A DNA stretch of 64,000 bases. Source: Micromonospora radicis (GTDB lineage: Bacteria; Actinomycetota; Actinomycetes; Mycobacteriales; Micromonosporaceae). The stretch lies in contig NZ_QXEC01000025.1 of NCBI RefSeq assembly GCF_003583405.1, positions 1 through 64,000 on the forward strand. The letters are read 5' to 3'. Of the stretch, positions 1-64,000 are shown one piece after another. The number at the start of each line of letters is the position of its first letter. The first letter of the stretch is position 1. Position numbers and translations under genes: made by a program. The notes below the pieces were generated by a model, which saw nothing but the letters and a program-made list of their open reading frames with translations, made no database searches and was not told the DNA's origin.

Positions 1-175
1 CCTTGCCCGGGATGCCCGGCTCGCTCGACACGGCGTGGAGACCTGTCGTCGTGGCAGTTCAGTCGGATGCCGATCCGGCGCTCGGACCGACTGCCGGATT
101 TAGGTGGTGATGCGAGGATCCGGTCGGCTGCTCACGTCGGCGCGAGAAGGCGCCGTGCGGCGGCGTGTGACGCGG

Positions 176-748
176 TCATCCCACCTGGAAGCCGTCCAGG
201 TTGTCGATCACGGCCACCGGGGTTCCCCGCTTCGCGCAGGCGGCGGGTACCGGCACGTAGCGTCCGGGCGGAAAGCCCTCGGTCATCGGCGCCTCTGAGT
301 AGCCGCCACCGCCGCTGAAGGTGTCGCCGACGGTCACCGCACCGGTGCCGGGTACGTCCACGCCGACCCGGCCGTTCGTGAGCAGGGTGACACCGGGCGG
401 CCAGACTATGACGGACTCGGGCTCTCCGGCGGAGCGTACGACCAGACATCCGCCCTCGCCCACGGCGAGCCGGCCACTGATCAGGGCCTGCCGTGCGCCT
501 TCGGCACCGGCGACCAGGGTCCGGAACTTCTCGCCGTGCAGAACCTGAGCCTTTCCGCTGGTCGGAACCGGCTTCGGAGCGGCTCCAGCTGCCGATGGCG
601 TGGCCGACGCGTCCGCTGGTGCCGGCGATGCGACGGGCGCTTGCCCGGCGCTGGGCGGCGGCTCGGTGGACACGGGCGGTGGAGGGCTCTCGGCACAGCC
701 GGCCAGTGCGATCAGCAGGGTCGCGACGATCGCGCCGATCCGGAGCAT
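176..748 (-). CDS. Secreted lipoprotein of unknown function
   Basis: 190 residues starting at ATG 748. The N-terminus is a clear lipoprotein signal peptide: a short basic start, a hydrophobic run and the lipobox LIALAGC, with Cys18 as the likely lipidated residue. A Pro/Ser/Ala-rich linker of about 40 residues follows, then a small globular domain of about 120 residues with no motif I recognise (it contains a VVRSAGEPESVIVWPPG stretch). It probably sits on the outer face of the membrane. It is divergent from the next gene and has no obvious partner. The call as an exported lipoprotein is firm; the function is unknown. Confidence 0.75.
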   Translation of the reverse strand: MLRIGAIVATLLIALAGCAESPPPPVSTEPPPSAGQAPVASPAPADASATPSAAGAAPKPVPTSGKAQVLHGEKFRTLVAGAEGARQALISGRLAVGEGGCLVVRSAGEPESVIVWPPGVTLLTNGRVGVDVPGTGAVTVGDTFSGGGGYSEAPMTEGFPPGRYVPVPAACAKRGTPVAVIDNLDGFQVG

Positions 749-1136
749 GACTTAAGTACAACCGATCCAGCAGCGTGATGGTGAGGGCAGAGGCCCGCAA
801 CAGCAGACCGGCAGGCCAGATCAGGTACGTCGCCACCAGGCAGGTAGAGCCGTACGCCAGCCGTCACACAACGCGACCTGCCGACTTCGGAGTCCGCCAC
901 TTCAGAGTCAGCTGGCTTCTGACCGGCCCGGATCTTCCTCTCGATGTCGAGCAGGCCGAAGGAGCAGTTTGGTCGGCCATCTGCCTGCACCTGACGTGGC
1001 ACCCGTACGTGAGGAGTCGTGTCACGCCGATCGAGAGGGGCACCACGTGCCGGACGTCGTAGACCGCACGAGGATCGTGCGGGCCGCCAGCTTGCGATCC
1101 TTCCGTTCGAGGCTCAGGTCCAGGAAGGACCGGGCG
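749..1136. other. Intergenic region between divergent genes
   Basis: About 390 bases between two divergent starts. Open frames here are short, overlap each other and have no recognisable motif or ribosome binding site. It should hold the promoters of both neighbours, but I found no convincing -35/-10 pair. Confidence 0.4.
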
Positions 1137-1613
1137 GTGGTCTCGATGCAAGAAGGCGGCATCCGGCAGGCGCAGCGGAATCTGGAGTACGAGCTGTTGG
1201 CGGTCAAGAACGGTGGTGGTCTCACCGTCGGTGAGCAGATGGCCATCGACGATCTGGTCCGGCGGCTCGCAGATCACGAACGGCGGCGGCCGGCGTTGAC
1301 GGCGCCGCTGAATCCGACCGGGCGGCCGAGGAAGGTCGGGGGCCCGGTCGACGCGGCGGAGGGCAAGCGCGCCTATCTGGCCGGCATCGTTGCTGAGTTT
1401 CCCGAGCTTCAGCGCTACCACGAGCGGCTGCCGTCGCTCCGGGCGGCGGCGAGCGGCTCGGTCGAGCCGGCCACCGCGGCGCGCTCCCGCTCCGCGGCCG
1501 CCGCACTGCGGTCGCCGGACCTCGTCGAGCGCCAGCTGAGGTACGGGCCGGCGCCGGCGGGCGCCTTCCCGACGCCTTCGGCGCGGCGTCGAGCCGTTGC
1601 CCGGGCCCGGTAG
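1137..1613 (+). CDS. Small hypothetical protein, stop codon inside a tandem repeat
   Basis: 158 residues from GTG 1137, chosen because AGGAAGGA (1122-1129) lies 7 bases upstream; ATG 1146 is an alternative. The first 45 residues look like an amphipathic helical domain (MQEGGIRQAQRNLEYELLAV, then a VGEQMAIDDLVRRLADHERR helix). The rest is basic and rich in Ala, Arg and Pro. I do not recognise a family. The TAG stop (1611-1613) lies inside the first copy of a 20-bp tandem repeat, so the 3' end may have been reshaped by repeat expansion. Coding potential is moderate. Confidence 0.5.
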   Translation: MVSMQEGGIRQAQRNLEYELLAVKNGGGLTVGEQMAIDDLVRRLADHERRRPALTAPLNPTGRPRKVGGPVDAAEGKRAYLAGIVAEFPELQRYHERLPSLRAAASGSVEPATAARSRSAAAALRSPDLVERQLRYGPAPAGAFPTPSARRRAVARAR

Positions 1614-1720
1614 GGCGGAGCCGGGCCCGGTAGGGCGGAGCCGGGCCCGGTAGGGCGGAGCCGGGCCCGGTAGGGCGGAGCCGGGTCGGGTAGGGCGGAG
1701 CCGGGTCCGGTAGGGCGGCG
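1601..1720. repeat. Six-copy 20-bp tandem repeat
   Basis: Exactly six adjacent 20-base units, CCGGGCCCGGTAGGGCGGAG. Units 1-4 are identical; unit 5 has two substitutions and unit 6 has two. Each unit contains the GC palindrome CCGGGCCCGG followed by TAG. The array lies between the convergent gene ends at 1613 and 1733 and supplies the stop codon of the upstream gene. Confidence 0.95.
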
Positions 1721-1732
1721 GGACCGGCCAGG

Positions 1733-3316
1733 TCAGCGGGCCGGGCAGCGCTTCCCCTCGGCGGGGACGGTCAGGTCGATCAGGTACGCGTCGACGGCCT
1801 CGGTGATGCAGGCGGTCTGCGGATAGGCGGTGTGGCCCTCACCCTCCCAGGTGAGCACCCGGCCGACGCCGAGCATCTCGGCCAGGGCCGGGGTCTGCTC
1901 GTACGGGGTGGCGGGGTCGCCGGTGGTGCCGACGACGAGGATCGGTGGGGCGCCGTCCGCGCGGCCGGTGGGGTAGGGGTCGCTGCCGCCGGGCCACTCG
2001 GTGCAGGAGATCAGGCCGACCGCCAGCGCCGGACCGAACAGCGGGTACTGCTGGCGCCACTGGGTCTGCAACTGGCGGATCCGCTCCAGGCTGGGCCGCT
2101 CCTCCTCGTCGGCGCAGTTGATCGCGGTGTTGGCGTCGAAGAGGTTGGTGTAGCGGCCGTTGGCGTCGCGGTCGGCGTAGTTGTCGGCCAGGCGGAACAC
2201 GCCCTGCGGGTTGCCGCCCTCCAACTGGTCGATCGCGCGGGCCAACTCCTGCCAGCCGGATTCGGTGTACAGCGACGAGATGACGGCGTAGAACACCCAA
2301 CCCGCGGTGGCCTCCCGGCCGTCGGCGGAACGGGCCGGTGACACCTTGGCCTTGTCGATGGCGGAGATGACCGCGGCCCGCGCGTCGGGCGCGATCGGGC
2401 AGCGGGCGGCATTGGCCGCGCACCAGCGGGTGAAGTTGTCGAAGGCCCGTTCGAAGCCCTTGGCCTGCCCCTCCGAGCCCTCGATCAGCCCCTGGCGGGG
2501 GTCGACCGCGCCGTCGAGCACCAGCGCCCGGACCCGAGCAGGGAACAGCTGGGCGTACGTGGCGCCGAGCAGGGTGCCGTACGAGTAGCCCAGGTAGCTG
2601 AGCTTCTCGTCGCCGACCGCCGCCCGGATGGCGTCCATGTCCCGGGCGGCCTGCTCGGTGCCGTACAGCGGCAGTTGGTCGCCGTACTTGTCGCCGCAGC
2701 CCTGGCCGATGCGCCTGCCGAGGGCGACCAGGTCGTCGAAGGACTCCTGGCTCTGCGGGTCGGGGTCGAAACCGAAGACGGCGTCGAGGTCGGCGTCGGA
2801 GATGCACTCCACCGGGCTGGACCGGGCCACGCCCCGAGGGTCGAAGCCGACGATGTCGAACCGTTCCAGGATGCTGTCGGGCAGCCCGCCGTACTGCTCG
2901 CCGAAGGAGAGGTAGACGGCGGTGTCCACACCCGAGCCGCCGGGGCCGCCCGGGTTGACCAGCAGCGAACCGATCCGGTCGCGTTGCTGGGTGGAGCGGG
3001 CCCGGATCAGCGAGATGTCGAAGGTCTGGCCCGCTCCCGGGCCGGCCGTGGCGCCGCCACCACCGGACCAGTCCCGTGGCACCTGGACGCGGGCGCACTC
3101 GTACCGCATCTGCGGTGCGCTCCGCCCGACCAGTTCGTCGGCCACCTCCGGGCAGGGCTGCCAGTTCGGTGCCGCGCCCGGTGGCGTGGCCTCGCGCTCG
3201 GCGTCGGTCCGCGGCGCGAATGCCGGCATGGTGCAACCGGCGGCGATCACCGCGGCGGCGGTCAGGCCGGCCAGGGTGAGCCGCCGGCGGCGGATCCGGT
3301 CGGAAGTACGGGTCAC
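1733..3316 (-). CDS. Secreted tripeptidyl-aminopeptidase-like alpha/beta hydrolase
   Basis: 527 residues. The N-terminus has a twin-arginine-like/basic stretch and a lipobox (AAAVIAAGC), so it is an exported lipoprotein. The alpha/beta hydrolase fold follows: oxyanion-loop region NPGGPGGSG, nucleophile elbow GYSYG (catalytic Ser), Asp in VGTTGDPATPY and His in EGHTAY, the last two in a C-terminal TAP-like domain. This matches actinomycete SlpD/SlpE and TAP-type exopeptidases, which release N-terminal peptides from extracellular proteins. Length is typical (about 500-540). It appears monocistronic. The exact substrate cannot be read from the sequence. Confidence 0.9.
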   Translation of the reverse strand: MTRTSDRIRRRRLTLAGLTAAAVIAAGCTMPAFAPRTDAEREATPPGAAPNWQPCPEVADELVGRSAPQMRYECARVQVPRDWSGGGGATAGPGAGQTFDISLIRARSTQQRDRIGSLLVNPGGPGGSGVDTAVYLSFGEQYGGLPDSILERFDIVGFDPRGVARSSPVECISDADLDAVFGFDPDPQSQESFDDLVALGRRIGQGCGDKYGDQLPLYGTEQAARDMDAIRAAVGDEKLSYLGYSYGTLLGATYAQLFPARVRALVLDGAVDPRQGLIEGSEGQAKGFERAFDNFTRWCAANAARCPIAPDARAAVISAIDKAKVSPARSADGREATAGWVFYAVISSLYTESGWQELARAIDQLEGGNPQGVFRLADNYADRDANGRYTNLFDANTAINCADEEERPSLERIRQLQTQWRQQYPLFGPALAVGLISCTEWPGGSDPYPTGRADGAPPILVVGTTGDPATPYEQTPALAEMLGVGRVLTWEGEGHTAYPQTACITEAVDAYLIDLTVPAEGKRCPAR

Positions 3317-3349
3317 GAGCGAGCCTCCGTGATCGGTTCGATCGCCAGG

Positions 3350-4462
3350 CTACGCGGAGCCGGACCCGGGCCCGACCGCCACCGCCGGATCGCCCCGCAG
3401 GACCTGGTCCACGTCGAACCGGACCGGCCGGTCCAGCTGGTCGTACCGGCAGGAGCGCGGGTCACGGTCGGGCCGCCAGCGGACGAACCGGGCGGTGTGC
3501 CGGAACCGGTCGCCCTCCATCGCGTCGTACGCCACCTCGACCACCAGTTCGGGGCGGACCGGCTCCCACTCCAGGTTCTTGGTGCCGGTCCACCGGCTGA
3601 CCCCACCCGGGATGCGTTGGCCCCGCTCGTGGTCGCCGTGCACCCACGGGTGCTCCGCGCCGACGTCGCGGTAGGGGGCCAGTTCGTCCAGCAGCTCGGC
3701 ACGGCGGGCCATGGTGAACGAGGCGCTCACGCCGACGTGGTGCAGTAGCCCCGCCTCGTCGTAGAGGCCGAGCAGCAGCGAGCCGACCACCGGGCCGGAC
3801 TTGTGCCAGCGGAACCCGGCGACCACCACGTCGGCGGTGCGGCCGTGCTTGACCTTGTGCATGAGCCGCTTGCCCGGCTCGTACGGCAGGTCGGCCGGCT
3901 TGGCGATCAGCCCGTCCAGCCCGGCGCCCTCGAACACGTCGAACCAGCGGCGGGCGGTCTCGGCGTCGGTGGTGACCTGGGTGACGTGCACCGGGGGGGT
4001 CACCCCGCCCAGGGCCTGCTCCAGCCGGGCGCGGCGGGTCGGGTAGGGCGCGTCGAGCAGGCTCTCGTCGTCGAGGGCGAGCAGGTCGAAGGCGACGAAG
4101 TCGGCGGGGGTGGTCTCGGCGAGCAGCTTCACCCGGGAGGCGGCCGGGTGGATGCGCTGGCCCAGCAGCTCGAAGTCGAGCCGGGGTGCGGCGTCCGGGC
4201 CGTCGCGTCGGATCACGATCAGCTCGCCGTCGACCGCGCACCGCGTCGGCAGCTGCCGGCGGGCCTGCTCGACCACCTCCGGGAAGTAGCGGGTCATCAG
4301 CTTGCCGCCCCGGCTGGCCAGCTCCACCTCGTCGCCGTCGCGGAAGACGATGCAGCGGAAACCGTCCCACTTGGGCTCGTAGGTCATCCCCGGCCCGGTC
4401 GGAATCGACGCGACGCTGCGGGCCAGCATCGGTTCCACCGGCGGATTGATCGGCAGGTCCAC
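3350..4462 (-). CDS. ATP-dependent DNA ligase (LigC/LigD ligase-domain type)
   Basis: 370 residues from GTG 4462, chosen because the product then begins VDLPINPPVEPMLARSV like mycobacterial LigC; the frame stays open upstream to 4684 without family-like sequence. Nucleotidyltransferase motif I is EPKWDGFR with the adenylated Lys, motif III/IIIa lies around VDGELIV, motif IV is GLDGLIAK and motif V is MHKVKHGRTADVVV. A C-terminal OB-fold domain follows. Such ligases seal nicks or breaks in end-joining or base-excision-type repair. No Ku or primase gene is nearby, so this is the stand-alone form. Start is moderately certain; function is firm. Confidence 0.88.
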   Translation of the reverse strand: MDLPINPPVEPMLARSVASIPTGPGMTYEPKWDGFRCIVFRDGDEVELASRGGKLMTRYFPEVVEQARRQLPTRCAVDGELIVIRRDGPDAAPRLDFELLGQRIHPAASRVKLLAETTPADFVAFDLLALDDESLLDAPYPTRRARLEQALGGVTPPVHVTQVTTDAETARRWFDVFEGAGLDGLIAKPADLPYEPGKRLMHKVKHGRTADVVVAGFRWHKSGPVVGSLLLGLYDEAGLLHHVGVSASFTMARRAELLDELAPYRDVGAEHPWVHGDHERGQRIPGGVSRWTGTKNLEWEPVRPELVVEVAYDAMEGDRFRHTARFVRWRPDRDPRSCRYDQLDRPVRFDVDQVLRGDPAVAVGPGSGSA

Positions 4463-4597
4463 GGCGTCAGTCAACCAGACGGCACCGACACCGGTGCGGC
4501 AGATCACTGCCGGCGGGTGGGTGGCGTGTCCGCCGATGGTTCGTTCCGGCCGTACCGGGCGGATCAGAGAACCGCAGGTCAGAGCTACTTTCGCGGG

Positions 4598-4810
4598 ATG
4601 GCGGAGTGGGTCTGCGGATGCTGTGGGCGCTGGCGGGTCAGCGTCGAGTTGATCCGCGGCCGGTACCTGTACCGGCTGGTCCACCGTTATCCCCGCCGCT
4701 TCGGCGGCGGCAGCAACGTGCTCGGCGAGGTGGGTTCGGTGACCGAGTTGGAGGCGCTGCTGCGGCGGCTCAGCCCGGTGAGCCTGGCCGACCCGCGCGA
4801 GGCTGCCTGA
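4598..4810 (+). CDS. Small hypothetical protein with N-terminal CxxC
   Basis: 70 residues from ATG 4598. It begins MAEWVCGCCGRWRVSVELIR, a CxCC cluster followed by a basic beta-rich stretch, and ends with a likely amphipathic helix (VTELEALLRRL). The size and the early cysteines suggest a small metal-binding or nucleic-acid-associated protein, but I do not recognise a named family. It lies between the divergent ligase gene and the convergent glycosylase gene. Codon use is typical of the genome. Confidence 0.55.
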   Translation: MAEWVCGCCGRWRVSVELIRGRYLYRLVHRYPRRFGGGSNVLGEVGSVTELEALLRRLSPVSLADPREAA

Positions 4811-4822
4811 GGCCGGTCGTCC

Positions 4823-5740
4823 TCAGAAACGGGCGAACGAGCGGATCGGGGCGCGCGGGCCGAACCTCGGTGCCTGGACGCCCGCGGCCTCCAGCAGCCG
4901 GCAGACCCGGCCACGGTGGCCCCGGAACGGCTCCAGCAGCTCCAGCATCCGGGCGTCGTCGGCGCGTGCCTCACCGGCCAGCGCCCAGGCCACCGTGTTC
5001 GGAACGTGGAAGTCGCCGACGCTGACCGCGTCCGGGTCGCCGTAGGCGACGCGGACCACCTCGGCGGCGGTCCACCGGCCCACGCCCGGTATCGCCCGCA
5101 GCACCCGGCTCGCCTCGGTGGAGTCGGCGCAGCGTTCCAGCCGGTCGGCGGTGGCGGCGGCGCGGCGCAGCGTTTCGGCCCGGCGCTGCTCCACGCCGAA
5201 GGGATGGAACAGCCAGTACGGTGCCGCCGCGATCGCCGCCGGCTCGGGCGGCAGCAGCAGACGTACCGGTCCGGGTGCCGGCGCTCCGAAGTGGCGGACC
5301 GTGGCCGCGTAGGCCCGGTATGCCTCCTTGCCGGTGACCTTCTGTTCCAGGACCGCCCGCAGCACCCGGTTGAAGACCAGGCCGGTGGCCGGCATCCGCA
5401 GCCCGGCGTGCTGCGCGGCGAGCCGCGCCACCACCGGATTGGTCGCGGCGAGGGTGGCGAAGCCGGTCAGGTCGTCGCGCAGTCCGGCGATCGCGTCGGC
5501 GCGCTCGACCAGCCACCCGCCACCGGGGCCGTAGCCCTCGGCGACCAGCTCGCCACCGACCGGACGCAGGGCGAGGGTGGCCGGTCCGTCCGGGGTGCGG
5601 GCGGCCCAGAACAGCGCGTCGGCCACGATCCGGGCGCACGGGTCGTACGGGCTGAAGGTCAGCGGTCGGACCGACGCGACCAGGCGGAAGCCGGGCGGTG
5701 GACGTAACGTCCTGCTCGCCGTGGGGTCGGTGTCGGTCAC
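4823..5740 (-). CDS. DNA-3-methyladenine glycosylase / HhH-GPD protein (AlkA-like)
   Basis: 305 residues. The C-terminal half holds the helix-hairpin-helix GPD core: IPGVGRWTAAEVVRVAYGD is the hairpin and VSVGDFHVPN contributes the expected catalytic Asp. The N-terminal half has the AlkA-like beta domain. The enzyme would excise alkylated or damaged bases to start base-excision repair. It lies next to a DNA ligase gene (transcribed the same way, with the small gene between), so the two may share a repair role; that is inference. Confidence 0.85.
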   Translation of the reverse strand: MTDTDPTASRTLRPPPGFRLVASVRPLTFSPYDPCARIVADALFWAARTPDGPATLALRPVGGELVAEGYGPGGGWLVERADAIAGLRDDLTGFATLAATNPVVARLAAQHAGLRMPATGLVFNRVLRAVLEQKVTGKEAYRAYAATVRHFGAPAPGPVRLLLPPEPAAIAAAPYWLFHPFGVEQRRAETLRRAAATADRLERCADSTEASRVLRAIPGVGRWTAAEVVRVAYGDPDAVSVGDFHVPNTVAWALAGEARADDARMLELLEPFRGHRGRVCRLLEAAGVQAPRFGPRAPIRSFARF

Positions 5741-6145
5741 GGCCTCACTCTGCCACTCCGGCCGCCCGCCCGACGATCCGACTCGTTTCCGGCGAGTGCC
5801 CGGACACTTCCCGGCTAACTTCCGTTCAGGTGCCCGACCAGCCGAACGGCCAGGATTAATCGGTCATGTCACTCGTGTAACGCCCTTATCGGGCGCAGTT
5901 TCAGAAGCGCCGAACGTAATGCCCGGCGTCTTTACTGTTCCGTCGATGAAGCCGCTGCTAGGGTCCGTCCTGCGCAGGCCCGGCACTCCTGCGCACCACG
6001 GGGAGCTGTGCAGAAGGGCACGTACGGATGACGACTGCAATGCATGGTCTGTCGGGCAGGGCCCATTCGGGCATTCCGTTTCGCGGACGTCGTCACTGAT
6101 CCGGTTGCCAGTCTTGGTGACCGTCCGAACTCCACGGCCTGTCCA
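5741..6145. promoter_or_regulatory. Divergent intergenic region upstream of the glycan operon
   Basis: About 400 bases, locally less GC-rich than the flanking genes (around 5850-5960), between the glycosylase start and the first Stealth gene. It should hold the operon promoter. A TAGGGT at 5959-5964 fits a TAnnnT -10 box but lacks a good -35. A small hairpin CGCCC-TTAT-CGGGCG lies at about 5880-5894. No gene is convincing here. Confidence 0.35.
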
Positions 6146-8074
6146 ATGATCGCGTTGCGTGCGTACCGTCTGCTTCCGTCCGCCGTCCGGCGCCGGCTGT
6201 TGCACCTCCTTCCCGCGCACCGTCGGCTCAGCCTGGTGCGCTCCCTCACCCGGTCCCGCCCGGCGCCCACCGCCCATCCGGTCGGCGCGCGGGTGACGGT
6301 CACCGACGACGGTGTCCGTACCGAGGCCGAGGTGGTCGCGGCGGCGACGCCGTTGCAGATGTGGCACCGCAACCTGACGGCCGTGACGTCCGCACTGGAC
6401 TCCGCCGGCATCGAGTACCACTGCCTGCGCAACGACGACTACCTGCGCAGCTCGGTGGCGGTGCTGGCGGAGCAGCGGGACGCGGTACGTCGGCTGGTCC
6501 GTACCGCGCCGGCACTGGCCGGTGCCCAGGTGCGTACCGTCGAGGTGCAGCCCGGACGAAACCAGCCGGACCTGGCGCCCACCGAGGTGACCCAGGTCTG
6601 GTTCCCGGTCACCGACGTCCGCGCGGACGTCGTGCTGGGCGCCCGGTTCGCCTGCGAGATCGAGCTGTGGACCCGGGTCGGCGAGGTGGTACGCGCGCCG
6701 CGGCACAACGCCGTGATCGACGAGGCGCCGGCCCGCGCCGAACCGGTCCGCGTCGCCGCCGCCCTGCTCAGCCACTTCGTACCCGAGGCCGACGACCACA
6801 CCTACGGCACCCGCCGCGACCTCGCGGTCCGCGCACCGGACCGGGTGGGTTTCCCGATCGACGCGGTCTTCACCTGGGTGGACGGCTCGGACCCGGAATG
6901 GCTGGTCCGCAAGCAGCAGGCGCTGGGCGGCCCCGACGACCCGCGGCACGCGGTGGCGGCGAACACCTCGCGGTACCACAACCGTGACGAACTGCGGTAC
7001 GCGATGCGCGCGCTGCACAGCTTCGCGCCCTGGCTGCGGAAGATCTTCCTGGTCACCGACGGTCAGCTGCCCAGCTGGCTGGATCCGCGTCATCCTATGA
7101 TCACGGTGGTCACGCACGCCGAACTCTTCGCGGACCTGGGCGGGCTGTCGTCGTTCAACTCGCACGCCATCGAGTCCCGGTTGCACCGCATCGACGGGTT
7201 GGCGGAACACTTCCTCTACCTCAACGACGACGTCTTCCTCGGCCGACCGCTGCTGCCGACCCACTTCTTCCACGCCAACGGGATCGCCAAGTTCTTCCTC
7301 TCGCCCGCCCAGTTCGGCCTGGGTGAGGCGAAGTCCAGCGATCCGCCGGTCAACGCGGCCGGCAAGAACAACCGCCGGCACATCCAGCGGCAGTTCGGCG
7401 TGACCATCACCCAGAAGATGAAGCACACCCCGTTCGCCCTGCGGCGCAGCATCATGGCGCAGATCGAGACGGTGCTGCAGGCGGACGTGACCGAGACGGC
7501 ACGGCACCGGTTCCGTCACCCCGGTGACCTGTCCATCCCGTCGTCGCTGCACCAGTACTGGGCGTACCTGACCGGGCAGGCGGTACCGGGCGACATCGAG
7601 TACGAGTACGCCGACCTCGGCCATCCGTCGACTCCCGCCCGCCTGGCCGAACTCTTGGCCCGCCGGCACCGTGACGTGTTCTGCCTCAACGACACCGACT
7701 CCGATCCCCGGGCGTTCGCCGAGCAGGAGCGGATGCTCGCCGACTTCCTACCCCGCTACCTGCCGTTCCCCGCGCCGTTCGAGCTGCCCGACGACGAGGT
7801 GGCCGAGCGTCGCAAACTCGGTGCCAGCGCCCTGTGGCGCGACCGGGGCAGGGACCGGACCGGTGGACCGGTCGACGCGGCGACGACGCCGTCGCTGCGG
7901 ATCAGCAGGCAGGTGGATGCGACCACCGTGCCCGCACTCCGGGTCGGTCCCCGACTCGACGCGCCCACCCTGCCGTCGAGCCGGCGTGCCACCGGCCGCG
8001 TCGACCGCGGGTCCGGCGGTCTGCCGGCGGCCACAGAGTCCGCCACTCGCCAGGGGCGGTCCGAGGGTGACTGA
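6146..8074 (+). CDS. Stealth family hexose-1-phosphate transferase (paralogue 1)
   Basis: 642 residues from ATG 6146, the first start that gives family-like sequence; no good SD is seen. Residues about 55-230 form an N-terminal domain shared with the two other Stealth proteins here (LTAVTSALDSAGIEYHCLRN). Stealth conserved region 1 is IDAVFTWVDGSDPEW, CR2 surrounds the LRYAMRALHSFAPWLRKIFL stretch and FNSHAIES, and CR3/CR4 include LYLNDDVFLG and the C-terminal HRDVFCLND. Stealth enzymes transfer sugar-1-phosphate from a nucleotide sugar, making phosphodiester-linked surface glycans. The last 100 residues are a low-complexity Thr/Arg/Ala tail not seen in the other two copies. Confidence 0.88.
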   Translation: MIALRAYRLLPSAVRRRLLHLLPAHRRLSLVRSLTRSRPAPTAHPVGARVTVTDDGVRTEAEVVAAATPLQMWHRNLTAVTSALDSAGIEYHCLRNDDYLRSSVAVLAEQRDAVRRLVRTAPALAGAQVRTVEVQPGRNQPDLAPTEVTQVWFPVTDVRADVVLGARFACEIELWTRVGEVVRAPRHNAVIDEAPARAEPVRVAAALLSHFVPEADDHTYGTRRDLAVRAPDRVGFPIDAVFTWVDGSDPEWLVRKQQALGGPDDPRHAVAANTSRYHNRDELRYAMRALHSFAPWLRKIFLVTDGQLPSWLDPRHPMITVVTHAELFADLGGLSSFNSHAIESRLHRIDGLAEHFLYLNDDVFLGRPLLPTHFFHANGIAKFFLSPAQFGLGEAKSSDPPVNAAGKNNRRHIQRQFGVTITQKMKHTPFALRRSIMAQIETVLQADVTETARHRFRHPGDLSIPSSLHQYWAYLTGQAVPGDIEYEYADLGHPSTPARLAELLARRHRDVFCLNDTDSDPRAFAEQERMLADFLPRYLPFPAPFELPDDEVAERRKLGASALWRDRGRDRTGGPVDAATTPSLRISRQVDATTVPALRVGPRLDAPTLPSSRRATGRVDRGSGGLPAATESATRQGRSEGD

Positions 8075-8134
8075 CCCGTCCCACCCACGGATCGCATCAT
8101 CGACCCTGTCGGTCGAATCGACGAAGGAAGTCCT

Positions 8135-9745
8135 GTGAACCCGACGCTTCCCCGCTCCGCGCCGCTCCCGGCACACGTCGCCGCACCGAGCGGCAGCGAC
8201 GTCCGCGAGGTGCTGGTGGACGGCGCGCGCCGTCGTGCCCACGCACACGGGGATCTCACCCCGTTGGGCGCCCGGCATCGTAACGTCGCCGCGGTGACCG
8301 GGGCGTTCGAGGCGCACGGCGTGGACCACTTCCTCGTCCGAGGTATGGACGACCGGACCCCGGTGATCGGGGTCAGCGAGAGCGACCGGCTCTCCGCTCT
8401 CGCCGCGTTGGAGAAGCTCGGGCTCAACGCCGCGTGCTACGTGAGCCAGGTACTGCCTCGACCACCCATCACGGCTGCGCTGCGGGACGCGGCCGAGCCG
8501 GCGTCCTGGACCGATCTGTACACCGCCAAGGCGATCAAGCTGACCTGGTTCCGAGCGGATCCGACGCTGAAACTGGTCCTCGGCCAGGCGTACGGCTGCG
8601 AGGTCGAGTTCTGGCAGCCCGATCCCGCGGCCGGTGTCCTGCGGGCCCCACGGCGCAACCGCATGATGTTCGCCGTCTCGATGGCCGGGGTGCCGGTCGA
8701 GGCCGGTGCGCACAGGTTCACCCGGCTGGCGGCGCCGACGACGCCGGGCCCTCGCCTGCGTACCCGCCGGGAGTTCGACCTCGCGCTCCCGGACGACATC
8801 GACTTCCCGATCGACGTGGTCTACACGTGGGTGGACGGCGCGGATCCGGACTGGCAGCGACGCCGGGCCGAGATCAAGGGCGAGGCGTTCCATGCCGAGG
8901 CCGCCAGCGAATCGCGGTACATCAATCGGGACGAGCTGAAGTTCTCACTTCGATCGCTGCACCTCAACGCCCCCTGGGTGCGCAACATCTACATCGTGAC
9001 CGATCGGCAGCGCCCAGCCTGGCTCGACCTGAGCGCGGGCAACATCTTCCTGGTCGACCACAAGGACATCTTCCGCGACCGAAACGCCCTGCCGACGTTC
9101 AACTCGGTCGCCATCGAGACCCAGTTGCACAACATCGATGGCCTCGCCGAGCACTTCCTCTACCTCAACGACGACATGTTCTTCGGTCGGCCGTTGGCGC
9201 CCCAGACCTTCTTCCTGGCCAATGGCAACACCAAGTTCTTCCTGTCCCAGAACCGCGTCCCGATCGGTCCGATCACCAGTCTCGACACCCCGATCGACGC
9301 CATGATCAAGAACAATCGGCGGCTCATCGAGGAACGTTTCGGCCGGACCCTGACCCAGGGCAGCCAGCACGTGCCCTATCCGCTGCGACGGAGCATCCTC
9401 GCGGAGATCGAGCGAGAGTTCCCGGCGGAGCACGCGCGGACCGCACACAGCCGGTTCCGCAGCGCCACCGACATCATCATCACCTACTCCCTGTACCACT
9501 ACTACGCCTTCATGACCGGTCGGGCGCTGCCCGGGCACGTCAACTACGGCTACGTGCAACTCGCGGTGCCGGATCTCGTGGCGCGACTGCGCCGGGCCGA
9601 GGCGCGCAGGGACTGGGACACCTTCTGCATCAACGACGCGTTCTCGACGTACGACCAGTTGCAGCAGCAGATGACCGTGCTCGAACCGTTCCTGGAGGCG
9701 TACTTCCCGGTACCGAGCCCGTACGAGTTGGTGGGACGGCCGTGA
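8135..9745 (+). CDS. Stealth family hexose-1-phosphate transferase (paralogue 2)
   Basis: 536 residues from GTG 8135, preceded by GAAGGAAG. It shares the N-terminal domain (NVAAVTGAFEAHGVDHFLVR) and all Stealth regions: IDVVYTWVDGADPDW (CR1), NRDELKFSLRSLHLNAPWVR (CR2 region), FNSVAIETQLHNIDG and LYLNDDMFFG (CR3), and a CINDAF end. Its stop overlaps the start of the next gene by four bases (GTGA), which indicates translational coupling with the GT4 glycosyltransferase. Predicted to act at the inner membrane face on nucleotide sugars; donor and acceptor sugars are unknown. Confidence 0.9.
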   Translation: MNPTLPRSAPLPAHVAAPSGSDVREVLVDGARRRAHAHGDLTPLGARHRNVAAVTGAFEAHGVDHFLVRGMDDRTPVIGVSESDRLSALAALEKLGLNAACYVSQVLPRPPITAALRDAAEPASWTDLYTAKAIKLTWFRADPTLKLVLGQAYGCEVEFWQPDPAAGVLRAPRRNRMMFAVSMAGVPVEAGAHRFTRLAAPTTPGPRLRTRREFDLALPDDIDFPIDVVYTWVDGADPDWQRRRAEIKGEAFHAEAASESRYINRDELKFSLRSLHLNAPWVRNIYIVTDRQRPAWLDLSAGNIFLVDHKDIFRDRNALPTFNSVAIETQLHNIDGLAEHFLYLNDDMFFGRPLAPQTFFLANGNTKFFLSQNRVPIGPITSLDTPIDAMIKNNRRLIEERFGRTLTQGSQHVPYPLRRSILAEIEREFPAEHARTAHSRFRSATDIIITYSLYHYYAFMTGRALPGHVNYGYVQLAVPDLVARLRRAEARRDWDTFCINDAFSTYDQLQQQMTVLEPFLEAYFPVPSPYELVGRP

Positions 9746-11970
9746 AGTTCTCGTTCCTCGTCCACAACTTCTACGGTGTGGGCGGCACCAACCGCGCGGT
9801 ACTGAACCTGGCCAGCGCACTTGTCGACGACGGTCACGAGGCGGAGATCGCGTCGGTCTTCCGGCGGGTCGACCGCACGATGTTCGACGTGGACGAGCGG
9901 GTCTCCATCGTCCCGCTGGTCGACCTGAGGCAGCGGCAGCGTGACCGGTCCGCACCACAGTTGCGGGAACCCTCGCTCCTGATCCCGAAGTCCGAGGAGT
10001 TCTATCCGCAGTACAGCCGGCTGACCGACGAGCGACTGGTCAGGTACCTGCGCCACACCGACGCCGACGTCGTCGTCGGCACCCGGCCAGGGCTCAACCT
10101 CGTCGTCGCCCGGCATGCCCCGGAACACGCGGTCCGTGTCGCGCAGGAACACATGACGCAGGATCTGATCGACGACGCCGTCAAGACGGAGATTCGTCGC
10201 TCCTACGCCCGGATCGACCTGGCGTACACCGTGTCGAACGCCGACGCGGACGCCTTCCGGACCGGCAATCCGGTTCCGGGCACCGAGATCAAGGCGCTGG
10301 CCAACAGCGCACCGCGAAGCTCCATTCCGCCGGCCGACGGACGGAACCGGACCATCGTGGCGGCCGGCCGCCTCGATCCCATCAAGCGGTACGACCGGCT
10401 GATAGCGGCTTTCGCGTACGCGGTCCGGGACTGCCCCGGATGGCAGCTACGGATCTACGGCGACGGTGAGCAGCGACCGGGGCTCGCCAGACTGGTCCGC
10501 GAGTTGGGGATGTACGGCCAGGTGCTGCTGATGGGCCGTCGGGAGGACATGACGGCGGAATGGGTCAAGGGGTCCATCGCTGCTGTCTCCTCCGCCCGGG
10601 AGTCGTTCGGGATGACCATCGTGGAGGCCATGAGGCTGGGTCTGCCGGTCGTCAGCAGCGACTGCCCGGTCGGGCCGCGCGAGATCATCACCCACGGCGA
10701 GGACGGCCTGCTGGTGCCGACCGACGACTTCGACGAGTACGCCCGCGCGCTGCGGACGTTGATGCGGGACGACGACCTCCGCATCCGAATGGGGGCGATG
10801 GCGGTGGCGAACTCCGCCCGCTTCGATCCGGCGAACCTGGCGAACGAGTTCGTCCGGGACTGCTCGCGGGTGCTCTCCGCCCGGCGCGCCGGCCTGCCTC
10901 GCTACCCCAGCGGACGGAAGCTGCTGCCTCCGGAACTGACCCGATCGGTGAGCCGTAGCGGCGAGTTGCTGCGGGAGGTGGGTCTGGCGCGGGCCCTGGC
11001 CGACCCGGTTCTGCGGGGGATAGCGGAGAACGACCTGACCCGACGCGCGAGCATGGGTGCCCTGGTCCGGCTGGCCCGAGTCCGACGTGCCCGGAGCACC
11101 AGTACGCGTCTGCAGGCGGCGATCAGACGACGGGTCTCGGCCGACGCCGACGCCCCGGTGGCGGACTGCGTGGTGACACCCGATCTGGGACTGCGCCTCA
11201 CCCTGGATCTGACGGCAGGTTCCGGCGACGACGTGTCGATGCTGCTCAGCAACCGCGACACCCGAGACGTGGTGCGTGCGGCTCTCGTCCCGTCGGCTGA
11301 CGGAACCCGGGCAGTGGGCACCCTCGACGCCGCTGCCCTGTCCGAAGGCCGGTGGAACGCCTACCTGGTCGACGGGAAGCGGGTCCGGCACCGGCTGCGC
11401 CCGCGACAACTGGACAGCCGGATCCTCTGCTCCGCCGAGGCGACGCTCGTCCGCCCGCGCGGGGGAGTGGCGGTCCAGGTGCCCTACCAGACCGTCGACG
11501 GGTTCCTGGCGGTACGCAGTTGGGTGCGGCCGGTACACGCGGAGGCGTCTCGACTCGCCCTCGACGGCGAGGCGGTACTCGTGGAGTTCGTCTGGTACGG
11601 ACCCGGTGTGCCGGACGCCGCGGTGCTTCATCGGCGCGGCGACCCGACCCTGTCGATGGACCTGCCGACGACCTCGGCGGTGGACGGCACGGTGTCCGTG
11701 GCGGTGCCGTTGACGGCGCTGGCCGACCTTCGGTTGAGCCGGCACGAGAAGTGGGACCTCTTCCTCCGGTACGGCGACGACGAGGTCAGGCTGGGGCGTT
11801 TCGCCGACGACGTGGTCGACAAGAAACGTACCTACAGTTACCCCGAGATCCACCTGCCCGACGAGACCACCCTGGACCTGGTCGAGGAGGATCCGGCTCC
11901 GATGCTGCGGATCTGCCCTTACTACACGATCGACAGCGAGTTGTCCTTCGCGGTCGTCGATCGGCCCTAG
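9742..11970 (+). CDS. GT4 family glycosyltransferase with long C-terminal extension
   Basis: 742 residues from GTG 9742 (GTGA overlap with the previous stop). Residues 1-385 are a GT-B fold: an N-terminal VHNFYGVGGTNRAVLNLA glycine loop, then the GT4 donor domain with AAGRLDPIKRYDRLIAAF, ARESFGMTIVEAMRLGLPVV (the EX7E-type region) and a GEDGLLVP end. The remaining 350 or so residues are not part of GT4. They look beta-rich and resemble in style the C-terminal beta-sandwich modules of some teichoic-acid glycosyltransferases, but I cannot assign them. The gene sits inside the Stealth operon, so it probably adds non-phosphorylated sugars to the same polymer. Confidence 0.87.
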   Translation: MKFSFLVHNFYGVGGTNRAVLNLASALVDDGHEAEIASVFRRVDRTMFDVDERVSIVPLVDLRQRQRDRSAPQLREPSLLIPKSEEFYPQYSRLTDERLVRYLRHTDADVVVGTRPGLNLVVARHAPEHAVRVAQEHMTQDLIDDAVKTEIRRSYARIDLAYTVSNADADAFRTGNPVPGTEIKALANSAPRSSIPPADGRNRTIVAAGRLDPIKRYDRLIAAFAYAVRDCPGWQLRIYGDGEQRPGLARLVRELGMYGQVLLMGRREDMTAEWVKGSIAAVSSARESFGMTIVEAMRLGLPVVSSDCPVGPREIITHGEDGLLVPTDDFDEYARALRTLMRDDDLRIRMGAMAVANSARFDPANLANEFVRDCSRVLSARRAGLPRYPSGRKLLPPELTRSVSRSGELLREVGLARALADPVLRGIAENDLTRRASMGALVRLARVRRARSTSTRLQAAIRRRVSADADAPVADCVVTPDLGLRLTLDLTAGSGDDVSMLLSNRDTRDVVRAALVPSADGTRAVGTLDAAALSEGRWNAYLVDGKRVRHRLRPRQLDSRILCSAEATLVRPRGGVAVQVPYQTVDGFLAVRSWVRPVHAEASRLALDGEAVLVEFVWYGPGVPDAAVLHRRGDPTLSMDLPTTSAVDGTVSVAVPLTALADLRLSRHEKWDLFLRYGDDEVRLGRFADDVVDKKRTYSYPEIHLPDETTLDLVEEDPAPMLRICPYYTIDSELSFAVVDRP

Positions 11971-11994
11971 CCACACCACAGAGGAGCGCGGTTC

Positions 11995-13761
11995 GTGACC
12001 GAGTCCGGGCGAGTCCAGTCGGAAGAGATCCCCAAGGCGGTGGCCGAGCCGTCCGGGCTGGTGGACGTCTATCGGCGGGTACTGAGCCCGCAGACCCGGC
12101 GCGCCATCGCGAAGAAGATCAGTCCGCGTACCCGGTATCAGCTCAAGCAGTGGGTCGCCCGGGCCGCCCAGGACACCCAACTGGCCGCCCGTCGCGGCGA
12201 ACGGCTGGCCCGGCGGCAGCCCGAGCTGCTGGCCGGCGACGACCGGGCGGTGGTGGTCGCCGACCAGGCGCCCCGGATCGCCCTGGTCGACCCGAACGTC
12301 ACGCCCCTGCGGGTGCGGACGGCGAACCTGGCGGCGGTGACGGCGGCACTCGACGCGGCCGGCGTGGCGTACTTCCAGGTCCGGGGCGCCTCCCACCGCA
12401 CGTCTGTGGTGGCGGTGGACGCCGTGGACCGTGATCGGGTGTACGCCGCGCTGGCGACCGCCTGCGCACGCGTGCCCGGCTATGTCACCGAGGTACGACC
12501 GGGGGAGCAGCCGCCGGGTGCGGGATTCGAGTCGAAGTCGTGGAAGCGGCTGGCCGACGCCGGGGTGCTGCGGCTGACCTGGTACCGGACGGACCCGCGC
12601 CACCGGCTGGTGCTGGGCCAGGCGTACGGCTGTGAGGTGGAGTTCTGGCAGCGGCAGGGGGCGGCACTGGTGGCGCCCCGACCGAATCCGGTGGCGGAGC
12701 AGGTGGACGCGGCTGCCCCGCCGGTGGAGGCCGCCGAGTCACTGTTCACCGCGCTGGCGCCGGTGACCGCCAACACGACGGTCCGGACCAGGCCGGAGTT
12801 CGCGGCGCCGCGCCCGGTCGACGTTGGGTTCCCGGTCGACGTGGTCTACACCTGGGTCGACGGTACCGACCCCGCCTGGCTCCGTCGGCGGGCCGCGGTG
12901 ACCGGCGTGCCGTACCACAGCGAGGCAGCGAATGCGGCACGGTTCCTCAGCCGCGACGAGCTGCGCTACTCGCTACGGTCGCTGCACCTCTTCGCACCCT
13001 GGGTGCGCCACGTCTACCTGGTGACCGACGACCAGGTGCCGTCGTGGCTGGACCGGTCGGCGCCGGGCATCCAGGTGGTGAGCCACCGGGAGATCTTCGC
13101 GGACCCGGCGGTGCTGCCCACGTACAACTCGCACGCCATCGAGAGCCAGCTGCACCACATCGACGGGCTCTCCGAGCAGTTCCTCTACTTCAACGACGAC
13201 GTCTTCCTCGGCACCGAGGTGCTGCCCTGGGACTTCTTCCTGGCCAACGGGATCGCCAAGTTCTTCCCGTCGCCGGCCCTGGTGCCGCCCGGCGCGGCGA
13301 CCGCCGAGGACATCCCCTCCTCGGCGGCGGGCAAGAACAACCGGGCCCTGATCGCCGAGCGCTTCGGCACCGTGCTGACGCAGAAGATGAAGCACATGCC
13401 GCACGCGCTGCGGCGCAGCGTGCTGTACGAGATCGAGGAGACCTTCGCCGCCCGGCACCAGCAGACCGCGGGCAGTCGCTTCCGCGCCATGACGGACATC
13501 TCGATCGCGTCGTCGTTGCACCACTACTATGCGTTCCACAGCGGGCGGGCGGTGCCGGGGGAACTGCGGTACGCCATCGCCGAGTTGTCCCATCCCGACA
13601 CCCCCGCCCGGCTCGCCCATCTGCTGGCCCGGCGGGACCGGCACGTCTTCTGCCTGAACGACGCGTTCTCCACGGAGGAGGACCTGGCCGCTCAGCTTAG
13701 GATCGTCACGCCCTTCCTGGACACCTACTTCCCGGTGCCCAGTCCGTGGGAGAAGGTCTGA
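11995..13761 (+). CDS. Stealth family hexose-1-phosphate transferase (paralogue 3)
   Basis: 588 residues from GTG 11995, with AGAGGAG about 9 bases upstream. The first 90 residues are basic and helical and unique to this copy. Then come the shared N-terminal domain (LAAVTAALDAAGVAYFQVRG) and Stealth CR1 VDVVYTWVDGTDPAW, CR2 LRYSLRSLHLFAPWVRHVYL, CR3 YNSHAIESQLHHIDG with LYFNDDVFLG, and the terminal HVFCLNDAFS. It is the last gene of the operon and is followed by a hairpin. Substrate specificity is unknown; paralogues 1 and 3 share the KNNR and TQKMKH motifs more closely than paralogue 2. Confidence 0.9.
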   Translation: MTESGRVQSEEIPKAVAEPSGLVDVYRRVLSPQTRRAIAKKISPRTRYQLKQWVARAAQDTQLAARRGERLARRQPELLAGDDRAVVVADQAPRIALVDPNVTPLRVRTANLAAVTAALDAAGVAYFQVRGASHRTSVVAVDAVDRDRVYAALATACARVPGYVTEVRPGEQPPGAGFESKSWKRLADAGVLRLTWYRTDPRHRLVLGQAYGCEVEFWQRQGAALVAPRPNPVAEQVDAAAPPVEAAESLFTALAPVTANTTVRTRPEFAAPRPVDVGFPVDVVYTWVDGTDPAWLRRRAAVTGVPYHSEAANAARFLSRDELRYSLRSLHLFAPWVRHVYLVTDDQVPSWLDRSAPGIQVVSHREIFADPAVLPTYNSHAIESQLHHIDGLSEQFLYFNDDVFLGTEVLPWDFFLANGIAKFFPSPALVPPGAATAEDIPSSAAGKNNRALIAERFGTVLTQKMKHMPHALRRSVLYEIEETFAARHQQTAGSRFRAMTDISIASSLHHYYAFHSGRAVPGELRYAIAELSHPDTPARLAHLLARRDRHVFCLNDAFSTEEDLAAQLRIVTPFLDTYFPVPSPWEKV

Positions 13762-13767
13762 CACGAC

Positions 13768-13806
13768 GGTGGCCGGCCGCGCCCTCACGGGTGCGACCGG
13801 CCATCC
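13768..13806. terminator. Hairpin between convergent genes
   Basis: TGGCCGG (13770-13776) pairs with CCGGCCA (13797-13803), with further GC pairing inside (GCGCCC with GGGTGC). It lies between the end of the glycan operon and the end of the lipoprotein gene on the other strand. There is no U-tract, as is usual in such genomes. Possibly bidirectional. Confidence 0.5.
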
Positions 13807-13819
13807 GGCTGACGGTGGG

Positions 13820-14491
13820 TCAGTAGTCGTAGTCGGAGTCCGAGCTGTCCGACTTGGTCTTCGACGGCGGGGCTACCGCCTTCGGGGTGCCCTTGGGCAG
13901 GCACTCCAGGTTCTTGCTGCCGTCCGGGTTGACCACGAACCAGGTACCGCCGACGCCCTGGCCCTTCCACTGGCCGGGCTTCTTGTCGCCGATGTAGGTG
14001 TAGAGCGGCCAGCCGTCCAGCGTGATCTGCCGGGTGCCGTCGGGTCGGGTGACGGTGCCGACCGCGTCGTCGGAGACGCCCTTGAGTTTCGGGTTGCCGT
14101 CGGTCAGGGCCGGCGGCCACACCTCGGCGCACTGGTCCTCGCAGTTGGTGGCCGGCGGGTCGTTGCTGTCCCGGTCGAAGCGGTACAGCAGGAAACCGTC
14201 CTGGTTGACCACCGCGCTGCCCATCCGGGGGAACTTCTTGCCGGTGAGGCTCTCGGTCAGGTCGACCCCGTCGGGCAGCGGGGCGTCGTTCTCGGCTTCG
14301 GCACCCGGTGACGCCGACGCGCCCGGCTCAGCGCTGGCCTCGGGATCCGCGGTCGCCGTGGGGTCGGCCGCGGCGACAGCGACCGGCTCTGCCGCGCCGG
14401 GGTCCGCTGCGTTGTAACCGGCGGGCGCGCAGGCCGTCAGTGCGACCATGGCGCTCACCGCGACAACGACGGTCCGCTTCATCTCTGCCAC
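13820..14491 (-). CDS. Lipoprotein with secreted-repeat (PF03640-type) domains
   Basis: 223 residues. The lipobox VALTACAPA puts the lipidated Cys at about residue 21. An Ala/Glu-rich linker runs to about residue 80. Two copies of the short beta repeat of the Lipoprotein_15 family follow: GSAVVNQDGFLLYRFDRDS ... CEDQCAEVWPPAL and ITLDGWPLYTYIGDKKPGQW. These domains occur in many actinobacterial surface lipoproteins; their role is not established. The gene sits just downstream of an ECF sigma/anti-sigma pair on the same strand and could be part of its regulon (inference). Confidence 0.85.
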   Translation of the reverse strand: MAEMKRTVVVAVSAMVALTACAPAGYNAADPGAAEPVAVAAADPTATADPEASAEPGASASPGAEAENDAPLPDGVDLTESLTGKKFPRMGSAVVNQDGFLLYRFDRDSNDPPATNCEDQCAEVWPPALTDGNPKLKGVSDDAVGTVTRPDGTRQITLDGWPLYTYIGDKKPGQWKGQGVGGTWFVVNPDGSKNLECLPKGTPKAVAPPSKTKSDSSDSDYDY

Positions 14492-14614
14492 GTGCCCTCC
14501 TCATACTTGACAAGTCACCGAGAAGTACGGGGTTGGGGCTGTCAAGGTTGAAGTCGAAACGGTGGCTCATTTCACAACTCGTCGATTGAACCGGACCCCG
14601 CGACCGTTCGTGTG

Positions 14615-14645
14615 GGCCGTACGCCGGCCGTACGCCGGCCGTACG
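14615..14645. repeat. 11-bp short tandem repeat
   Basis: GGCCGTACGCC twice plus nine bases of a third copy, in the gap between the lipoprotein gene start and the anti-sigma gene end. No function is evident. Confidence 0.8.
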
Positions 14646-14705
14646 TCACCGTCACCGTCGGCCGGGCCGGGACTCGCCCGCACCGCCCGGAAACGACGCC
14701 GACGT

Positions 14706-14738
14706 CGAAGGCCCGCCTCGGATCGAGGCGGGCCTTCG
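14706..14738 (-). terminator. Strong hairpin downstream of the anti-sigma gene
   Basis: A perfect 15-bp stem, CGAAGGCCCGCCTCG (14706-14720) with CGAGGCGGGCCTTCG (14724-14738) and a GAT loop. It begins 23 bases past the stop of the anti-sigma factor gene, so it is its likely intrinsic terminator despite lacking a U-tract. Confidence 0.75.
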
Positions 14739-14760
14739 AGGTGCTGAGGTACGTCGGCGG

Positions 14761-15540
14761 TCAGTTGGCGGGCACCGTCACCAGCGGCGTACCGACACCC
14801 TTGCTGTCGACCTGCTCCACCTGGAAGTGCTTCACATCGTCCAACTTGGACGACGTCGCGGCGGACAGGGCCAGGCGCTGCGGATTGCTGATCGTGCCGT
14901 AACCGTCCGGCGGCACCGCCCAGCTGGAGATGATCTCCGTGCTGGCGTCCTTGCGGACCACCACCAGCCGGCACTCGCGGGGGCCGGGCAGCTTGGCCAG
15001 GGTGAAGGCCACGTTCGTGCCGAAGTCCTTCGAGTCCAGGAAGAAGGTCGCCTGCACCCCGGTCTCCGGGTCGGTGGCGTTGACCTGCTTGCCCTCCTGC
15101 TCGGTACCGCCCTGCCCCGGGTCACCGGGGTTGCCCGGGCGGCTGTTCGGTGGCTCCAGCGTGCCGAGGGTGGGCCCGGCGACCGGCGGTGGCGCGGTGC
15201 CACCGTCGGCCAGGTTACTGAACACCACCCCGGTGACCCCGCCGAAGACCACCACGGCGGCCGCGGTCGCCAGGATCTGCCGGAACCGTGCCCTGCGGCG
15301 GTGCGTACGCATCGCCACCAGGGTGCGGTCCAGCAGGATCGGATTCGAGTGGGTCTGCTCCAGCGCCGTCACCGACTCCGCGTCGATGTCGGAGAGCAGC
15401 CCGACCACCGGCACCATCGTCTCCAACTCGGCGGCGCACGCCCAGCAGGAGGCGAGGTGTTCCTCGAACCGCTCCATGTCCTGGGCGTCCAGCACGCCGA
15501 GGGCGTACGCGGCGACGTCCATGTGGTCAACCCGACTCAT
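14761..15540 (-). CDS. Anti-sigma factor with zinc-binding N-terminus
   Basis: 259 residues from ATG 15540, overlapping the sigma gene stop by four bases (ATGA). Residues 1-45 contain the zinc anti-sigma motif: HMDVAAYALGVLD then HLASCWACAAELE (HxxxCxxC), which would bind the sigma factor in the cytoplasm. A single membrane segment follows at about residues 95-115 (ILATAAAVVVFGGVTGVVFS), then an extracytoplasmic Pro/Gly-rich linker and a globular beta domain. Same plan as RslA-type anti-sigma factors: the outer domain senses, the inner domain releases sigma. Confidence 0.88.
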   Translation of the reverse strand: MSRVDHMDVAAYALGVLDAQDMERFEEHLASCWACAAELETMVPVVGLLSDIDAESVTALEQTHSNPILLDRTLVAMRTHRRRARFRQILATAAAVVVFGGVTGVVFSNLADGGTAPPPVAGPTLGTLEPPNSRPGNPGDPGQGGTEQEGKQVNATDPETGVQATFFLDSKDFGTNVAFTLAKLPGPRECRLVVVRKDASTEIISSWAVPPDGYGTISNPQRLALSAATSSKLDDVKHFQVEQVDSKGVGTPLVTVPAN

Positions 15541-16178
15541 TCCGTCACCCCCCGTTCCTGCAGAGCTGTGCGCAGCGCGCGCAGCGCGTAGTAGACCCGC
15601 GACTTCGCGGTGCCCAGCGGCAGTCCGAGTTCCTCGGCCGCCTCGGGCACCGTCCGGCCCCGGAAGTACGTCGCCACCAGGATCTCCCGGTGCGATTGAC
15701 TCAAGGTACGCAGTGCGTCGGCCACCGTCATCGAGCGCAGCACCCGGTCGGTGCTGTCCGACTCGGCGAAGGCCGTCAGATCCCGGTCGTACGTCTCGGC
15801 CGGGCGGGCCTGTTCGCTGCGGTGCTCGTCGATGGCGATCCGGCGGGCCACCGTCACCAGCCACGGCCGAAGCGACCCCTGTCCCTGCGTGCCCAGCCGG
15901 TGCGCGTTGCGCCAGGCCCGAAGCAGCGTCTCCTGGACGATGTCCTCCGCCCGCTGCCGGTCACCACCGGTCAACCGCATGACGAACATCAGCAGCGGGC
16001 CGGCGTGCTCGGCGTACAGCGTGCGGATCAACTGGTCGGAGTGGGCGGCCTCGGTCGTCGTGGCCTGGTGGCGGCCAGGGGCGGGTCGCGGCGTCACCGG
16101 GCTATTCTGGCGAGACGTCGCGCGGGAGTCGACCCCACGGTCGGACGTGGTCGGCCGCGACTGGGATCGGGCGGACAT
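15537..16178 (-). CDS. ECF RNA polymerase sigma factor (SigL-like)
   Basis: 213 residues from ATG 16178; the frame is open to 16316 but upstream sequence is not family-like. Sigma region 2 covers LIRTLYAEHAGPLLMFVMRL and GDRQRAEDIVQETLLRAWRN; region 4 covers LSQSHREILVATYFRGRTVP and AAEELGLPLGTAKSRVYYALR, the -35 recognition helix-turn-helix. It is translationally coupled to the downstream anti-sigma factor. The pair resembles mycobacterial SigL-RslA by domain plan. Autoregulation is likely, but I see no clear ECF promoter. Confidence 0.88.
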   Translation of the reverse strand: MSARSQSRPTTSDRGVDSRATSRQNSPVTPRPAPGRHQATTTEAAHSDQLIRTLYAEHAGPLLMFVMRLTGGDRQRAEDIVQETLLRAWRNAHRLGTQGQGSLRPWLVTVARRIAIDEHRSEQARPAETYDRDLTAFAESDSTDRVLRSMTVADALRTLSQSHREILVATYFRGRTVPEAAEELGLPLGTAKSRVYYALRALRTALQERGVTE

Positions 16179-16220
16179 CCAGTCCACCCGCACCCGGTCG
16201 CCTTGCCAACCGACCGCCAG

Positions 16221-16232
16221 TGCATGCATGCA
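16221..16232. repeat. Alternating palindrome TGCATGCATGCA upstream of the sigma gene
   Basis: A perfect 12-bp palindrome 43 bases upstream of the chosen sigma start. It could be an operator or a chance AT/GC-balanced repeat; nothing else supports a function. Confidence 0.25.
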
Positions 16233-16312
16233 GACCTCCGGATGTCCATGGACAGAAGCCGTCCCCCCACGGGCATGGCTGCCGAGTAGTACGCAGGGCC
16301 CCGCCGAACGGA

Positions 16313-17170
16313 TCAACGGCGGACGGAAAAAATCCCCGGCGGCGGCGGTGTGGAGTCGGTGGCGTCGCTGTCGTGCACCGCCGTGGCGCCGCCGACGAAG
16401 CGGTCGAGGTCCGTGTCGGCGAGCACCCGCCCGGGGAACCAGTCGCCGGCGGCCCGGCGGGTCAGCGCCGCCACGGGCGGTTCCTGCCGGCCCGCCACCA
16501 GCACCAGGTTGCCGTAGCGGCGTCCGCGCAGCACGGCGGCGTCGGCGACCAGGCAGGCGCGGGGCAGTACGGTGCGGACGGTGGCGACCTGGGCCCGGGC
16601 GTAGCGCAGCGGTGGACCGTCGGCGAGGTTGGCCAGGTACCAGCCGCCGGGGCGCAGCACCCGGGCCGCCTCGACGGCGTACTCCACGGAGGTCAGTCGG
16701 GCCGGCGTGCGGGCACCGGCGAACACATCGGAGACCACCACGTCGTAGCCGGCGTCCCGGGTCGCGGCCAACACCGCACGGGCGTCACCCACCCGCACCT
16801 TGAGGCGGGCGTCGGCCCGCCACGGCAACGCCCGACGGACGAGGTCGACGAGGGCGGCGTCCACCTCGACCACCCGCTGGATGGAACCGGGACGGGTGGC
16901 GGCGAGGTAGCGGGGCAGGGTCAGCGCGCCGCCACCCAGGTGCAGCACCCGCAGTGGGGTGCCGGCGGGTGCGATCAGGTCGAGCGCGGCGGCCAGCCGG
17001 CGGACATACTCGAACTCCAGGTGGGTCGGGTCGGTGAGGTCCACATGCGACTGTGGCGCGCCGTCCAGCGACAACGTCCACGACCCGGGCCGGTCCGGAT
17101 CCGGCGCCAACTCGGCGAGCCCCGTGTCGACCTGCTCGGTGATCCGGTCGGTGTCGCGGCGGCGGCCCAT
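16313..17170 (-). CDS. Spermidine-synthase-like SAM-dependent enzyme
   Basis: 285 residues. The Rossmann SAM motif is VLHLGGGALTLPRYLA (about residues 76-91), followed by VVEVDAALVDLVRRAL and YDVVVSDVFAGARTP, the layout of the spermidine/spermine synthase fold. The N-terminal beta hairpin (TLSDGAPQSHVDL-like) is also present. Stand-alone actinobacterial members usually have no proven aminopropyltransferase activity and could be methyltransferases. It is co-directional with and 60 bases downstream of the nurA-like gene, separated by a 32-bp repeat. Confidence 0.78.
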   Translation of the reverse strand: MGRRRDTDRITEQVDTGLAELAPDPDRPGSWTLSLDGAPQSHVDLTDPTHLEFEYVRRLAAALDLIAPAGTPLRVLHLGGGALTLPRYLAATRPGSIQRVVEVDAALVDLVRRALPWRADARLKVRVGDARAVLAATRDAGYDVVVSDVFAGARTPARLTSVEYAVEAARVLRPGGWYLANLADGPPLRYARAQVATVRTVLPRACLVADAAVLRGRRYGNLVLVAGRQEPPVAALTRRAAGDWFPGRVLADTDLDRFVGGATAVHDSDATDSTPPPPGIFSVRR

Positions 17171-17243
17171 CAGCGGGCGCTCCCAGCGGCGGTGCGGCCC
17201 ATCAGCGGGCGCTCCCAGCGGCGGCGCGGCCCATCAGCGGGCG
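17162..17243. repeat. 32-bp direct repeat at a gene boundary
   Basis: Two near-identical 32-base units at 17162 and 17194, and 18 bases of a third at 17226, each beginning GCGGCCCATCAGCGGGCG. The array spans the start codon region of the spermidine-synthase-like gene and the end of the nurA-like gene, so the start codon neighbourhood has been duplicated. Confidence 0.9.
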
Positions 17244-18187
17244 GTCCGCGCGGCGGCGGTCAATGCGCGGTGCAGCAGCCGGGCGTCGCCCAGCCGGGAG
17301 CGCAGCAGGCGTTCCAGCCCGGCGATCGGCACCAGGTTCTGCGGTGCCCGGGGATCCTTGTACGGCGTGGAGGCGAACCGGGGCAGGGTGACCAGGGACA
17401 GGTCGGCCAGCCGTACCGCCTCGGCGATCTCCAACTCCGCCGAGCACTCGATCCGGACGATCCCGGCCCACGGCGCTCCCGCCGCCACCGGCAGCCGCAG
17501 ATACCACGACCAGCCGCCCCAGGCGGTGCCGAGGCGGAACACCGGCGACCGGTGTCCCGGCGCCAGGCCGGTGACCACTGCGGTGAGCCGGGCGTCCAGG
17601 TACTGGCTGTGCTGGGTCTTGATGTAGCCGAGGGTGCGCGGCAACTGCCGCCGGTTGCGCAGCGGCCCGTCCACCACCAGCAGGTCGTCGTCGCCGCGGG
17701 CGGCGTCGGAGACCGCCACCTCCAGGGCGGTCAGCGGGCCCTGCACCGCCGCCGGCAGCTTGGCCAACTCGCCGCTGCCGCCGACCCGGTGCACCGGGTA
17801 CCGGATGTTGCCGGCCACCACCTCGGCCGCCGACGGGCTGGCGGTGAACAGTCCCCGGCCCACCTTGGCGCCGGCCAACTGCGCGGCCCCGCGCTCCAGG
17901 TCACAACGCACCACCCCGGCCGCGTACGAGGCGGCCAGGCCGGGGAAGGAGGTGCCGTCCTCCTCGGCCGTCCAGACGCTGGCGTCGATCCGGCGTACCC
18001 CGTCGACGAGCAGCACCACCGCCGGGGCCCGTACGCCGGGTCGCGGGCCGATCGCCCGCCAGTCCACCGCGGGCAACTCGACGTCGGCGTCGACCTGGGC
18101 GCTGCTCGGCGTGGCGGGGCCGGCGGCCGACGCCTCGAACGAGGCTCCGTAGGCCGGATCCCAGGTGTCGACGAAGAACCGGCTCAC
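17234..18187 (-). CDS. nurA: NurA-like nuclease
   Basis: 317 residues from GTG 18187, 13 bases after the sbcC stop. The N-terminal LLVDGVRRIDASVW (Asp62) fits the metal-binding DG motif of NurA 5'-3' nucleases. Further family-like stretches are LLVVDGPLRNRR, GYIKTQHSQYL and a C-terminal WSWYLRLP ... WAGIVRIECS block. NurA works with the HerA translocase and Mre11-Rad50 to resect DNA ends; all four partners are encoded together here. Family assignment rests on these motifs and on context. Without an alignment I cannot verify all metal ligands. Confidence 0.75.
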   Translation of the reverse strand: MSRFFVDTWDPAYGASFEASAAGPATPSSAQVDADVELPAVDWRAIGPRPGVRAPAVVLLVDGVRRIDASVWTAEEDGTSFPGLAASYAAGVVRCDLERGAAQLAGAKVGRGLFTASPSAAEVVAGNIRYPVHRVGGSGELAKLPAAVQGPLTALEVAVSDAARGDDDLLVVDGPLRNRRQLPRTLGYIKTQHSQYLDARLTAVVTGLAPGHRSPVFRLGTAWGGWSWYLRLPVAAGAPWAGIVRIECSAELEIAEAVRLADLSLVTLPRFASTPYKDPRAPQNLVPIAGLERLLRSRLGDARLLHRALTAAARTAR

Positions 18188-18200
18188 CGCTGCGGCCCCC

Positions 18201-20675
18201 TCACCGGCCGGTCCGCTCGACGCGGGCCGACCGGGCGTCCTTGCGCACCTCGAACCGTACCGGGATGCGTTCGGCCAGCGCCGGCACGTGGGTGACCACG
18301 CCGACCATCCGGTCGCCCCGGGCGGCCAAGTTCTCCAAGGTGGCGGCGACCGTGTCCAGCGTGGCCGCGTCCAGCGTGCCGAAACCCTCGTCCAGCACGA
18401 TCGATTCCAGGCTGGCCGCGGTGGTCGACATCCCCGCCAACTGCTCGGACAGGGCCAGGGCCAGGGCCAACGACGCCTGGAAGGTCTCACCGCCGGACAG
18501 GGTCCGGACGCCCCGACGCAGGCCCGCGTCGTGGTGGTCGACGACGAAGAACTCACCCTTGTCGTGCACCAGGTCGTACTGGCCGCCGGAGAGTTCCCGC
18601 AGGATCCGCGAGGCGCCGTCGACCAGCAGGTCCAGCGCCTCGGCCAGCAACCACCGCTCGAAGTTGTTGGCCCGCAGGTGCCCGGCCAACGCCCGGGCCA
18701 CCTGGGCCTGCCGCTCGTGCTCGGCCCGCTGCTCGCGCAGCCCGGCGGCCTGCTCACGGCGCTCGACGAGCCGCCGCAGCTCGGCCTCGGCCCGCTCCAC
18801 CGCGACTGTCGCGGCACGTACCGGATCGTCGGGAGCGGGCAGCCCCGCGTCGGCGAAGAGGCCGTCGATGCGGGCGGCCACCGCGCGCGTCGCCGCCTGC
18901 GCGTCGGATGCCGACGTCGCCAGGGTGGTCCGCCGCGACCGGCGCTGCCGTGCCTGCTCCTGCGCCCACTCGGACAGGGCGGTCCAGGCGGCGGCCAGGT
19001 CGTCCCGGTCGGCGGCCGGCGGACCGAACCGGGCCAATCCGTCGCGGGTGCCGTCGAAGTGCCGCCACGCGGTACGCAGCCGCTCCTGCGCCGCGTCCAC
19101 GGTGCCCCGGGCCCGGCGCGCGGCGTCCCGACCGGCCCGCACCGCCGTGGCCGCGGCATCCAGCGCCGCCCGGAGCCGGGTGTGTTCGTCAAGCCGTTCG
19201 CGCAGCGTCTGCACGCTGGCCGCGTCGGCGAGGAGTTCGTCCAGTGCGGCCAGCCGGGTCCGCAGGCCGTCGTGTTCGGCGCGGGCCCGCACCAGGATCC
19301 GGTCCAGTTCCCGCGCCGCCGCGTCGCGCTCGGCCACCAGCCGCTTCGCGGCCTCGCTGGCCGCCCGCGCCGACTTCCCGGCAGCCACCGCGCGGGCCAC
19401 CGCCGAGCCGGCCGGCACCGCCGGCACCCGAACCACCACCTGCTCGCACACCGGACAGGAGGCCCCGTCGGTCAGGTGCGCCCGCAACGCCGCCGCCTGG
19501 TCGGCGGTCTTCGCCTCCTCGTGGGCCTGGAAGGCCACCGCCAGCTCCGCATCGGCCCGCTCGGCCGCCGCGGTCGCCTGCGCCAGGGCCGCCACCGCCG
19601 CGTCATGGTGAGCACCGGCCGCCTGCACCGCGGCACGCAGCTCGTCGGCCTGACCGGCCAGCTGCTCCCGGTCGCCGTAGGCCCGCAACTGGAGCCGAAG
19701 GGCGCTCTCGTCGCCGAGGGCGGTCAGTTCGCCGCGCAGCTTCTCCTCGCGCTCCTCGGCCAGCGAGACCGCGTCGACCGTCGCGTCGGCCGCCGTCCGA
19801 GCGGAGGCCACCGCCCGGGTCAGCTCGGCCGTGGCGTCCGGCGCCCGGACCGCGTCCAGCACGGCCAGTTCGGCGTCGAGGGCGGTCAGGGCGGCGGTCA
19901 CCTCCCGCGCCGTCGCCCGCGCCGCCTCCAGCTCCGGTACGGCCGCAGTCACCGCCTCGGCCAGCTCGGTCATCCGCTCGACCTGGCCGATGGCCAGGTC
20001 GAGGGTGGCGTCGTCGACGTCGGCGAGCCCGGCGAGCAACTGGTCGACCGCCTCCAGCTTCGCCTCGGCCTGCCCGGCCCGGGTGGTGGCCCGTTGCTGC
20101 ACCTGCTCGTAGACACCCAGGCCGAGCAGGTTGACCAGGATCTGCTGCCGGGTGGCGGGCCGGGCGTGCAGGAAGTCGGCGAACTGTCCCTGTGGCAGCA
20201 CCACGCAGCTGGTGAACTGCTCGTACGGCAGGCCGACCGCCTCCAGCACCGCGGCGTCCATCTCGGCCGGGGTGCCGGCGACGACCTCGCCGAGGTCCTC
20301 CGGGCTGAGCCCGGTGTCCAGCTTGCCGGCGTCGAAGCCGTCCGGCATCAGCTGCAATCCGGCGCCCGCGGTCTTCACGTTGCCGCGGCCGTCGCGGCGC
20401 ACCACCCGGGTGGCCACGTAGCGGGCGCCACCGGACTCGAAGACCAGGCGAACCCGTGCCTCCGTCGCCGACGGCGCCAGCGCGTTGCCCAGCCCGCGGG
20501 TGCCACCCCACCGCGGCACCGTGCCGTAGAGGGCGAAGCAGATCGCGTCGAGCACCGTGGACTTGCCGGACCCGGTGGGCCCGACCAGGGCGAAGAAGTC
20601 GGCGTCGGTGAAGTCGATGGTGGTCTCTTCGCGGAACACCGTGAAGCCGGCCAGGTCCAGACGCATCGGCCGCAT
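18201..20675 (-). CDS. sbcC: Exonuclease subunit SbcC (Rad50-like)
   Basis: 824 residues from ATG 20675; the start shares one base with the sbcD stop (TGATG). Walker A is GPTGSGKST (residues 32-40). A long coiled coil is interrupted at about residue 408 by the zinc hook CPVC. The ABC signature LSGGETFQASLALALALSE and Walker B SIVLDEGFGTLD are near the C-terminus. With SbcD it forms the complex that processes hairpins and double-strand ends. Shorter than E. coli SbcC (about 1050) because the coiled coil is short, as in other actinobacteria. The frame remains open upstream to 21869, but that part is antisense-type noise overlapping sbcD. Confidence 0.92.
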   Translation of the reverse strand: MRPMRLDLAGFTVFREETTIDFTDADFFALVGPTGSGKSTVLDAICFALYGTVPRWGGTRGLGNALAPSATEARVRLVFESGGARYVATRVVRRDGRGNVKTAGAGLQLMPDGFDAGKLDTGLSPEDLGEVVAGTPAEMDAAVLEAVGLPYEQFTSCVVLPQGQFADFLHARPATRQQILVNLLGLGVYEQVQQRATTRAGQAEAKLEAVDQLLAGLADVDDATLDLAIGQVERMTELAEAVTAAVPELEAARATAREVTAALTALDAELAVLDAVRAPDATAELTRAVASARTAADATVDAVSLAEEREEKLRGELTALGDESALRLQLRAYGDREQLAGQADELRAAVQAAGAHHDAAVAALAQATAAAERADAELAVAFQAHEEAKTADQAAALRAHLTDGASCPVCEQVVVRVPAVPAGSAVARAVAAGKSARAASEAAKRLVAERDAAARELDRILVRARAEHDGLRTRLAALDELLADAASVQTLRERLDEHTRLRAALDAAATAVRAGRDAARRARGTVDAAQERLRTAWRHFDGTRDGLARFGPPAADRDDLAAAWTALSEWAQEQARQRRSRRTTLATSASDAQAATRAVAARIDGLFADAGLPAPDDPVRAATVAVERAEAELRRLVERREQAAGLREQRAEHERQAQVARALAGHLRANNFERWLLAEALDLLVDGASRILRELSGGQYDLVHDKGEFFVVDHHDAGLRRGVRTLSGGETFQASLALALALSEQLAGMSTTAASLESIVLDEGFGTLDAATLDTVAATLENLAARGDRMVGVVTHVPALAERIPVRFEVRKDARSARVERTGR

Positions 20676-21823
20676 CAGTGTTCGACCTCCTCGAGCAGCT
20701 CGTCGAAGAGGTGCCGGACCTCGTCGTCGGCGTGCCCCCGGCTGTCCAGGTAGTCGGCGAAGAGCTGGCGCGGCGAGCGGCCGGAGCGCTGGGCGACGCG
20801 GGTGCCGCTGCCGGGCGCGGGCACCAGTTCCGGGTCGATGCGGATCTCCAGCGCCCGGGGCAGCAGCTCCTGTACCTCCTCGCGCAGCCCGGCGCGGGGC
20901 TGTTCGCGGACGTACACCCGCAGCCAGCCCTCCGGTGGGGTGATCTCGGCGAGTTGGGCCAGCGTGCCGCGTACCGTGCGCAGGGCCGCCGCGGCGGCCA
21001 CCGGCACCTCGCGGACCTGCGCCGCGGTACGCGCACCGACCTCGACGACGGTCACCGACGGGACGTTCTCCTGCTCGCCGAAGTCCACCGCGAGCGGGGC
21101 ACCGCTGTAGCGGATCGGGCACGGCCCCTGCACCCGCTGCGCCCGGTGCAGGTGACCCAGCGCGACGTAGTGCGCGGTGCCGGGGAAGACCGTGGCGGGC
21201 ACCGCGTAACCCATGATCGTGTGCGCGTCCCGCTCGCCGCCGCCGGTGGCCGCGCCGACCACGGTCAGGTGGGCGGTGACCAGGTGCACCCGGTCGGGTT
21301 CGGCGAACCCGTCGGTCAACCGGGCCAGAATCCGGCCCAGGTGATCGGCGTAGGTCTGGGTGCTCTCCGCGGCGGTCAACTCGTACATCTCCACCGCGCG
21401 GATCGCGTACCGCTGGGACAGGAACGGCAGCGCGGCCAGCCGCCAGCGTTCCCCGCCGGCCGTGACGCCGTCGATGACGTGCTCGGCCGGATCCTCCCGG
21501 ACCGCGCCGCGCAGCGTGATCCCGGCGGCGTCGGCCCACGGCCGCAGCGCGTCCAGCGCCGCGCCGTTGTCGTGGTTGCCGCCGACGGCCACCACGTCCG
21601 CGCCGGTACGCCGCAACGCGGTCAACGCCCGGGTGACCAGCCGGGTCGCCTCCGCCGTGGGTGCGGCGGTGTCGTAGAGGTCGCCCGCGATGACGACCAG
21701 ATCCGGCCGCTCCTGCCGGGCGATGTCGATCACCTCGGCCAGCACCTGCTTGTGCTCCTCGGCCCGCGACTGTCCCTTGAGGACCTTGCCCACGTGCCAG
21801 TCGGAGGTGTGCAGGATCTTCAC
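20675..21823 (-). CDS. sbcD: Exonuclease subunit SbcD (Mre11-like)
   Basis: 382 residues from GTG 21823, preceded by AAAGGCAGG. All Mre11 phosphoesterase motifs are visible: HTSDWHVGK, VIAGDLYDTAAP, VGGNHDNGA, LVTAHLTV and YVALGHLHRAQ, which together bind two metal ions. The C-terminal third is the capping and SbcC-binding region. The nuclease partner of SbcC, translationally coupled to it. The herA-like gene upstream is 79 bases away on the same strand, consistent with one operon. Confidence 0.93.
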   Translation of the reverse strand: MKILHTSDWHVGKVLKGQSRAEEHKQVLAEVIDIARQERPDLVVIAGDLYDTAAPTAEATRLVTRALTALRRTGADVVAVGGNHDNGAALDALRPWADAAGITLRGAVREDPAEHVIDGVTAGGERWRLAALPFLSQRYAIRAVEMYELTAAESTQTYADHLGRILARLTDGFAEPDRVHLVTAHLTVVGAATGGGERDAHTIMGYAVPATVFPGTAHYVALGHLHRAQRVQGPCPIRYSGAPLAVDFGEQENVPSVTVVEVGARTAAQVREVPVAAAAALRTVRGTLAQLAEITPPEGWLRVYVREQPRAGLREEVQELLPRALEIRIDPELVPAPGSGTRVAQRSGRSPRQLFADYLDSRGHADDEVRHLFDELLEEVEH

Positions 21824-21902
21824 AGTGCCTGCCTTTCGTTCGCGACTGCGGGGCTCCGCTTCGCTGCACTCCTCGCGCTCACTGGTCAGCCCTCGTCGCT
21901 GC

Positions 21903-23654
<1,752 letters not shown>

Positions 23655-23859
23655 CGGGCGGCTCCTCCTCGGCTGGCCATCGCGGTCCGCACGCCCTGCA
23701 TCCTGCCCGAGGAGTACGACAGGTCGCCACGCGACGCGGCGGAGACCACGTCCCGGCTGCGCGCCGACCACGTACCGCCACGCCATGTCCACGGATCGTG
23801 CCGGTGGCGGCGCCGGTCCCGAGCCGCGACGGCGCCGTCGCGAGTCGGTTCGCCGGGCT

Positions 23860-26127
23860 TTATCGGCCGGGCTCCGGCCGGCGCAGGTCCGGGCTGAGCC
23901 GGCCGGCCAACTCCCGCACGGCCGCCTCGTAGCCCGGGTCGGTGTGGTACGGCCAGTGCTGGTTGATCGGCGGGGGCACGGTGTCGTCCGTCGACACGGT
24001 GACGGCCTGCGGATCGCGCAGCCGTCGGTCGACGCTGCCGGCTGGCCCGGTGACCTCGGGCTGCTGACCGGGCCGGTGCGCGGAGAAGACCGGACCGCCG
24101 ATCGGGTCGGTGTCCCGCCACAGGTTCACCCACCGCCAGCCGACCCGGTCGCCGACCTCGCAGAGCACCCGGTCGCCGAGGAAGGCCGGGCAGAGCCGGG
24201 CGTAGAGCCGGTGCAGCGGGCTGCCGTGGGTCAGCAGCGCCACCCGGGGCACCACCTCGGGCGGGAGTTGGAGCAGGGTGGCGGCGGCCAGCACCGAGCC
24301 GTGCGAGTGCCCGGAGAGGATCACCCCGCCCTGGTCGGCCAGCGCGGTGACCCGCTTGGCCAGCTCCGGCACCGCCCGTTCGGCGTAACAGGGGGGCGCG
24401 AACGGGTGCACCGTACGCGGCCAGAAGGTGCCCAGATCCCAGATCACCGCGACCGTGCGCCGGGTGCCCTCGGACCGGTAGGACAGCAGCCCGATCACCA
24501 GGATCCCGGCCGCGACCAGCCCGATCACGTAGATCCCGATGTCGGTGGCGTACGCCAGGTTGGTGGTCGCCGTGCCGTCGGTCCGGGCCAGCCGCCGACT
24601 CAGGTCCGACGGCCCGATGCCGACCAGGTCCAGCGCGACCGTCGCCACCCCGATCAGCGACAGCACCAGAAACACGACGAAGACCGGTCGCAGTTGCTCG
24701 ACGACCGCGGCCCGGGCGACGACCTCGCGGACGGTGCTGCGCCGGGGCACCGCCTCCGGTGGCGGGTCCGGGAAGTCCCGCCGGACGATCCGCTCGGCGA
24801 GCCGGCGACGGCGTCGCCGGCTGGCCAGGATCCGCCAGATCGCGACCGCGGCGACCACCATCACGGCGGCCAGGCCGGCGAGGGCCGCCCAACGGTAGGA
24901 GACCGGTGGTTCCAGCGGTGGGGCGCCGGGCTCGTTCGGCCGGGCCGGGTTCGGGATCTCGCCCCGGTCCAGGAAGTCGGCGACGCGGTAGACGAGGGCG
25001 GCGGAGAAGCCGTACGCGGCGGCGATCGACGCGGCGGCGAGCACCGGGGTGGCCAACCCGCTCAGCAACGACGAGTGGCGTTCGTGGCTGCGGCGCCGTT
25101 GGTGGACGGTGGTGACGACCAGCGCGACCAGCAGGGCGGCCTGGGCCGCGACCAGGCCGGCGACCGCACCCTCGTAGCCGGGCAACTGTCCCTGCGGCGG
25201 TTCCGGCTCCAGCGGTATCGCGGTGTAGCCGAGGGCCAGCAGGGTCAGCCCGATGGCGGCGAGCCGCAGCGGACGGACGCCGCGCAGGTCGACCGGTCCC
25301 CGACCGGGACCCTCGGACGAGGCGCGGGCCGGTAGGCAGAGCAGTACCACGCTGGCCGTGAGCAGCAGCCAGGCCAGGGCGAGGAAGACGTAGCCCACCA
25401 CCGTCGGGCGAAGGTGGATCTGCGCGCCGAGCAGGAGGGTGGTGAGCGTGCCGAGGCCGATCGCGAGGTGGATGGCGCGCAGTCGTTGCACCACGAGCGC
25501 GTCGTTCCAGAAGCCGGGCCGGTCGATCCGGTCCTCCCCGCCGCTGGTGCGGTCCTGTCCGCGTGCGGCCGGGAAGGCCTCGAACGCCCGGGCGGAGCGT
25601 TCACCGAGCCACCAGAGCAGCCGCAGCGCGCCGATCGGCACCAGCGCGAGGATCGCCAGCCGCGGGCCGAGCGGCATGTCGGCCAGCCAGCCCAGATAGC
25701 CGCGGTGTCGGACGCAGGGGTGGTAGGGGGTGCACTGCCAGCCCACCAGGTCGATGCTCACCCCCACCACGGACAGCACGTACGCGGCGGTCACGGTGGC
25801 CGCCAGCAGCCTGCTCAGCGGGCCGATCAGGCCACCGGACCCGCCGGTCGCCGGTCGGGTCCAGACCGTGAGGTTGGCCAGCATGAACGGCAGCAGGAAC
25901 AGCAGGGACAGGGTCCGTACGGTGGCGCCGGCGGTCAGTGCACCCCAGCGGTACGCCTCCACCTTCAGCCCGCCCGGCCGGTCGCTGATCCCGAATCCGG
26001 GCCGGGGCCGGTAGAAGCCGGCGTTGTCGTCACCGGCGACCCGGATCACCACCGGGTGGTCCAGCAGCGCCTCGGCGGAGGTGCCCGAGACCCCGTGTAC
26101 CCGTAGCTCGACCACCTCGTGCGTCAA
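23860..26127 (-). CDS. Polytopic membrane protein with alpha/beta-hydrolase-like C-terminus
   Basis: 755 residues from TTG 26127, preferred because GGGAGG lies about 7 bases upstream; GTG 26163 is the alternative. The N-terminal HEVVELRVHGVSGTSAEALLDHP resembles the start of a lipase-like fold. At least eight hydrophobic segments follow through residue 500, then a cytoplasmic or outer C-terminal region with GVILSGHSHGSVLAAATLLQ, a GxSxG nucleophile elbow. The lipase-like halves may form one split hydrolase domain around the membrane block. No substrate can be assigned. It is separated from herA by 200 bases. Confidence 0.75.
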   Translation of the reverse strand: MTHEVVELRVHGVSGTSAEALLDHPVVIRVAGDDNAGFYRPRPGFGISDRPGGLKVEAYRWGALTAGATVRTLSLLFLLPFMLANLTVWTRPATGGSGGLIGPLSRLLAATVTAAYVLSVVGVSIDLVGWQCTPYHPCVRHRGYLGWLADMPLGPRLAILALVPIGALRLLWWLGERSARAFEAFPAARGQDRTSGGEDRIDRPGFWNDALVVQRLRAIHLAIGLGTLTTLLLGAQIHLRPTVVGYVFLALAWLLLTASVVLLCLPARASSEGPGRGPVDLRGVRPLRLAAIGLTLLALGYTAIPLEPEPPQGQLPGYEGAVAGLVAAQAALLVALVVTTVHQRRRSHERHSSLLSGLATPVLAAASIAAAYGFSAALVYRVADFLDRGEIPNPARPNEPGAPPLEPPVSYRWAALAGLAAVMVVAAVAIWRILASRRRRRRLAERIVRRDFPDPPPEAVPRRSTVREVVARAAVVEQLRPVFVVFLVLSLIGVATVALDLVGIGPSDLSRRLARTDGTATTNLAYATDIGIYVIGLVAAGILVIGLLSYRSEGTRRTVAVIWDLGTFWPRTVHPFAPPCYAERAVPELAKRVTALADQGGVILSGHSHGSVLAAATLLQLPPEVVPRVALLTHGSPLHRLYARLCPAFLGDRVLCEVGDRVGWRWVNLWRDTDPIGGPVFSAHRPGQQPEVTGPAGSVDRRLRDPQAVTVSTDDTVPPPINQHWPYHTDPGYEAAVRELAGRLSPDLRRPEPGR

Positions 26128-26227
26128 CGTCCCGCCTCCCGGCCGTTGCCGATCCCGGTTCACGGTAGGGAGCCGACCTGGGCCGGTGCGGGTCGTTTCG
26201 GCCGCTTTCCCCCGGCCGGGGTGGGCG

Positions 26228-26974
26228 TCAGCGCCGGGCGTAGCGGAGCAGCAGCGTGCCGTCGCCCGCGTGCAGGACGTGGCGCAGCGGCAGTCGCCGT
26301 ACCGGACCCGGGTCGCCGGCGGTGATCCGGCCGGGGCCGGCGCCGGCGAGCAGCGGGGCGACCGACAGGCAGACCTCGTCGACCAGGTCTTCGGCGGTGA
26401 GCGCGCCGAACAGTTGCGGCCCGCCCTCGCAGAGCACCTGGCCGAGGCCGCGTCGGCGCAGCTCGGCGAGGCCGGCGGCCAGGTCGACCCGGTCGTGGCC
26501 GCAGCGCACCAGGTCGGCCACGGCGGTCAGGCCGGGTGGTGCGGGCGTCGGGTCGCGGGTGAGGATCACCGGGCGGACGGGCGCGTCGGCGAAGGCGGCC
26601 TGGGTGGGGTCGAGGTCGAGGGTGCCGGAGACCACCACCAGCGTCGGGTACTCGGCCAGGCCGTGCGCGCGTCGCCAGTCGCGGCGGCGGGCGTCGAGGC
26701 GAACCGCACGGTAGCCCTCGTGTCGCAGGGTGCCGGCGGCGACCAGCAGCGCGTCACAGAGCATCCGCAGCAGACCGAAGACCCGCTTGTCGGGTTCCCC
26801 GGAGAGCCCGGCGGAGTACCCGTCGACACTCACCGCACCGTCGACACTGGTCACGAAGTTCATCCGCAGGTGCGGTGCGTCGGCGCGGCGGTAGTGCTCG
26901 ACGAGGGCGGCGTCGTCGAGCGGTCCGGGGGACGGGGCCGGCCAGAGGGCGGAAATCGGCGCGGGCGCGGTCAT
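26228..26974 (-). CDS. Pyrimidine reductase / RibD C-terminal-like protein
   Basis: 248 residues from ATG 26974; the frame continues upstream, but that part lies antisense to another gene. The fold is dihydrofolate-reductase-like: NFVTSVDGAVSVDGYSAGLS at the N-terminus (NADPH-site region), VAAGTLRHEGYRAVRL, and GLGQVLCEGGPQLFGAL near the C-terminus, the signature of RibD_C. Such stand-alone proteins reduce ribosylamino-pyrimidines in riboflavin synthesis or unknown pteridine-like substrates. No riboflavin genes are adjacent, so the physiological substrate is uncertain. Confidence 0.85.
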   Translation of the reverse strand: MTAPAPISALWPAPSPGPLDDAALVEHYRRADAPHLRMNFVTSVDGAVSVDGYSAGLSGEPDKRVFGLLRMLCDALLVAAGTLRHEGYRAVRLDARRRDWRRAHGLAEYPTLVVVSGTLDLDPTQAAFADAPVRPVILTRDPTPAPPGLTAVADLVRCGHDRVDLAAGLAELRRRGLGQVLCEGGPQLFGALTAEDLVDEVCLSVAPLLAGAGPGRITAGDPGPVRRLPLRHVLHAGDGTLLLRYARR

Positions 26975-27124
26975 TCGCTGGCCGGACCGGTGACCGGAGG
27001 GGTGGGTCGGGGGGTACGGTGCTGGCAGTCGCACCAGTTCCGGCCCGGGCAGTCGTCGTGCCGCCGCGTCCGGCACGCTCGGCAGATCATGCTCGCAGCC
27101 TATGCCGAGGAGGATGGGGACAGG

Positions 27125-27670
27125 ATGCCACGTCAGATCTTCCAGTTGCGGATCTCCCTGTCCGGGGTCCGTCCGACGGTCTGGCGCCGGGTGCTCGTGC
27201 CCGGCGGCTACACCCTGGACCGGGTGCACCGGGTGGTGCAGCACGCGATGGGTTGGCGGGACTGTCGCCTGCACTCGTTCGAGATCGACGGCGTGCAGTA
27301 CGGCGAGCCCGACCCCGACGGCGAGTTGGCCGTGCAGGACGAGCTGGACGTCCGGCTGGACGCGGTGCTGGGCAAGGGGAGCCGGTTCCACTACATCTAC
27401 GACTTCGGCGACTGGTGGGAACACGACCTGCTGGTGGAGGACGTCTTCGTCGCCGACGCCGACGAGCGTTATCCCACCTGTCTGGACGGCGAGCGGGCCG
27501 GGCCACCGGAGGGCGTCGGCGGGCCGCAGGGGTACCTGCTGGTGCTCACCGCGCTCGCCCACGCGGACCATCCAGAGCACTCGGCGATGCGCGAGTGGGT
27601 GGCTCCCGGCTTCGATCCGGCGGCCTTCGACGCCGGGCGGGTCGCCACCCTGCTGCGCCACTTCTGCTGA
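27125..27670 (+). CDS. Plasmid pRiA4b ORF-3 family protein
   Basis: 181 residues from ATG 27125, preceded by GAGGAGG. Family features: QLRISLSGVRPTVWRRVLVP at the N-terminus, WRDCRLHSFEIDGVQYG, FHYIYDFGDWWEHDLLVE and the acidic YPTCLDGERAGPPEGVGG loop. This is the PRiA4_ORF3 family (also called IS1096 TnpR passenger-like), common in bacteria as single chromosomal genes of unknown function. No transposase or inverted repeats are nearby, so there is no sign it is part of a mobile element here. Confidence 0.88.
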   Translation: MPRQIFQLRISLSGVRPTVWRRVLVPGGYTLDRVHRVVQHAMGWRDCRLHSFEIDGVQYGEPDPDGELAVQDELDVRLDAVLGKGSRFHYIYDFGDWWEHDLLVEDVFVADADERYPTCLDGERAGPPEGVGGPQGYLLVLTALAHADHPEHSAMREWVAPGFDPAAFDAGRVATLLRHFC

Positions 27671-27751
27671 CCAACGCCTTGTCGCCGGCCGGCCCGCCGG
27701 CGGGTGTCGGGCGCCTTCCAGGCGTGTGAAGCAGTCTCGCGGTAACGATCT

Positions 27752-27765
27752 GGGAACGCTCCCAA
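27752..27765. promoter_or_regulatory. CebR-like operator 1
   Basis: TGGGAACGCTCCCA, a 14-bp near-perfect palindrome differing by one base from the known Streptomyces CebR operator TGGGAGCGCTCCCA. It lies just upstream of the -35 box of the cellobiose operon. Confidence 0.85.
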
Positions 27766-27773
27766 CGGCCTAT

Positions 27774-27802
27774 TGACACTCCTGACACGTCCCGGCAATC
27801 TC
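27774..27802 (+). promoter_or_regulatory. Promoter of the cellobiose operon
   Basis: -35 TTGACA (27774-27779), 17-base spacer, -10 CAATCT (27797-27802). The two CebR-like palindromes bracket it, so repressor bound at either would block polymerase. The first gene starts about 130 bases downstream. Confidence 0.7.
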
Positions 27803-27804
27803 AT

Positions 27805-27818
27805 GGGAGCGTTCCCAG
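27805..27818. promoter_or_regulatory. CebR-like operator 2
   Basis: TGGGAGCGTTCCCA, again one base from the CebR consensus, placed at the expected transcription start. With operator 1 it makes a pair 53 bases apart centre to centre (five helical turns), compatible with cooperative binding. Confidence 0.88.
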
Positions 27819-27936
27819 GATGGCGTGGATCACATCACCCCCGGGCGCCGCGCCGACCGACCCGGTCGGTGCCGGCAGGCGCTGCGGCACCCCCCACCAC
27901 ACGTAAACCAGCCTCACCACTGAAAGAGGGGTCAGG

Positions 27937-29223
27937 ATGAACCTCACCACGCGGCGTACCCGCCTGGCGGCGGGCGCCCTGGCGGCGATCACCGCCGTCG
28001 GTGGCCTCGCGGCCTGCAGCAGCGACGACAGCCCGGCGGAGGGCGAGAAGCCCGCCAAGCTGGTCGTCGACACCTTCGGCGAGTTCGGCTACGACGACCT
28101 CGTCAAGGAGTACGAGCAGCAGACCGGCATCAAGGTCGAGCTGCGCAAGACCGCCCAGCTCGGCGATTACCGGCCGAAGCTGGTCCGCTACCTGGCCACC
28201 GGCAAGGGCGCGGCCGACGTGACCGCGCTGGAGGAGGGCATCCTCAACGAGTTCAAGGCCAACCCGGGCAACTGGGTCGACCTCACTCCGCTGGTCGCCG
28301 ACCACTCCAAGGAGTACCTGCCCTGGAAGTGGGAGTTGGGCAAGGCGACGGACGGCAACAAGTTGATCGGCCTGCCCACTGACGTCGGCAGCCTCGCGGT
28401 CTGCTACCGCAAGGACCTGTTCCAGGCGGCCGGCCTGCCGACCGAGCGGGACGAGGTGGCGGCGCTCTGGCCGGACTGGAACGGCTACCACCAGGCCGGC
28501 CAGAAGTACAAGCAGGCCACCGGCAAGGCCTTCGTCGACTCGATCACCGCGGTCTCCAACGGCGTGCTGTTCCAGCAGGGCAGTGACCTGTTCTACGACA
28601 AGGAAAACAACGTCATCGCGGACAGCAGCCCTGCGGTGCGGACCGCCTGGGACACCGCGACCTCGATGGTGGACATCTCCGCGAAGGCGACCACCTGGTC
28701 GCCGGAGTGGTTCGGTGGCTTCAAGCAGGGCACCTTCGCGACCACCTTCTGCCCGTCCTGGATGCTCGGCATCGTCCAGGAGAACTCGGGTGAGGAGAAC
28801 AAGGGCAAGTGGGACGTGGCCACGGTGCCGGGTGGCGGCGGCAACTGGGGCGGCTCGTGGTTGGCCGTGCCGGAGCAGAGCAAGTACCCGGCGGAGGCGG
28901 CGAAGCTCGCCGAGTTCCTGACCAACGCCACCAGCCAGGTTGCGGCCTTCAAGAAGTCGGGCCCGCTGCCGACCAACCTGGAGGCGCTGAAGAACGAGGA
29001 CTTCCTCACCTACACCAACGAGTACTTCAGCAACGCGCCCACCGGCAAGATCTTCGGCGAGGTCGTCGAGAAGATCCAGCCGGTGCACCTCGGACCGAAG
29101 CACCAGGCGGTGAAGGAGAACGCGTACGAGCCGGCCATGCGGGCCTTCGAGGGTGGCCAGGCCACCAAGGAGAAGGCCTGGGAGCAGTTCACCAAGGACG
29201 CAGTGACGCAGGGTGCCTTCTGA
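27937..29223 (+). CDS. cebE: Cellobiose/cellotriose ABC transporter substrate-binding lipoprotein
   Basis: 428 residues. Lipobox VGGLAACSS with lipidated Cys at about 27. The rest is a family-1 sugar-binding protein: LVVDTFGEFGYDDLVKEYEQ, ALEEGILNEF, IGLPTDVGSLAVCYRKDLFQ and NWGGSWLAVPEQ are typical of CebE. It binds cello-oligosaccharides at the cell surface and passes them to CebF/CebG. First gene of an operon with two CebR-like operators, so probably induced by cellobiose. It is followed by a strong hairpin that should raise its transcript level over the permeases. The ATPase (MsiK in streptomycetes) is not encoded here. Confidence 0.9.
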   Translation: MNLTTRRTRLAAGALAAITAVGGLAACSSDDSPAEGEKPAKLVVDTFGEFGYDDLVKEYEQQTGIKVELRKTAQLGDYRPKLVRYLATGKGAADVTALEEGILNEFKANPGNWVDLTPLVADHSKEYLPWKWELGKATDGNKLIGLPTDVGSLAVCYRKDLFQAAGLPTERDEVAALWPDWNGYHQAGQKYKQATGKAFVDSITAVSNGVLFQQGSDLFYDKENNVIADSSPAVRTAWDTATSMVDISAKATTWSPEWFGGFKQGTFATTFCPSWMLGIVQENSGEENKGKWDVATVPGGGGNWGGSWLAVPEQSKYPAEAAKLAEFLTNATSQVAAFKKSGPLPTNLEALKNEDFLTYTNEYFSNAPTGKIFGEVVEKIQPVHLGPKHQAVKENAYEPAMRAFEGGQATKEKAWEQFTKDAVTQGAF

Positions 29224-29235
29224 GTGAATCCTGAT

Positions 29236-29274
29236 ACCGGTGGCGTTCGGGGACGGGGCCCGAACGCCACCGGT
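29236..29274 (+). terminator. Intercistronic hairpin between cebE and cebF
   Basis: Perfect 16-bp stem, ACCGGTGGCGTTCGGG (29236-29251) with CCCGAACGCCACCGGT (29259-29274), 7-base loop, 12 bases after the cebE stop. Probably a partial terminator or 3' stabiliser giving excess binding protein over permease, as known for other binding-protein operons. Confidence 0.8.
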
Positions 29275-29340
29275 CGGTCCCCATCCGGGTAGCCCCTGCG
29301 CGCCGGCTGCCCGGGCCTTGCCGGCAAAGGAAAACAAGTC

Positions 29341-30306
29341 ATGAGCCTCTCGGCCACGACGGCGCCGCCGTCGCCCGCACCACCGCCTCCCGACACAGCG
29401 CCCCGGCGGCGGGGAAGCCTGCTCAATCGCCTGGATATCAAGTACTCGCCGTACCTCTACATCGCGCCGTTCTTCCTGATCTTCGGCGTGTTCCAGCTGT
29501 ACCCGATGACGCGTACCTTCTGGATGTCCCTGCACGACTGGGACATGATCGGCGAGCACACGTTCATCGGGTTTGACAACTACACCGCGCTGATCTCCGA
29601 CGAGTACTTCTGGAACGCGCTGGTCAACACCTTCGGCATCTTCGCGCTGTCGACGATCCCGCAGCTGCTGCTGGCGCTCTTCCTGGCGAACCTGCTCAAC
29701 CGCACCATGCTGCGAGCCAAGACCTTCTTCCGGATGGCGATCTTCGTCCCGAACGTGGTCTCGGTGGCCGCGGTCGCGATCGTCTTCGGCATGTTGTTCC
29801 AGCGCGACTTCGGGCTGTTCAACTGGCTGCTCAGCACCGTCGGGGTGGACCCGATCGACTGGCGCAACCAGACGTGGAGTTCCTGGACGGCGATCGCCAC
29901 CATGGTCAACTGGCGGTGGACCGGTTACAACACGCTGATCCTGCTCGCCGGCATGCAGGCCATCCCCAAGGACCTGTACGAGGCGGCCGCGATCGACGGG
30001 GCCAGCCAGTGGCGCCAGTTCTGGCGGATCACCCTGCCGATGCTCAGGCCCACCTTCCTCTTCGTGGTCATCCTCTCCACCATCGGTGGCATGCAGCTCT
30101 TCACCGAGCCGCTGCTCTTCGCCAACGGCAGCGTCATCGGCGGTAACCAGCGGGAGTTCCAGACGCTGGCGATGTACATGTTCGAAAAGGGCATCTACAA
30201 CCTGAGCACCGCCGGCTACGGAGCCGCGGTGGCCTGGGCCATCTTCATGATCATCATCTTGGTGTCGCTCGTCAACTTCCTACTCGTCCGCCGCTCGGCC
30301 AAGTGA
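29341..30306 (+). CDS. cebF: Cellobiose ABC transporter permease 1
   Basis: 321 residues from ATG 29341 with an AAAGGA-type SD. Six membrane segments and the permease EAA loop EAAAIDGASQWRQFWRITLP, which docks the ATPase. A short Pro-rich cytoplasmic N-terminus precedes the first helix. MalF-type inner-membrane subunit; forms the channel with CebG. 13 bases separate it from cebG. Confidence 0.9.
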   Translation: MSLSATTAPPSPAPPPPDTAPRRRGSLLNRLDIKYSPYLYIAPFFLIFGVFQLYPMTRTFWMSLHDWDMIGEHTFIGFDNYTALISDEYFWNALVNTFGIFALSTIPQLLLALFLANLLNRTMLRAKTFFRMAIFVPNVVSVAAVAIVFGMLFQRDFGLFNWLLSTVGVDPIDWRNQTWSSWTAIATMVNWRWTGYNTLILLAGMQAIPKDLYEAAAIDGASQWRQFWRITLPMLRPTFLFVVILSTIGGMQLFTEPLLFANGSVIGGNQREFQTLAMYMFEKGIYNLSTAGYGAAVAWAIFMIIILVSLVNFLLVRRSAK

Positions 30307-30319
30307 GGAGAGATCACCA

Positions 30320-31162
30320 ATGATCTCGGCTTCCCAGCGCCTGTGGCGCACCAGTCCACTGACCTACGTGGCGCTCGTGCTGGCAGCGCTGTTCTCCATC
30401 TACCCGCTGTACTACATGGTGGTGATCAGCACCCGCTCGCTGGACGCGATCAACGACGTGCCGCCCCCGATGGCCCCCGGCGAGTCTTTCGGGGACAACT
30501 TCGGCCGGGTCCTCGACAACGACGCGGCCAACTTCGTTACCGGTCTGATCAACTCGATCATCGTCTCCTCGGTGGTCACCATCGCGGTGGTGCTCACCGG
30601 CTCGCTCGCCGGCTTCGCCTTCGCCAAGCTGCGCTTCCGGGGGCGCAACATCCTGCTGCTGTCGATCATCGTCACCATGATGATTCCGACCCAGATGAGC
30701 ATCATCCCGCTCTGGGGCATGATGCAGACGTTCGGCTGGTACGATAGCCTCTACGCGGTCACCGTGCCGTTCCTGGTCACCGCCTTCGGCGTGTTCATGA
30801 TGCGGCAGTACGCCACGCAGGCGATCTCCGACGAGCTGATCGAGGCCGGTCGGGTCGACGGCGCCAGCACCTTCCGGATCTACTGGAACATCGTGCTGCC
30901 CGCGCTGCGTCCCGCCGCGGCCGTGCTCGGTCTGCTCACCTTCATGGAGCAGTGGAACTCGTTCCTGTGGCCGTACGCGATCCTCAGTCCGGAGAACCCG
31001 ACCCTGCAGGTCTCGCTCTCCTTCCTCTCGTACGCCTACTACACCGACTACTCCCAGGTCTTCGCCGCCACCGCGGTCGGCACCCTGCCACTGATCCTGG
31101 TCTTCATCCTCTTCGGCCGTCAGATCATCGGCGGCATCATGGAAGGTGCCGTCAAGTCGTGA
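30320..31162 (+). CDS. cebG: Cellobiose ABC transporter permease 2
   Basis: 280 residues, with GAGGAGAG upstream. MalG-type permease with about six membrane helices and the EAA loop [20 protein letters not shown]. Its stop overlaps the bglC start (GTGA), coupling transport and hydrolysis. Confidence 0.9.
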
Positions 31163-32592
31163 GCAACCCCGCCACTCCGCCCGCAGTCGGCGTCCTCGAC
31201 GGGCGCGCGCCGTTGACCTTCCCGCCCGGCTTCCTCTGGGGCGCGGCGACCGCCGCCTACCAGATCGAGGGCGCGGCGGCCGAGGGTGGGCGTACCCCGT
31301 CGATCTGGGACACCTTCAGCCACACCGAGGGCCGCACCGTCGCCGGGCACACCGGCGACGTGGCCTGCGACCACTACCACCGGCGCGCCGACGACGTGCG
31401 GTTGATGGCCGAGCTGGGGTTGAAGTCGTACCGGTTCTCGGTCTCCTGGCCGCGGGTGCAGCCGGGCGGTTCGGGACCGGTCAACGCCGAAGGCCTCGAC
31501 TTCTACCAGCGGCTGGTCGACGATCTGCTGGCCAACGGGATCGAGCCGTGGCTGACCCTCTACCACTGGGATCTGCCGCAGGAACTCGAGGACGCCGGCG
31601 GTTGGCCGGCGCGGGACACCGCCGCCCGGTTCGCCGACTACGCACAGTTGATGGCCGACGCGCTGGGTGACCGGGTGAAGTACTGGACCACCCTCAACGA
31701 GCCGTGGTGCTCGGCCTTCCTCGGCTACGGCTCCGGGGTACACGCCCCGGGTCGTACCGACGGGGCCGCCGCGGTCCGCGCCGGGCACCACCTGATGCTC
31801 GGGCACGGGCTGGCCGTGCAGGCGCTGCGTGCGGCGCTGCCCGACGCGCGGCTCGGGGTGACCGTCAACCTCTATCCGGTGACCCCGGCCAGCGACTCGC
31901 CGGCCGACGTGGACGCCGCCCGGCGCATCGACGGCCTGGCCAACCGGTTCTTCCTCGACCCGCTGCTGCGCGGGGCGTACCCGGACGACCTGGTGGCCGA
32001 CCTGGTCAAGGTGACCGACTTCGGGCACGTGCAGGACGGCGACCTGGCCACCATCGCCACCCCACTGGACCTGGTCGGGGTGAACTACTACAGCCGGCAC
32101 GTGGTGGCCGCGCCGATCCCCGGCGAGGAGCCGGAGCGGTACTGGCGGTCGCCGTCGAACTGGCCGGGCAGCGAGGATGTCCGGTTCGTCACCCGAGGCG
32201 TACCGGTCACCGACATGGACTGGGAGATCGACGCCCCCGGTCTGGTGGAGACCCTGCGCCGGGTGCACGAGGAGTACACCGACCTGCCGCTCTACGTGAC
32301 CGAGAACGGGTCGGCGTTCGTCGACGCGGTGGTCGACGGGCAGGTCGACGACGCCGACCGGCTGGCGTACTTCGACGCGCACCTGCGCGCCTCGCACGAG
32401 GCGATCGAGGCGGGCGTGCCCCTGCGGGGATACTTCGCCTGGTCGCTGATGGATAATTTCGAGTGGGCCTGGGGTTACACCAAGCGGTTCGGCATGATCT
32501 ACGTCGACTACGACAGCCAGACCCGCATTCCCAAGTCCAGCGCCAGGTGGTACGCGGAGGTGATCCGACGCAACGGTCTGGCCGCACAATAG
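31159..32592 (+). CDS. bglC: GH1 beta-glucosidase
   Basis: 477 residues from GTG 31159. GH1 TIM barrel: [20 protein letters not shown] at the N-terminus, acid/base Glu in TTLNEPW, nucleophile Glu in YVTENGSAF, and the sugar-binding [17 protein letters not shown] near the end. No signal peptide, so it hydrolyses imported cellobiose and cello-oligomers to glucose in the cytoplasm. Length matches streptomycete BglC (about 480). Confidence 0.92.
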
Positions 32593-32612
32593 GGCGACGG
32601 CCAGCCAGTAAC

Positions 32613-32655
32613 GGGCGGCCCGGCACCAACGCTCAACCAGGTGCCGGTGCCGCCT
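32613..32655 (+). terminator. Hairpin between bglC and cebR
   Basis: A stem of about 15 bp with one bulged T: GGGCGGCCCGGCACC (32613-32627) against 32640-32655. It may attenuate read-through into the repressor gene. No U-tract. Confidence 0.6.
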
Positions 32656-32674
32656 GACGTCGGAGGAGCAGACG

Positions 32675-33721
32675 ATGACAACGCAGCGCACCCGGTCGCT
32701 CGGGCGCCCGACCCTAGACGCGGTCGCGGCTCGCGCCGGCGTCGGCCGCGGGACGGTCTCCCGCGTGGTCAACGGCTCTCCTCAGGTCAGTCCGGAGGCC
32801 CGGGCCGCCGTCCAGCAGGCCATCGCCGAGCTGGGGTACGTGCCGAACCGGGCCGCCCGGGCGCTGGTCACCCAGCGGACCGACTCGGTGGCCCTGGTGG
32901 TCAGCGAGTCCGGGGAGCGGATCTTCGCCGAGCCGTTCTTCGCCGCCATCGTGCGGGGCATCAGCTCGGCCCTGCTGGAGACGCCGTTGCAGCTCTGGCT
33001 GGCCATGGCGCAGTCACCGCTGGAGCGTGAACGGGTCGAGCACCATCTGACCAACCAGCACGTCGACGGCGTACTGCTGCTGTCGTTGCACGACGACGAC
33101 CCGCTGCCGACCCTGCTGGAGGAGCGCGGCCTACCCACGGTCCTCGGCGGGCGTCCGGCGCGGATGCTGCACCCCGACGCCCAGCCCGCCTCGTTCGTGG
33201 ACGTGGACAACGCCGGTGGGGCGCGGCAGGCCGTGCAGTACCTCGCCGGGCGGGGGCGGCGGCGCATCGCCACCATCGCCGGGCCGCAGGACATGGGCGC
33301 CGGCCTGGCCCGGCTGGCCGGCTACCGCGACGCGGTACGCACCGCCGGGTTCGGGATCAACCCCGACCTGATCGCGTACGGCGACTTCAGCGAGGAGAGC
33401 GGGGCGGCCGCCATGCGGCAGCTGCTGGACCGCTGCCCCGACCTGGACGCGGTCTTCGTCGCCGCCGACCTGATGGCCTTCGGTGCCATGCGCACCCTGC
33501 GGGAGGCCGGTCGCCGGGTGCCGCAGGACGTGGCGGTCATCGGCTTCGACGACGCGCCCATCGCCCGGCAGGCCGACCCACCGTTGACCTCGGTGTTCCA
33601 GCCGGTGGAGGAGATGGGCCGGCAGATGGCCCGGCTGCTGGTCGCCCGGATCCGGGGCGACGAGATCGCCGCGCCGCACATCGTGCTCGACACCCAGCTG
33701 ATCGAGCGCGCCTCCGCCTGA
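32675..33721 (+). CDS. cebR: LacI-family repressor of the cellobiose operon
   Basis: 348 residues from ATG 32675 with GGAGGAG 8-9 bases upstream. Helix-turn-helix and hinge: TLDAVAARAGVGRGTVSRVV then YVPNRAARALVT. The sugar-binding core ends with VAVIGFDDAPIARQADPPLT. Position after bglC and the two CebR-type operators upstream of cebE support the name. Binding of cellobiose would release the operators. Confidence 0.88.
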   Translation: MTTQRTRSLGRPTLDAVAARAGVGRGTVSRVVNGSPQVSPEARAAVQQAIAELGYVPNRAARALVTQRTDSVALVVSESGERIFAEPFFAAIVRGISSALLETPLQLWLAMAQSPLERERVEHHLTNQHVDGVLLLSLHDDDPLPTLLEERGLPTVLGGRPARMLHPDAQPASFVDVDNAGGARQAVQYLAGRGRRRIATIAGPQDMGAGLARLAGYRDAVRTAGFGINPDLIAYGDFSEESGAAAMRQLLDRCPDLDAVFVAADLMAFGAMRTLREAGRRVPQDVAVIGFDDAPIARQADPPLTSVFQPVEEMGRQMARLLVARIRGDEIAAPHIVLDTQLIERASA

Positions 33722-33737
33722 CCCGCCCCGAGGTCTG

Positions 33738-33773
33738 GGTACGAACGCGTCCCCGGAAGGGCGTTTTCGTACC
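33738..33773 (+). terminator. Terminator of the cellobiose operon
   Basis: GGTACGAA (33738-33745) pairs with TTCGTACC (33766-33773), extended by CGC/GCG with a TT bulge. It lies 17 bases after the cebR stop. Confidence 0.65.
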
Positions 33774-33900
33774 AGGACCGCAGGTGGGAGGGGAGTTTGA
33801 CCCTCGGGACATGCCGCCGCAACAGGGACGAAATGGTCAACTGCCAGGCTGGGGGTCAGCCTGCCGGCCATGTCGTCGGCCCGCCGAGCGGAGGGTTCAG

Positions 33901-34602
33901 ATGTTGCTGCGCGTTCGGGTCACCCTGCCGGACCGTCCCGGCACGCTCGGCCAGGTGGCTCGCACCCTCGGGGTCTCCGGCGCGGACATCGTCCAGGTGG
34001 TCGTGCTGGAACGACTCGGCGGCCGGGCGGTCGACGACTTCACCGTGGTCTGGCCCGGCGCCGCGCGGGTGGAGCGGCTGCTGGCCGGCCTGGCTGCCAT
34101 CCCCGGGGTGCGGGTGGACGGGGTGTGGCGGGCGATCGGCGCGCCCACCACCACCGGTCAGGACGCCGAACTGCTGGCACAGGTCGCCGCCAACCCGGCC
34201 GACGGGCTGGCCACCCTGGTCGACGCGGTACCCGGCCTGCTCGCCGCCGAGTGGGCGGTCGCGGCGGTGGTACCGGTCGACTGGGCCTCCCGCGTCGGTG
34301 GTGGTGGGGCGACCGTGGGCCACGCCAGCTGGCGCACCCCGGTGCCGCCGCTGCTGCCGGAGGTGACCCCGCTGCGCGCCCGTTCGATGACCATGCCCGA
34401 CGGCGGCCACTTCGCGGTCGCGCCGTTCGGTCGGGCGGGACTGGTCCTGGTGGTGTCCCGCGACTACAGCGAGACCCTCGCACCGGCGGCGTTCCACTCC
34501 ACCGAGGTGGATCGGCTGGCCCAGCTGGTCCGGGCCAGCGCGGTGATCCTCGGCGACCGGCTGGACCTGGTCGGCCCGCCGGCGGTCAGCGCCAACCCGT
34601 GA
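33901..34602 (+). CDS. ACT-domain protein
   Basis: 233 residues from ATG 33901 with GGAGGG upstream. Residues 1-75 are an ACT domain (LRVRVTLPDRPGTLGQVART ... ADIVQVVVLERLGGRAVDDF), a ligand-binding regulatory module usually sensing amino acids. The C-terminal 120 residues look like a degenerate GAF-type or unknown alpha/beta domain (FAVAPFGRAGLVLVVSRDYS). No catalytic domain is evident. It precedes another ACT-domain gene by about 100 bases; the pair may share a regulator or ligand. Confidence 0.75.
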   Translation: MLLRVRVTLPDRPGTLGQVARTLGVSGADIVQVVVLERLGGRAVDDFTVVWPGAARVERLLAGLAAIPGVRVDGVWRAIGAPTTTGQDAELLAQVAANPADGLATLVDAVPGLLAAEWAVAAVVPVDWASRVGGGGATVGHASWRTPVPPLLPEVTPLRARSMTMPDGGHFAVAPFGRAGLVLVVSRDYSETLAPAAFHSTEVDRLAQLVRASAVILGDRLDLVGPPAVSANP

Positions 34603-34710
34603 TGCCCTGAGCAGCTGTGACGCAGAACGCAGCGCCGGTGGCGGCCCGACACGGTGGGGCAACCGGCCGGCAACAGCCGGGGGAGAGGCTGGGCCGGAAG
34701 GGAGGCAACG

Positions 34711-35772
34711 ATGACGCTGTGGCGGATCCGGGCCACCGTGGACGACCGACCGGGCTACCTGTCGGTCCTCGCGGCGAGCCTCGCGTTGCGCGGAGTCAAC
34801 ATCCTCACCGTGCAGGTGCACACCACCGAGCACGGTGCCGTCGACGACTTCCTCGTCGACGCACCGGACACCATCGACGAGGCGGACCTCGTCGCCGCGG
34901 TGGAGCGGGGCCGGGGTCGGGACTGCTGGGTGGCGCGCAGCGAGGCGCGTGGCCTGGTCGACCAGCCGACCCGGGTGCTCGGGTTGGCCACCCGGCTGGT
35001 CCGTGACCCGGACGCGGCCGGGGAGGTGCTGCGGACCGCGCTCGGCGCCGACGAGGTGACCTGGCGTCCCGCGCCGGTCGCGGCCCGATCCGGTATCGAC
35101 GACACGACGATGCAGCTGACCGATCCCAACGGCGGGTCGTACACCCTGCGTCGCATCGCACCGAGTTTCACCCCGGCGGAGTACGCCCGGGCCCAGGCGC
35201 TGCTGGAACTGGCGGCCACCGCGGCCCGCCGGGCCGTCGAGCAGGTCACCGTGGTCCTGCCGGACGGCGCCGAACTGACCGTACGCCCGGCGGTCGCCGA
35301 CGACCTGGCAGGCGTGGTCGAGCTGCACGAGGCATGCTCGGCGCGTACCCGGCAACGCCGCTATCTGGGCGGGGCGGCGCTGCCTTCGCCCGCCCGGCTG
35401 CGTCGGCTGCTGGAGCCGACCCGGGGGCTGACCCTGGTCGCCGTGACGACCGGCTCCGCCGGGGCGGGGGAGTCGGTGGTGGCGATGGCGAACCTGCTCG
35501 CCGAGGGCGACGAGGCGGAGCTGGCGCTGCTGGTCCGCGACGACTGGCAGCGGCGTGGGCTGGGCTCGACGCTGTTGCGACGGTTGACCCGGCAGGCCGA
35601 GTCGTCCGGCTACGCGGCGATGGTGCTGCACGTCGAGGCGGACAACACCCCGATGCTGCGTACGCTGCGTCGGCTGTCCCGGCCGACCACCGTCGAGTTG
35701 GACGCCGGACTGTTGACGTTGACCGTGCCGCTGGTCGCCGAGGTGGCGACTTCGGTGGAGCGCCCCGGCTGA
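34711..35772 (+). CDS. GNAT acetyltransferase with N-terminal ACT domain
   Basis: 353 residues from ATG 34711, GGGAGG upstream. Residues 1-70 form an ACT domain (RATVDDRPGYLSVLAASLAL, GAVDDFLVDAP); residues about 190-340 form a GNAT domain with ELALLVRDDWQRRGLGSTLL as the acetyl-CoA pyrophosphate loop. Actinobacterial ACT-GNAT fusions (relatives of AAPatA) are amino-acid-regulated protein lysine acetyltransferases in studied cases, which makes that the best guess. Ligand and targets are not known here. Confidence 0.82.
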   Translation: MTLWRIRATVDDRPGYLSVLAASLALRGVNILTVQVHTTEHGAVDDFLVDAPDTIDEADLVAAVERGRGRDCWVARSEARGLVDQPTRVLGLATRLVRDPDAAGEVLRTALGADEVTWRPAPVAARSGIDDTTMQLTDPNGGSYTLRRIAPSFTPAEYARAQALLELAATAARRAVEQVTVVLPDGAELTVRPAVADDLAGVVELHEACSARTRQRRYLGGAALPSPARLRRLLEPTRGLTLVAVTTGSAGAGESVVAMANLLAEGDEAELALLVRDDWQRRGLGSTLLRRLTRQAESSGYAAMVLHVEADNTPMLRTLRRLSRPTTVELDAGLLTLTVPLVAEVATSVERPG

Positions 35773-35815
35773 CGGCCGGGACGAGACGACCGACCTCCGG
35801 TGCGGAGGACGGTGA

Positions 35816-35852
35816 GGTGGGCAGGACTCCCGGTGCGGGGGTCCTGCCCACC
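35816..35852 (+). terminator. Terminator of the ACT-GNAT gene
   Basis: GGTGGGCAGGAC (35816-35827) with GTCCTGCCCACC (35841-35852); the inner TCCCG/CGGGG pairs extend the stem to about 17 bp with a 3-base loop. 44 bases after the stop. Confidence 0.8.
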
Positions 35853-35923
35853 GCCTGTTGACCGCCGGGTCGGTACCCGCCCGAACTCTGGGCGGACGGG
35901 TGCGCCAGCCGGTCTGGGAATGC

Positions 35924-35960
35924 GAGGACGGCCGCCGGAGGGACACCGGCGGCCGTCCTC
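35924..35960 (-). terminator. Terminator of the surface-protein gene
   Basis: Perfect 15-bp stem, GAGGACGGCCGCCGG (35924-35938) with CCGGCGGCCGTCCTC (35946-35960), 7-base loop, 15 bases past the stop of the LPxTG-like gene on the minus strand. Confidence 0.8.
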
Positions 35961-35974
35961 TGGGTGGTGGTAGG

Positions 35975-36787
35975 TCAGCTGGTGAAGGTGATCCGGTCGC
36001 GTCGGCGACGCAGGGCCAACAGGGCGGCACCGCCGCCGATCAGTGCGAGGCCGGCCAGGGCGATGCTGGTCACGGCCGCGCCGGTGAGCGGCAGGTCGCC
36101 ACCGCCCGGGTTGCCGGGCGGGGTGGCCGACGGCGCCGGAGTCTCCGAGGGCGACGGTGACTCGGAGACCGAGGGCGACTCCGACGGGGACTCGGAGGGC
36201 GCGGGGGACTCCGAGGCCGTGGGCGATTCGGAGGCCGTGGGCGACTCGGACGGCGATGCCGAGGGTGACGGCGAGCTGCTCGGTTTCGGCGAGTGGGAAG
36301 CCGTCGGCGTCGGTGACGGCGACTGCAGGGTCGGCGTGCCGGCGCAGGTGTGGCTCAGGTTGAACCGGTCGGCCGTGCCGCTGATCGTGGCGCCGCCGTC
36401 GACGAGTGTCCAGCCCGCCGGGGTGAACAGGTAGGCGTGGATCAGCCGACCGCTCGCCGCGTACAGCGCGTCGGGGTAGGCGTCGCCACTGTCGGGCACG
36501 GTGACGGTGACCGTGCCGTGCCCGTCGTCGAAGGTGAGGGTGAGCTTCTCGAACCCACCCGCGGACGGTCCGCCGGGCAGGACGAAGTGCCAGCCGTCGT
36601 GGTCGGCGGGGCGGCCCGTGAACCGCTGGTCGCCGCACTGCTGGGTGAATCCGGCCGCCGTGGCGTCCCGGTGGGCCGAATGGAGCGGGATGTCGCTGCT
36701 CGCCCAGGCCGGCGCGGCCAGGGCGAGGATGGTGGTGGCGGCGACGCTGGAGACAGCTGCCCGCGCCACGCACCGGCGTTGTGCCAT
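35975..36787 (-). CDS. LPxTG-like surface protein with Ser/Pro stalk
   Basis: 270 residues from ATG 36787 (GGAGGAA upstream). A Sec signal peptide ends at AWASS. Residues 30-150 form a beta-rich globular domain with two cysteines (Cys in QQCGDQ and in SHTCAG, likely a disulfide). About 70 residues of Ser-Pro-Glu repeats make an extended wall-spanning stalk. The C-terminus has LPLTG, a hydrophobic helix and RRRRDR, a sortase sorting signal of the class-E type (LPxTG variant). It should be covalently anchored to the cell wall. No sortase gene is in the window. Confidence 0.83.
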   Translation of the reverse strand: MAQRRCVARAAVSSVAATTILALAAPAWASSDIPLHSAHRDATAAGFTQQCGDQRFTGRPADHDGWHFVLPGGPSAGGFEKLTLTFDDGHGTVTVTVPDSGDAYPDALYAASGRLIHAYLFTPAGWTLVDGGATISGTADRFNLSHTCAGTPTLQSPSPTPTASHSPKPSSSPSPSASPSESPTASESPTASESPAPSESPSESPSVSESPSPSETPAPSATPPGNPGGGDLPLTGAAVTSIALAGLALIGGGAALLALRRRRDRITFTS

Positions 36788-36816
36788 GAGTCTTCCTCCG
36801 AGATCGGTCGAGGTGA

Positions 36817-37233
<417 letters not shown>

Positions 37234-37240
37234 CGCCGGA

Positions 37241-37269
37241 CCGCCGCCCGGTCACCGGCCGGGCGGCGG
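37241..37269 (+). terminator. Hairpin after the GH9 remnant
   Basis: CCGCCGCCCGG (37241-37251) with CCGGGCGGCGG (37259-37269), 8 bases after the remnant's stop. Probably the original terminator of the lost cellulase gene. Confidence 0.65.
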
Positions 37270-37312
37270 CCGACCACCATCAGACCGCCCGGTGGCATCA
37301 TCTGTCGTGAGC

Positions 37313-37352
37313 GTGATTTCACACAGAAATATTTATTGCTGTGTGAAATCAC
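37313..37352. repeat. AT-rich inverted repeat
   Basis: GTGATTTCACACAG (37313-37326) and CTGTGTGAAATCAC (37339-37352) are perfect 14-bp inverted arms around a 12-base AT-rich loop, strikingly AT-rich for this genome. It lies in the gap between the GH9 remnant and the end of the GNAT gene, away from any start codon, so it is more likely a dispersed palindromic element or cruciform than an operator. Confidence 0.85.
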
Positions 37353-37412
37353 CACCATGGGAAGTGGTTGTCGCCGGCCGCGCCGCCTGTGCCGGCGGGC
37401 CGACGCTCCCAG

Positions 37413-37919
37413 TCAGGGCAGCTCGTCGGCGAGGAGGTCCATCAGCAGGCCGTCGTGCCAGCGGCCGTCGGCACCACGCTCGTACCGACGCAGCAGGCCG
37501 ACCGGGCGGAAGCCCACCTTGGCGTACGCCCGGATCGCGGCGGTGTTCGACGCCGCCGGGTCGATGGTGAAGCGGTGGTGGCCGTGGGCGTCGACCAGGT
37601 GCCGGACCAGGGTACGGATGGCGTCGCCGCCGAGTCCGGCACCGCGTACCGCCGGGTCGAGGAAGATGTCCAGGCTCGCGTGCCGGTAGTCCGGGTCGTC
37701 CTCGGCGAACCACTGGATCGCGCCGACCACCCGGCCGCCATGCTCGATGGCGTACACGGTCAGGTCGTCGTCGGCGAGGTCGGCGGCGACGGCGGCGGCC
37801 AGGTCGTCGTCGCCGCGCCACCAGCGGCGTACCTCCGGTTCGGCCCGGATCGCGGCGAGGGCGGGCACGTCCGCGTCCGTCGCCGGTCGCAACACCACCG
37901 TCCGTCCCCGCAGCAGCAT
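37413..37919 (-). CDS. GNAT N-acetyltransferase (AAC(6')-like)
   Basis: 168 residues from ATG 37919; the open frame extends upstream across the bsaP-like gene. GNAT motifs: TVVLRPATDADVPALAAIRA, VVGAIQWFAEDDPDYRHASL, the acetyl-CoA loop VRGAGLGGDAIRTLVRHLV, and NTAAIRAYAKVGFRPVGLLR. The layout is close to aminoglycoside 6'-acetyltransferase-like GNATs, but many relatives have other substrates. It follows the bsaP-like gene by two bases and may be co-transcribed with bioB. Confidence 0.82.
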   Translation of the reverse strand: MLLRGRTVVLRPATDADVPALAAIRAEPEVRRWWRGDDDLAAAVAADLADDDLTVYAIEHGGRVVGAIQWFAEDDPDYRHASLDIFLDPAVRGAGLGGDAIRTLVRHLVDAHGHHRFTIDPAASNTAAIRAYAKVGFRPVGLLRRYERGADGRWHDGLLMDLLADELP

Positions 37920-37921
37920 GC

Positions 37922-38158
37922 TCAGCCTCGCAACTCGCCGTGCTCCACACAGATCGCCGACCAGCCGACCGGCAGCACCTGCACCTTCATCCGGCGGCGG
38001 CAGTGCGCACAGTAGCGGGGTGGCTCCAGCGCACGCGCCGCCGCGCAGCCGTCGTGCGGACCGGACGCGGCGGCCTCGCCGCACCGGTCGCACCACGGCC
38101 CGGCGGGCACCGGCTGTCGGTCACCCGCCCGCGTCGCGGCGTCGCGCATCGCCGTCAC
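37922..38158 (-). CDS. bsaP: Biotin synthase auxiliary protein BsaP-like
   Basis: 78 residues from GTG 38158 (internal ATG 38149 possible). Two cysteine pairs: WCDRCGEAA and RYCAHCRRR, plus a third Cys region CVEHGE at the end. A protein of this size directly downstream of bioB is the arrangement of mycobacterial Rv1590 (BsaP), which is needed for full BioB activity, probably by supporting its auxiliary Fe-S cluster. The assignment rests on size, cysteines and position, not on an alignment. Confidence 0.7.
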   Translation of the reverse strand: MTAMRDAATRAGDRQPVPAGPWCDRCGEAAASGPHDGCAAARALEPPRYCAHCRRRMKVQVLPVGWSAICVEHGELRG

Positions 38159-38197
38159 AGCATCGCCCTCACAGCATCGCCCTCACAGCGTCGCCGA
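38156..38197. repeat. 14-bp tandem repeat at the bioB 3' end
   Basis: CACAGCATCGCCCT twice and a degenerate third copy. It spans the end of bioB and the start of the bsaP-like gene, including the BioB stop codon. Confidence 0.85.
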
Positions 38198-39178
38198 GAG
38201 CGCCTTGACCGGCATCTTCAGGTCGTCGAGCAGCTTGAGGTCCTCGGTGGCCGGCCGGCCGAGGGTGGTCAGGTAGTTGCCGACGATCACGGCGTTGATG
38301 CCACCGAGCAGCCCGTCGCGGGTACCCAGGTCACCCAGGGTGATCTCCCGGCCGCCCGCGTACCGCAGGATTGTGCGCGGCATGGCCAGCCGGAACGCGG
38401 CGATGGCCCGCAGCGCGTCCTTGCCCTCGACCACCGGCCGGTCACCCAGCGGGGTGCCCGGGCGGGGGTTGAGGAAGTTCAGCGGCACCTCGTGCGGGTC
38501 CAGCTCGGCCAGCTGGGCGGCGAACTCGGCCCGCTGCTCCACCGTCTCGCCGAGGCCGAGGATGCCCCCGCAGCAGACCTCCATGCCGGACTCGCGGACC
38601 ATTCGCAGGGTCTCCCAGCGCTCCTCGAAGGAGTGCGTGGTCACCACGTTCGGGAAGTACGAGCGGCAGGTTTCCAGGTTGTGGTTGTAGCGGTGCACGC
38701 CCATCTCGACCAGCTCGTCGACCTGCTCCTGGGTGAGCATGCCCAGCGAGGCGGCGACCTGGATGTCGACCTCGGCCTTGATTGCCGCGACCCCCTCGCG
38801 CATCTGCTTCATCAGCCGGGCGTCCGGTCCACGCACGGCGGCCACGATGCAGAACTCGGTCGCCCCGGTCGCGGCGGTCTGCCTGGCCGCCTCGACCAGC
38901 GAGGGAATGTCCAGCCAGACCGACCGTACCGGCGAGGCGAACAGCCCGGACTGGGAGCAGAAGTGGCAATCCTCCGGGCAACCGCCGGTCTTCAACGACA
39001 CGATGCCCTCGACCTCGACCTCCGGACCGCACCACCGCATCCGCACCTCGTGGGCGAGTTGGAGCGTGGCGGTCAGGTGCTCGTCGGGAAGGTTCAACAC
39101 CGCGAGGACGCCGGCCTGGTCGAGGCCGACGCCGTTCTCCAGCACCTGGGTCCGGGCCTGGTCGAGGATCTCTGGCAT
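38183..39178 (-). CDS. bioB: Biotin synthase
   Basis: 331 residues from ATG 39178. Radical-SAM cluster motif [11 protein letters not shown] (CxxxCxxC) binds the [4Fe-4S] cluster; the downstream [20 protein letters not shown] region and GGREITLGD carry the conserved ligands of the second cluster (Cys, Cys, Arg). It inserts sulfur into dethiobiotin. Length matches the family. Divergent from bioF with about 215 bases between them, which must hold both promoters. Confidence 0.95.
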
Positions 39179-39393
39179 GGCTCGTACCCTACAAGGCCGG
39201 TCAGCGGGCGGAAACGAGCGCGGGCGGGCCGCCTCGACGGCGCCGCCGGAGCGCGCGGCGAGCCGTACGGCGCCACGCCGGGGCACCCCGTACGGGTGGT
39301 AACTTCGCCCGGCGGGAACGCCCGACCGGCGGGGTCGTCCGACCGGACGACGACGGCGCAACGGGTGGGAACCGGCAGGAAAGGGACGTGGCG

Positions 39394-40530
39394 GTGGCGG
39401 ACTGGCTGGCGGCGCTGGACCGCCGTGCCGAGTTGCGGGCGAAGGCGGGGCTGACCCGCCGGCTGCATCCGCGTACCGCCGATGACGCCGTGGTCGACCT
39501 GGCCGGCAACGACTACCTGGGGTTGTCCGCGCATCCGGAGGTGGTCGCCGCCGCGGCGAAGGCGCTCGCGGAGTACGGGCTGGGCGCCACCGGCTCGCGG
39601 CTGGTCCGCGGCTCCACCGCCGCCCACCACGCCCTGGAGGACACCCTCGCCGGGTGGCTCGGCACCGACCGGGCCCTGGTCTTCTCCTCCGGTTACCTGG
39701 CCAACCTCGGCGCGATCCGGGCCCTGGTCCGCCCCCGTACGCTGCTGGTCTCCGACGCGCACAACCACGCCAGCCTGATCGACGGTTGCCGGATCTCCGG
39801 TGCGCAGACGGTGGTCACCCCGCACGCCGACGTGACCGCGGTCGCGGCGGCCCTGGCGGCGGCCCCCGGCCAGCCGGCGGTCGTGGTCACCGAGTCCGTC
39901 TTCTCCGTCGACGGTGACCTGGCCCCGCTGACCGAACTGCACGCGGCCGCCCGCGAACACGGTGCGCTGCTGCTGGTCGACGACGCGCACGCGCTCGGCG
40001 TGACCGGTCCCGCCGGTGCCGGTGCGGTGGCCGCCGCCGGGCTGGCCGGCGAACCCGACGTGGTGGTCACCGCCACCCTGTCCAAGGCGTTGGGCGGTGC
40101 CGGTGGGGTGGTGGCGGGCCCGGCCGGGTACGTCCGGCACCTGGTGGAGACCGCCCGGACGTTCATCTACGACACCGCCCTGCCACCGGCGGTGGCCGCC
40201 GGGGTGCGCGCCGCCGTCGAGCTGGCCCAGGCCGGCGACGACCGGCGCGCCGAACTGGTCGAGCGGGCCGCCCACGCGGTGCGTCGGCTGCGCGCCGCCG
40301 GTCTCGACGTGTCCCGTCCCGACGCCGCCGTCGTCTCGGTCACCGCGCCCGGCCCGGAGGCGGCAACCGCCTGGGCCGCCGCCTGCCGGGACCGGGGTGT
40401 GGCGGTGGGTTGTTTCCGGCCACCCTCCACCCCGGACAGCCGTTCCCGGCTGCGGCTGACCGTCAGTGCCGGACCGTCGCGGGCGGAGTTCGACCATGCC
40501 CTGGAGGTCATCGTGGAATGTGCGCCATGA
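39394..40530 (+). CDS. bioF: 8-amino-7-oxononanoate synthase
   Basis: 378 residues from GTG 39394, chosen because AGGAAAGG ends 8 bases upstream; GTG 39388 is in frame too. PLP-dependent alpha-oxoamine synthase: [44 protein letters not shown] and the PLP lysine in [13 protein letters not shown]. It condenses pimeloyl-ACP or -CoA with alanine. Its stop overlaps bioD by four bases. Confidence 0.93.
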
Positions 40531-41255
40531 CGGATCAGTGGCGGGGACCGGTGCTGGTCACCGGGACCGACACCGAGGTCGGCAAGACCGTGGTGACCGC
40601 GGCGATCACGGCCGCGGCGCAGGCGGCCGGGCTACGGGTCGCGGTGGTCAAACCCGGCCAGACCGGTACGGCCGGCGGTGTGCCCGGCGACGTCGAGGCG
40701 ATCACCCGGCTGGCCGCCCCGATGACCGGCCGTACCCTGGCCGCCTTCCCCGACCCGCTCGCCCCGCTGGCCGCCGCCCGGGTCGCCGACCTGCCGCCGC
40801 TGGAGCTGTACAACGCCGTCGACGCCATCCGCGAGGAGACCGACAAGCACGACCTGGTGCTGGTCGAGGGGGCCGGTGGGCTGCTCGTACCGATGGGGCT
40901 GCGCCCGTCGGGGGAGCCGTGGACGGTAGCCGACCTGGCGGTGTCGCTGGGCGCACCGGCGGTGGTGGTGGCCCGCGCCGGCCTCGGCACCCTGAACCAC
41001 ACCGCGCTCACCCTGGAAGCCCTCGACCGGCGGGCCGTACCGGCCGGGGTGGTGATCGGCGCCTGGCCGGTCGAACCGGAGCTGGTGCACTGGGCCAACC
41101 TCAGCGACCTGCTGCCGAACCTGCTCGGCGCCCTGCCGGCCGGTGCCGGTGCGATGGACCCGGGAGTGTTCCGCCGCTCCGCGCCGGGCTGGCTGACCCC
41201 GGCCCTGTACGGCGTACTCGACGACTGGCGCGCCTGGGCCGACGAGATCAGCTGA
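40527..41255 (+). CDS. bioD: Dethiobiotin synthetase
   Basis: 242 residues from ATG 40527 (ATGA overlap). P-loop GTDTEVGKT at residues about 12-20, VVKPGQTG and VEGAGGLLVPM are the ATP and DAPA site motifs. It closes the ureido ring, giving the substrate of BioB. bioA is not in the window, so that gene must lie elsewhere. Confidence 0.93.
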   Translation: MTDQWRGPVLVTGTDTEVGKTVVTAAITAAAQAAGLRVAVVKPGQTGTAGGVPGDVEAITRLAAPMTGRTLAAFPDPLAPLAAARVADLPPLELYNAVDAIREETDKHDLVLVEGAGGLLVPMGLRPSGEPWTVADLAVSLGAPAVVVARAGLGTLNHTALTLEALDRRAVPAGVVIGAWPVEPELVHWANLSDLLPNLLGALPAGAGAMDPGVFRRSAPGWLTPALYGVLDDWRAWADEIS

Positions 41256-41267
41256 AGCACTCCGGCG

Positions 41268-42482
41268 TCAGCGGCGGACCACGAAGGCGTCCGGCATCCG
41301 GAAGGTGAGGTTGTCCGGGCACCAGGGGGCGCGCACCACCCGTACCCCGGCCAGCAGCGGTGCGGCCTCGGCCACCAGCGTGCCGGCTTCCATCCGGGCG
41401 AGTTGGTCGCCGACACAGCGGTGTACGCCCGCCCCGAAGGCCAGGTGCCGGCGCGATCCGCGTTGCCCCGGCCGGAACTCGTCCGGCGACTCCACGGTCA
41501 CCGGATCGCGTCCGGCCCGGGCCAGCCACAGCACCAGGCTGGTACCGGCCGGCACCGCGGTCCCGCCCAGCGTGGTGTCGACGGCGGCGACCCGGCGCCA
41601 GGTGACGATCGGCGGTTCCAGCCGCAGCCCCTCCTCGACCACGTCGGCGACGTGCACCGAGCCGTCGCGCAGCCCGGCCAGCACCGCCGCTTCTCCGGTG
41701 AGCCGGTGCATCAGCAGGGTGAGGAACTGTGAGGTGGTCTCCTGCCCGGCGACCAGCAGGAAGAACAACGCGCCGACGACCACGTCGGGCGGGTGCCCGG
41801 CGGCCCGCAGGGCTGCGGCCAGGCCGCCGCCGGTGGCCGCGAACTCCCGCAGTACCCGGTGGAAGCGGCCCACCTCGGCGGCGAGCAGCTGCTGCCGGTC
41901 GGGGTCCAGCGGCGCCCAGAACAGCTCCAGGGCCGCGCGGGCGAACGCCTTCACCGCCGCGACCGGCGCGTCGGGCAGCTCGACCAGCCGGGCCAGGACC
42001 AGCAGCGGCAGGTCGGCGGAGAGGCCCGCGTGCAGGTCGACCGGTGCGCCGGTGTCCAGGGTGGCGGTCAGCTCGGCGACCCGCTGGCGGACCAGCGCGG
42101 CCAGCCAGTCCCGTTGGGCGGCCACCCGGGTCGGGTGCAGGGCGTCGGCGACCAGGGCACGGATCCCCGGATGGCTGGCGCCGCCGTTGTTGGCCAGCGT
42201 CGGCGGCAGCCGGAACCGGTGCGTGGCGAGGATCCGCAGCGCGGCCACCGGCATCGGGGTGACCGCGTCCAGCGCGTTGTCCGGCCGGAACGTGACCGGG
42301 TCGGTGAGTACCTGCCGGACCAGCGCGTGCCGGGTCACCAGCAGGTGTTCGCCGCCCACCCGGTCGGCGACGCGGGCCACGTCGGGCCAACCGGACACGC
42401 CGCGGTCGGCTTCGGACACGCCGCGGCCGGCCCCGGCGTCGTCGGTGGTCGCCCGGACCTGCTCCCAGCTGCGGAACAGCAC
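41268..42482 (-). CDS. Cytochrome P450
   Basis: 404 residues. The I-helix AGQETTS, the K-helix EGLR (ExxR) and the haem loop FGAGVHRCVGDQLARME with the proximal Cys are all intact. Soluble, no membrane anchor. It ends 13 bases from the end of bioD on the opposite strand. No ferredoxin gene is adjacent. The substrate is unknown; a BioI-like role making pimelate for biotin synthesis is possible but only suggested by position. Confidence 0.92.
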   Translation of the reverse strand: MLFRSWEQVRATTDDAGAGRGVSEADRGVSGWPDVARVADRVGGEHLLVTRHALVRQVLTDPVTFRPDNALDAVTPMPVAALRILATHRFRLPPTLANNGGASHPGIRALVADALHPTRVAAQRDWLAALVRQRVAELTATLDTGAPVDLHAGLSADLPLLVLARLVELPDAPVAAVKAFARAALELFWAPLDPDRQQLLAAEVGRFHRVLREFAATGGGLAAALRAAGHPPDVVVGALFFLLVAGQETTSQFLTLLMHRLTGEAAVLAGLRDGSVHVADVVEEGLRLEPPIVTWRRVAAVDTTLGGTAVPAGTSLVLWLARAGRDPVTVESPDEFRPGQRGSRRHLAFGAGVHRCVGDQLARMEAGTLVAEAAPLLAGVRVVRAPWCPDNLTFRMPDAFVVRR

Positions 42483-42491
42483 GGCGTCACG

Positions 42492-43175
42492 CTAGTCGGC
42501 CGCTTTGGGGCGCCCCGCGCGCAGCTGCCACACGGTGGTGCGCTTCACCCGTACGCTCTCCAGCGCCTCGGTGACCGGCACGTCGTACGCGGCCAGTTCG
42601 TCGAAGCGGTCCCGCGGCAGGAAGGCCCGGCCGGGATCGCCGACCAGCACCCGCGCCCCGTCCCGGGCGGCGCGCAGCAGGAACCGCAGCACCCGGTTGG
42701 CCATCGCCGCGCTGTAGAACACGTCACCGGCGAGGACCACCTCGGCGTCGCCCGCGTCGGCGTCCAGGATGTCGCCGAGTTCGGCGTCGACGCGTACCCC
42801 GTTGGCGTCGGCGTTGAGCGCGACGGCCGCGACGGCCAGTTCGTCGACCTCCACCGCGCGCACGGCGGCGGCACCGGCCCGGGCGGCGGCGATGGCGACC
42901 AGCCCGGATCCGGAGGCCAGGTCGAGCACCCGCCGGCCGGCGACCAGCTGCGGGTGGTCGGTGACGTGGCGGGCGAGCCCCTGGCCGCCGGCCCAGGCGA
43001 AGGCCCAGAAGGGCGGTGGGCGGTCGGTGCTGAACTCACCCTCGGTCAGCTCCCACAGGCCGATCGGCTCGTCCGCCTGGTGCAGCCGCACCTCGGGTAC
43101 GAACGCGACGGGCGTGAGTCGGGCGTGCAACTGGACGAAGGCGGTGGAGAGTGCGGACACCCGGTGATTGTCCAT
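42492..43175 (-). CDS. Class I SAM-dependent methyltransferase
   Basis: 227 residues from ATG 43175. Motif I is VLDLASGSGLVAIAAARAG, then VRAVEVDELAVAA and VVLAGDVFYSAAMANRVLRF. The FWAFAWAGGQGLARHV stretch is typical of the nicotinamide N-methyltransferase / ETF-beta lysine methyltransferase-like group. Nine bases separate its stop from the P450 start. Target unknown. Confidence 0.85.
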   Translation of the reverse strand: MDNHRVSALSTAFVQLHARLTPVAFVPEVRLHQADEPIGLWELTEGEFSTDRPPPFWAFAWAGGQGLARHVTDHPQLVAGRRVLDLASGSGLVAIAAARAGAAAVRAVEVDELAVAAVALNADANGVRVDAELGDILDADAGDAEVVLAGDVFYSAAMANRVLRFLLRAARDGARVLVGDPGRAFLPRDRFDELAAYDVPVTEALESVRVKRTTVWQLRAGRPKAAD

Positions 43176-43226
43176 CGGGCTCGCCGACGGCGTGTCGCGG
43201 GTGTCGGGTGACCGGTTCAATACCGT

Positions 43227-43254
43227 CTGTGAAAAGGGGCATCTCGCTTCACAG
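43227..43254. promoter_or_regulatory. Inverted repeat in the secreted-protein promoter region
   Basis: CTGTGAA (43227-43233) and TTCACAG (43248-43254), 14 bases apart, about 80 bases upstream of the secreted-protein start. Possible operator; unproven. Confidence 0.35.
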
Positions 43255-43335
43255 TACGTGCGAACACGCCCGTCTACCGGGTGGTCTCCGGCGCTCCTAG
43301 CGTTGCCAATGGAGACGACCAACGGAGGACAGATC

Positions 43336-44265
43336 GTGAAGAGGCTGTGGCGCGGGACGCTACGGATCGGTGTGGTGCTGGCCTGTCTCACCGGAGTGGA
43401 CATCGCCCTGGCGACACCGGCGCAGGCGGCGTTCGCCACCGAACTCAGCGGTGTGCCCGACCAGTTCACCGCCGGCGGGCGGGTGGCGACGGTCTCCGCG
43501 GTGGTGTCCCGCACGGACCAGGGGGGCTGCCTCAAGGTGCGCTGGTCGATGGTGCTGGCGGTGCAGGGGCTGCGGCTGGACCAGGTGCGGGTGGACCGGA
43601 TCGAGGAGACCGGATCGTTCCCGGTGGAGGTCCGTGTCGACGGTGACGCGGCGCGGTTGACCGACCGTCAGCTGGACCCGGGCACGCTCTGCCCGGGCCG
43701 TACGGTGACTGCGCAGTACCGGATCGCGATCGTCGGGGAGGTCGACCAGGGCCGGATCAGCCTGGCCGCCGAGGCGTACGACCAGAACCTGCAACTGTTG
43801 TCCCGTCAGGCGGCGACGCGGGAGGTGGTCGGCCGGCGTGCCGCGGCACCGCCGACGACCGCGGCGCCGACCCCGAGTTCGGTGCCGACGGTGGACCCGG
43901 CGGAGGAGCCGGCCGAGGTGCCGACGGTGGACCCGGCCGACGAGGAGACCGACGCGACCGACGACGACGCCGGGGCCGGGGGCGGGGCGGCGGACCCGCC
44001 GGCCGCGGGTGCGGCCGGTAACGTCACGCAGTCCGGCACCGGGATCGGCCTGACCGAGGCGGCCTTCCTCCTCGGTGGTCTGCTGCTCTTCCTCGGCGTC
44101 GGCCTGTTGATGCGGCTGCGGCAGTTGACCCGCGAACCGGAGGTCGCCGAGGGGGTCGCTACCGCCGCGGGGGTCGCTACCGGCCCGGTCGCTGAGTGGC
44201 AGGGGCCGGGCGGGGAGTGGGAGCGCCAGCCGGACCGACGGCGGTGGCGTACCGTGCCCCGCTGA
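43336..44265 (+). CDS. Secreted, membrane-anchored protein of unknown function
   Basis: 309 residues from GTG 43336, with GGAGG at 43324-43328. A signal peptide ends at ATPAQAA. A beta-rich domain (about 35-165) has two cysteines (GGCLKVRW, GTLCPGRT) that could pair. A Pro/Thr/Asp/Glu-rich linker with the VPTVDPA repeat follows, then one membrane helix (AAFLLGGLLLFLGVGLLM) and a short cytoplasmic tail. Type I membrane topology. No family recognised. Confidence 0.75.
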   Translation: MKRLWRGTLRIGVVLACLTGVDIALATPAQAAFATELSGVPDQFTAGGRVATVSAVVSRTDQGGCLKVRWSMVLAVQGLRLDQVRVDRIEETGSFPVEVRVDGDAARLTDRQLDPGTLCPGRTVTAQYRIAIVGEVDQGRISLAAEAYDQNLQLLSRQAATREVVGRRAAAPPTTAAPTPSSVPTVDPAEEPAEVPTVDPADEETDATDDDAGAGGGAADPPAAGAAGNVTQSGTGIGLTEAAFLLGGLLLFLGVGLLMRLRQLTREPEVAEGVATAAGVATGPVAEWQGPGGEWERQPDRRRWRTVPR

Positions 44266-44290
44266 GCGGGGGCGGACCGGCCCGGTGGTG

Positions 44291-44866
44291 TCACGGCGCC
44301 CAGTCGGGGTCGCGGCCGAAGGCGGCGATGAGCCGGTCCTGCTCTCCGGCGGCGGTGGAGACGTCCACCTCGGGGCGGACCAGTCCGTTGCGCTGGTAGC
44401 TGTCGACCTGTCCGCTGAACCAGCGGGCGCACTCGGCGACCGCACCCGGGTCCAGTCCCGGGTCGGCGCCGATCGCCACGGCGAGGTCCCAGCCGTGGAC
44501 CAGGTGTTCGGCGATCAGCTGCCGCAGATACTCCTCGGCCGGGGTGTCTCCGGCCGACAGGTGCACGGTGCCGTCGAGGGCGCCGGGCCGGTTGGCGGCC
44601 AGTTCGGCCTGTGCCGCCGCGTCCCGGGCCGCCTCGGCCGGGTCGGCGCCCAGCTGGTCGCCGTCGTACCGGTCGCCGACCTCGGCGATGGTCCGACCGG
44701 CGAGCAGGGCGACGCTCCACCGGTCCTCGCCGACCACGTGGTTGACCAGGGTGCGCACGTTCCATTCGGCGCACGGGGTGGGCGCCGACCACTGCGCGGG
44801 GTCGACCTGTCCCACCCGGTCGGTGAACTCGGCCACGCTGCGCCGGTACGTCTCCAGCAGGTCCAT
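44291..44866 (-). CDS. TIGR03086-type mycothiol-dependent (DinB-fold) protein
   Basis: 191 residues. WSAPTPCAEWNVRTLVNHVV at the N-terminus and the C-terminal LIAEHLVHGWDLA carry the His residues that bind a metal in the mycothiol-dependent maleylpyruvate isomerase N-terminal fold. Such proteins act in mycothiol-linked detoxification; the reaction here is unknown. The TetR regulator just upstream on the same strand could control it. Confidence 0.85.
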   Translation of the reverse strand: MDLLETYRRSVAEFTDRVGQVDPAQWSAPTPCAEWNVRTLVNHVVGEDRWSVALLAGRTIAEVGDRYDGDQLGADPAEAARDAAAQAELAANRPGALDGTVHLSAGDTPAEEYLRQLIAEHLVHGWDLAVAIGADPGLDPGAVAECARWFSGQVDSYQRNGLVRPEVDVSTAAGEQDRLIAAFGRDPDWAP

Positions 44867-44927
44867 GGCGTCATTGTCGCGGGCGGCGGCGGGGGTGCGG
44901 AGCGGTTCGCCGCAGGCGCCCGCGGGC

Positions 44928-45539
44928 TCAGTCCAGCTGTGCGGGGTCGAGCCCGAGTTCGCGGGCGGTCACCAGGCGGATCCACTCGGCGAACTGCCGG
45001 CGGGAGATCACCCGCTCGTGCACCGCCAGCTGGACCGCCAGGCCGTCCATCACCGCGCTGATCCGCCAGGCCGCGCCCGCCGGGTCCGCGCACTCGAAGA
45101 CGCCGTCGCGGACCCCGTCGGAGATCACCGTGGCGAGGTCCTGCCGCCAGCGCAGGTCGAGCTTGCGGGAGACCTTCTCCAGTTCCGGGGTACGCAGCGA
45201 CTCGGCCCAGCCGTCGATCCACATCGACCAGGACGTGGGCCGCCCGGCGGGGGTGTAGAGGCGCAGGATGCGCCGCAGCTTGGTCAGCGGCGGGGCACTG
45301 GACCGGGTCACCGCGTCCAGTCGGGCCAGATCCTGCTCCACGGCGTACGCGAACGCCTGGGCGAGCAGCCGTTCCTTGGTGGCGAAGTGGTAGAAGACCA
45401 GTGCCTGGCTCACGCCGGCGGCCTGCGCCACATCCGCCGTGCGGGTGTTCGCCAGCCCGCGCTCCACGATCACGTCACATGCGGTGCGCAGCAGGGCATC
45501 CAGGCGGATTTCGGCCGCACGTCTCGTCACGTTCGTCAC
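44928..45539 (-). CDS. TetR/AcrR family regulator
   Basis: 203 residues. N-terminal helix-turn-helix: AADVIVERGL region followed by TRTADVAQAAGVSQALVFYH and FATKERLLAQAFAYAV. The C-terminal ligand domain (WSMWIDGWAESLRTPELEKV) is of the BetI-like type. 61 bases upstream of the TIGR03086 gene and on the same strand. Confidence 0.88.
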   Translation of the reverse strand: MTNVTRRAAEIRLDALLRTACDVIVERGLANTRTADVAQAAGVSQALVFYHFATKERLLAQAFAYAVEQDLARLDAVTRSSAPPLTKLRRILRLYTPAGRPTSWSMWIDGWAESLRTPELEKVSRKLDLRWRQDLATVISDGVRDGVFECADPAGAAWRISAVMDGLAVQLAVHERVISRRQFAEWIRLVTARELGLDPAQLD

Positions 45540-45756
45540 CGTAGCCCATCGAAACGGATACGGCCTGTCACCAAGGCCTAGTTGATCTGGCTCGCGACAG
45601 TCAGAAGGCGGACAGTTGCCTCGGGTGAAGGTCCGTCCGTCGACCTTTCACATTCCTGGCCCGCGTTCTTTGGGCGAGTCCCGGCAGGTCAAGCCGCCCA
45701 TCCTCCTAGGAAGATCTAAGCGGGGTGGTCCGGGACTCGCCACGGGCGTACCCGAT

Positions 45757-45786
45757 TTGGCAACCGTTCCCCGACTCGGCTAAAGT
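45757..45786 (+). promoter_or_regulatory. Promoter of the first tRNA cluster
   Basis: -35 TTGGCA (45757-45762), 18-base spacer, -10 TAAAGT (45781-45786), 33 bases upstream of tRNA-Gly. A good match to the housekeeping sigma consensus. The 180 bases upstream hold no gene. Confidence 0.7.
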
Positions 45787-45818
45787 TCTCATCCGTCACC
45801 GGGAACACTCGGGGGCAT

Positions 45819-45891
45819 GCGGACGTAGCGCAGTTGGTAGCGCATCACCTTGCCAAGGTGAGGGTCGCGGGTTCGAGTCCCGTCGTCCGCT
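45819..45891 (+). tRNA. tRNA-Gly (GCC)
   Basis: 73 nt. Acceptor GCGGACG pairs with CGTCCGC, anticodon loop TTGCCAA reads GCC, T arm GGGTTCGAGTCCC. CCA is not encoded. Confidence 0.95.
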
Positions 45892-45925
45892 CGGAGCTGC
45901 CGCCACGCGTGACGGGGGCAACCTC

Positions 45926-45996
45926 GGTGGGGTGGCCGAGAGGCGAGGCAACGGCCTGCAAAGCCGTGTACGCGGGTTCAAATCCCGTCCCCACCT
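45926..45996 (+). tRNA. tRNA-Cys (GCA)
   Basis: 71 nt. Acceptor GGTGGGG pairs with CCCCACC, anticodon loop CTGCAAA reads GCA, T arm GGGTTCAAATCCC. CCA is not encoded. Confidence 0.95.
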
Positions 45997-46009
45997 CGGT
46001 AAAGAGCAA

Positions 46010-46084
46010 GGGCGATTGGCGCAGTGGGAGCGCGCTTCCTTGACACGGAAGAGGTCACTGGTTCAAACCCAGTATCGCCCACCA
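46010..46084 (+). tRNA. tRNA-Val (GAC), copy 1
   Basis: 75 nt with encoded CCA. Acceptor GGGCGAT pairs with ATCGCCC, anticodon loop TTGACAC reads GAC. Identical to copy 2 at 46728. Confidence 0.95.
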
Positions 46085-46099
46085 GTTCGATGATCAGTT

Positions 46100-46133
46100 G
46101 AAGCCCGCTACCGGTGTTCCGGTGGCGGGCTTC
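46100..46133 (+). terminator. Terminator of the first tRNA cluster
   Basis: 15-bp stem (46100-46114 with 46119-46133, one G-U pair), TGTT loop, 16 bases after the tRNA-Val CCA. Confidence 0.85.
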
Positions 46134-46193
46134 CTGTCTTGCGCGAGCGGCGTCAGGCTGACCCTGGCCCCGATCAGCTCCGTCGGCCGCCGG

Positions 46194-46463
46194 TCACAGC
46201 GGCGGCGCCACGTCCCGACGCTCCTCGACCCGGCGGTACTGCGCGGGCTCCTCGACGCGGCGGTACTCCGCCGGCTCCTCGGTGGTGGCGACCACCTGCC
46301 GGCGGCGCCCCCAGACCAGCTGGGTCATGATCAGGCCGACCACGCCCGCCGCCATCAGGATCCAGCCGACCACCGTCAGGTCGAGACCGCCGATGCTGGC
46401 GTTGACCGCGAAGGTGAGGATCGCGCCTACCGCGAGCAGAAAGATGCTGGTTCCGATACCCAT
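46194..46463 (-). CDS. Small DUF6458-type membrane protein
   Basis: 89 residues from ATG 46463 with AAGGAGG upstream. Two membrane helices (SIFLLAVGAILTFAVNAS and VVGWILMAAGVVGLIMTQLV) then a cytoplasmic tail with a repeated YRRVEEPA motif. Matches the DUF6458 family by size and plan. Function unknown. It is wedged between the two tRNA groups on the other strand. Confidence 0.82.
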   Translation of the reverse strand: MGIGTSIFLLAVGAILTFAVNASIGGLDLTVVGWILMAAGVVGLIMTQLVWGRRRQVVATTEEPAEYRRVEEPAQYRRVEERRDVAPPL

Positions 46464-46615
46464 GACAGCCTCCTTTTCCCAGGGATGCGGTGTGCTGTCG
46501 AGAAGGGTCTGTACCCCGCCGGTGACCGGCGCAACCACCGACGGTGTGGGGCCGGCGCCCCGGGCGATCTTGCCATCGGGTACAGTTGGCCCGTCCCCGG
46601 CGGTACGCGGGGCAG

Positions 46616-46688
46616 GCGGACGTAGCGCAGCTGGTAGCGCATCACCTTGCCAAGGTGAGGGTCGCGGGTTCGAATCCCGTCGTCCGCT
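46616..46688 (+). tRNA. tRNA-Gly (GCC), copy 2
   Basis: 73 nt; differs from the copy at 45819 by single bases in the D loop and T loop (GAATCC for GAGTCC). Anticodon GCC. CCA is not encoded. Confidence 0.95.
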
Positions 46689-46727
46689 CGCGATCCATCC
46701 ACACCCTCGGGGTGTGGCGGTCACCAC

Positions 46728-46802
46728 GGGCGATTGGCGCAGTGGGAGCGCGCTTCCTTGACACGGAAGAGGTCACTGGTTCAAACCCAGTATCGCCCAC
46801 CA
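46728..46802 (+). tRNA. tRNA-Val (GAC), copy 2
   Basis: 75 nt with encoded CCA, identical to copy 1. Its 3' end abuts a gene remnant and the conflict-system island. Confidence 0.95.
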
Positions 46803-46814
46803 GAGATCCACGGC

Positions 46815-47116
46815 CCGGCCGGCGCAGCGCGATGGCGGCGAGTTGCTCGGCCTGGGGCAGCTGTTCGGGTCCGGTCAGGTGGTGGGCGGTCGCGTGGTGG
46901 CCGTCCTCGGTCAGGGCCCGCACCGCGACCGCGACGAGGTCGGCCTCGTGTACCCGGGCCCGCCGCGCCTGTGGGTGGAACCGGTGCAGCATGGCGTAGC
47001 TGTGGCGCCCAGGCGAGGGTGTCGGCGGCGAACCCGCTCGCCCGGAGGAGGGTGCACTGGGCCGCCGAGGCGGCGAGGAGCCCTTCCAGGTGGGCGTGGG
47101 AGCCGAGGATGCCGCC
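46815..47116 (-). pseudogene. Remnant of an NmrA-like NAD(P)-binding protein gene
   Basis: Reading on the minus strand from 47116, one frame gives LEGLLAASAAQCTLLRASGF then AADTLAWAPQLRH; at about 46992 the homology moves to another frame: RRARVHEADLVAVAVRALTE then GPEQLPQAEQLAAI. Together these match the C-terminal half of NmrA-like NAD(P)H-binding proteins (VHEADIAAVAVRALTEDGH is a hallmark). The N-terminal Rossmann half is missing. The remnant ends a few bases from tRNA-Val. Frameshifted and truncated, so it is a pseudogene. Confidence 0.75.
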
Positions 47117-47166
47117 GTCCGGCTCGGGGCCGGGTCGGACTCGCCCGTCCCCGCCCCGACCGACCA

Positions 47167-47229
47167 TGTTGATCATGAGGTTGCCGGCAGGGTAAGCGCT
47201 TACCGCAACCGGCAACCTCATGATCAACA
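47167..47229. repeat. Large extragenic palindrome with GATCATGA arms
   Basis: Perfect 21-bp inverted arms, 47167-47187 (beginning TGTTGATCATGAGG) and 47209-47229, around a 21-base centre that itself contains GGTAAGCGCTTACC, a 14-bp palindrome. The layout resembles the 63630-63707 element. It lies between the NmrA remnant and the STAND gene end. It could double as a terminator for the minus-strand gene. Confidence 0.9.
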
Positions 47230-47233
47230 CGAC

Positions 47234-47268
47234 CGGGGTGGGGAGGGAGGGGAGGGAGGGGGAGGGGG
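47234..47268 (+). repeat. G-tract run (possible G-quadruplex)
   Basis: Seven runs of three to five G separated by single T or A bases, just past the stop codon of the trypsin-STAND-WD40 gene (stop at 47269-47271, minus strand). In the transcript of that gene it is a C-rich tail. Confidence 0.75.
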
Positions 47269-50200
47269 TCAGGTGTGGAGGGTGAGGGCGAGTAGGCCGC
47301 GGTCCAGGCCGACCAGCAGGGTGTCGCCGACGGTGCAGCAGGTCAGCGCCGGATGGTGGACGGGGATCGTGCGTACGGACCGCCCGGTCATTGGATCCCA
47401 GATCCGTACCGTGCGGTCGCGGCTGGTCGAGGCGAGCAGATCCCGACCACCGACCCGCACCAGCGCCAGACCGGTGACGGCCGCGGTGTGCCCGTTGAAC
47501 CAGCGGACCGGCTGGCCCCACTCGGCGTCCCACATCCGGATCGTGCTGTCCGCGCTGGCCGACACCAGCATCCGCCGCCCGGCCACGGTGATGCCGCACA
47601 GGGCGTTGACCTCGTCCTGATGGCCTTGCTGGGTCCAGACCGGAGTGTCGGCGCCACCCCACAGCATCAGGGTGCCGCTCTTGTCCGCCGAGGCGAGCGC
47701 GACCACGCCCGGCCACTCGACGGTCGCCAGGGCGGTCACCCAGGCGTGCGTGACGTGCCCGAGCAGCACCCCGAGGGCGGCGCCGGTGCGGGGATGCCAC
47801 AGCCGGATGGCCTGGTCGTCGCCGGCCGAGGCGATCAGCAGCCGGCCGTCGACGACCAGGGTGCAGACCGCCGCGACCTCGCCGTAGTGGCCGCGCATCT
47901 CACCCACCTGTGTGCCATCGGTCAGCTCCCACCAGGCGACCGAACAGTCGTCCTGGGCCGTGTAGAGCAGTGGCTCGTCGTCGTCGGCGACCACGCACAG
48001 CGCGTTCACCGCCGCGGTCTGGAACTCCAGCAACCGCTCGCCGGTGTCGACGTCCCAGCGGATCACCTGGCCGTCGGTGCTGCCGGAGGCGACCCGCGCC
48101 GGCCCGGCGCCCGGCACCCGGCACAACGTGTTCACCGGACCGAACCGGTCCTGGGCGGCGACGGTGTCGGGCTGGCCACCGGCCGGATCCCACAGGCGTA
48201 CGGTGCCGTCGTCCCCGGCGGTGGCGAGCATCCGGTGTGTCGCGGTGCGTAGCTCGCAGACCGCGCGGATCCAGCTGGCGTGCCCGCGCAGGCTCGGCCG
48301 GCTGCTCCAGGTCGAGACCTCCCAGAGCCGGATCAGGCCGTCCTCGCCGGTGGAGACGAGCAGGCGGCCGTCGGCGGTGTCCACGGTGCACAGATCGGTG
48401 ACCGGCCCACCGGTGTCGAGAACCCGCACCGGTTCGCCGGTCAACGGATCCCAGAGCCGCACCGTGCCGTCGTAGCCGGCCGAGGCGAGCAGCGTCGCGT
48501 CGGGGGTACGGACCGCGTACAGGGTGGTGACCCAGCCGTCGTGACCGGCCAGGGTCAGTGTCGGCGCACCGGCCGCGGTCGGTTCCCAGATCCGGATCAG
48601 GCCGTCGTAGCCGGTGGAGGCCAGCAGGTGCCGACCACCGGCCGGCACGTAGGTCACGGCGGTCACCCAGCCGGCGTGGCCGGTCAGGACGTACCGCTGG
48701 GCACCGGTGACGGGATCCCAGACCCGTACCGTCCGGTCGTCGCCGGCCGAGGCGAGCAGGTCACCGTCGGGCAGCGGGAGGACACAGATGTTGCGTACCC
48801 AGTCGTGGTGTCCGAGCAGTTCGTGGCGGCGCTGGCCGGTCCGCGGCTCCCACAACCCGATCGTGCCGTCGTGGCTGGCGGTGGCGACCAACACCTCACC
48901 GGCGCCGGTGCGTACCGCGCAGACCCCGCGGATGGTGTCGTCGTGGCAGTTGAAGACGGCCTCGGCCTGGTTGGTCAACGGATCCCAGAGCCGGACGGTG
49001 CCGTCGTCGCCGACGGAGGCGAGCAGCCGTCGACCGTCGACCTCGACGGCGGCGACGTCGTAGACGGGCTGGAGGTGTCCGTCGAGCACGCTGCGTTCCT
49101 GCCGCGGTGGGGTGTCTGCCCACCGGGCCCGGTACGGTGCCCGATCGGCGGTGATGCCGCTGCCCAGACCGTCGAGGCAGTCGACGACCGAGAAGAGCGC
49201 CGCCCGCTCGTCGGGTGGCGCCGCGACCGCCAGCGGGGTGCGTTGTAGCAACCTGGCCCGGGCCTGCGGCAGCGGTGCGGTCGGTGGCGGTTCCGCGTCG
49301 ACCACCATGAGCAGCCGGTCCAACTGCGCGTGGAGCAGGTAGTCGTCGTCGGCGAGGAGGTGTTCGACCATCCCGGCGCGGGCAGCGTGCTGGGGCAGCG
49401 ACCGGAGCAGGTAGTCCGGGGCGTCGGCCCAGCCCGCGTCGCGGGCCAGGTCGAGCCAGGCCGAGACCAACCTGCGCTGGTCCTGGCGCCGATGCCCCCG
49501 GGCGTCGCGGTCGGCCAGCAGCGCCTCGTTGAGGGCCTGGTGGAACAGGCGGTACGCGGGCTGTGCCCCGCCGCCCGTCTCGACCAGGAAGTTCGCCGCC
49601 GAGGTACGGGCGAAGCCGCCCAGCTCCGCCTCGCTGACGGTGCCGCCCAGCGCGGTCACCGCGGCCTGCCACAGTGGCAACGGAAGCCCCGGTGTCTCGG
49701 CGTACGCCAGGGCGGTCAGCGCCAGCCGCGCGGAGGTGGTACCCGCCGTCGGTAGCCCGGCGAGGTAGGCGTCCAGTGCGTGGGCGACGGTGGCGGTGAA
49801 GGAGACCGAGGCCGGGTCGACCGGCGCGGTGTCGCGCAGCGCGTGTGCCCGTGCGACCAGGCCGGCGACGAGGAAGTTTCCCTTGGCCAGCGCGGCGATG
49901 CGCCGGGCGAGTGGGCCGGCGGCCCCGGGCTCGGCGTACGGGTTGGCGGGTCGTTCGGCGCCGAGCAGTTGCAGCGTCGCCTGCGCGTAGTTGACCAGGT
50001 CGGATTCGGCGAAGTACTCCGGTGCGTCGAGGTCGATCAGGTCGGCGTCCTCCCCGAAACGGGCGATCAGGTCGCCCTGGTCGTCGCTGCGCCGGGTGCC
50101 GACGACCACCCGGACCCCGTACCGGCCGCAGTCGCGGGCCAGCGGCAGCAGGATGTCGTCGACGATCCGTCGGGCGTGGCCGGGATCGGCGGCCTCGTCC

Positions 50201-51321
50201 AGGGCGTCGACGACCAGGGTGAACCGGGCGGCGCGCCGGTGCAGCCGGTCGCGCACCGCCGAAGCCAGGTCGGCCGGGTTGGCCGGCAGGTCGACGGCGG
50301 CGGCGCGGGCGATCTCGGTGGCCACCTCGATGGCGGTCTTGCCCTTCACGTGCACGGCGCAGGAGACGGAGCCGACCGTGGCCCGTACCGCGACGTCGTC
50401 GACGGGGAGGGCGGCCTGGATCTGTCGGTCGGCGGTGGTGACGATCCGGCCCAGAGCGGCGGACTTGCCCACCCCGGGGGAGCCGGTGACCAGCAGCGGC
50501 CGGATGACCGGAGTCGCCTGGTCGAGCCAGTCGACGATTCGGCGCAGTGCCCTGGTGCGGCCCCGGAACCGGGCGCCGCCCTCGGTATCCACCGCCACCC
50601 CGCGGGCCCGGGGCAGCCAGTGCCGACCGGCCTCCCCGTCGGTGTTCAGGGTCCAGCCCCAGGCGGACAGGGCGGTGTCGTCGGCGTCCGCGACCCGCCA
50701 CGCGGACAGCATCCGCAGCTTCATCTCGGGCAGCTGCTCGTCGGCGTGGTGCAGGGTGACGGCCTGGCCCTTGCCCGTGCCGTCGGCGGAGACCACGACG
50801 CCGATCACCGCCTGGTACTCCGGTGACCAGACGGCGCCGCCGCTGAACCCCTTGCCCAACTGGCTACCGGCAGCACTGTCGATCATGATGCGTCCCCAGC
50901 CGCCGATCTCGGTGACCGTGCCGGTGGCCGGGGTACCGCCGGGTACCCCGGTGGGGAAGCCGTACGCCCAGAACGGCCGGTCGACCAGGGACCGGGGCTC
51001 CAGGCAGCGCAGCCGGGCCGGTGCGACGGTGACCGGCACGGGTTCGACGAGTTCGAGGACGACCAGGTCGACGTGCGCGGACCGGTGCCCGTCGTGCAGG
51101 CACTGGCGGACCCGGCGTCGGTCGAAGTAGCCGACCCTGGACGCGCGGGGGAAGGCGACCGAGAGGTCGTCGTGCAGTTGGCCGTCGGCGGCGAACGCGA
51201 CGTGGTGGCAGGTGAGCACGAGGTTCGCGTCGATGACGATGCCGGTGCCGACCGGGATGTCCGGGTTGCCGTCGCGGTGCAGGGCGACCGCCCACGGGCT
51301 GTCGTCAGGGGCTGCTGTCAC
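47269..51321 (-). CDS. Trypsin-like peptidase / STAND NTPase / WD40 conflict-system protein
   Basis: 1350 residues from GTG 51321. Residues 1-200: trypsin-like serine protease with intact triad His40 (LTCHHV), Asp85 (HVDLVVLEL) and Ser160 (KGFSGGAV); no signal peptide, so cytoplasmic. Residues 250-620: STAND/NACHT-like ATPase with Walker A GSPGVGKS (280-287) and Walker B FTLVVDALDEA. Residues 735-1350: about fourteen WD40 blades (repeated VRLWDP, LLASAGDDGT), i.e. likely two propellers. In this class the repeats sense a ligand, the NTPase oligomerises and the protease is unleashed. It is 15 bases downstream of a Trypco1-like gene. Target unknown. Confidence 0.9.
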   Translation of the reverse strand: MTAAPDDSPWAVALHRDGNPDIPVGTGIVIDANLVLTCHHVAFAADGQLHDDLSVAFPRASRVGYFDRRRVRQCLHDGHRSAHVDLVVLELVEPVPVTVAPARLRCLEPRSLVDRPFWAYGFPTGVPGGTPATGTVTEIGGWGRIMIDSAAGSQLGKGFSGGAVWSPEYQAVIGVVVSADGTGKGQAVTLHHADEQLPEMKLRMLSAWRVADADDTALSAWGWTLNTDGEAGRHWLPRARGVAVDTEGGARFRGRTRALRRIVDWLDQATPVIRPLLVTGSPGVGKSAALGRIVTTADRQIQAALPVDDVAVRATVGSVSCAVHVKGKTAIEVATEIARAAAVDLPANPADLASAVRDRLHRRAARFTLVVDALDEAADPGHARRIVDDILLPLARDCGRYGVRVVVGTRRSDDQGDLIARFGEDADLIDLDAPEYFAESDLVNYAQATLQLLGAERPANPYAEPGAAGPLARRIAALAKGNFLVAGLVARAHALRDTAPVDPASVSFTATVAHALDAYLAGLPTAGTTSARLALTALAYAETPGLPLPLWQAAVTALGGTVSEAELGGFARTSAANFLVETGGGAQPAYRLFHQALNEALLADRDARGHRRQDQRRLVSAWLDLARDAGWADAPDYLLRSLPQHAARAGMVEHLLADDDYLLHAQLDRLLMVVDAEPPPTAPLPQARARLLQRTPLAVAAPPDERAALFSVVDCLDGLGSGITADRAPYRARWADTPPRQERSVLDGHLQPVYDVAAVEVDGRRLLASVGDDGTVRLWDPLTNQAEAVFNCHDDTIRGVCAVRTGAGEVLVATASHDGTIGLWEPRTGQRRHELLGHHDWVRNICVLPLPDGDLLASAGDDRTVRVWDPVTGAQRYVLTGHAGWVTAVTYVPAGGRHLLASTGYDGLIRIWEPTAAGAPTLTLAGHDGWVTTLYAVRTPDATLLASAGYDGTVRLWDPLTGEPVRVLDTGGPVTDLCTVDTADGRLLVSTGEDGLIRLWEVSTWSSRPSLRGHASWIRAVCELRTATHRMLATAGDDGTVRLWDPAGGQPDTVAAQDRFGPVNTLCRVPGAGPARVASGSTDGQVIRWDVDTGERLLEFQTAAVNALCVVADDDEPLLYTAQDDCSVAWWELTDGTQVGEMRGHYGEVAAVCTLVVDGRLLIASAGDDQAIRLWHPRTGAALGVLLGHVTHAWVTALATVEWPGVVALASADKSGTLMLWGGADTPVWTQQGHQDEVNALCGITVAGRRMLVSASADSTIRMWDAEWGQPVRWFNGHTAAVTGLALVRVGGRDLLASTSRDRTVRIWDPMTGRSVRTIPVHHPALTCCTVGDTLLVGLDRGLLALTLHT

Positions 51322-51336
51322 GGGCCACCGCGTCCG

Positions 51337-51666
51337 TCAGCGCCGCGGGCCGGTGCCGTTTGCCGGGGCTCCGTCGGGGGACCAGGCGAGGGTGACCTCG
51401 AAGTTCGCCTCGCCGGTCGTCTTGGCGACCACCCAGTTCGCCGTGCCGGTCGCCTTGATCCCGAAGCGCACCTCGACGGCGTCCGGGGAGACCGCCTTCA
51501 CCTGCTCCAACAGTTCCTTGGCGGCGGCCACCGCCGGGGCGGCGGACTCCCGTACCCAGCCGGCGACGTCGCCGACGCCGGCGGGTTGGAAACCGGCCGG
51601 TGGGTCGACCTCGATCAACGCGACGGTTTTGTCGTCGACCTGGTAGCGGACCACCTCAGACTGCAC
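51337..51666 (-). CDS. Trypco1-like (CU044_2847 family) protein
   Basis: 109 residues from GTG 51666, GGAGG six bases upstream. It reads VVRYQVDDKTVALIEVDPPA, a WVRESAAPAVAAAKELLEQV helix, then AVEVRFGIKATGTANWVVAK. This layout is that of the CU044_2847 / trypsin-co-occurring domain 1 family, defined by its link with trypsin-STAND proteins. It is directly upstream of and co-directional with such a gene here. Probably a partner, inhibitor or substrate of the protease. Confidence 0.8.
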   Translation of the reverse strand: MQSEVVRYQVDDKTVALIEVDPPAGFQPAGVGDVAGWVRESAAPAVAAAKELLEQVKAVSPDAVEVRFGIKATGTANWVVAKTTGEANFEVTLAWSPDGAPANGTGPRR

Positions 51667-52030
51667 CGGTCACCTCCGTGGCGTTCCCGAAATGGGCAGG
51701 AGCGGCAGGGCGTCGGGCAATTCCCTCCGGCCGCCGCTCGCCGATCAGTCATGCTGCCCGCTGTCCTTGCCGCTTGGCAACGGCCGAATGCCTGATCAGC
51801 GCCGCCCGCTCCGTACAGGTGTTTCAGTCGGGCCGTCCACGCTGGACCGCTGAAGATCCACTCAACCTTGCTGTCGGTTTTCGGCAGCCGGATTGGTGAC
51901 CTTGCGCTTGCCGGACACCGTCGGCAGAATCGGCCCGGGCGCGAGGCCGCCCCCCTTGCTCGACCACCCCTCCGAGTTTCGATCATCACCGTGAACGTGG
52001 TGAAAGCTCGTGCCACAGAGGAGCATCCGC
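51667..52030. promoter_or_regulatory. Divergent control region of the conflict island
   Basis: About 360 bases between two divergent starts, less GC-rich than its surroundings around 51840-52030. It must hold promoters for both units. A small inverted repeat TTGCC-GCTT-GGCAA (51767-51780) and a TCACC/GGTGA pair (51986-52003) are visible; no strong promoter consensus. The shared region suggests coordinated control of the two units. Confidence 0.4.
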
Positions 52031-52771
52031 ATGCCGGAAAAGGAACTGACGCTCGTTGACCGGTGCATTCTCATCACGTTAATGATCAAAGCAACTCCGT
52101 TGCCGCAGACGTACATCACCAAGGTCGCCGGAATCGGCATCAAGCCGGAGCACCGCCGTAAGCTGATCGCCGCCGAGCTGATCGAGGTGGCGGAGAAGCC
52201 GATCACCCTGAAGCTGACCGACAAGGGTTGGCATCGGGCCGCCGAGGAGTTGGGCGGGGAGCCGCCGAAGGGTGCGGGCGCGGGCGGCGGCACGCTCTAC
52301 GTCGTACTGGACTTCCTGCGCCGGCTGATCGACCACTCCGGCACCCGGGCCGACGACCTGTTCCGGTTGCAGATCAAGGCGGACGACGTCGCCTCGGCCG
52401 TGGCCGCACCGGCCCCGCACCCCGCCCCGGCGGCCCCGCACCCCGCCGCGCCGGCCCCGGACTCCGCCGCGCCGGCCCCGCACTCCGCCCCGGCGGCCGC
52501 GACGGGCCCGGTCGAAGCGGTGACCCGGGTCCGGCAGGCATACCACGAACTGGCCGCCGGCCCCGGCGCGTACGTCATGCTCGCCGACCTGCGTACCGCG
52601 CTGGCGGACCTGTCCCGCGCGCAGGTCGACACCGCACTGGTCCAGCTCAACCGGGAACGCAACGTCCACCTCGTGCCGGAGTCCAACCAGAAGGTGCTCA
52701 AGCCGCAGGAGCGGGCCGCGGCGGTGAGCATCGGCAACCAGGACAAGCACCTCATCGCCATCTCGTCATGA
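52031..52771 (+). CDS. Winged-helix protein with Ala/Pro linker
   Basis: 246 residues from ATG 52031 (AGAGGAG 8 bases upstream; ATG 52010 possible). Residues 1-75 look like a winged helix (ELTLVDRCILITLMIKATPL ... LIAAELIEVAEKPITLKLTD). An Ala-Pro-His/Asp/Ser repeat linker occupies about 130-165. Residues 170-246 form a second small domain with LADLRTALADLSRAQVDTAL and LNRERNVHLVPESNQKVL, itself winged-helix-like. Translationally coupled (ATGA) to the double ATPase, so it probably supplies DNA or partner recognition to it. No known family recognised. Confidence 0.75.
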   Translation: MPEKELTLVDRCILITLMIKATPLPQTYITKVAGIGIKPEHRRKLIAAELIEVAEKPITLKLTDKGWHRAAEELGGEPPKGAGAGGGTLYVVLDFLRRLIDHSGTRADDLFRLQIKADDVASAVAAPAPHPAPAAPHPAAPAPDSAAPAPHSAPAAATGPVEAVTRVRQAYHELAAGPGAYVMLADLRTALADLSRAQVDTALVQLNRERNVHLVPESNQKVLKPQERAAAVSIGNQDKHLIAISS

Positions 52772-55700
52772 CCAGCGACGAGGAACGGCGGGCGCTGACC
52801 GCGTTGCGGTTCAACTGGGCTCCGACCCCCGACGACGTCTGGAAGCCGGCGCCGTTCCACGTGGCGGCCCTGCACCACGACGTGCTGCGGACCGTGCTGG
52901 ACAGCTTCGCCGAGGCGGACCGTAGCGCCGACTCCAGCCCGGTGGGCGTCGCGGTCCTCGGCCAGCGGGGCACCGGCAAGACCCACCTGCTCGGCACGGT
53001 ACGACAGGAGGTGCAGCAGCGCGGCGGGTTCTTCTTCCTGGTCGAGCTGTTGGAGGCGCGCGCGTTCTGGCACAGCACCGCGATGTCGATGCTGGCGGGC
53101 CTCGCGCGACCGATGCCGGACGGGACCACCCAGTTGCGTACCTTCCTGCGCAAACTCGCCGACCGGGTCGACGCCCCCCGGGCGGTGCGGCGCGCGGTCA
53201 CCGGTGAGACCGAACTCAGCCGGCCCGCCCTCGACGCCTTCGTCGACCTGACCCGTAAGGCGAACCGCCAGGTCGGCACGGAGTGCCAGGACACGCTGCG
53301 GGCGCTGGTGCTCTACGCCGGTGAGTCCGCCGCCCTGGAGGACGTCGGCTACGACTTCCTCTCCTCCAGCGACGAGGAGGAGCCGGGCACCCGGACCGCC
53401 TGGGGACTGCGGCGTAACCGCCGGGCACCGCAGGAGGTGGTCCGGGACGCGTCGCGGCTGCTGGCCATGGTGGCGCCGACGGTGATCGCCGTCGACCAGA
53501 TCGACCTGATGGTTGCCCAGTCGGTCAAGGCGACCACCCAGGAGGTCCGCGGCGAGATCGACTGGCAGACGTCGTTGCTGCTGGAGCAGGTGGCCAGCGG
53601 TCTGATGGCGCTGCGGGAGACCACCAAACGTTCGCTGTCGGTGGTGTCCTGCCTGCCGCAGACCTGGCGGGACGTGAAGGAACAGGCCACCGACACCGTC
53701 CAGGACCGGTTCCGGGAGGCCGCCCCGCTCAAGGAGATCCCCTCCGTGGCGGTGGGACGGGAACTGGTCGAGAAGCGGTTCGCGGTGCTCTTCGAGGAAG
53801 TCGGCTTCGTGCCGCCGTACCCCACCTGGCCGGTCCACCCCGACGCGTTCACCGAGGTGGTCGGGTTCACGCCACGCGAGCTGCTGCGCCGCGTCGACAC
53901 GCATGTCCGGGCCTGCCTGGCCGACGGCGAGGTACGCGAGCTGCGGCATCTGCTGCACGCGACCGGTGACCCGGTCGGCGCCGGCCCCGGGGCGGCCCCG
54001 GTCGGTAGGCCGAGCGCGGCGCGGCTGGCCGACGAGTTCGGCAAGATCGATTCTCGGTACGCGGAACTGATCGCCGCGGCGGATCCGGCGCCCGCGCTCA
54101 GCCAGCAGTACGAGGACGTGCGGGTTCCGGAGCTGCTGACAGCCGGGTTGACCGCGTGGATCGGTGCGCAGGACGACGCCGTCGAGGCGTTCAGTCTCGA
54201 TCCCATCCCGTTGGGCGGGAAGCCGGCCCTGCACGCCCGGCTACGGCACAGCCTCGACGAGGAGAGCGAGGACGAGGAGCACTGGTCGTTCCGGGCGATC
54301 TGCGCACCGCACCACATCGCCGCGCTCAACCGGATCCGCAACGCGGTCACCGCCGCCGGGCTCACCGAGGGCATCGCCAAGCGCAAGCTGTTCCTGTTGC
54401 GCAGCGCGGACTGGTCGGGCGGGGCCCGTACCCGTGAGGTGCTGGCGGCCTTCAAACGCGCCGGCGGCGAGACGATCGCCTTCCCCGCCGCGGACATCCG
54501 CCGCCTGGCCGCGCTGGAGCAGCTCATCCGGTACTTCGGCCTGGAGACGCTGCGGCCGTGGTTCGCCGACCGCCGACCGGCCGCCGAGATCAGCTGCCTG
54601 CGTCAGGCGCTGGGCGGCGACCGCAGGGACAGGGGGACCGCCGTTGCGATCGCCGTCCCGGTGACCGGTGCCGGTCCAGCGACGGACGCCGTCCCCGGGA
54701 CACCGGTCCACCGCGACGCGGGCCCGCCGACGGTGCCGGTGCCGAACATGCCGACCACACCGCCGACCGTGCCGGTGCCGTCGCTGAGCCCGCCGGTGCC
54801 GGTGCCGAGCCCGCCGACGCCGTCGTCGCCGAACCCGGCCGCCGGGCCGGCGCCGGCGGTCGAGTCGGTGCCGGTCTGGCCGACCGGGTCCGACGTGCGC
54901 GGTCGCCCGGCGGCCGGAATCGACCCGGAACAGCTGGACCTCGGTGCCGTCCCCGGTCGACCCGAGCCACTGCGGATCGGCCTGGAATCGCTGCGCCGGC
55001 ACACCGTGATCTTCGCCGGCTCCGGCTCCGGTAAGACCGTCCTGATCCGGCGGCTGGTCGAGGAGTGCGCGCTGCGTGGCGTCTCCGCCATCGTCCTCGA
55101 CCCGAACAACGACCTGGCACGGCTCGGCGACGCCTGGCCGGCGGCGCCCGGCGGGTGGGGGCCGGCCGACGCCGACCGAGCCGCGACGTACCTGTCCGGC
55201 ACCGAGGTGGTGATCTGGACGCCGGGTCGGCAGTCGGGCCGCCCGTTGGCGTTCCAGCCGCTGCCCCGCTTCGCCGACGTACTCGACGACCCGGACGGGT
55301 TCACCGCCGCGGTCGACGCCGCCGTCGCCACCCTCGCCCCGCATGCCCGGGTGGACGGTGGCACGGACAAGGCCCGGCTCGGTCGGGCCGTGCTGCGCGA
55401 GGCGCTGTACAGCTACGCCCGGACCGGCGCCAACGACCTGCGGGCGTTCACCGAGCTGCTCGATGACCTGCCCGACGGGGTGAGCCAGCTCGCCGGTGCG
55501 CCGAAGCTGGCGGCGGGCATGGCGCAACTACTCAAGGCCGCCCTGATCAACGATCCGCTCTTCGGCGGCGTCGGCACCCCCGTCGACCCCGGTGAGCTGC
55601 TCACCCCGGCGCCGGGGCGGCGGGCCCGGATATCGGTGATCAGTTTCGTCGGGTTGCCCGACGACCCGCAGCGGCAGAGCTTCGTCAACCAGTTGCAACT

Positions 55701-56166
55701 GGCCCTGTTCACCTGGATCAAGCGGCATCCGGCCGGGGACCGGCCGCTGGGCGGGCTCTTCGTGATGGACGAGGCGCAGACCCTCGCCCCGTCGGGCACC
55801 GTCACGGCCTGTACGCAGAGCACGCTGGCGCTGACCTCGCAGGCCCGCAAGTACGGGTTGGGCCTGGTCTTCGCCACCCAGGCGCCGAAGGCGCTGCACA
55901 ACCAGATCCCGGGCAACGCGGCCACCCAGTTCGTCGGTCTGTTGACCGTGCCGGTCCAGATCGAGGCGGCCCGGGAGGTGGCCAGGGCGAAGGGTACCGA
56001 CGTCACCGACGTCGGCAAGCTGCGTACCGGGCAGTTCTACGCCGCCGTGGAGGGGGGCCGCTTCGTCAAGATGCAGGCGCCGATGTGTCTCAGCCACCAT
56101 CCACGTAGCCCGTTGACCGCCGAGGAGGTCCTCCAGCGGGCGACCACCCCGCCGGCCGGACGCTGA
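52768..56166 (+). CDS. Double P-loop ATPase: AAA module fused to HerA/FtsK-like module
   Basis: 1132 residues from ATG 52768, overlapping the previous stop. N-terminal AAA module: Walker A GQRGTGKT (65-72), Walker B TVIAVDQIDLM (about 236) and a sensor-like SVVSCLPQTW. Residues about 440-640 are an unassigned middle region; 645-705 is a Pro/Val-rich linker. The C-terminal HerA/DUF87-like module has Walker A GSGSGKT (about 749), Walker B GLFVMDEAQTLAP (about 996), and SQARKYGLGLVFATQAPKAL, typical of HerA-type translocases. The fusion of two ATPases, coupled to a winged-helix gene and divergent from a trypsin-STAND gene, points to a conflict or DNA-processing system. Confidence 0.85.
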   Translation: MTSDEERRALTALRFNWAPTPDDVWKPAPFHVAALHHDVLRTVLDSFAEADRSADSSPVGVAVLGQRGTGKTHLLGTVRQEVQQRGGFFFLVELLEARAFWHSTAMSMLAGLARPMPDGTTQLRTFLRKLADRVDAPRAVRRAVTGETELSRPALDAFVDLTRKANRQVGTECQDTLRALVLYAGESAALEDVGYDFLSSSDEEEPGTRTAWGLRRNRRAPQEVVRDASRLLAMVAPTVIAVDQIDLMVAQSVKATTQEVRGEIDWQTSLLLEQVASGLMALRETTKRSLSVVSCLPQTWRDVKEQATDTVQDRFREAAPLKEIPSVAVGRELVEKRFAVLFEEVGFVPPYPTWPVHPDAFTEVVGFTPRELLRRVDTHVRACLADGEVRELRHLLHATGDPVGAGPGAAPVGRPSAARLADEFGKIDSRYAELIAAADPAPALSQQYEDVRVPELLTAGLTAWIGAQDDAVEAFSLDPIPLGGKPALHARLRHSLDEESEDEEHWSFRAICAPHHIAALNRIRNAVTAAGLTEGIAKRKLFLLRSADWSGGARTREVLAAFKRAGGETIAFPAADIRRLAALEQLIRYFGLETLRPWFADRRPAAEISCLRQALGGDRRDRGTAVAIAVPVTGAGPATDAVPGTPVHRDAGPPTVPVPNMPTTPPTVPVPSLSPPVPVPSPPTPSSPNPAAGPAPAVESVPVWPTGSDVRGRPAAGIDPEQLDLGAVPGRPEPLRIGLESLRRHTVIFAGSGSGKTVLIRRLVEECALRGVSAIVLDPNNDLARLGDAWPAAPGGWGPADADRAATYLSGTEVVIWTPGRQSGRPLAFQPLPRFADVLDDPDGFTAAVDAAVATLAPHARVDGGTDKARLGRAVLREALYSYARTGANDLRAFTELLDDLPDGVSQLAGAPKLAAGMAQLLKAALINDPLFGGVGTPVDPGELLTPAPGRRARISVISFVGLPDDPQRQSFVNQLQLALFTWIKRHPAGDRPLGGLFVMDEAQTLAPSGTVTACTQSTLALTSQARKYGLGLVFATQAPKALHNQIPGNAATQFVGLLTVPVQIEAAREVARAKGTDVTDVGKLRTGQFYAAVEGGRFVKMQAPMCLSHHPRSPLTAEEVLQRATTPPAGR

Positions 56167-56180
56167 CCGGCCTCGGCTGG

Positions 56181-56885
56181 TCACGCCCGCGGGGCGGTCC
56201 CGGCGGTCGAAGGCAGGGCGCCCGGGGGCGCCGCAGGCGCCGGGTCGGGCGGGGGCAGGGCGAAGCGCCAGCCGTGCGCCCGCAGCGGCGCGATGACGAG
56301 GTCGACGGCGTCGACGGTCTGGCTGCGGTCGCCGCCACCGTCGTGCAGCAGTACCACCGCACCGGGCGTGACCCCCTCGGTGAGCCGTCGGGTCAACTCG
56401 TCGGTGCCCGGTGGGTCCCAGTCCGTCACGTCGAGCTGCCAGCCGATCGGGCGCATGCCCAGGGCGGTCGCCACCGTCGGGGTCTGCCCCCAGTTGCCGT
56501 ACGGGGCCCGGAAGTAGGACACCCGGCTGTGCGGTACGGCCCGTCGGATCACCGCGTTGGTCTCCAGCAGGTCCGAGGCGATCCGGCCGGGTGTCCACGT
56601 GCTCATGTCGTCGTGGTGCATGCCGTGGTTGCCCAGCGCGTGTCCACCGGCGATGATCCGGCGGACCAGTTCCGGATGGTGCGCGACCTGGTCGCCCTGG
56701 AGGAAGAAGACCGCCCGGACGTCGTTGGCGGCCAGCACGTCGAGCAGGCGTGGGGTGTGCACCGGGTGGGGGCCGTCGTCGAAGGTGAGGCAGAGGACGT
56801 GGTCGGTGCCGACCGTCGTCTCGGGGCGTACCGCAGTGCCCGGCCCGGACAAGACGTGGTGCGGAGGATGGGTGCGGGGTGACAT
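56181..56885 (-). CDS. Polysaccharide deacetylase (NodB/CE4 family)
   Basis: 234 residues from ATG 56885 (GGAGGGG upstream). CE4 motifs: CLTFDDGPHP (base Asp and metal Asp), HALGNHGMHH (metal His), SYFRAPYGNWG, DVTDWDPPG and VVLLHDGGGD (final His). No signal peptide is evident in this start, so either it acts inside or the start lies elsewhere. It would remove N- or O-acetyl groups from chitin, peptidoglycan or xylan; the GH43 neighbour 37 bases upstream makes acetyl-xylan a fair guess. Confidence 0.87.
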   Translation of the reverse strand: MSPRTHPPHHVLSGPGTAVRPETTVGTDHVLCLTFDDGPHPVHTPRLLDVLAANDVRAVFFLQGDQVAHHPELVRRIIAGGHALGNHGMHHDDMSTWTPGRIASDLLETNAVIRRAVPHSRVSYFRAPYGNWGQTPTVATALGMRPIGWQLDVTDWDPPGTDELTRRLTEGVTPGAVVLLHDGGGDRSQTVDAVDLVIAPLRAHGWRFALPPPDPAPAAPPGALPSTAGTAPRA

Positions 56886-56922
56886 CGGACGGCCCCCTCC
56901 TGGGCAGATCGGTCCTCGCCGG

Positions 56923-58545
56923 TCAGTGTTCGAGGTAGGTGACGTGGTCGAAGTCGGCGTAGCTGCCGTCGCCGCCGATGTCCTGCACCCAGAGGCCGAG
57001 CATCGCGCCGGTGAAACCCCAGGCGGCCGGTTCACCGTCGACGATCTGCGCCGCGTGTTCGTCGGAGAGGACGGTGGCGTCCAGGTCGATGGGCAACTGC
57101 CGCCAACCGGCGCCGAGGTCGTAGGCGAAGCGCAACGCCGGGCCGTCGAAGGTCACCCGGAGACCGACGGGTCGCGCGCCGTCGGCGTCGACGGTGAGTT
57201 GCGGGTACGCGGTTCGCCGGCCACTGGCGCAGCTGAGCACCTCCAGCACCAGTCGCCCGTCGTCGGCACGGGTCAGGTAGAGGTAGTGCCAGTTCTGCGT
57301 GTTGTAGTAGCCGGTGATTCCGGCCAGGTGGCGGTGGTCGCCCGGGTCGAACTCGACGACGGTCTCCAGCGAGCAGTGGCTCGCGCCGACCGGCCGGGCC
57401 AGCAGACTCGGCGTCTGCTTGCCGACCGGCGACTGGCCGCCGTGTAGGCGCAGGTGCGACGGGCGGGACCGCAGGTCGACCCAGTCGTCGGTGGCGGGCC
57501 GGCGAAGGGTGGACCATCCGGCGGCCAGCACCGGCTGGTCGAAGTGGTCGGTGGCCGGCTGGGCGGGCCAGGGGTGGGCCGGCAGGTCCGGCGCGGGGAC
57601 CTCCTCGGCGGGTATGCCGCCGGCGATCCTCGGCCAGTCGCCCGGCGACCACTCGACCTTCTGCACCGCGGTCTCCCGGCCGAGGACGCAGCTGCCCAGC
57701 GGGGTGTAGGGGCGCCCGACCAGGTGGGCGAGGTACCACTCGCCGTGCTGGGTGCGGACCAGGCTGCCGTGGCCGGCCTTCTGTAGGGTGAGATCCGGTC
57801 GACCGACCGAGGTGAGCAGCGGGCCGGCCGGGTCGACCTGGTACGGGCCGAGCAGCTCGCGCGAGCGGGCGACGGTGACCTGGTGTTCCCAGCTGGTGCC
57901 GCCCTCGGCGGTGACCAGCCAGTACCAGCCGTCGTGGCGGTAGATGTGCGGTGCCTCGGTCACGCCGACCTCGGTGCCGGTGAAGATGGTCCGCGCCGGG
58001 CCGACCAGTTGTCGGCGGGCCGGATCGTAGCGTTGGATCTCGATGCCGCCGAAGCGGTTGCGGCCCGGTCGCCAGTCGGCGCTCATCGACAACAGCCAGG
58101 TGCTGCCGTCGTCGTCGTGGAACAGGGCGGCGTCGAAGCCGTGTGCGTGCAGCCGCACCGGGTCCGACCAGGGGCCGCTGATCGTCGGGGCGGTGACGAG
58201 GAAGTTCTGGGCGTCCCAGTAGCCGCTGGCGAAGCTCGACACGTCGCTGTAGACGAGGTGGAACAGCCCGTCGTGCCAGGTGAGATCCGGCGCCCAGATC
58301 CCGTTCGAGTCGCCGCAGCCGCGCAGGTCGAGCAGGCGGCGTTCGGTGACGATGCCGCCGAGGTTCCGCCAGTGCACCAGGTCCTTCGAGTGGTGCACGC
58401 GTACCCCCGGGTACCACTCGAAGGTCGAGGTGGCCAGGTAGTAGTCGTCGTCGACGCGCAGGATGGACGGATCCGGGTGGAAGCCGGTGAGCACCGGGTT
58501 ACGGATGGACCGGGCGGTCGTCACGGCTGCGACTTCGGTCGACAT
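56923..58545 (-). CDS. GH43 beta-xylosidase
   Basis: 540 residues from ATG 58545 with AAGGAGA upstream. Five-bladed propeller: IRNPVLTGFHPDPSILRVDD (catalytic base Asp), GIWAPDLTWHDGLFHLVY, FDAALFHDDDGSTWLL (pKa-modulating Asp) and TEAPHIYRHDGWYWLVTAEG (acid Glu). A C-terminal beta-sandwich (about 340-540) is typical of the long GH43 beta-xylosidases. No signal peptide, so it acts on imported xylo-oligosaccharides. Divergent from the sugar-binding lipoprotein with xylan-type operators between. Confidence 0.92.
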   Translation of the reverse strand: MSTEVAAVTTARSIRNPVLTGFHPDPSILRVDDDYYLATSTFEWYPGVRVHHSKDLVHWRNLGGIVTERRLLDLRGCGDSNGIWAPDLTWHDGLFHLVYSDVSSFASGYWDAQNFLVTAPTISGPWSDPVRLHAHGFDAALFHDDDGSTWLLSMSADWRPGRNRFGGIEIQRYDPARRQLVGPARTIFTGTEVGVTEAPHIYRHDGWYWLVTAEGGTSWEHQVTVARSRELLGPYQVDPAGPLLTSVGRPDLTLQKAGHGSLVRTQHGEWYLAHLVGRPYTPLGSCVLGRETAVQKVEWSPGDWPRIAGGIPAEEVPAPDLPAHPWPAQPATDHFDQPVLAAGWSTLRRPATDDWVDLRSRPSHLRLHGGQSPVGKQTPSLLARPVGASHCSLETVVEFDPGDHRHLAGITGYYNTQNWHYLYLTRADDGRLVLEVLSCASGRRTAYPQLTVDADGARPVGLRVTFDGPALRFAYDLGAGWRQLPIDLDATVLSDEHAAQIVDGEPAAWGFTGAMLGLWVQDIGGDGSYADFDHVTYLEH

Positions 58546-58576
58546 GTGTGTCTCCTTCAGGATCATGTCCCGGTGT

Positions 58577-58588
58577 ATTTCCGGAAAT
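58577..58588. promoter_or_regulatory. Palindrome ATTTCCGGAAAT upstream of GH43
   Basis: Perfect 12-bp palindrome, 31 bases upstream of the GH43 start codon. The core TTTCCGGAA recurs at 61142-61150 next to another promoter. Candidate LacI-type operator or repeat. Confidence 0.5.
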
Positions 58589-58652
58589 CTCCGCGTCGAT
58601 ATCCGGGAATTGGCCTCACGTTATCGGCTCGGATCCGCTTGCGACAGCCCTC

Positions 58653-58682
58653 TTGACCGGGCGCGTCGACGCGTCGTAACGT
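58653..58682 (+). promoter_or_regulatory. Promoter of the sugar-binding lipoprotein gene
   Basis: -35 TTGACC (58653-58658), 18-base spacer, -10 TAACGT (58677-58682). A xylan-type operator lies about 25 bases past the expected start. Confidence 0.6.
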
Positions 58683-58714
58683 GCCCGCCATCAGTTGAAA
58701 ATACCGGCCTCGGG

Positions 58715-58727
58715 CCGAAACTTTCGG
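58715..58727. promoter_or_regulatory. Xylan-type operator CCGAAACTTTCGG
   Basis: Perfect palindrome around the core CGAAACTTTCG described upstream of streptomycete xylanase genes. Placed between promoter and start of the sugar-binding gene, where a LacI repressor would block transcription. The regulator encoded at 60089 is the obvious candidate. Confidence 0.75.
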
Positions 58728-58796
58728 GGCCGATGGTGCGCCGGTCGGCCCCTCGGCGCCGCTTCGGGTACGTCACGCGCTTCGAAGGGATGCACC

Positions 58797-60092
58797 ATGA
58801 CAGGGCACCTCTCCCGCAGGTCGTTGCTGGCTCTGGCGGGGGTCGGTACCGGCGCCCTGCTGACAGCCGGCTGTGCGGACGGGAAGTCCGACGTCTCCGC
58901 CGGACCGCAGACGATCGACTGGTGGCACATCCAGAACACCGAGCCGATGTTGCCGGTCTGGGCGGAGATGGCGCGGCTGTACGAGACGCGGCACGACAAC
59001 GTCACGGTCGAGGTGCAGCCACTGGAGAACGAGGACTTCAAGGCCGCTCTGACCAAGGCCACCCGGGCCGGTTCGTCGCCGGACCTGTTCCAGTCCTGGG
59101 GCGGCGGGCTGCTGCGCGAACAGGCCGAGGCGGGCCTGGTCAAGGACATCACCGCGCAGGTGCAGCCGTGGATCGGTCAGCTGTTGCCGGCGGCTTTGCA
59201 GCCGTACACGGTGGACGGTCGGATCTACGGCGTTCCGTTCGACATCGGCATGATCGGCTTCTGGTACAACCGGGATCTCTTCGCCGAGGCCCGCATCACC
59301 TCACCGCCGAGCACCTGGGCCCAGTTGTTGGCGGCGGTACGCAAGCTCAAGGCCGCGGGCATCGTGCCCATCGCCCTCGCCGGCAAGGACAAGTGGCCGG
59401 GGCACTACTACTGGGCCTACCTGGCGATGCGGATCGGTGGTCTCGGCGCGTTGCAGCACGCGGCCGAGGACGGGAACTTCGACACCCCCGACTTCGTGGC
59501 GGCCGGCCAACGGTTCCGCGAGCTGATCGAGCTGCGCCCGTTCCAGCCGCGTTTCCAACGCGCCGAGTACGGCTCGGCGGGCGGTCAGGCCGCGGCGATG
59601 GGCAACGGCGAGGCAGCCATGGAACTGATGGGGCAGTGGGCGCCCTCGATCCAGGCCTCCTCGTCGACCAGCGACCGTGGCATCGGCGGTCAGCTCGGCT
59701 TCTTCACCTTTCCGGTGGTGGAGGGGGGCAAGGGTGAGGCGACCGACGCCTTCGGTGGCGGTAACGGGTTCGCGGTCGGCCGGGACGCTCCACCCGCCAC
59801 GGTGGACTTCCTGCGTACGCTGCTGCGCTCGGAGAACCAGCGGCGGGCTGCCGAGACCGGTGCCGTGCTGCCCACCAACCTGGCCGCCGTCGGTCGGATC
59901 AAGGATCCGAACAACCAGGTGGTGGCGGCCCACCTGGCCGTCGCGACCGGCTTCCAGCTCTACCTCGACCAGGCGTTCCCGTCGGCGGTCGGCCAACAGA
60001 TCAACGACAGCGTCGCCCAGCTGATCGAGGGCTCCAGGAGGCCGGAGCAGATCGTCAAGGACATCACCACGGTGGCGAAGCAGAGCCAGTGA
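58797..60092 (+). CDS. Sugar ABC transporter substrate-binding lipoprotein
   Basis: 431 residues from ATG 58797 (AAGGGA upstream). SRRSLLALAGVGTGALLTAG then Cys: a twin-arginine-like signal with lipobox. Family-1 binding protein: TIDWWHIQNTEPMLPVWAEM, DLFQSWGGGLLREQ, GVPFDIGMIGFWYNRDLFAE. The xylan-type operator and GH43 neighbour suggest xylo-oligosaccharide. No permease genes follow; the stop overlaps a LacI gene (GTGA). Either the permeases lie elsewhere or were lost. Confidence 0.88.
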   Translation: MTGHLSRRSLLALAGVGTGALLTAGCADGKSDVSAGPQTIDWWHIQNTEPMLPVWAEMARLYETRHDNVTVEVQPLENEDFKAALTKATRAGSSPDLFQSWGGGLLREQAEAGLVKDITAQVQPWIGQLLPAALQPYTVDGRIYGVPFDIGMIGFWYNRDLFAEARITSPPSTWAQLLAAVRKLKAAGIVPIALAGKDKWPGHYYWAYLAMRIGGLGALQHAAEDGNFDTPDFVAAGQRFRELIELRPFQPRFQRAEYGSAGGQAAAMGNGEAAMELMGQWAPSIQASSSTSDRGIGGQLGFFTFPVVEGGKGEATDAFGGGNGFAVGRDAPPATVDFLRTLLRSENQRRAAETGAVLPTNLAAVGRIKDPNNQVVAAHLAVATGFQLYLDQAFPSAVGQQINDSVAQLIEGSRRPEQIVKDITTVAKQSQ

Positions 60093-61126
60093 CGACAGGG
60101 AGGCCCTCGGTGGCTGCCAACGACAATCGCACCGTGACCATCGCCGCGATCGCCCGCCTGGCCGGGGTGTCGGTGCCGACGGTGTCGCGGGTGATCAATG
60201 GTCGTTCGGATGTGGCGCCGCAGACGCGTCAGCGGGTGGAGGAGTTGCTGACGCGGCATGGGTATCGGCGTCGGCCGCCGAGTATGCGGGCGAGTTCGGG
60301 GTTGGTGGATCTGGTCTTCAATGATCTGGACAGTCCGTGGGCGGTGGAGATCATTCGGGGTGTGGAGGATGTCGCCCACGCGGCGGGGGTGGGTACGGTC
60401 GTCTCCGCCATCCACCGGCGTAGCTCCTCGGCCAAGCAGTGGCTGGACAACATCCGGACCCGTTCCACCGAGGGCGTCATCTTCGTGACCTCCACCCTCG
60501 AAGCGCCGCAGCAGGCCGAACTGCGCCGGCTCAACATCCCCGTGGTGATCGTCGACCCGGCCGGCGTACCGGCCCAGGACGCACCGACGATCGGTGCCAC
60601 CAACTGGGCGGGCAGCCTGCGGGCCACGGAGTACCTGATCGGGTTGGGGCATCGGCGGATCGGGTTCATCGCCGGTCCACCGCAGTTGATGTGTGCCCGG
60701 GCCCGGATGGACGGCTACCGGGCGGCGCTGGAGGCCGCCGGCATCCCGGTGGACGACCGGCTGATCCAGGCCGGCAACTTCTACCACGAGGCCGGGTTCT
60801 CCGGCGGGGTGCGGTTGCTGGGGCTGGCGGACCCGCCGACGGCGATCTTCGCCTCGAGCGACCAGATGGCGTTGGGGGTCTACGAGGCGGTCCGGCAGCG
60901 CGGGCTGCGGGTGCCCGGTGACGTCAGTGTGGTGGGCTTCGACGACCTGCCGGAGGTGCGCTGGTGCTCGCCGCCGTTGACCACGGTGCGTCAGCCGTTG
61001 GCGGAGATGGGCATGCTGGCCGCGCGTACGGTGCTGCGGCTGGCCAAGGGCGAGAAGGTGGAGAGCCCGCGGGTGGAGTTGGCCACCGAACTCGTGATCC
61101 GGGACAGCGCCGCACCGCTGACATAG
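60089..61126 (+). CDS. LacI-family regulator of the xylan-type locus
   Basis: 345 residues from GTG 60089. HTH: VTIAAIARLAGVSVPTVSRV and INGRSDVAPQT; the hinge region and effector core are complete (VSVVGFDDLPEVRWCSPPLT near the end). Coupled to the binding-protein gene and close to two operator types (CCGAAACTTTCGG and AAACTATCGATAGTTT). The segment 60172-60385 uses many G- and T-ending codons, unlike the C-ending bias of the rest, as if it came from another gene by recombination. Confidence 0.88.
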   Translation: MTTGRPSVAANDNRTVTIAAIARLAGVSVPTVSRVINGRSDVAPQTRQRVEELLTRHGYRRRPPSMRASSGLVDLVFNDLDSPWAVEIIRGVEDVAHAAGVGTVVSAIHRRSSSAKQWLDNIRTRSTEGVIFVTSTLEAPQQAELRRLNIPVVIVDPAGVPAQDAPTIGATNWAGSLRATEYLIGLGHRRIGFIAGPPQLMCARARMDGYRAALEAAGIPVDDRLIQAGNFYHEAGFSGGVRLLGLADPPTAIFASSDQMALGVYEAVRQRGLRVPGDVSVVGFDDLPEVRWCSPPLTTVRQPLAEMGMLAARTVLRLAKGEKVESPRVELATELVIRDSAAPLT

Positions 61127-61127
61127 C

Positions 61128-61143
61128 AAACTATCGATAGTTT
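61128..61143. promoter_or_regulatory. LacI-type operator AAACTATCGATAGTTT
   Basis: Perfect 16-bp palindrome centred on CG, directly after the LacI stop, followed by TTTCCGGAA (61142-61150) and a -35 box. Shape and position are those of a LacI-family operator. Confidence 0.7.
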
Positions 61144-61154
61144 TCCGGAAGTTG

Positions 61155-61184
61155 TTGACCCTGGTATCGGCGGCAGGCCACGAT
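61155..61184 (+). promoter_or_regulatory. Promoter downstream of the LacI gene
   Basis: -35 TTGACC (61155-61160), 18-base spacer, -10 CACGAT (61179-61184). Immediately preceded by the operator at 61128. The next gene start is about 200 bases on, with a hairpin in between. Confidence 0.5.
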
Positions 61185-61258
61185 GGCGATGGTCGATGCC
61201 TTCGCTGAGGGCGTCGATCGGGCGGTCGCCCGCCGTGCCCGCGGCCCCGCCGAACCCA

Positions 61259-61300
61259 GCCCGCGCCGACCGGACAACTGAGCGTCCGGCCGGCGCGGGC
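61259..61300 (+). terminator. Hairpin between the LacI-side promoter and the epimerase gene
   Basis: 17-bp stem with one mismatch, GCCCGCGCCGACCGGAC (61259-61275) against 61284-61300, 8-base loop. No U-tract. It would stop transcripts starting at about 61191 after roughly 110 bases. Confidence 0.7.
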
Positions 61301-61381
61301 ACCCGGCGTTCTGCCCTCGGCAGATCTGCTGAGGGTGAACCCGACCCGGCCACCCCGGACAAGGGGGGCATGGTGGAGCCC

Positions 61382-62395
61382 ATGCGGATGCTGATGCTGG
61401 GCGGGACGGGTTTCGTCGGCGGTGCGGCGGTCGCGCAGGCCGTCCGTCGTGGCTGGAACGTCACCGTGTTCAACCGGGGGCGGCACGGGGCGCCTCCGGC
61501 GGGCGTACGACAACTGCTGGGTGACCGGAGCACCCCCGACGGCCTGGCCTCGCTGGCCGACGGCGAGTGGGACGTCGTCGTCGACACCTGGGACGGCGCG
61601 CCACGGGCGGCCCGGACGACGGCGCAGGCCCTGGCCGGCCGCGTCGGCCACTACGTGTACGTCTCCAGCGGGTCCGTCTACGCCCCGCCGGTGGCGACCG
61701 GCGTGACCGAGCGGGATCCGGTGGTCGACGCCGACCCGGACGCCACCGACGGCGAGTACCCGCAGCTCAAGTCCGGCGCCGAGCGGGCGTTGCGGGAGAC
61801 GTTCGGTGACGGCGTACTGCTGGCCCGCGCCGGGTTGATCCTCGGCCCCGGTGAGGACATCGGCCGGTTGCCGTGGTGGCTGCACCGCGTCGCCCGGGGC
61901 GGCGACGTGTTGGCGCCCGGCCCCGCCGACCTGCCGTTGCAGTACGTCGACGTCCGGGACCTCGCCACCTTCCTCCTGGACGCCGGTGCGGCGTGCCGGA
62001 GCGGCCCGGTGAACGTGGTGAGCCGACCGGGACACGCCAGCATCCGGGAGCTGCTCGACGCCTGTCTCGCCGTCACCGGCGCCGACGCCCGGCTGCACTG
62101 GGTCGACCCGCACCGCCTTCTCGGCGCCGGCGTGGTGCCCTGGAACGACCTGCCGATCTGGATCCCGCCGGAGCACGAGTGGCGCTGGATGCAGCACCTC
62201 GACGTCAGCCGCGCGTACGCCGCCGGGCTGACCTGCCGGCCGGTGGCCGACACGGTGGCCGACACCTGGTCCTGGCTGCGGCGGGTCGGCGCGCCCCCGG
62301 ACCGGGCGGGCCGCCCGGCCCGGCCGCCGGTCGGCCTGCACCCCGACCGGGAGGCCGCGCTGCTCGCCGCGCTCGGCGCGATCCGGGCCGGGTGA
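61382..62395 (+). CDS. NAD-dependent epimerase/dehydratase family protein
   Basis: 337 residues from ATG 61382 (ATG 61370 and 61388 are close alternatives). Rossmann start MRMLMLGGTGFVGGAAVAQA, then NRGRHG, YVYVSSGSVYAPP and YPQLKSGAE; the usual YxxxK appears as YPQLK, so the catalytic Tyr and Lys spacing is kept. The extended-SDR C-terminus PLQYVDVRDLATFLLDAG fits sugar-epimerase-like reductases. Substrate unknown. Confidence 0.85.
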   Translation: MRMLMLGGTGFVGGAAVAQAVRRGWNVTVFNRGRHGAPPAGVRQLLGDRSTPDGLASLADGEWDVVVDTWDGAPRAARTTAQALAGRVGHYVYVSSGSVYAPPVATGVTERDPVVDADPDATDGEYPQLKSGAERALRETFGDGVLLARAGLILGPGEDIGRLPWWLHRVARGGDVLAPGPADLPLQYVDVRDLATFLLDAGAACRSGPVNVVSRPGHASIRELLDACLAVTGADARLHWVDPHRLLGAGVVPWNDLPIWIPPEHEWRWMQHLDVSRAYAAGLTCRPVADTVADTWSWLRRVGAPPDRAGRPARPPVGLHPDREAALLAALGAIRAG

Positions 62396-62465
62396 GGCCC
62401 GGACCGGCTCGGGCGCGTGGCGGGTGGGACGCGTGGCGGCGGACGCCCGTGCCCGGTGCCCGGCC

Positions 62466-63443
62466 CTATGAGTGCTGGGGCACCGGCAGGTCCAGCACCT
62501 CGTCGACCACGCGGCGGGGGGTGGGCCGGCCGGGCTGGCCGTACCCGATCCGCATCACCATCTGCGGAGCGCCGAAGCGACCCAGCGACACCCGAAGCTG
62601 CTCCCGGGCCGTCGGCACCTCGATCGGCTGGGACAACATCGACACCGACAGGCCGGAGTCGGTGGCGGTGAGCAGCACCCGCTGCAACGCCTGACCGGCG
62701 ACGACCTGGTCGACGGCGGTGTTACCGGCCGAACCGAGCACCGCGACCAGCGGCTCCGGCTCGAAGTCCCGGCCGGGCGCCCGGTGCAGGCCGCCGAAAC
62801 CCCGGGACGGCAGCAGATCCTGCGGCTCGGCCAGCGGCCCACCGGCAGCCGCGGGCACGCCGTCGGGTGCGTCTGCGGGGCGTACCCATGCCTGCCGTTC
62901 GGCCCGGTAGGCGGGATCCCGTTCGAGTACCCGATGCGCGCTGTGCGCGATCTCGGCGAAGGCGTTCACCGCGCTGACCCCGATCAGCAGTTCCAGCCAG
63001 CAGTGCTCGGCGCGGGCCGCGTCGCCCAGCCGCCAACGGGCATCCGCGGGAACCGGGTCCGGCCAGAACGGGGCACGGTTGCTGAACCGGCGGGGTACGG
63101 CCGCGTACAGGCTCTGCTCGGTCGGGGTGGGTCGGCGCGGCACGTCCGGCAGCAGCCGGGCCACCACGTCCGGTTCCGCCGGGTACGGGCGCAGTCGCAC
63201 GGTTGCCGGAGCACCCGCCACCGCCAGGGCCAGGCGCAGGTTGAACAGCGCCGCCCCCGCGGCGATCCGGGCCCCCCAGCCACTCGGGTCGGTCGCCGGC
63301 AGCCGGCGGGCCGGGTCGACGAGTACCTCGATCCCACCGTCGCGCAGTCGGAACCGCCACGGCTGGACGTTGTGCAGGGACGGTGCGCGGATCGCGTCGG
63401 TCGCCGCGGCGCGCAGCTGCTCGGCGGTGTAGCCGGTCTCCAT
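62466..63443 (-). CDS. Acg-type nitroreductase-like flavoprotein
   Basis: 325 residues from ATG 63443. AIRAPSLHNVQPWRFRLRDG at the N-terminus and QALQRVLLTATDSGLSVSML then PQMVMRIGYGQPGRPTPRR at the C-terminus are hallmarks of the Acg family, FMN-binding nitroreductase homologues with a lid that blocks the active site. In mycobacteria such genes respond to hypoxia and stress. Typical length (about 330). Confidence 0.88.
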   Translation of the reverse strand: METGYTAEQLRAAATDAIRAPSLHNVQPWRFRLRDGGIEVLVDPARRLPATDPSGWGARIAAGAALFNLRLALAVAGAPATVRLRPYPAEPDVVARLLPDVPRRPTPTEQSLYAAVPRRFSNRAPFWPDPVPADARWRLGDAARAEHCWLELLIGVSAVNAFAEIAHSAHRVLERDPAYRAERQAWVRPADAPDGVPAAAGGPLAEPQDLLPSRGFGGLHRAPGRDFEPEPLVAVLGSAGNTAVDQVVAGQALQRVLLTATDSGLSVSMLSQPIEVPTAREQLRVSLGRFGAPQMVMRIGYGQPGRPTPRRVVDEVLDLPVPQHS

Positions 63444-63552
63444 GGTCCTGCCCCCTCACCCTCGCCGGTCACACCCACGGTGCCCCGCGACCACCCCCGC
63501 CCAGCAGGGCCACACGTCCCGAACCCACCCGGCACCCCGTCCCCTCCTCCCT

Positions 63553-63626
63553 CCCCGCGGTGCCTCCCGCCCCGCGTTCCCCGCGGTGCCTCCCGCCCCG
63601 CGTTCCCCGCGGTGCCTCCCGCCCAG
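63553..63626. repeat. 26-bp tandem repeat, 2.8 copies
   Basis: Units begin at 63553, 63579 and 63605 with CCCCGCGGTGCCTCCCGCCC; the first two are identical and the third diverges after 20 bases. Confidence 0.9.
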
Positions 63627-63629
63627 TTT

Positions 63630-63707
63630 CCGTCGATCATGGAGTTTGGGTCACCCTTTAGGTAGCTTATATACCTTTTGTCGCGACCATTACTCCATGA
63701 TCGACGG
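63630..63707. repeat. Extragenic palindrome with GATCATGG arms
   Basis: CCGTCGATCATGGAGT (63630-63645) and ACTCCATGATCGACGG (63692-63707), perfect 16-bp inverted arms around a 46-base AT-rich centre with an inner AGGTA/TACCT pair. Same plan as 47167-47229. Confidence 0.9.
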
Positions 63708-63882
63708 GTCCAGGGGTCAGAGGGTGGTCCGTAGCAACTTGATCTGATCTAACGTGTTGGGGCTGGTCGTCGCGGTGGTGGTGGCCTCGGCGGCTGCCCC
63801 TTCCCCGTTGATCTAGGGCGCGCTACGGGGACGCACTGCGTAGGCTCGATTCTCGAGCGATTTCGTCGCCTGTGCGCAGGTC

Positions 63883-64000
63883 GTGCTCGCGGCAGTCTGG
63901 ATGCTGCTGTTCCGCGCGCAGTCGGGCACCTTCTTCCGGCCCGGGTCGCAGCGCTGGGTGATCACAATCGGCGCGGCGATCGGCGCCCTGCTCACCGTCG
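63883..64000 (+). CDS. Possible start of a membrane-protein gene, cut by the window end
   Basis: From GTG 63883 or ATG 63901 the frame reads VLAAVWMLLFRAQSGTFF and ITIGAAIGALLTV to the last base, two hydrophobic segments like an integral membrane protein. An in-frame TAG at 63841 limits the upstream extent. No SD is seen. Tentative. Confidence 0.35.
   Translation, partial: MLAAVWMLLFRAQSGTFFRPGSQRWVITIGAAIGALLTV

Follow-up and report, generated by a model that had tools for sequence, protein, structure and literature searches.

Introduction

Capture systems built on Orc/CDC6 and HerA ATPases, with a winged-helix (wHTH) component and a nuclease, were described in 2024 by Rakesh, Aravind and Krishnan (PMC10853773). 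In the parts of that article drawn on here, an AAA+ ATPase, a HerA/FtsK ATPase, a wHTH component and a nuclease are variously fused, an extra domain follows the AAA core, and DNA interception is proposed. DUF4297-HerA and SIR2-HerA (Nezha) combine a HerA hexamer with an adjacently encoded effector (PMC11291478), and the MADS system is mentioned in PMC11980395. Trypsin-like proteases with a Trypco1 neighbour belong to conflict systems that are preponderant in multicellular prokaryotes (Kaur et al. 2020, PMC7159879). Trypsin-like proteases were also recruited by Hachiman, AVAST, Lamassu and DRT as nuclease-protease pairs (PMC12799240).

We analyzed a stretch of 64,000 nucleotides of Micromonospora radicis (NZ_QXEC01000025.1, positions 1 to 64,000), called the window below. 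It contains a block of four genes (46803..56180) encoding a trypsin-STAND protein, a Trypco1 protein, a wHTH protein and an ATPase. This unit is best interpreted as a variation on HerA/FtsK capture as published. The initial annotation, which matched the wHTH and ATPase genes to no named system, was too strong, because the 2024 description of capture systems already held a wHTH and a nuclease.

Domain organization of the wHTH-ATPase pair

The wHTH gene (52031..52771, + strand; 246 aa) and the ATPase gene (52768..56166, + strand; 1132 aa) were coupled via an ATGA overlap. The wHTH protein has two predicted winged helices at about residues 8-74 and 160-244, with a Pro/Ala linker in between. Its N-terminal winged helix resembles the centromere-binding proteins TubR and AspA, and MarR folds tie with them.

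The ATPase begins with an AAA-type module (residues 1-392; 52768..53943, + strand) with Walker A at 65-72. Its Walker B reads DQxD, in which Gln replaces the catalytic Glu, and this Gln was invariant. All Pfam matches of the module were sub-threshold (AAA_16, nSTAND5, NACHT and an ORC-CDC6-like match with an E-value of 0.0081), and the PDB profile search gave weak general AAA and GTPase matches. A middle alpha/beta domain (about residues 415-622; 54010..54633, + strand) was confidently folded in the AlphaFold model. It matched no credible sequence family in Pfam and PDB-profile searches, and a profile comparison by hhalign gave no match to the DUF559 set. A Pro-rich disordered linker follows (residues 623-715; 54634..54912, + strand), with pLDDT under 50 at 623-680 and 682-710. 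The chain ends with a HerA/FtsK-type translocase module (about residues 716-1132; 54913..56163, + strand) with intact motor motifs. TrwB, VirB4 and FtsK, as well as the DUF4297-HerA and SIR2-HerA structures, were among the structural matches listed for the ATPase, lists taken up by its HerA half. The coupled architecture given in the initial annotation, a winged-helix protein with a double ATPase of AAA module, Pro-rich linker and HerA module, was thus confirmed, and support was found for its proposal that a motor of the HerA type works with a partner resembling a sensor.

Comparison with described HerA and trypsin systems

A HerA/FtsK translocase domain and a wHTH component, both features of the capture systems, were present in the window unit. 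At the position after the AAA core, where the capture systems have an inactive REase domain, the window ATPase has its alpha/beta domain without a family match. No active REase partner was recognized in the four-gene block; the window unit is therefore considered to be like a capture system, not a member. Unlike the systems presented in PMC10853773, the AAA, middle and HerA domains here are fused in a single polypeptide, and the tandem-wHTH partner is a separate protein. The nuclease of the relatives belongs to the DUF559 family; the clade of the window lacks it and has the trypsin-STAND pair. The main text of that article does not contain the words DUF559, trypsin, AIPR, AbiU and Trypco. Among the articles listed by a literature search of CC-licensed PMC content, none was seen to describe the wHTH-ATPase pair with Trypco1 or DUF559.

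Compared with DUF4297-HerA and SIR2-HerA, the HerA chain here has an added AAA and middle domain, a wHTH partner and several effector types. SIR2 and DUF4297 were not found by Pfam in the pair, Trypco1 and nine neighbors, nor among the best 25 of 50 families of the trypsin-STAND protein. The best PADLOC match of the HerA half was the MADS component mad8 (1.8e-18). In MADS, a methyltransferase and further mad genes lie beside mad8. Membership was rejected, as the wHTH, ATPase, STAND and Trypco1 proteins gave no other mad match and the Pfam scan of the nine neighbors gave no methyltransferase domain.

The Trypsin/Trypco1 systems, as covered in PMC7159879, occur in MoxR-vWA/VMAP contexts, whereas here the protease is fused to STAND-WD40 and lies beside a HerA motor. 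In the Hachiman, AVAST, Lamassu and DRT pairs, the protease activates an adjacently encoded MBL nuclease (PMC12799240, in the part drawn on here), whereas no nuclease partner was seen in the window block.

The divergent Trypco1 and trypsin-STAND-WD40 genes

The Trypco1 gene (51337..51666, - strand) encodes a protein of 109 aa that matched PF19493 above the Pfam cut-off (E-value 2.5e-18). The adjacent gene (47269..51321, - strand) encodes a 1350-aa protein with a trypsin-like protease, a STAND NTPase and WD40 repeats. The WD40 repeats were assigned by Pfam, among the best 25 of 50 families, and the labels trypsin and STAND are based on motifs and on weak PADLOC matches, which for the protease part extend over residues 10-192. 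The trypsin-type H, D and GFSG Ser and the P-loop GSPGVGKS were kept in the alignment of all seven trypsin-STAND orthologues. The trypsin triad, the STAND P-loop and the Trypco1 neighbor expected of such an effector pair were thus all present.

The clade of the window comprised seven loci with enough sequence, namely the window, L002-L005, L007 and the congener G003; L006, at a contig end, was left out. In all seven, trypsin-STAND and Trypco1 lay beside the module, and all four genes kept the same arrangement. When 16 window genes were tested, only these four were found in the L002-L005 and L007 stretches. Trypsin-STAND identities tracked ATPase identities across the clade. A full-length trypsin-STAND gene was found in one of eight congeners, where it adjoins the same type of ATPase.

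Genomic location of the four-gene block

The block lies between a tRNA-Val gene (46728..46802, + strand; ARAGORN) and a polysaccharide deacetylase gene, and these 9.4 kb are occupied by the four genes only. The congener G003 carries the same four genes at the same place. In G007, about 0.45 kb separates the same tRNA-Val and deacetylase genes, and none of the four is present. On its left side, the variable block borders directly on the 3' end of tRNA-Val, and nucleotide homology of the window with G001, G005 and G007 ends at 46802. A tRNA cluster beside the deacetylase/GH43 genes was found only in G001, G003, G005 and G007 of the eight congeners; the G002, G004, G006 and G008 stretches have no tRNA at that position.

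The 28-base pattern from the 3' end of the tRNA was confined to the two tRNA-Val genes; no copy was detected at the right edge of the block, so an att pair was not demonstrated. The block was not distinguished from its surroundings by base composition. Two of the seven clade loci end beside a tRNA, the window at a distance of 0.47 kb and L003, where tRNA-Lys (4440-4513) lies 60 nt past the trypsin-STAND gene (from 4574). A tRNA as the general insertion place was rejected, as only four of 58 other loci scanned hold one (L003, L021, L032 and L081).

Distribution and effector slot in the relatives

At least 531 confirmed relatives were found in species genomes, and the gene pair is widespread in actinobacteria. 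Database records of homologues name them only as HerA-domain, DUF87 or ATP-binding protein. The 80 best-scoring relatives, near-identical species included, were examined, and the wHTH-ATPase pair was kept in all 80. The counts given here come from searching all six frames with profiles derived from the same loci, which also located the wHTH of L058 and L062.

A gene for a DUF559 (PD-(D/E)XK-type) nuclease lay directly upstream of the pair in 50 of the 80 relatives. Gene calls alone gave 47, to which the six-frame search added L028, L039 and L044; the labels of the tree are those based on 47. Among the 47 gene-called loci, the spacing was 30 nt or less in 44, including 35 overlaps. The acidic motif columns D288, E299 and D301 were invariant in the 39 of these 47 that were aligned. 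On an alphaproteobacterial plasmid, DUF559 and an ATPase of 38% identity occur in the same order, with a 226-aa frame between them; the wHTH of the Methylobacterium locus was assigned from position and size alone, with no sequence match listed.

Small clades had AbiU/AIPR (3/80), PDC-M02AB (3/80) or ParA/TIR-like genes (3/80) in place of the nuclease; the TIR match of L059 scored 25.8 bits, under the Pfam cut-off of 28. The genes for nuclease, AbiU, PDC-M02 or ParA/TIR-like protein adjoin the pair on the same strand, in agreement with the separate effector that the initial annotation noted for HerA-based anti-phage systems. In 14 of the 80 loci, including 11 from mycobacteria or mycolicibacteria, inspection of the closest genes revealed no recognizable effector beside the pair (L072 was classed by its similarity to L068); therefore the core may do something alone. 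The genome of the window itself gave no DUF559 match, while two control genomes did. pPIWI-RE was also among the genes neighboring the pair in relatives.

Within the genus, five of eight congeners carry the pair, a patchy rather than core distribution. In four of the five, a diverged form adjoins a DUF559 gene (48-53% identity over longer or N-terminal segments and 63-67% over HerA segments). In Tsukamurella, the block lies between rpsQ and rplN; these genes in L044 and the Hsd genes in L070 were assigned by reading the sequences. Among three plasmid matches, two look chromosomal (a Nonomuraea record of 11.85 Mb and the Tsukamurella record with the ribosomal operon). Phage and viral collections gave no match.

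Proposed function and alternative explanations

With slightly better than even confidence, judged from sequence, we regard the locus as a DNA-capture module directed against invaders. Its effector slot would be exchangeable, a protease switch having taken the place of the nuclease in the window. The core of the module would be the double winged-helix DNA-binding protein and the AAA/HerA motor of a mobile cassette, with a presumed defence function. The winged helices may guide the complex to DNA that is invading or being transferred, and the AAA module may act as a slow switch by keeping ATP bound. The HerA ring, by analogy a putative hexamer, would grip the DNA and then pump it, and this engagement may license the effector linked to it. 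In the window, the STAND/WD40 protein would read the signal, oligomerize and switch on the trypsin domain, which could cleave cellular proteins or a target linked to Trypco1, so that the outcome would be abortive rather than DNA cutting. The full version is more tentative and less likely than not: a HerA capture machine signalling to a STAND-WD40-gated trypsin, with one core serving at least five effector types in actinobacteria and on an alphaproteobacterial plasmid, and an AAA module acting as a natural Walker-B E-to-Q latch.

The initial annotation offered two effector candidates, the divergent trypsin-STAND unit and the middle domain. The former is the better guess, because it accompanies the module and belongs to the same variable block; nothing marks the domain at about 417-616 as an effector. 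Divergent transcription outside the wHTH-ATPase operon counts against a shared system. Two independent defence systems could share one island. The wHTH-AAA/HerA pair would then work by itself or together with a partner encoded elsewhere, and trypsin-STAND-WD40/Trypco1 would hitchhike as a STAND alarm that probably brings its sensor (WD40) and its switch (STAND) with it. Trypsin-Trypco1 pairs are indeed known from other conflict systems (PMC7159879, in the part drawn on here), and the 14 relatives without a recognized effector fit a self-sufficient core. Moreover, AbiU, PDC-M02 and trypsin-STAND may each function as independent systems, so that adjacency can mean a common island, not a common complex. 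Nevertheless, we consider two systems rather unlikely: only these four of the 16 window genes recur in the related stretches, their arrangement is the same at all seven clade loci, and, apart from a minority of other clades, it is precisely this one that lacks DUF559.

The structural matches to TrwB, VirB4 and FtsK and the TubR/AspA-like winged helix, with which MarR folds tie, would also suit a non-defensive remnant of plasmid transfer or partition, or a chromosome-segregation motor, with the HerA half serving as a pump in the manner of a coupling protein or FtsK. This is improbable, since Pfam assigned neither transfer nor relaxase domains to the nine window neighbors scanned, the distribution is patchy, and DUF559, AbiU/AIPR, PDC-M02, TIR-like protein and pPIWI-RE are among the relatives' neighbors. 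A housekeeping HerA pair for repair or replication at a core locus is very improbable, even though the mycolicibacterial pair lies amid apparent metabolic genes with no recognized effector. A core HerA-NurA repair pair would be constant in its lineage, but three of eight congeners lack this pair and four of the five carriers have the diverged form beside DUF559. The location also varies, from the tRNA-Val site in the window to rpsQ-rplN in Tsukamurella, and the block is absent from the same site in G007.

The capture-module reading gives a testable role to a gene pair so far named only by its domains. The relatives provide a natural experiment, in which a single motor core is combined with several effectors and one clade has a protease switch at the position of the nuclease found elsewhere. 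If the HerA core does trigger STAND-trypsin, proteolysis can be an output of DNA-translocase immunity, and a DNA motor can drive STAND alarms.

A conserved block was also observed between the divergent Trypco1 and wHTH genes, upstream of the latter (51902..51930, + strand). A consensus scan called no promoter there. It can be read as TTGCGC-N17-CAGAAT, and its TTGC and CA.AAT columns were invariant in all six loci aligned.

Distribution of the ATPase and its winged-helix partner

A protein search with the ATPase (52768..56166, + strand) returned 1219 homologues out of 7993 scored, and those named among the 120 matches listed belong to genera of the Micromonosporaceae. At least 531 relatives were confirmed in a scan of species genomes, and the best 80, which include some near-identical species, were taken for locus comparison. 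They were found in Micromonosporaceae, Streptosporangiaceae, Pseudonocardiaceae, Nocardiaceae, mycobacteria and others. The tandem winged-helix (wHTH) gene (52031..52771, + strand) lay immediately 5' of the ATPase gene in 80 of 80 relatives, as determined by six-frame search with profiles from the same loci. The Walker-B DQxD of the AAA module (residues 243-246; 53494-53505) was invariant in all 97 aligned proteins, and its sequence indicates a natural Glu-to-Gln form of Walker B.

Within the genus, five of eight other Micromonospora genomes (G001-G008) contained a match to the ATPase. Only G003 carried the window type (83% over the whole protein). The other four were diverged, with 48-53% over longer or N-terminal segments and 63-67% over HerA segments, and a DUF559 gene adjoined the ATPase in each. 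The pattern is therefore unlike that of a core gene, and the constant core position that the initial annotation had set against its own reading of the pair as a translocase-sensor machine was not what we found.

Neighbours of the pair

The DUF559 gene, whose family is of the PD-(D/E)XK nuclease type, stood immediately before the wHTH gene in 50 of the 80 relatives (six-frame search, profiles from the same loci). Among the 47 copies first called, the spacing to the wHTH gene was at most 30 nt in 44, and the genes overlapped in 35. Pfam named DUF559 for the three members scanned, and the acidic motif columns were invariant (39 of the 47 copies aligned). On the ATPase tree, the DUF559 label as first called changed 10 times versus a shuffled mean of 26.2, a clustering that near-copies favour. 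The same gene order was observed on a Methylobacterium aquaticum plasmid (ATPase identity 38%), where a 226-aa frame occupies the wHTH place between DUF559 and ATPase.

The remaining 30 loci included five with trypsin-STAND and one at a contig end (L006). An AIPR gene followed the pair directly in L049, L070 and L081 (PADLOC AbiU, 1.2e-113, for L070, the only PADLOC-scanned member). Upstream of the pair, DUF4365 with a partner was present in L038, L048 and L075 (PADLOC PDC-M02A/B for L075), and a ParA-like ATPase bearing a TIR-like segment, whose TIR match falls below the Pfam cut-off, in L059, L069 and L074 (PADLOC PDC-M28B, 1.6e-25, for L059). Unscanned members of these small groups were assigned through BLAST. 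In Actinoplanes cyaneus (L051), a P-loop/TPR gene with a weak match (1204-3081) lay 6 nt upstream. No effector was recognised beside the pair in 14 of the 80 loci.

Other genes were seen near these modules. The Lentzea locus L049 (6577-14941) has a pPIWI-RE gene 165 nt before the pair, in addition to its AIPR gene, and genes near the L070 module are presumably Hsd components. In L051 (6972-8201), the pair is followed by a phosphorylase-superfamily protein that carries a bacterial death-like domain (bDLD3). A macro-domain gene begins 7 nt past the ATPase stop in Mycolicibacterium neoaurum (L045, 13119-13616), with a relative near the module in L040 and L078.

The trypsin-STAND unit and its site

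In the FastTree ATPase tree, in which some forks are open, the window and L002-L007 formed one group of seven rows with full local support amid DUF559 carriers. Divergent Trypco1 (51337..51666, - strand) and trypsin-STAND-WD40 (47269..51321, - strand) genes preceded the wHTH gene in 7 of 7 loci with enough sequence (the window, L002-L005, L007 and G003). Identity to the window for L002, L003, L004, L005 and L007 was 77, 76, 58, 57 and 55% for trypsin-STAND, paralleled by 76, 75, 61, 61 and 60% for the ATPase. All seven trypsin-STAND proteins have retained the P-loop and the H, D and S residues of the trypsin type, as read by eye on the alignment. Among the eight congeners, a full-length trypsin-STAND orthologue occurred only in G003, adjoining the ATPase. 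The DUF559 partner had no match in the whole M. radicis genome, and was matched at 2.1e-67 and 9.1e-137 in two genomes used as controls.

The four genes occupy the gap that separates a tRNA-Val (ending at 46802) from the gene for a polysaccharide deacetylase (from 56181). This gap was occupied by the same four genes in G003, and contained none of them in G007 (about 0.45 kb), G005 (2.6 kb) or G001 (3.3 kb). None of 12 other window genes tested was found in the available stretches of L002-L005 and L007. The four genes therefore behave as one unit, and gain in the window and loss in G007 both fit. Nucleotide homology of the window to G001, G005 and G007 breaks off at 46802, where the tRNA-Val ends. 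In G002, G004, G006 and G008, no tRNA cluster was observed next to the deacetylase-region genes. In Micromonospora sp. HNM0581 (L003), a tRNA-Lys (4440-4513) lies 60 nt beyond the trypsin-STAND gene end, making this a second four-gene unit ending next to a tRNA.

The window region 45812-46803 holds a tRNA-Gly/Cys/Val cluster and then a second tRNA-Gly/tRNA-Val pair flanking a DUF6458 gene. This second pair consists of 96 and 99% copies, 0.7-0.8 kb apart, and the same five tRNAs are present in G001, G005 and G007.

Comparison with known systems and proposed mechanism

PMC10853773 describes 'HerA/FtsK capture' systems that join Orc/CDC6 AAA+, HerA/FtsK, wHTH, an inactive REase and an active REase, a theme extended in PMC12839542. 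The present module would work in a similar way. Those systems have an active nuclease, which was looked for in the window unit and not found. Because of this, and with sub-threshold Pfam matches for the AAA module and no credible family match for the middle domain, the unit resembles these systems without being filed as a member. Trypsin recruitment into defence modules has a known case in nuclease-protease pairs (PMC12799240), and Trypco1 is known from PMC7159879. Among the matches listed in the openly licensed literature searched, none described a HerA motor paired with a trypsin-STAND protein.

The sequences show the components and that these are conserved, the swapping of neighbouring genes, and joint presence or absence. 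The winged helices would recruit the complex to DNA, which would be pumped by the HerA ring, and capture of DNA may set off the linked effector. In DUF559-type modules, captured DNA would be cut; in the trypsin-STAND type, proteolysis would follow, with a probably abortive outcome. Signalling from HerA to STAND is the least secure step, and under the alternative two separate systems occupy one island. We consider that alternative less likely, but plausible.

The rpsQ/rplN junction

The ribosomal protein operon of Tsukamurella (L082, 5937-16000) provides a second site for the module: its rpsQ-rplN gap holds DUF559-wHTH-ATPase together with VapBC and a gene for a helicase. The Rhodococcus module (L044) lies at a junction that we take to be the same site. 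Insertion may recur at this junction in Mycobacteriales.
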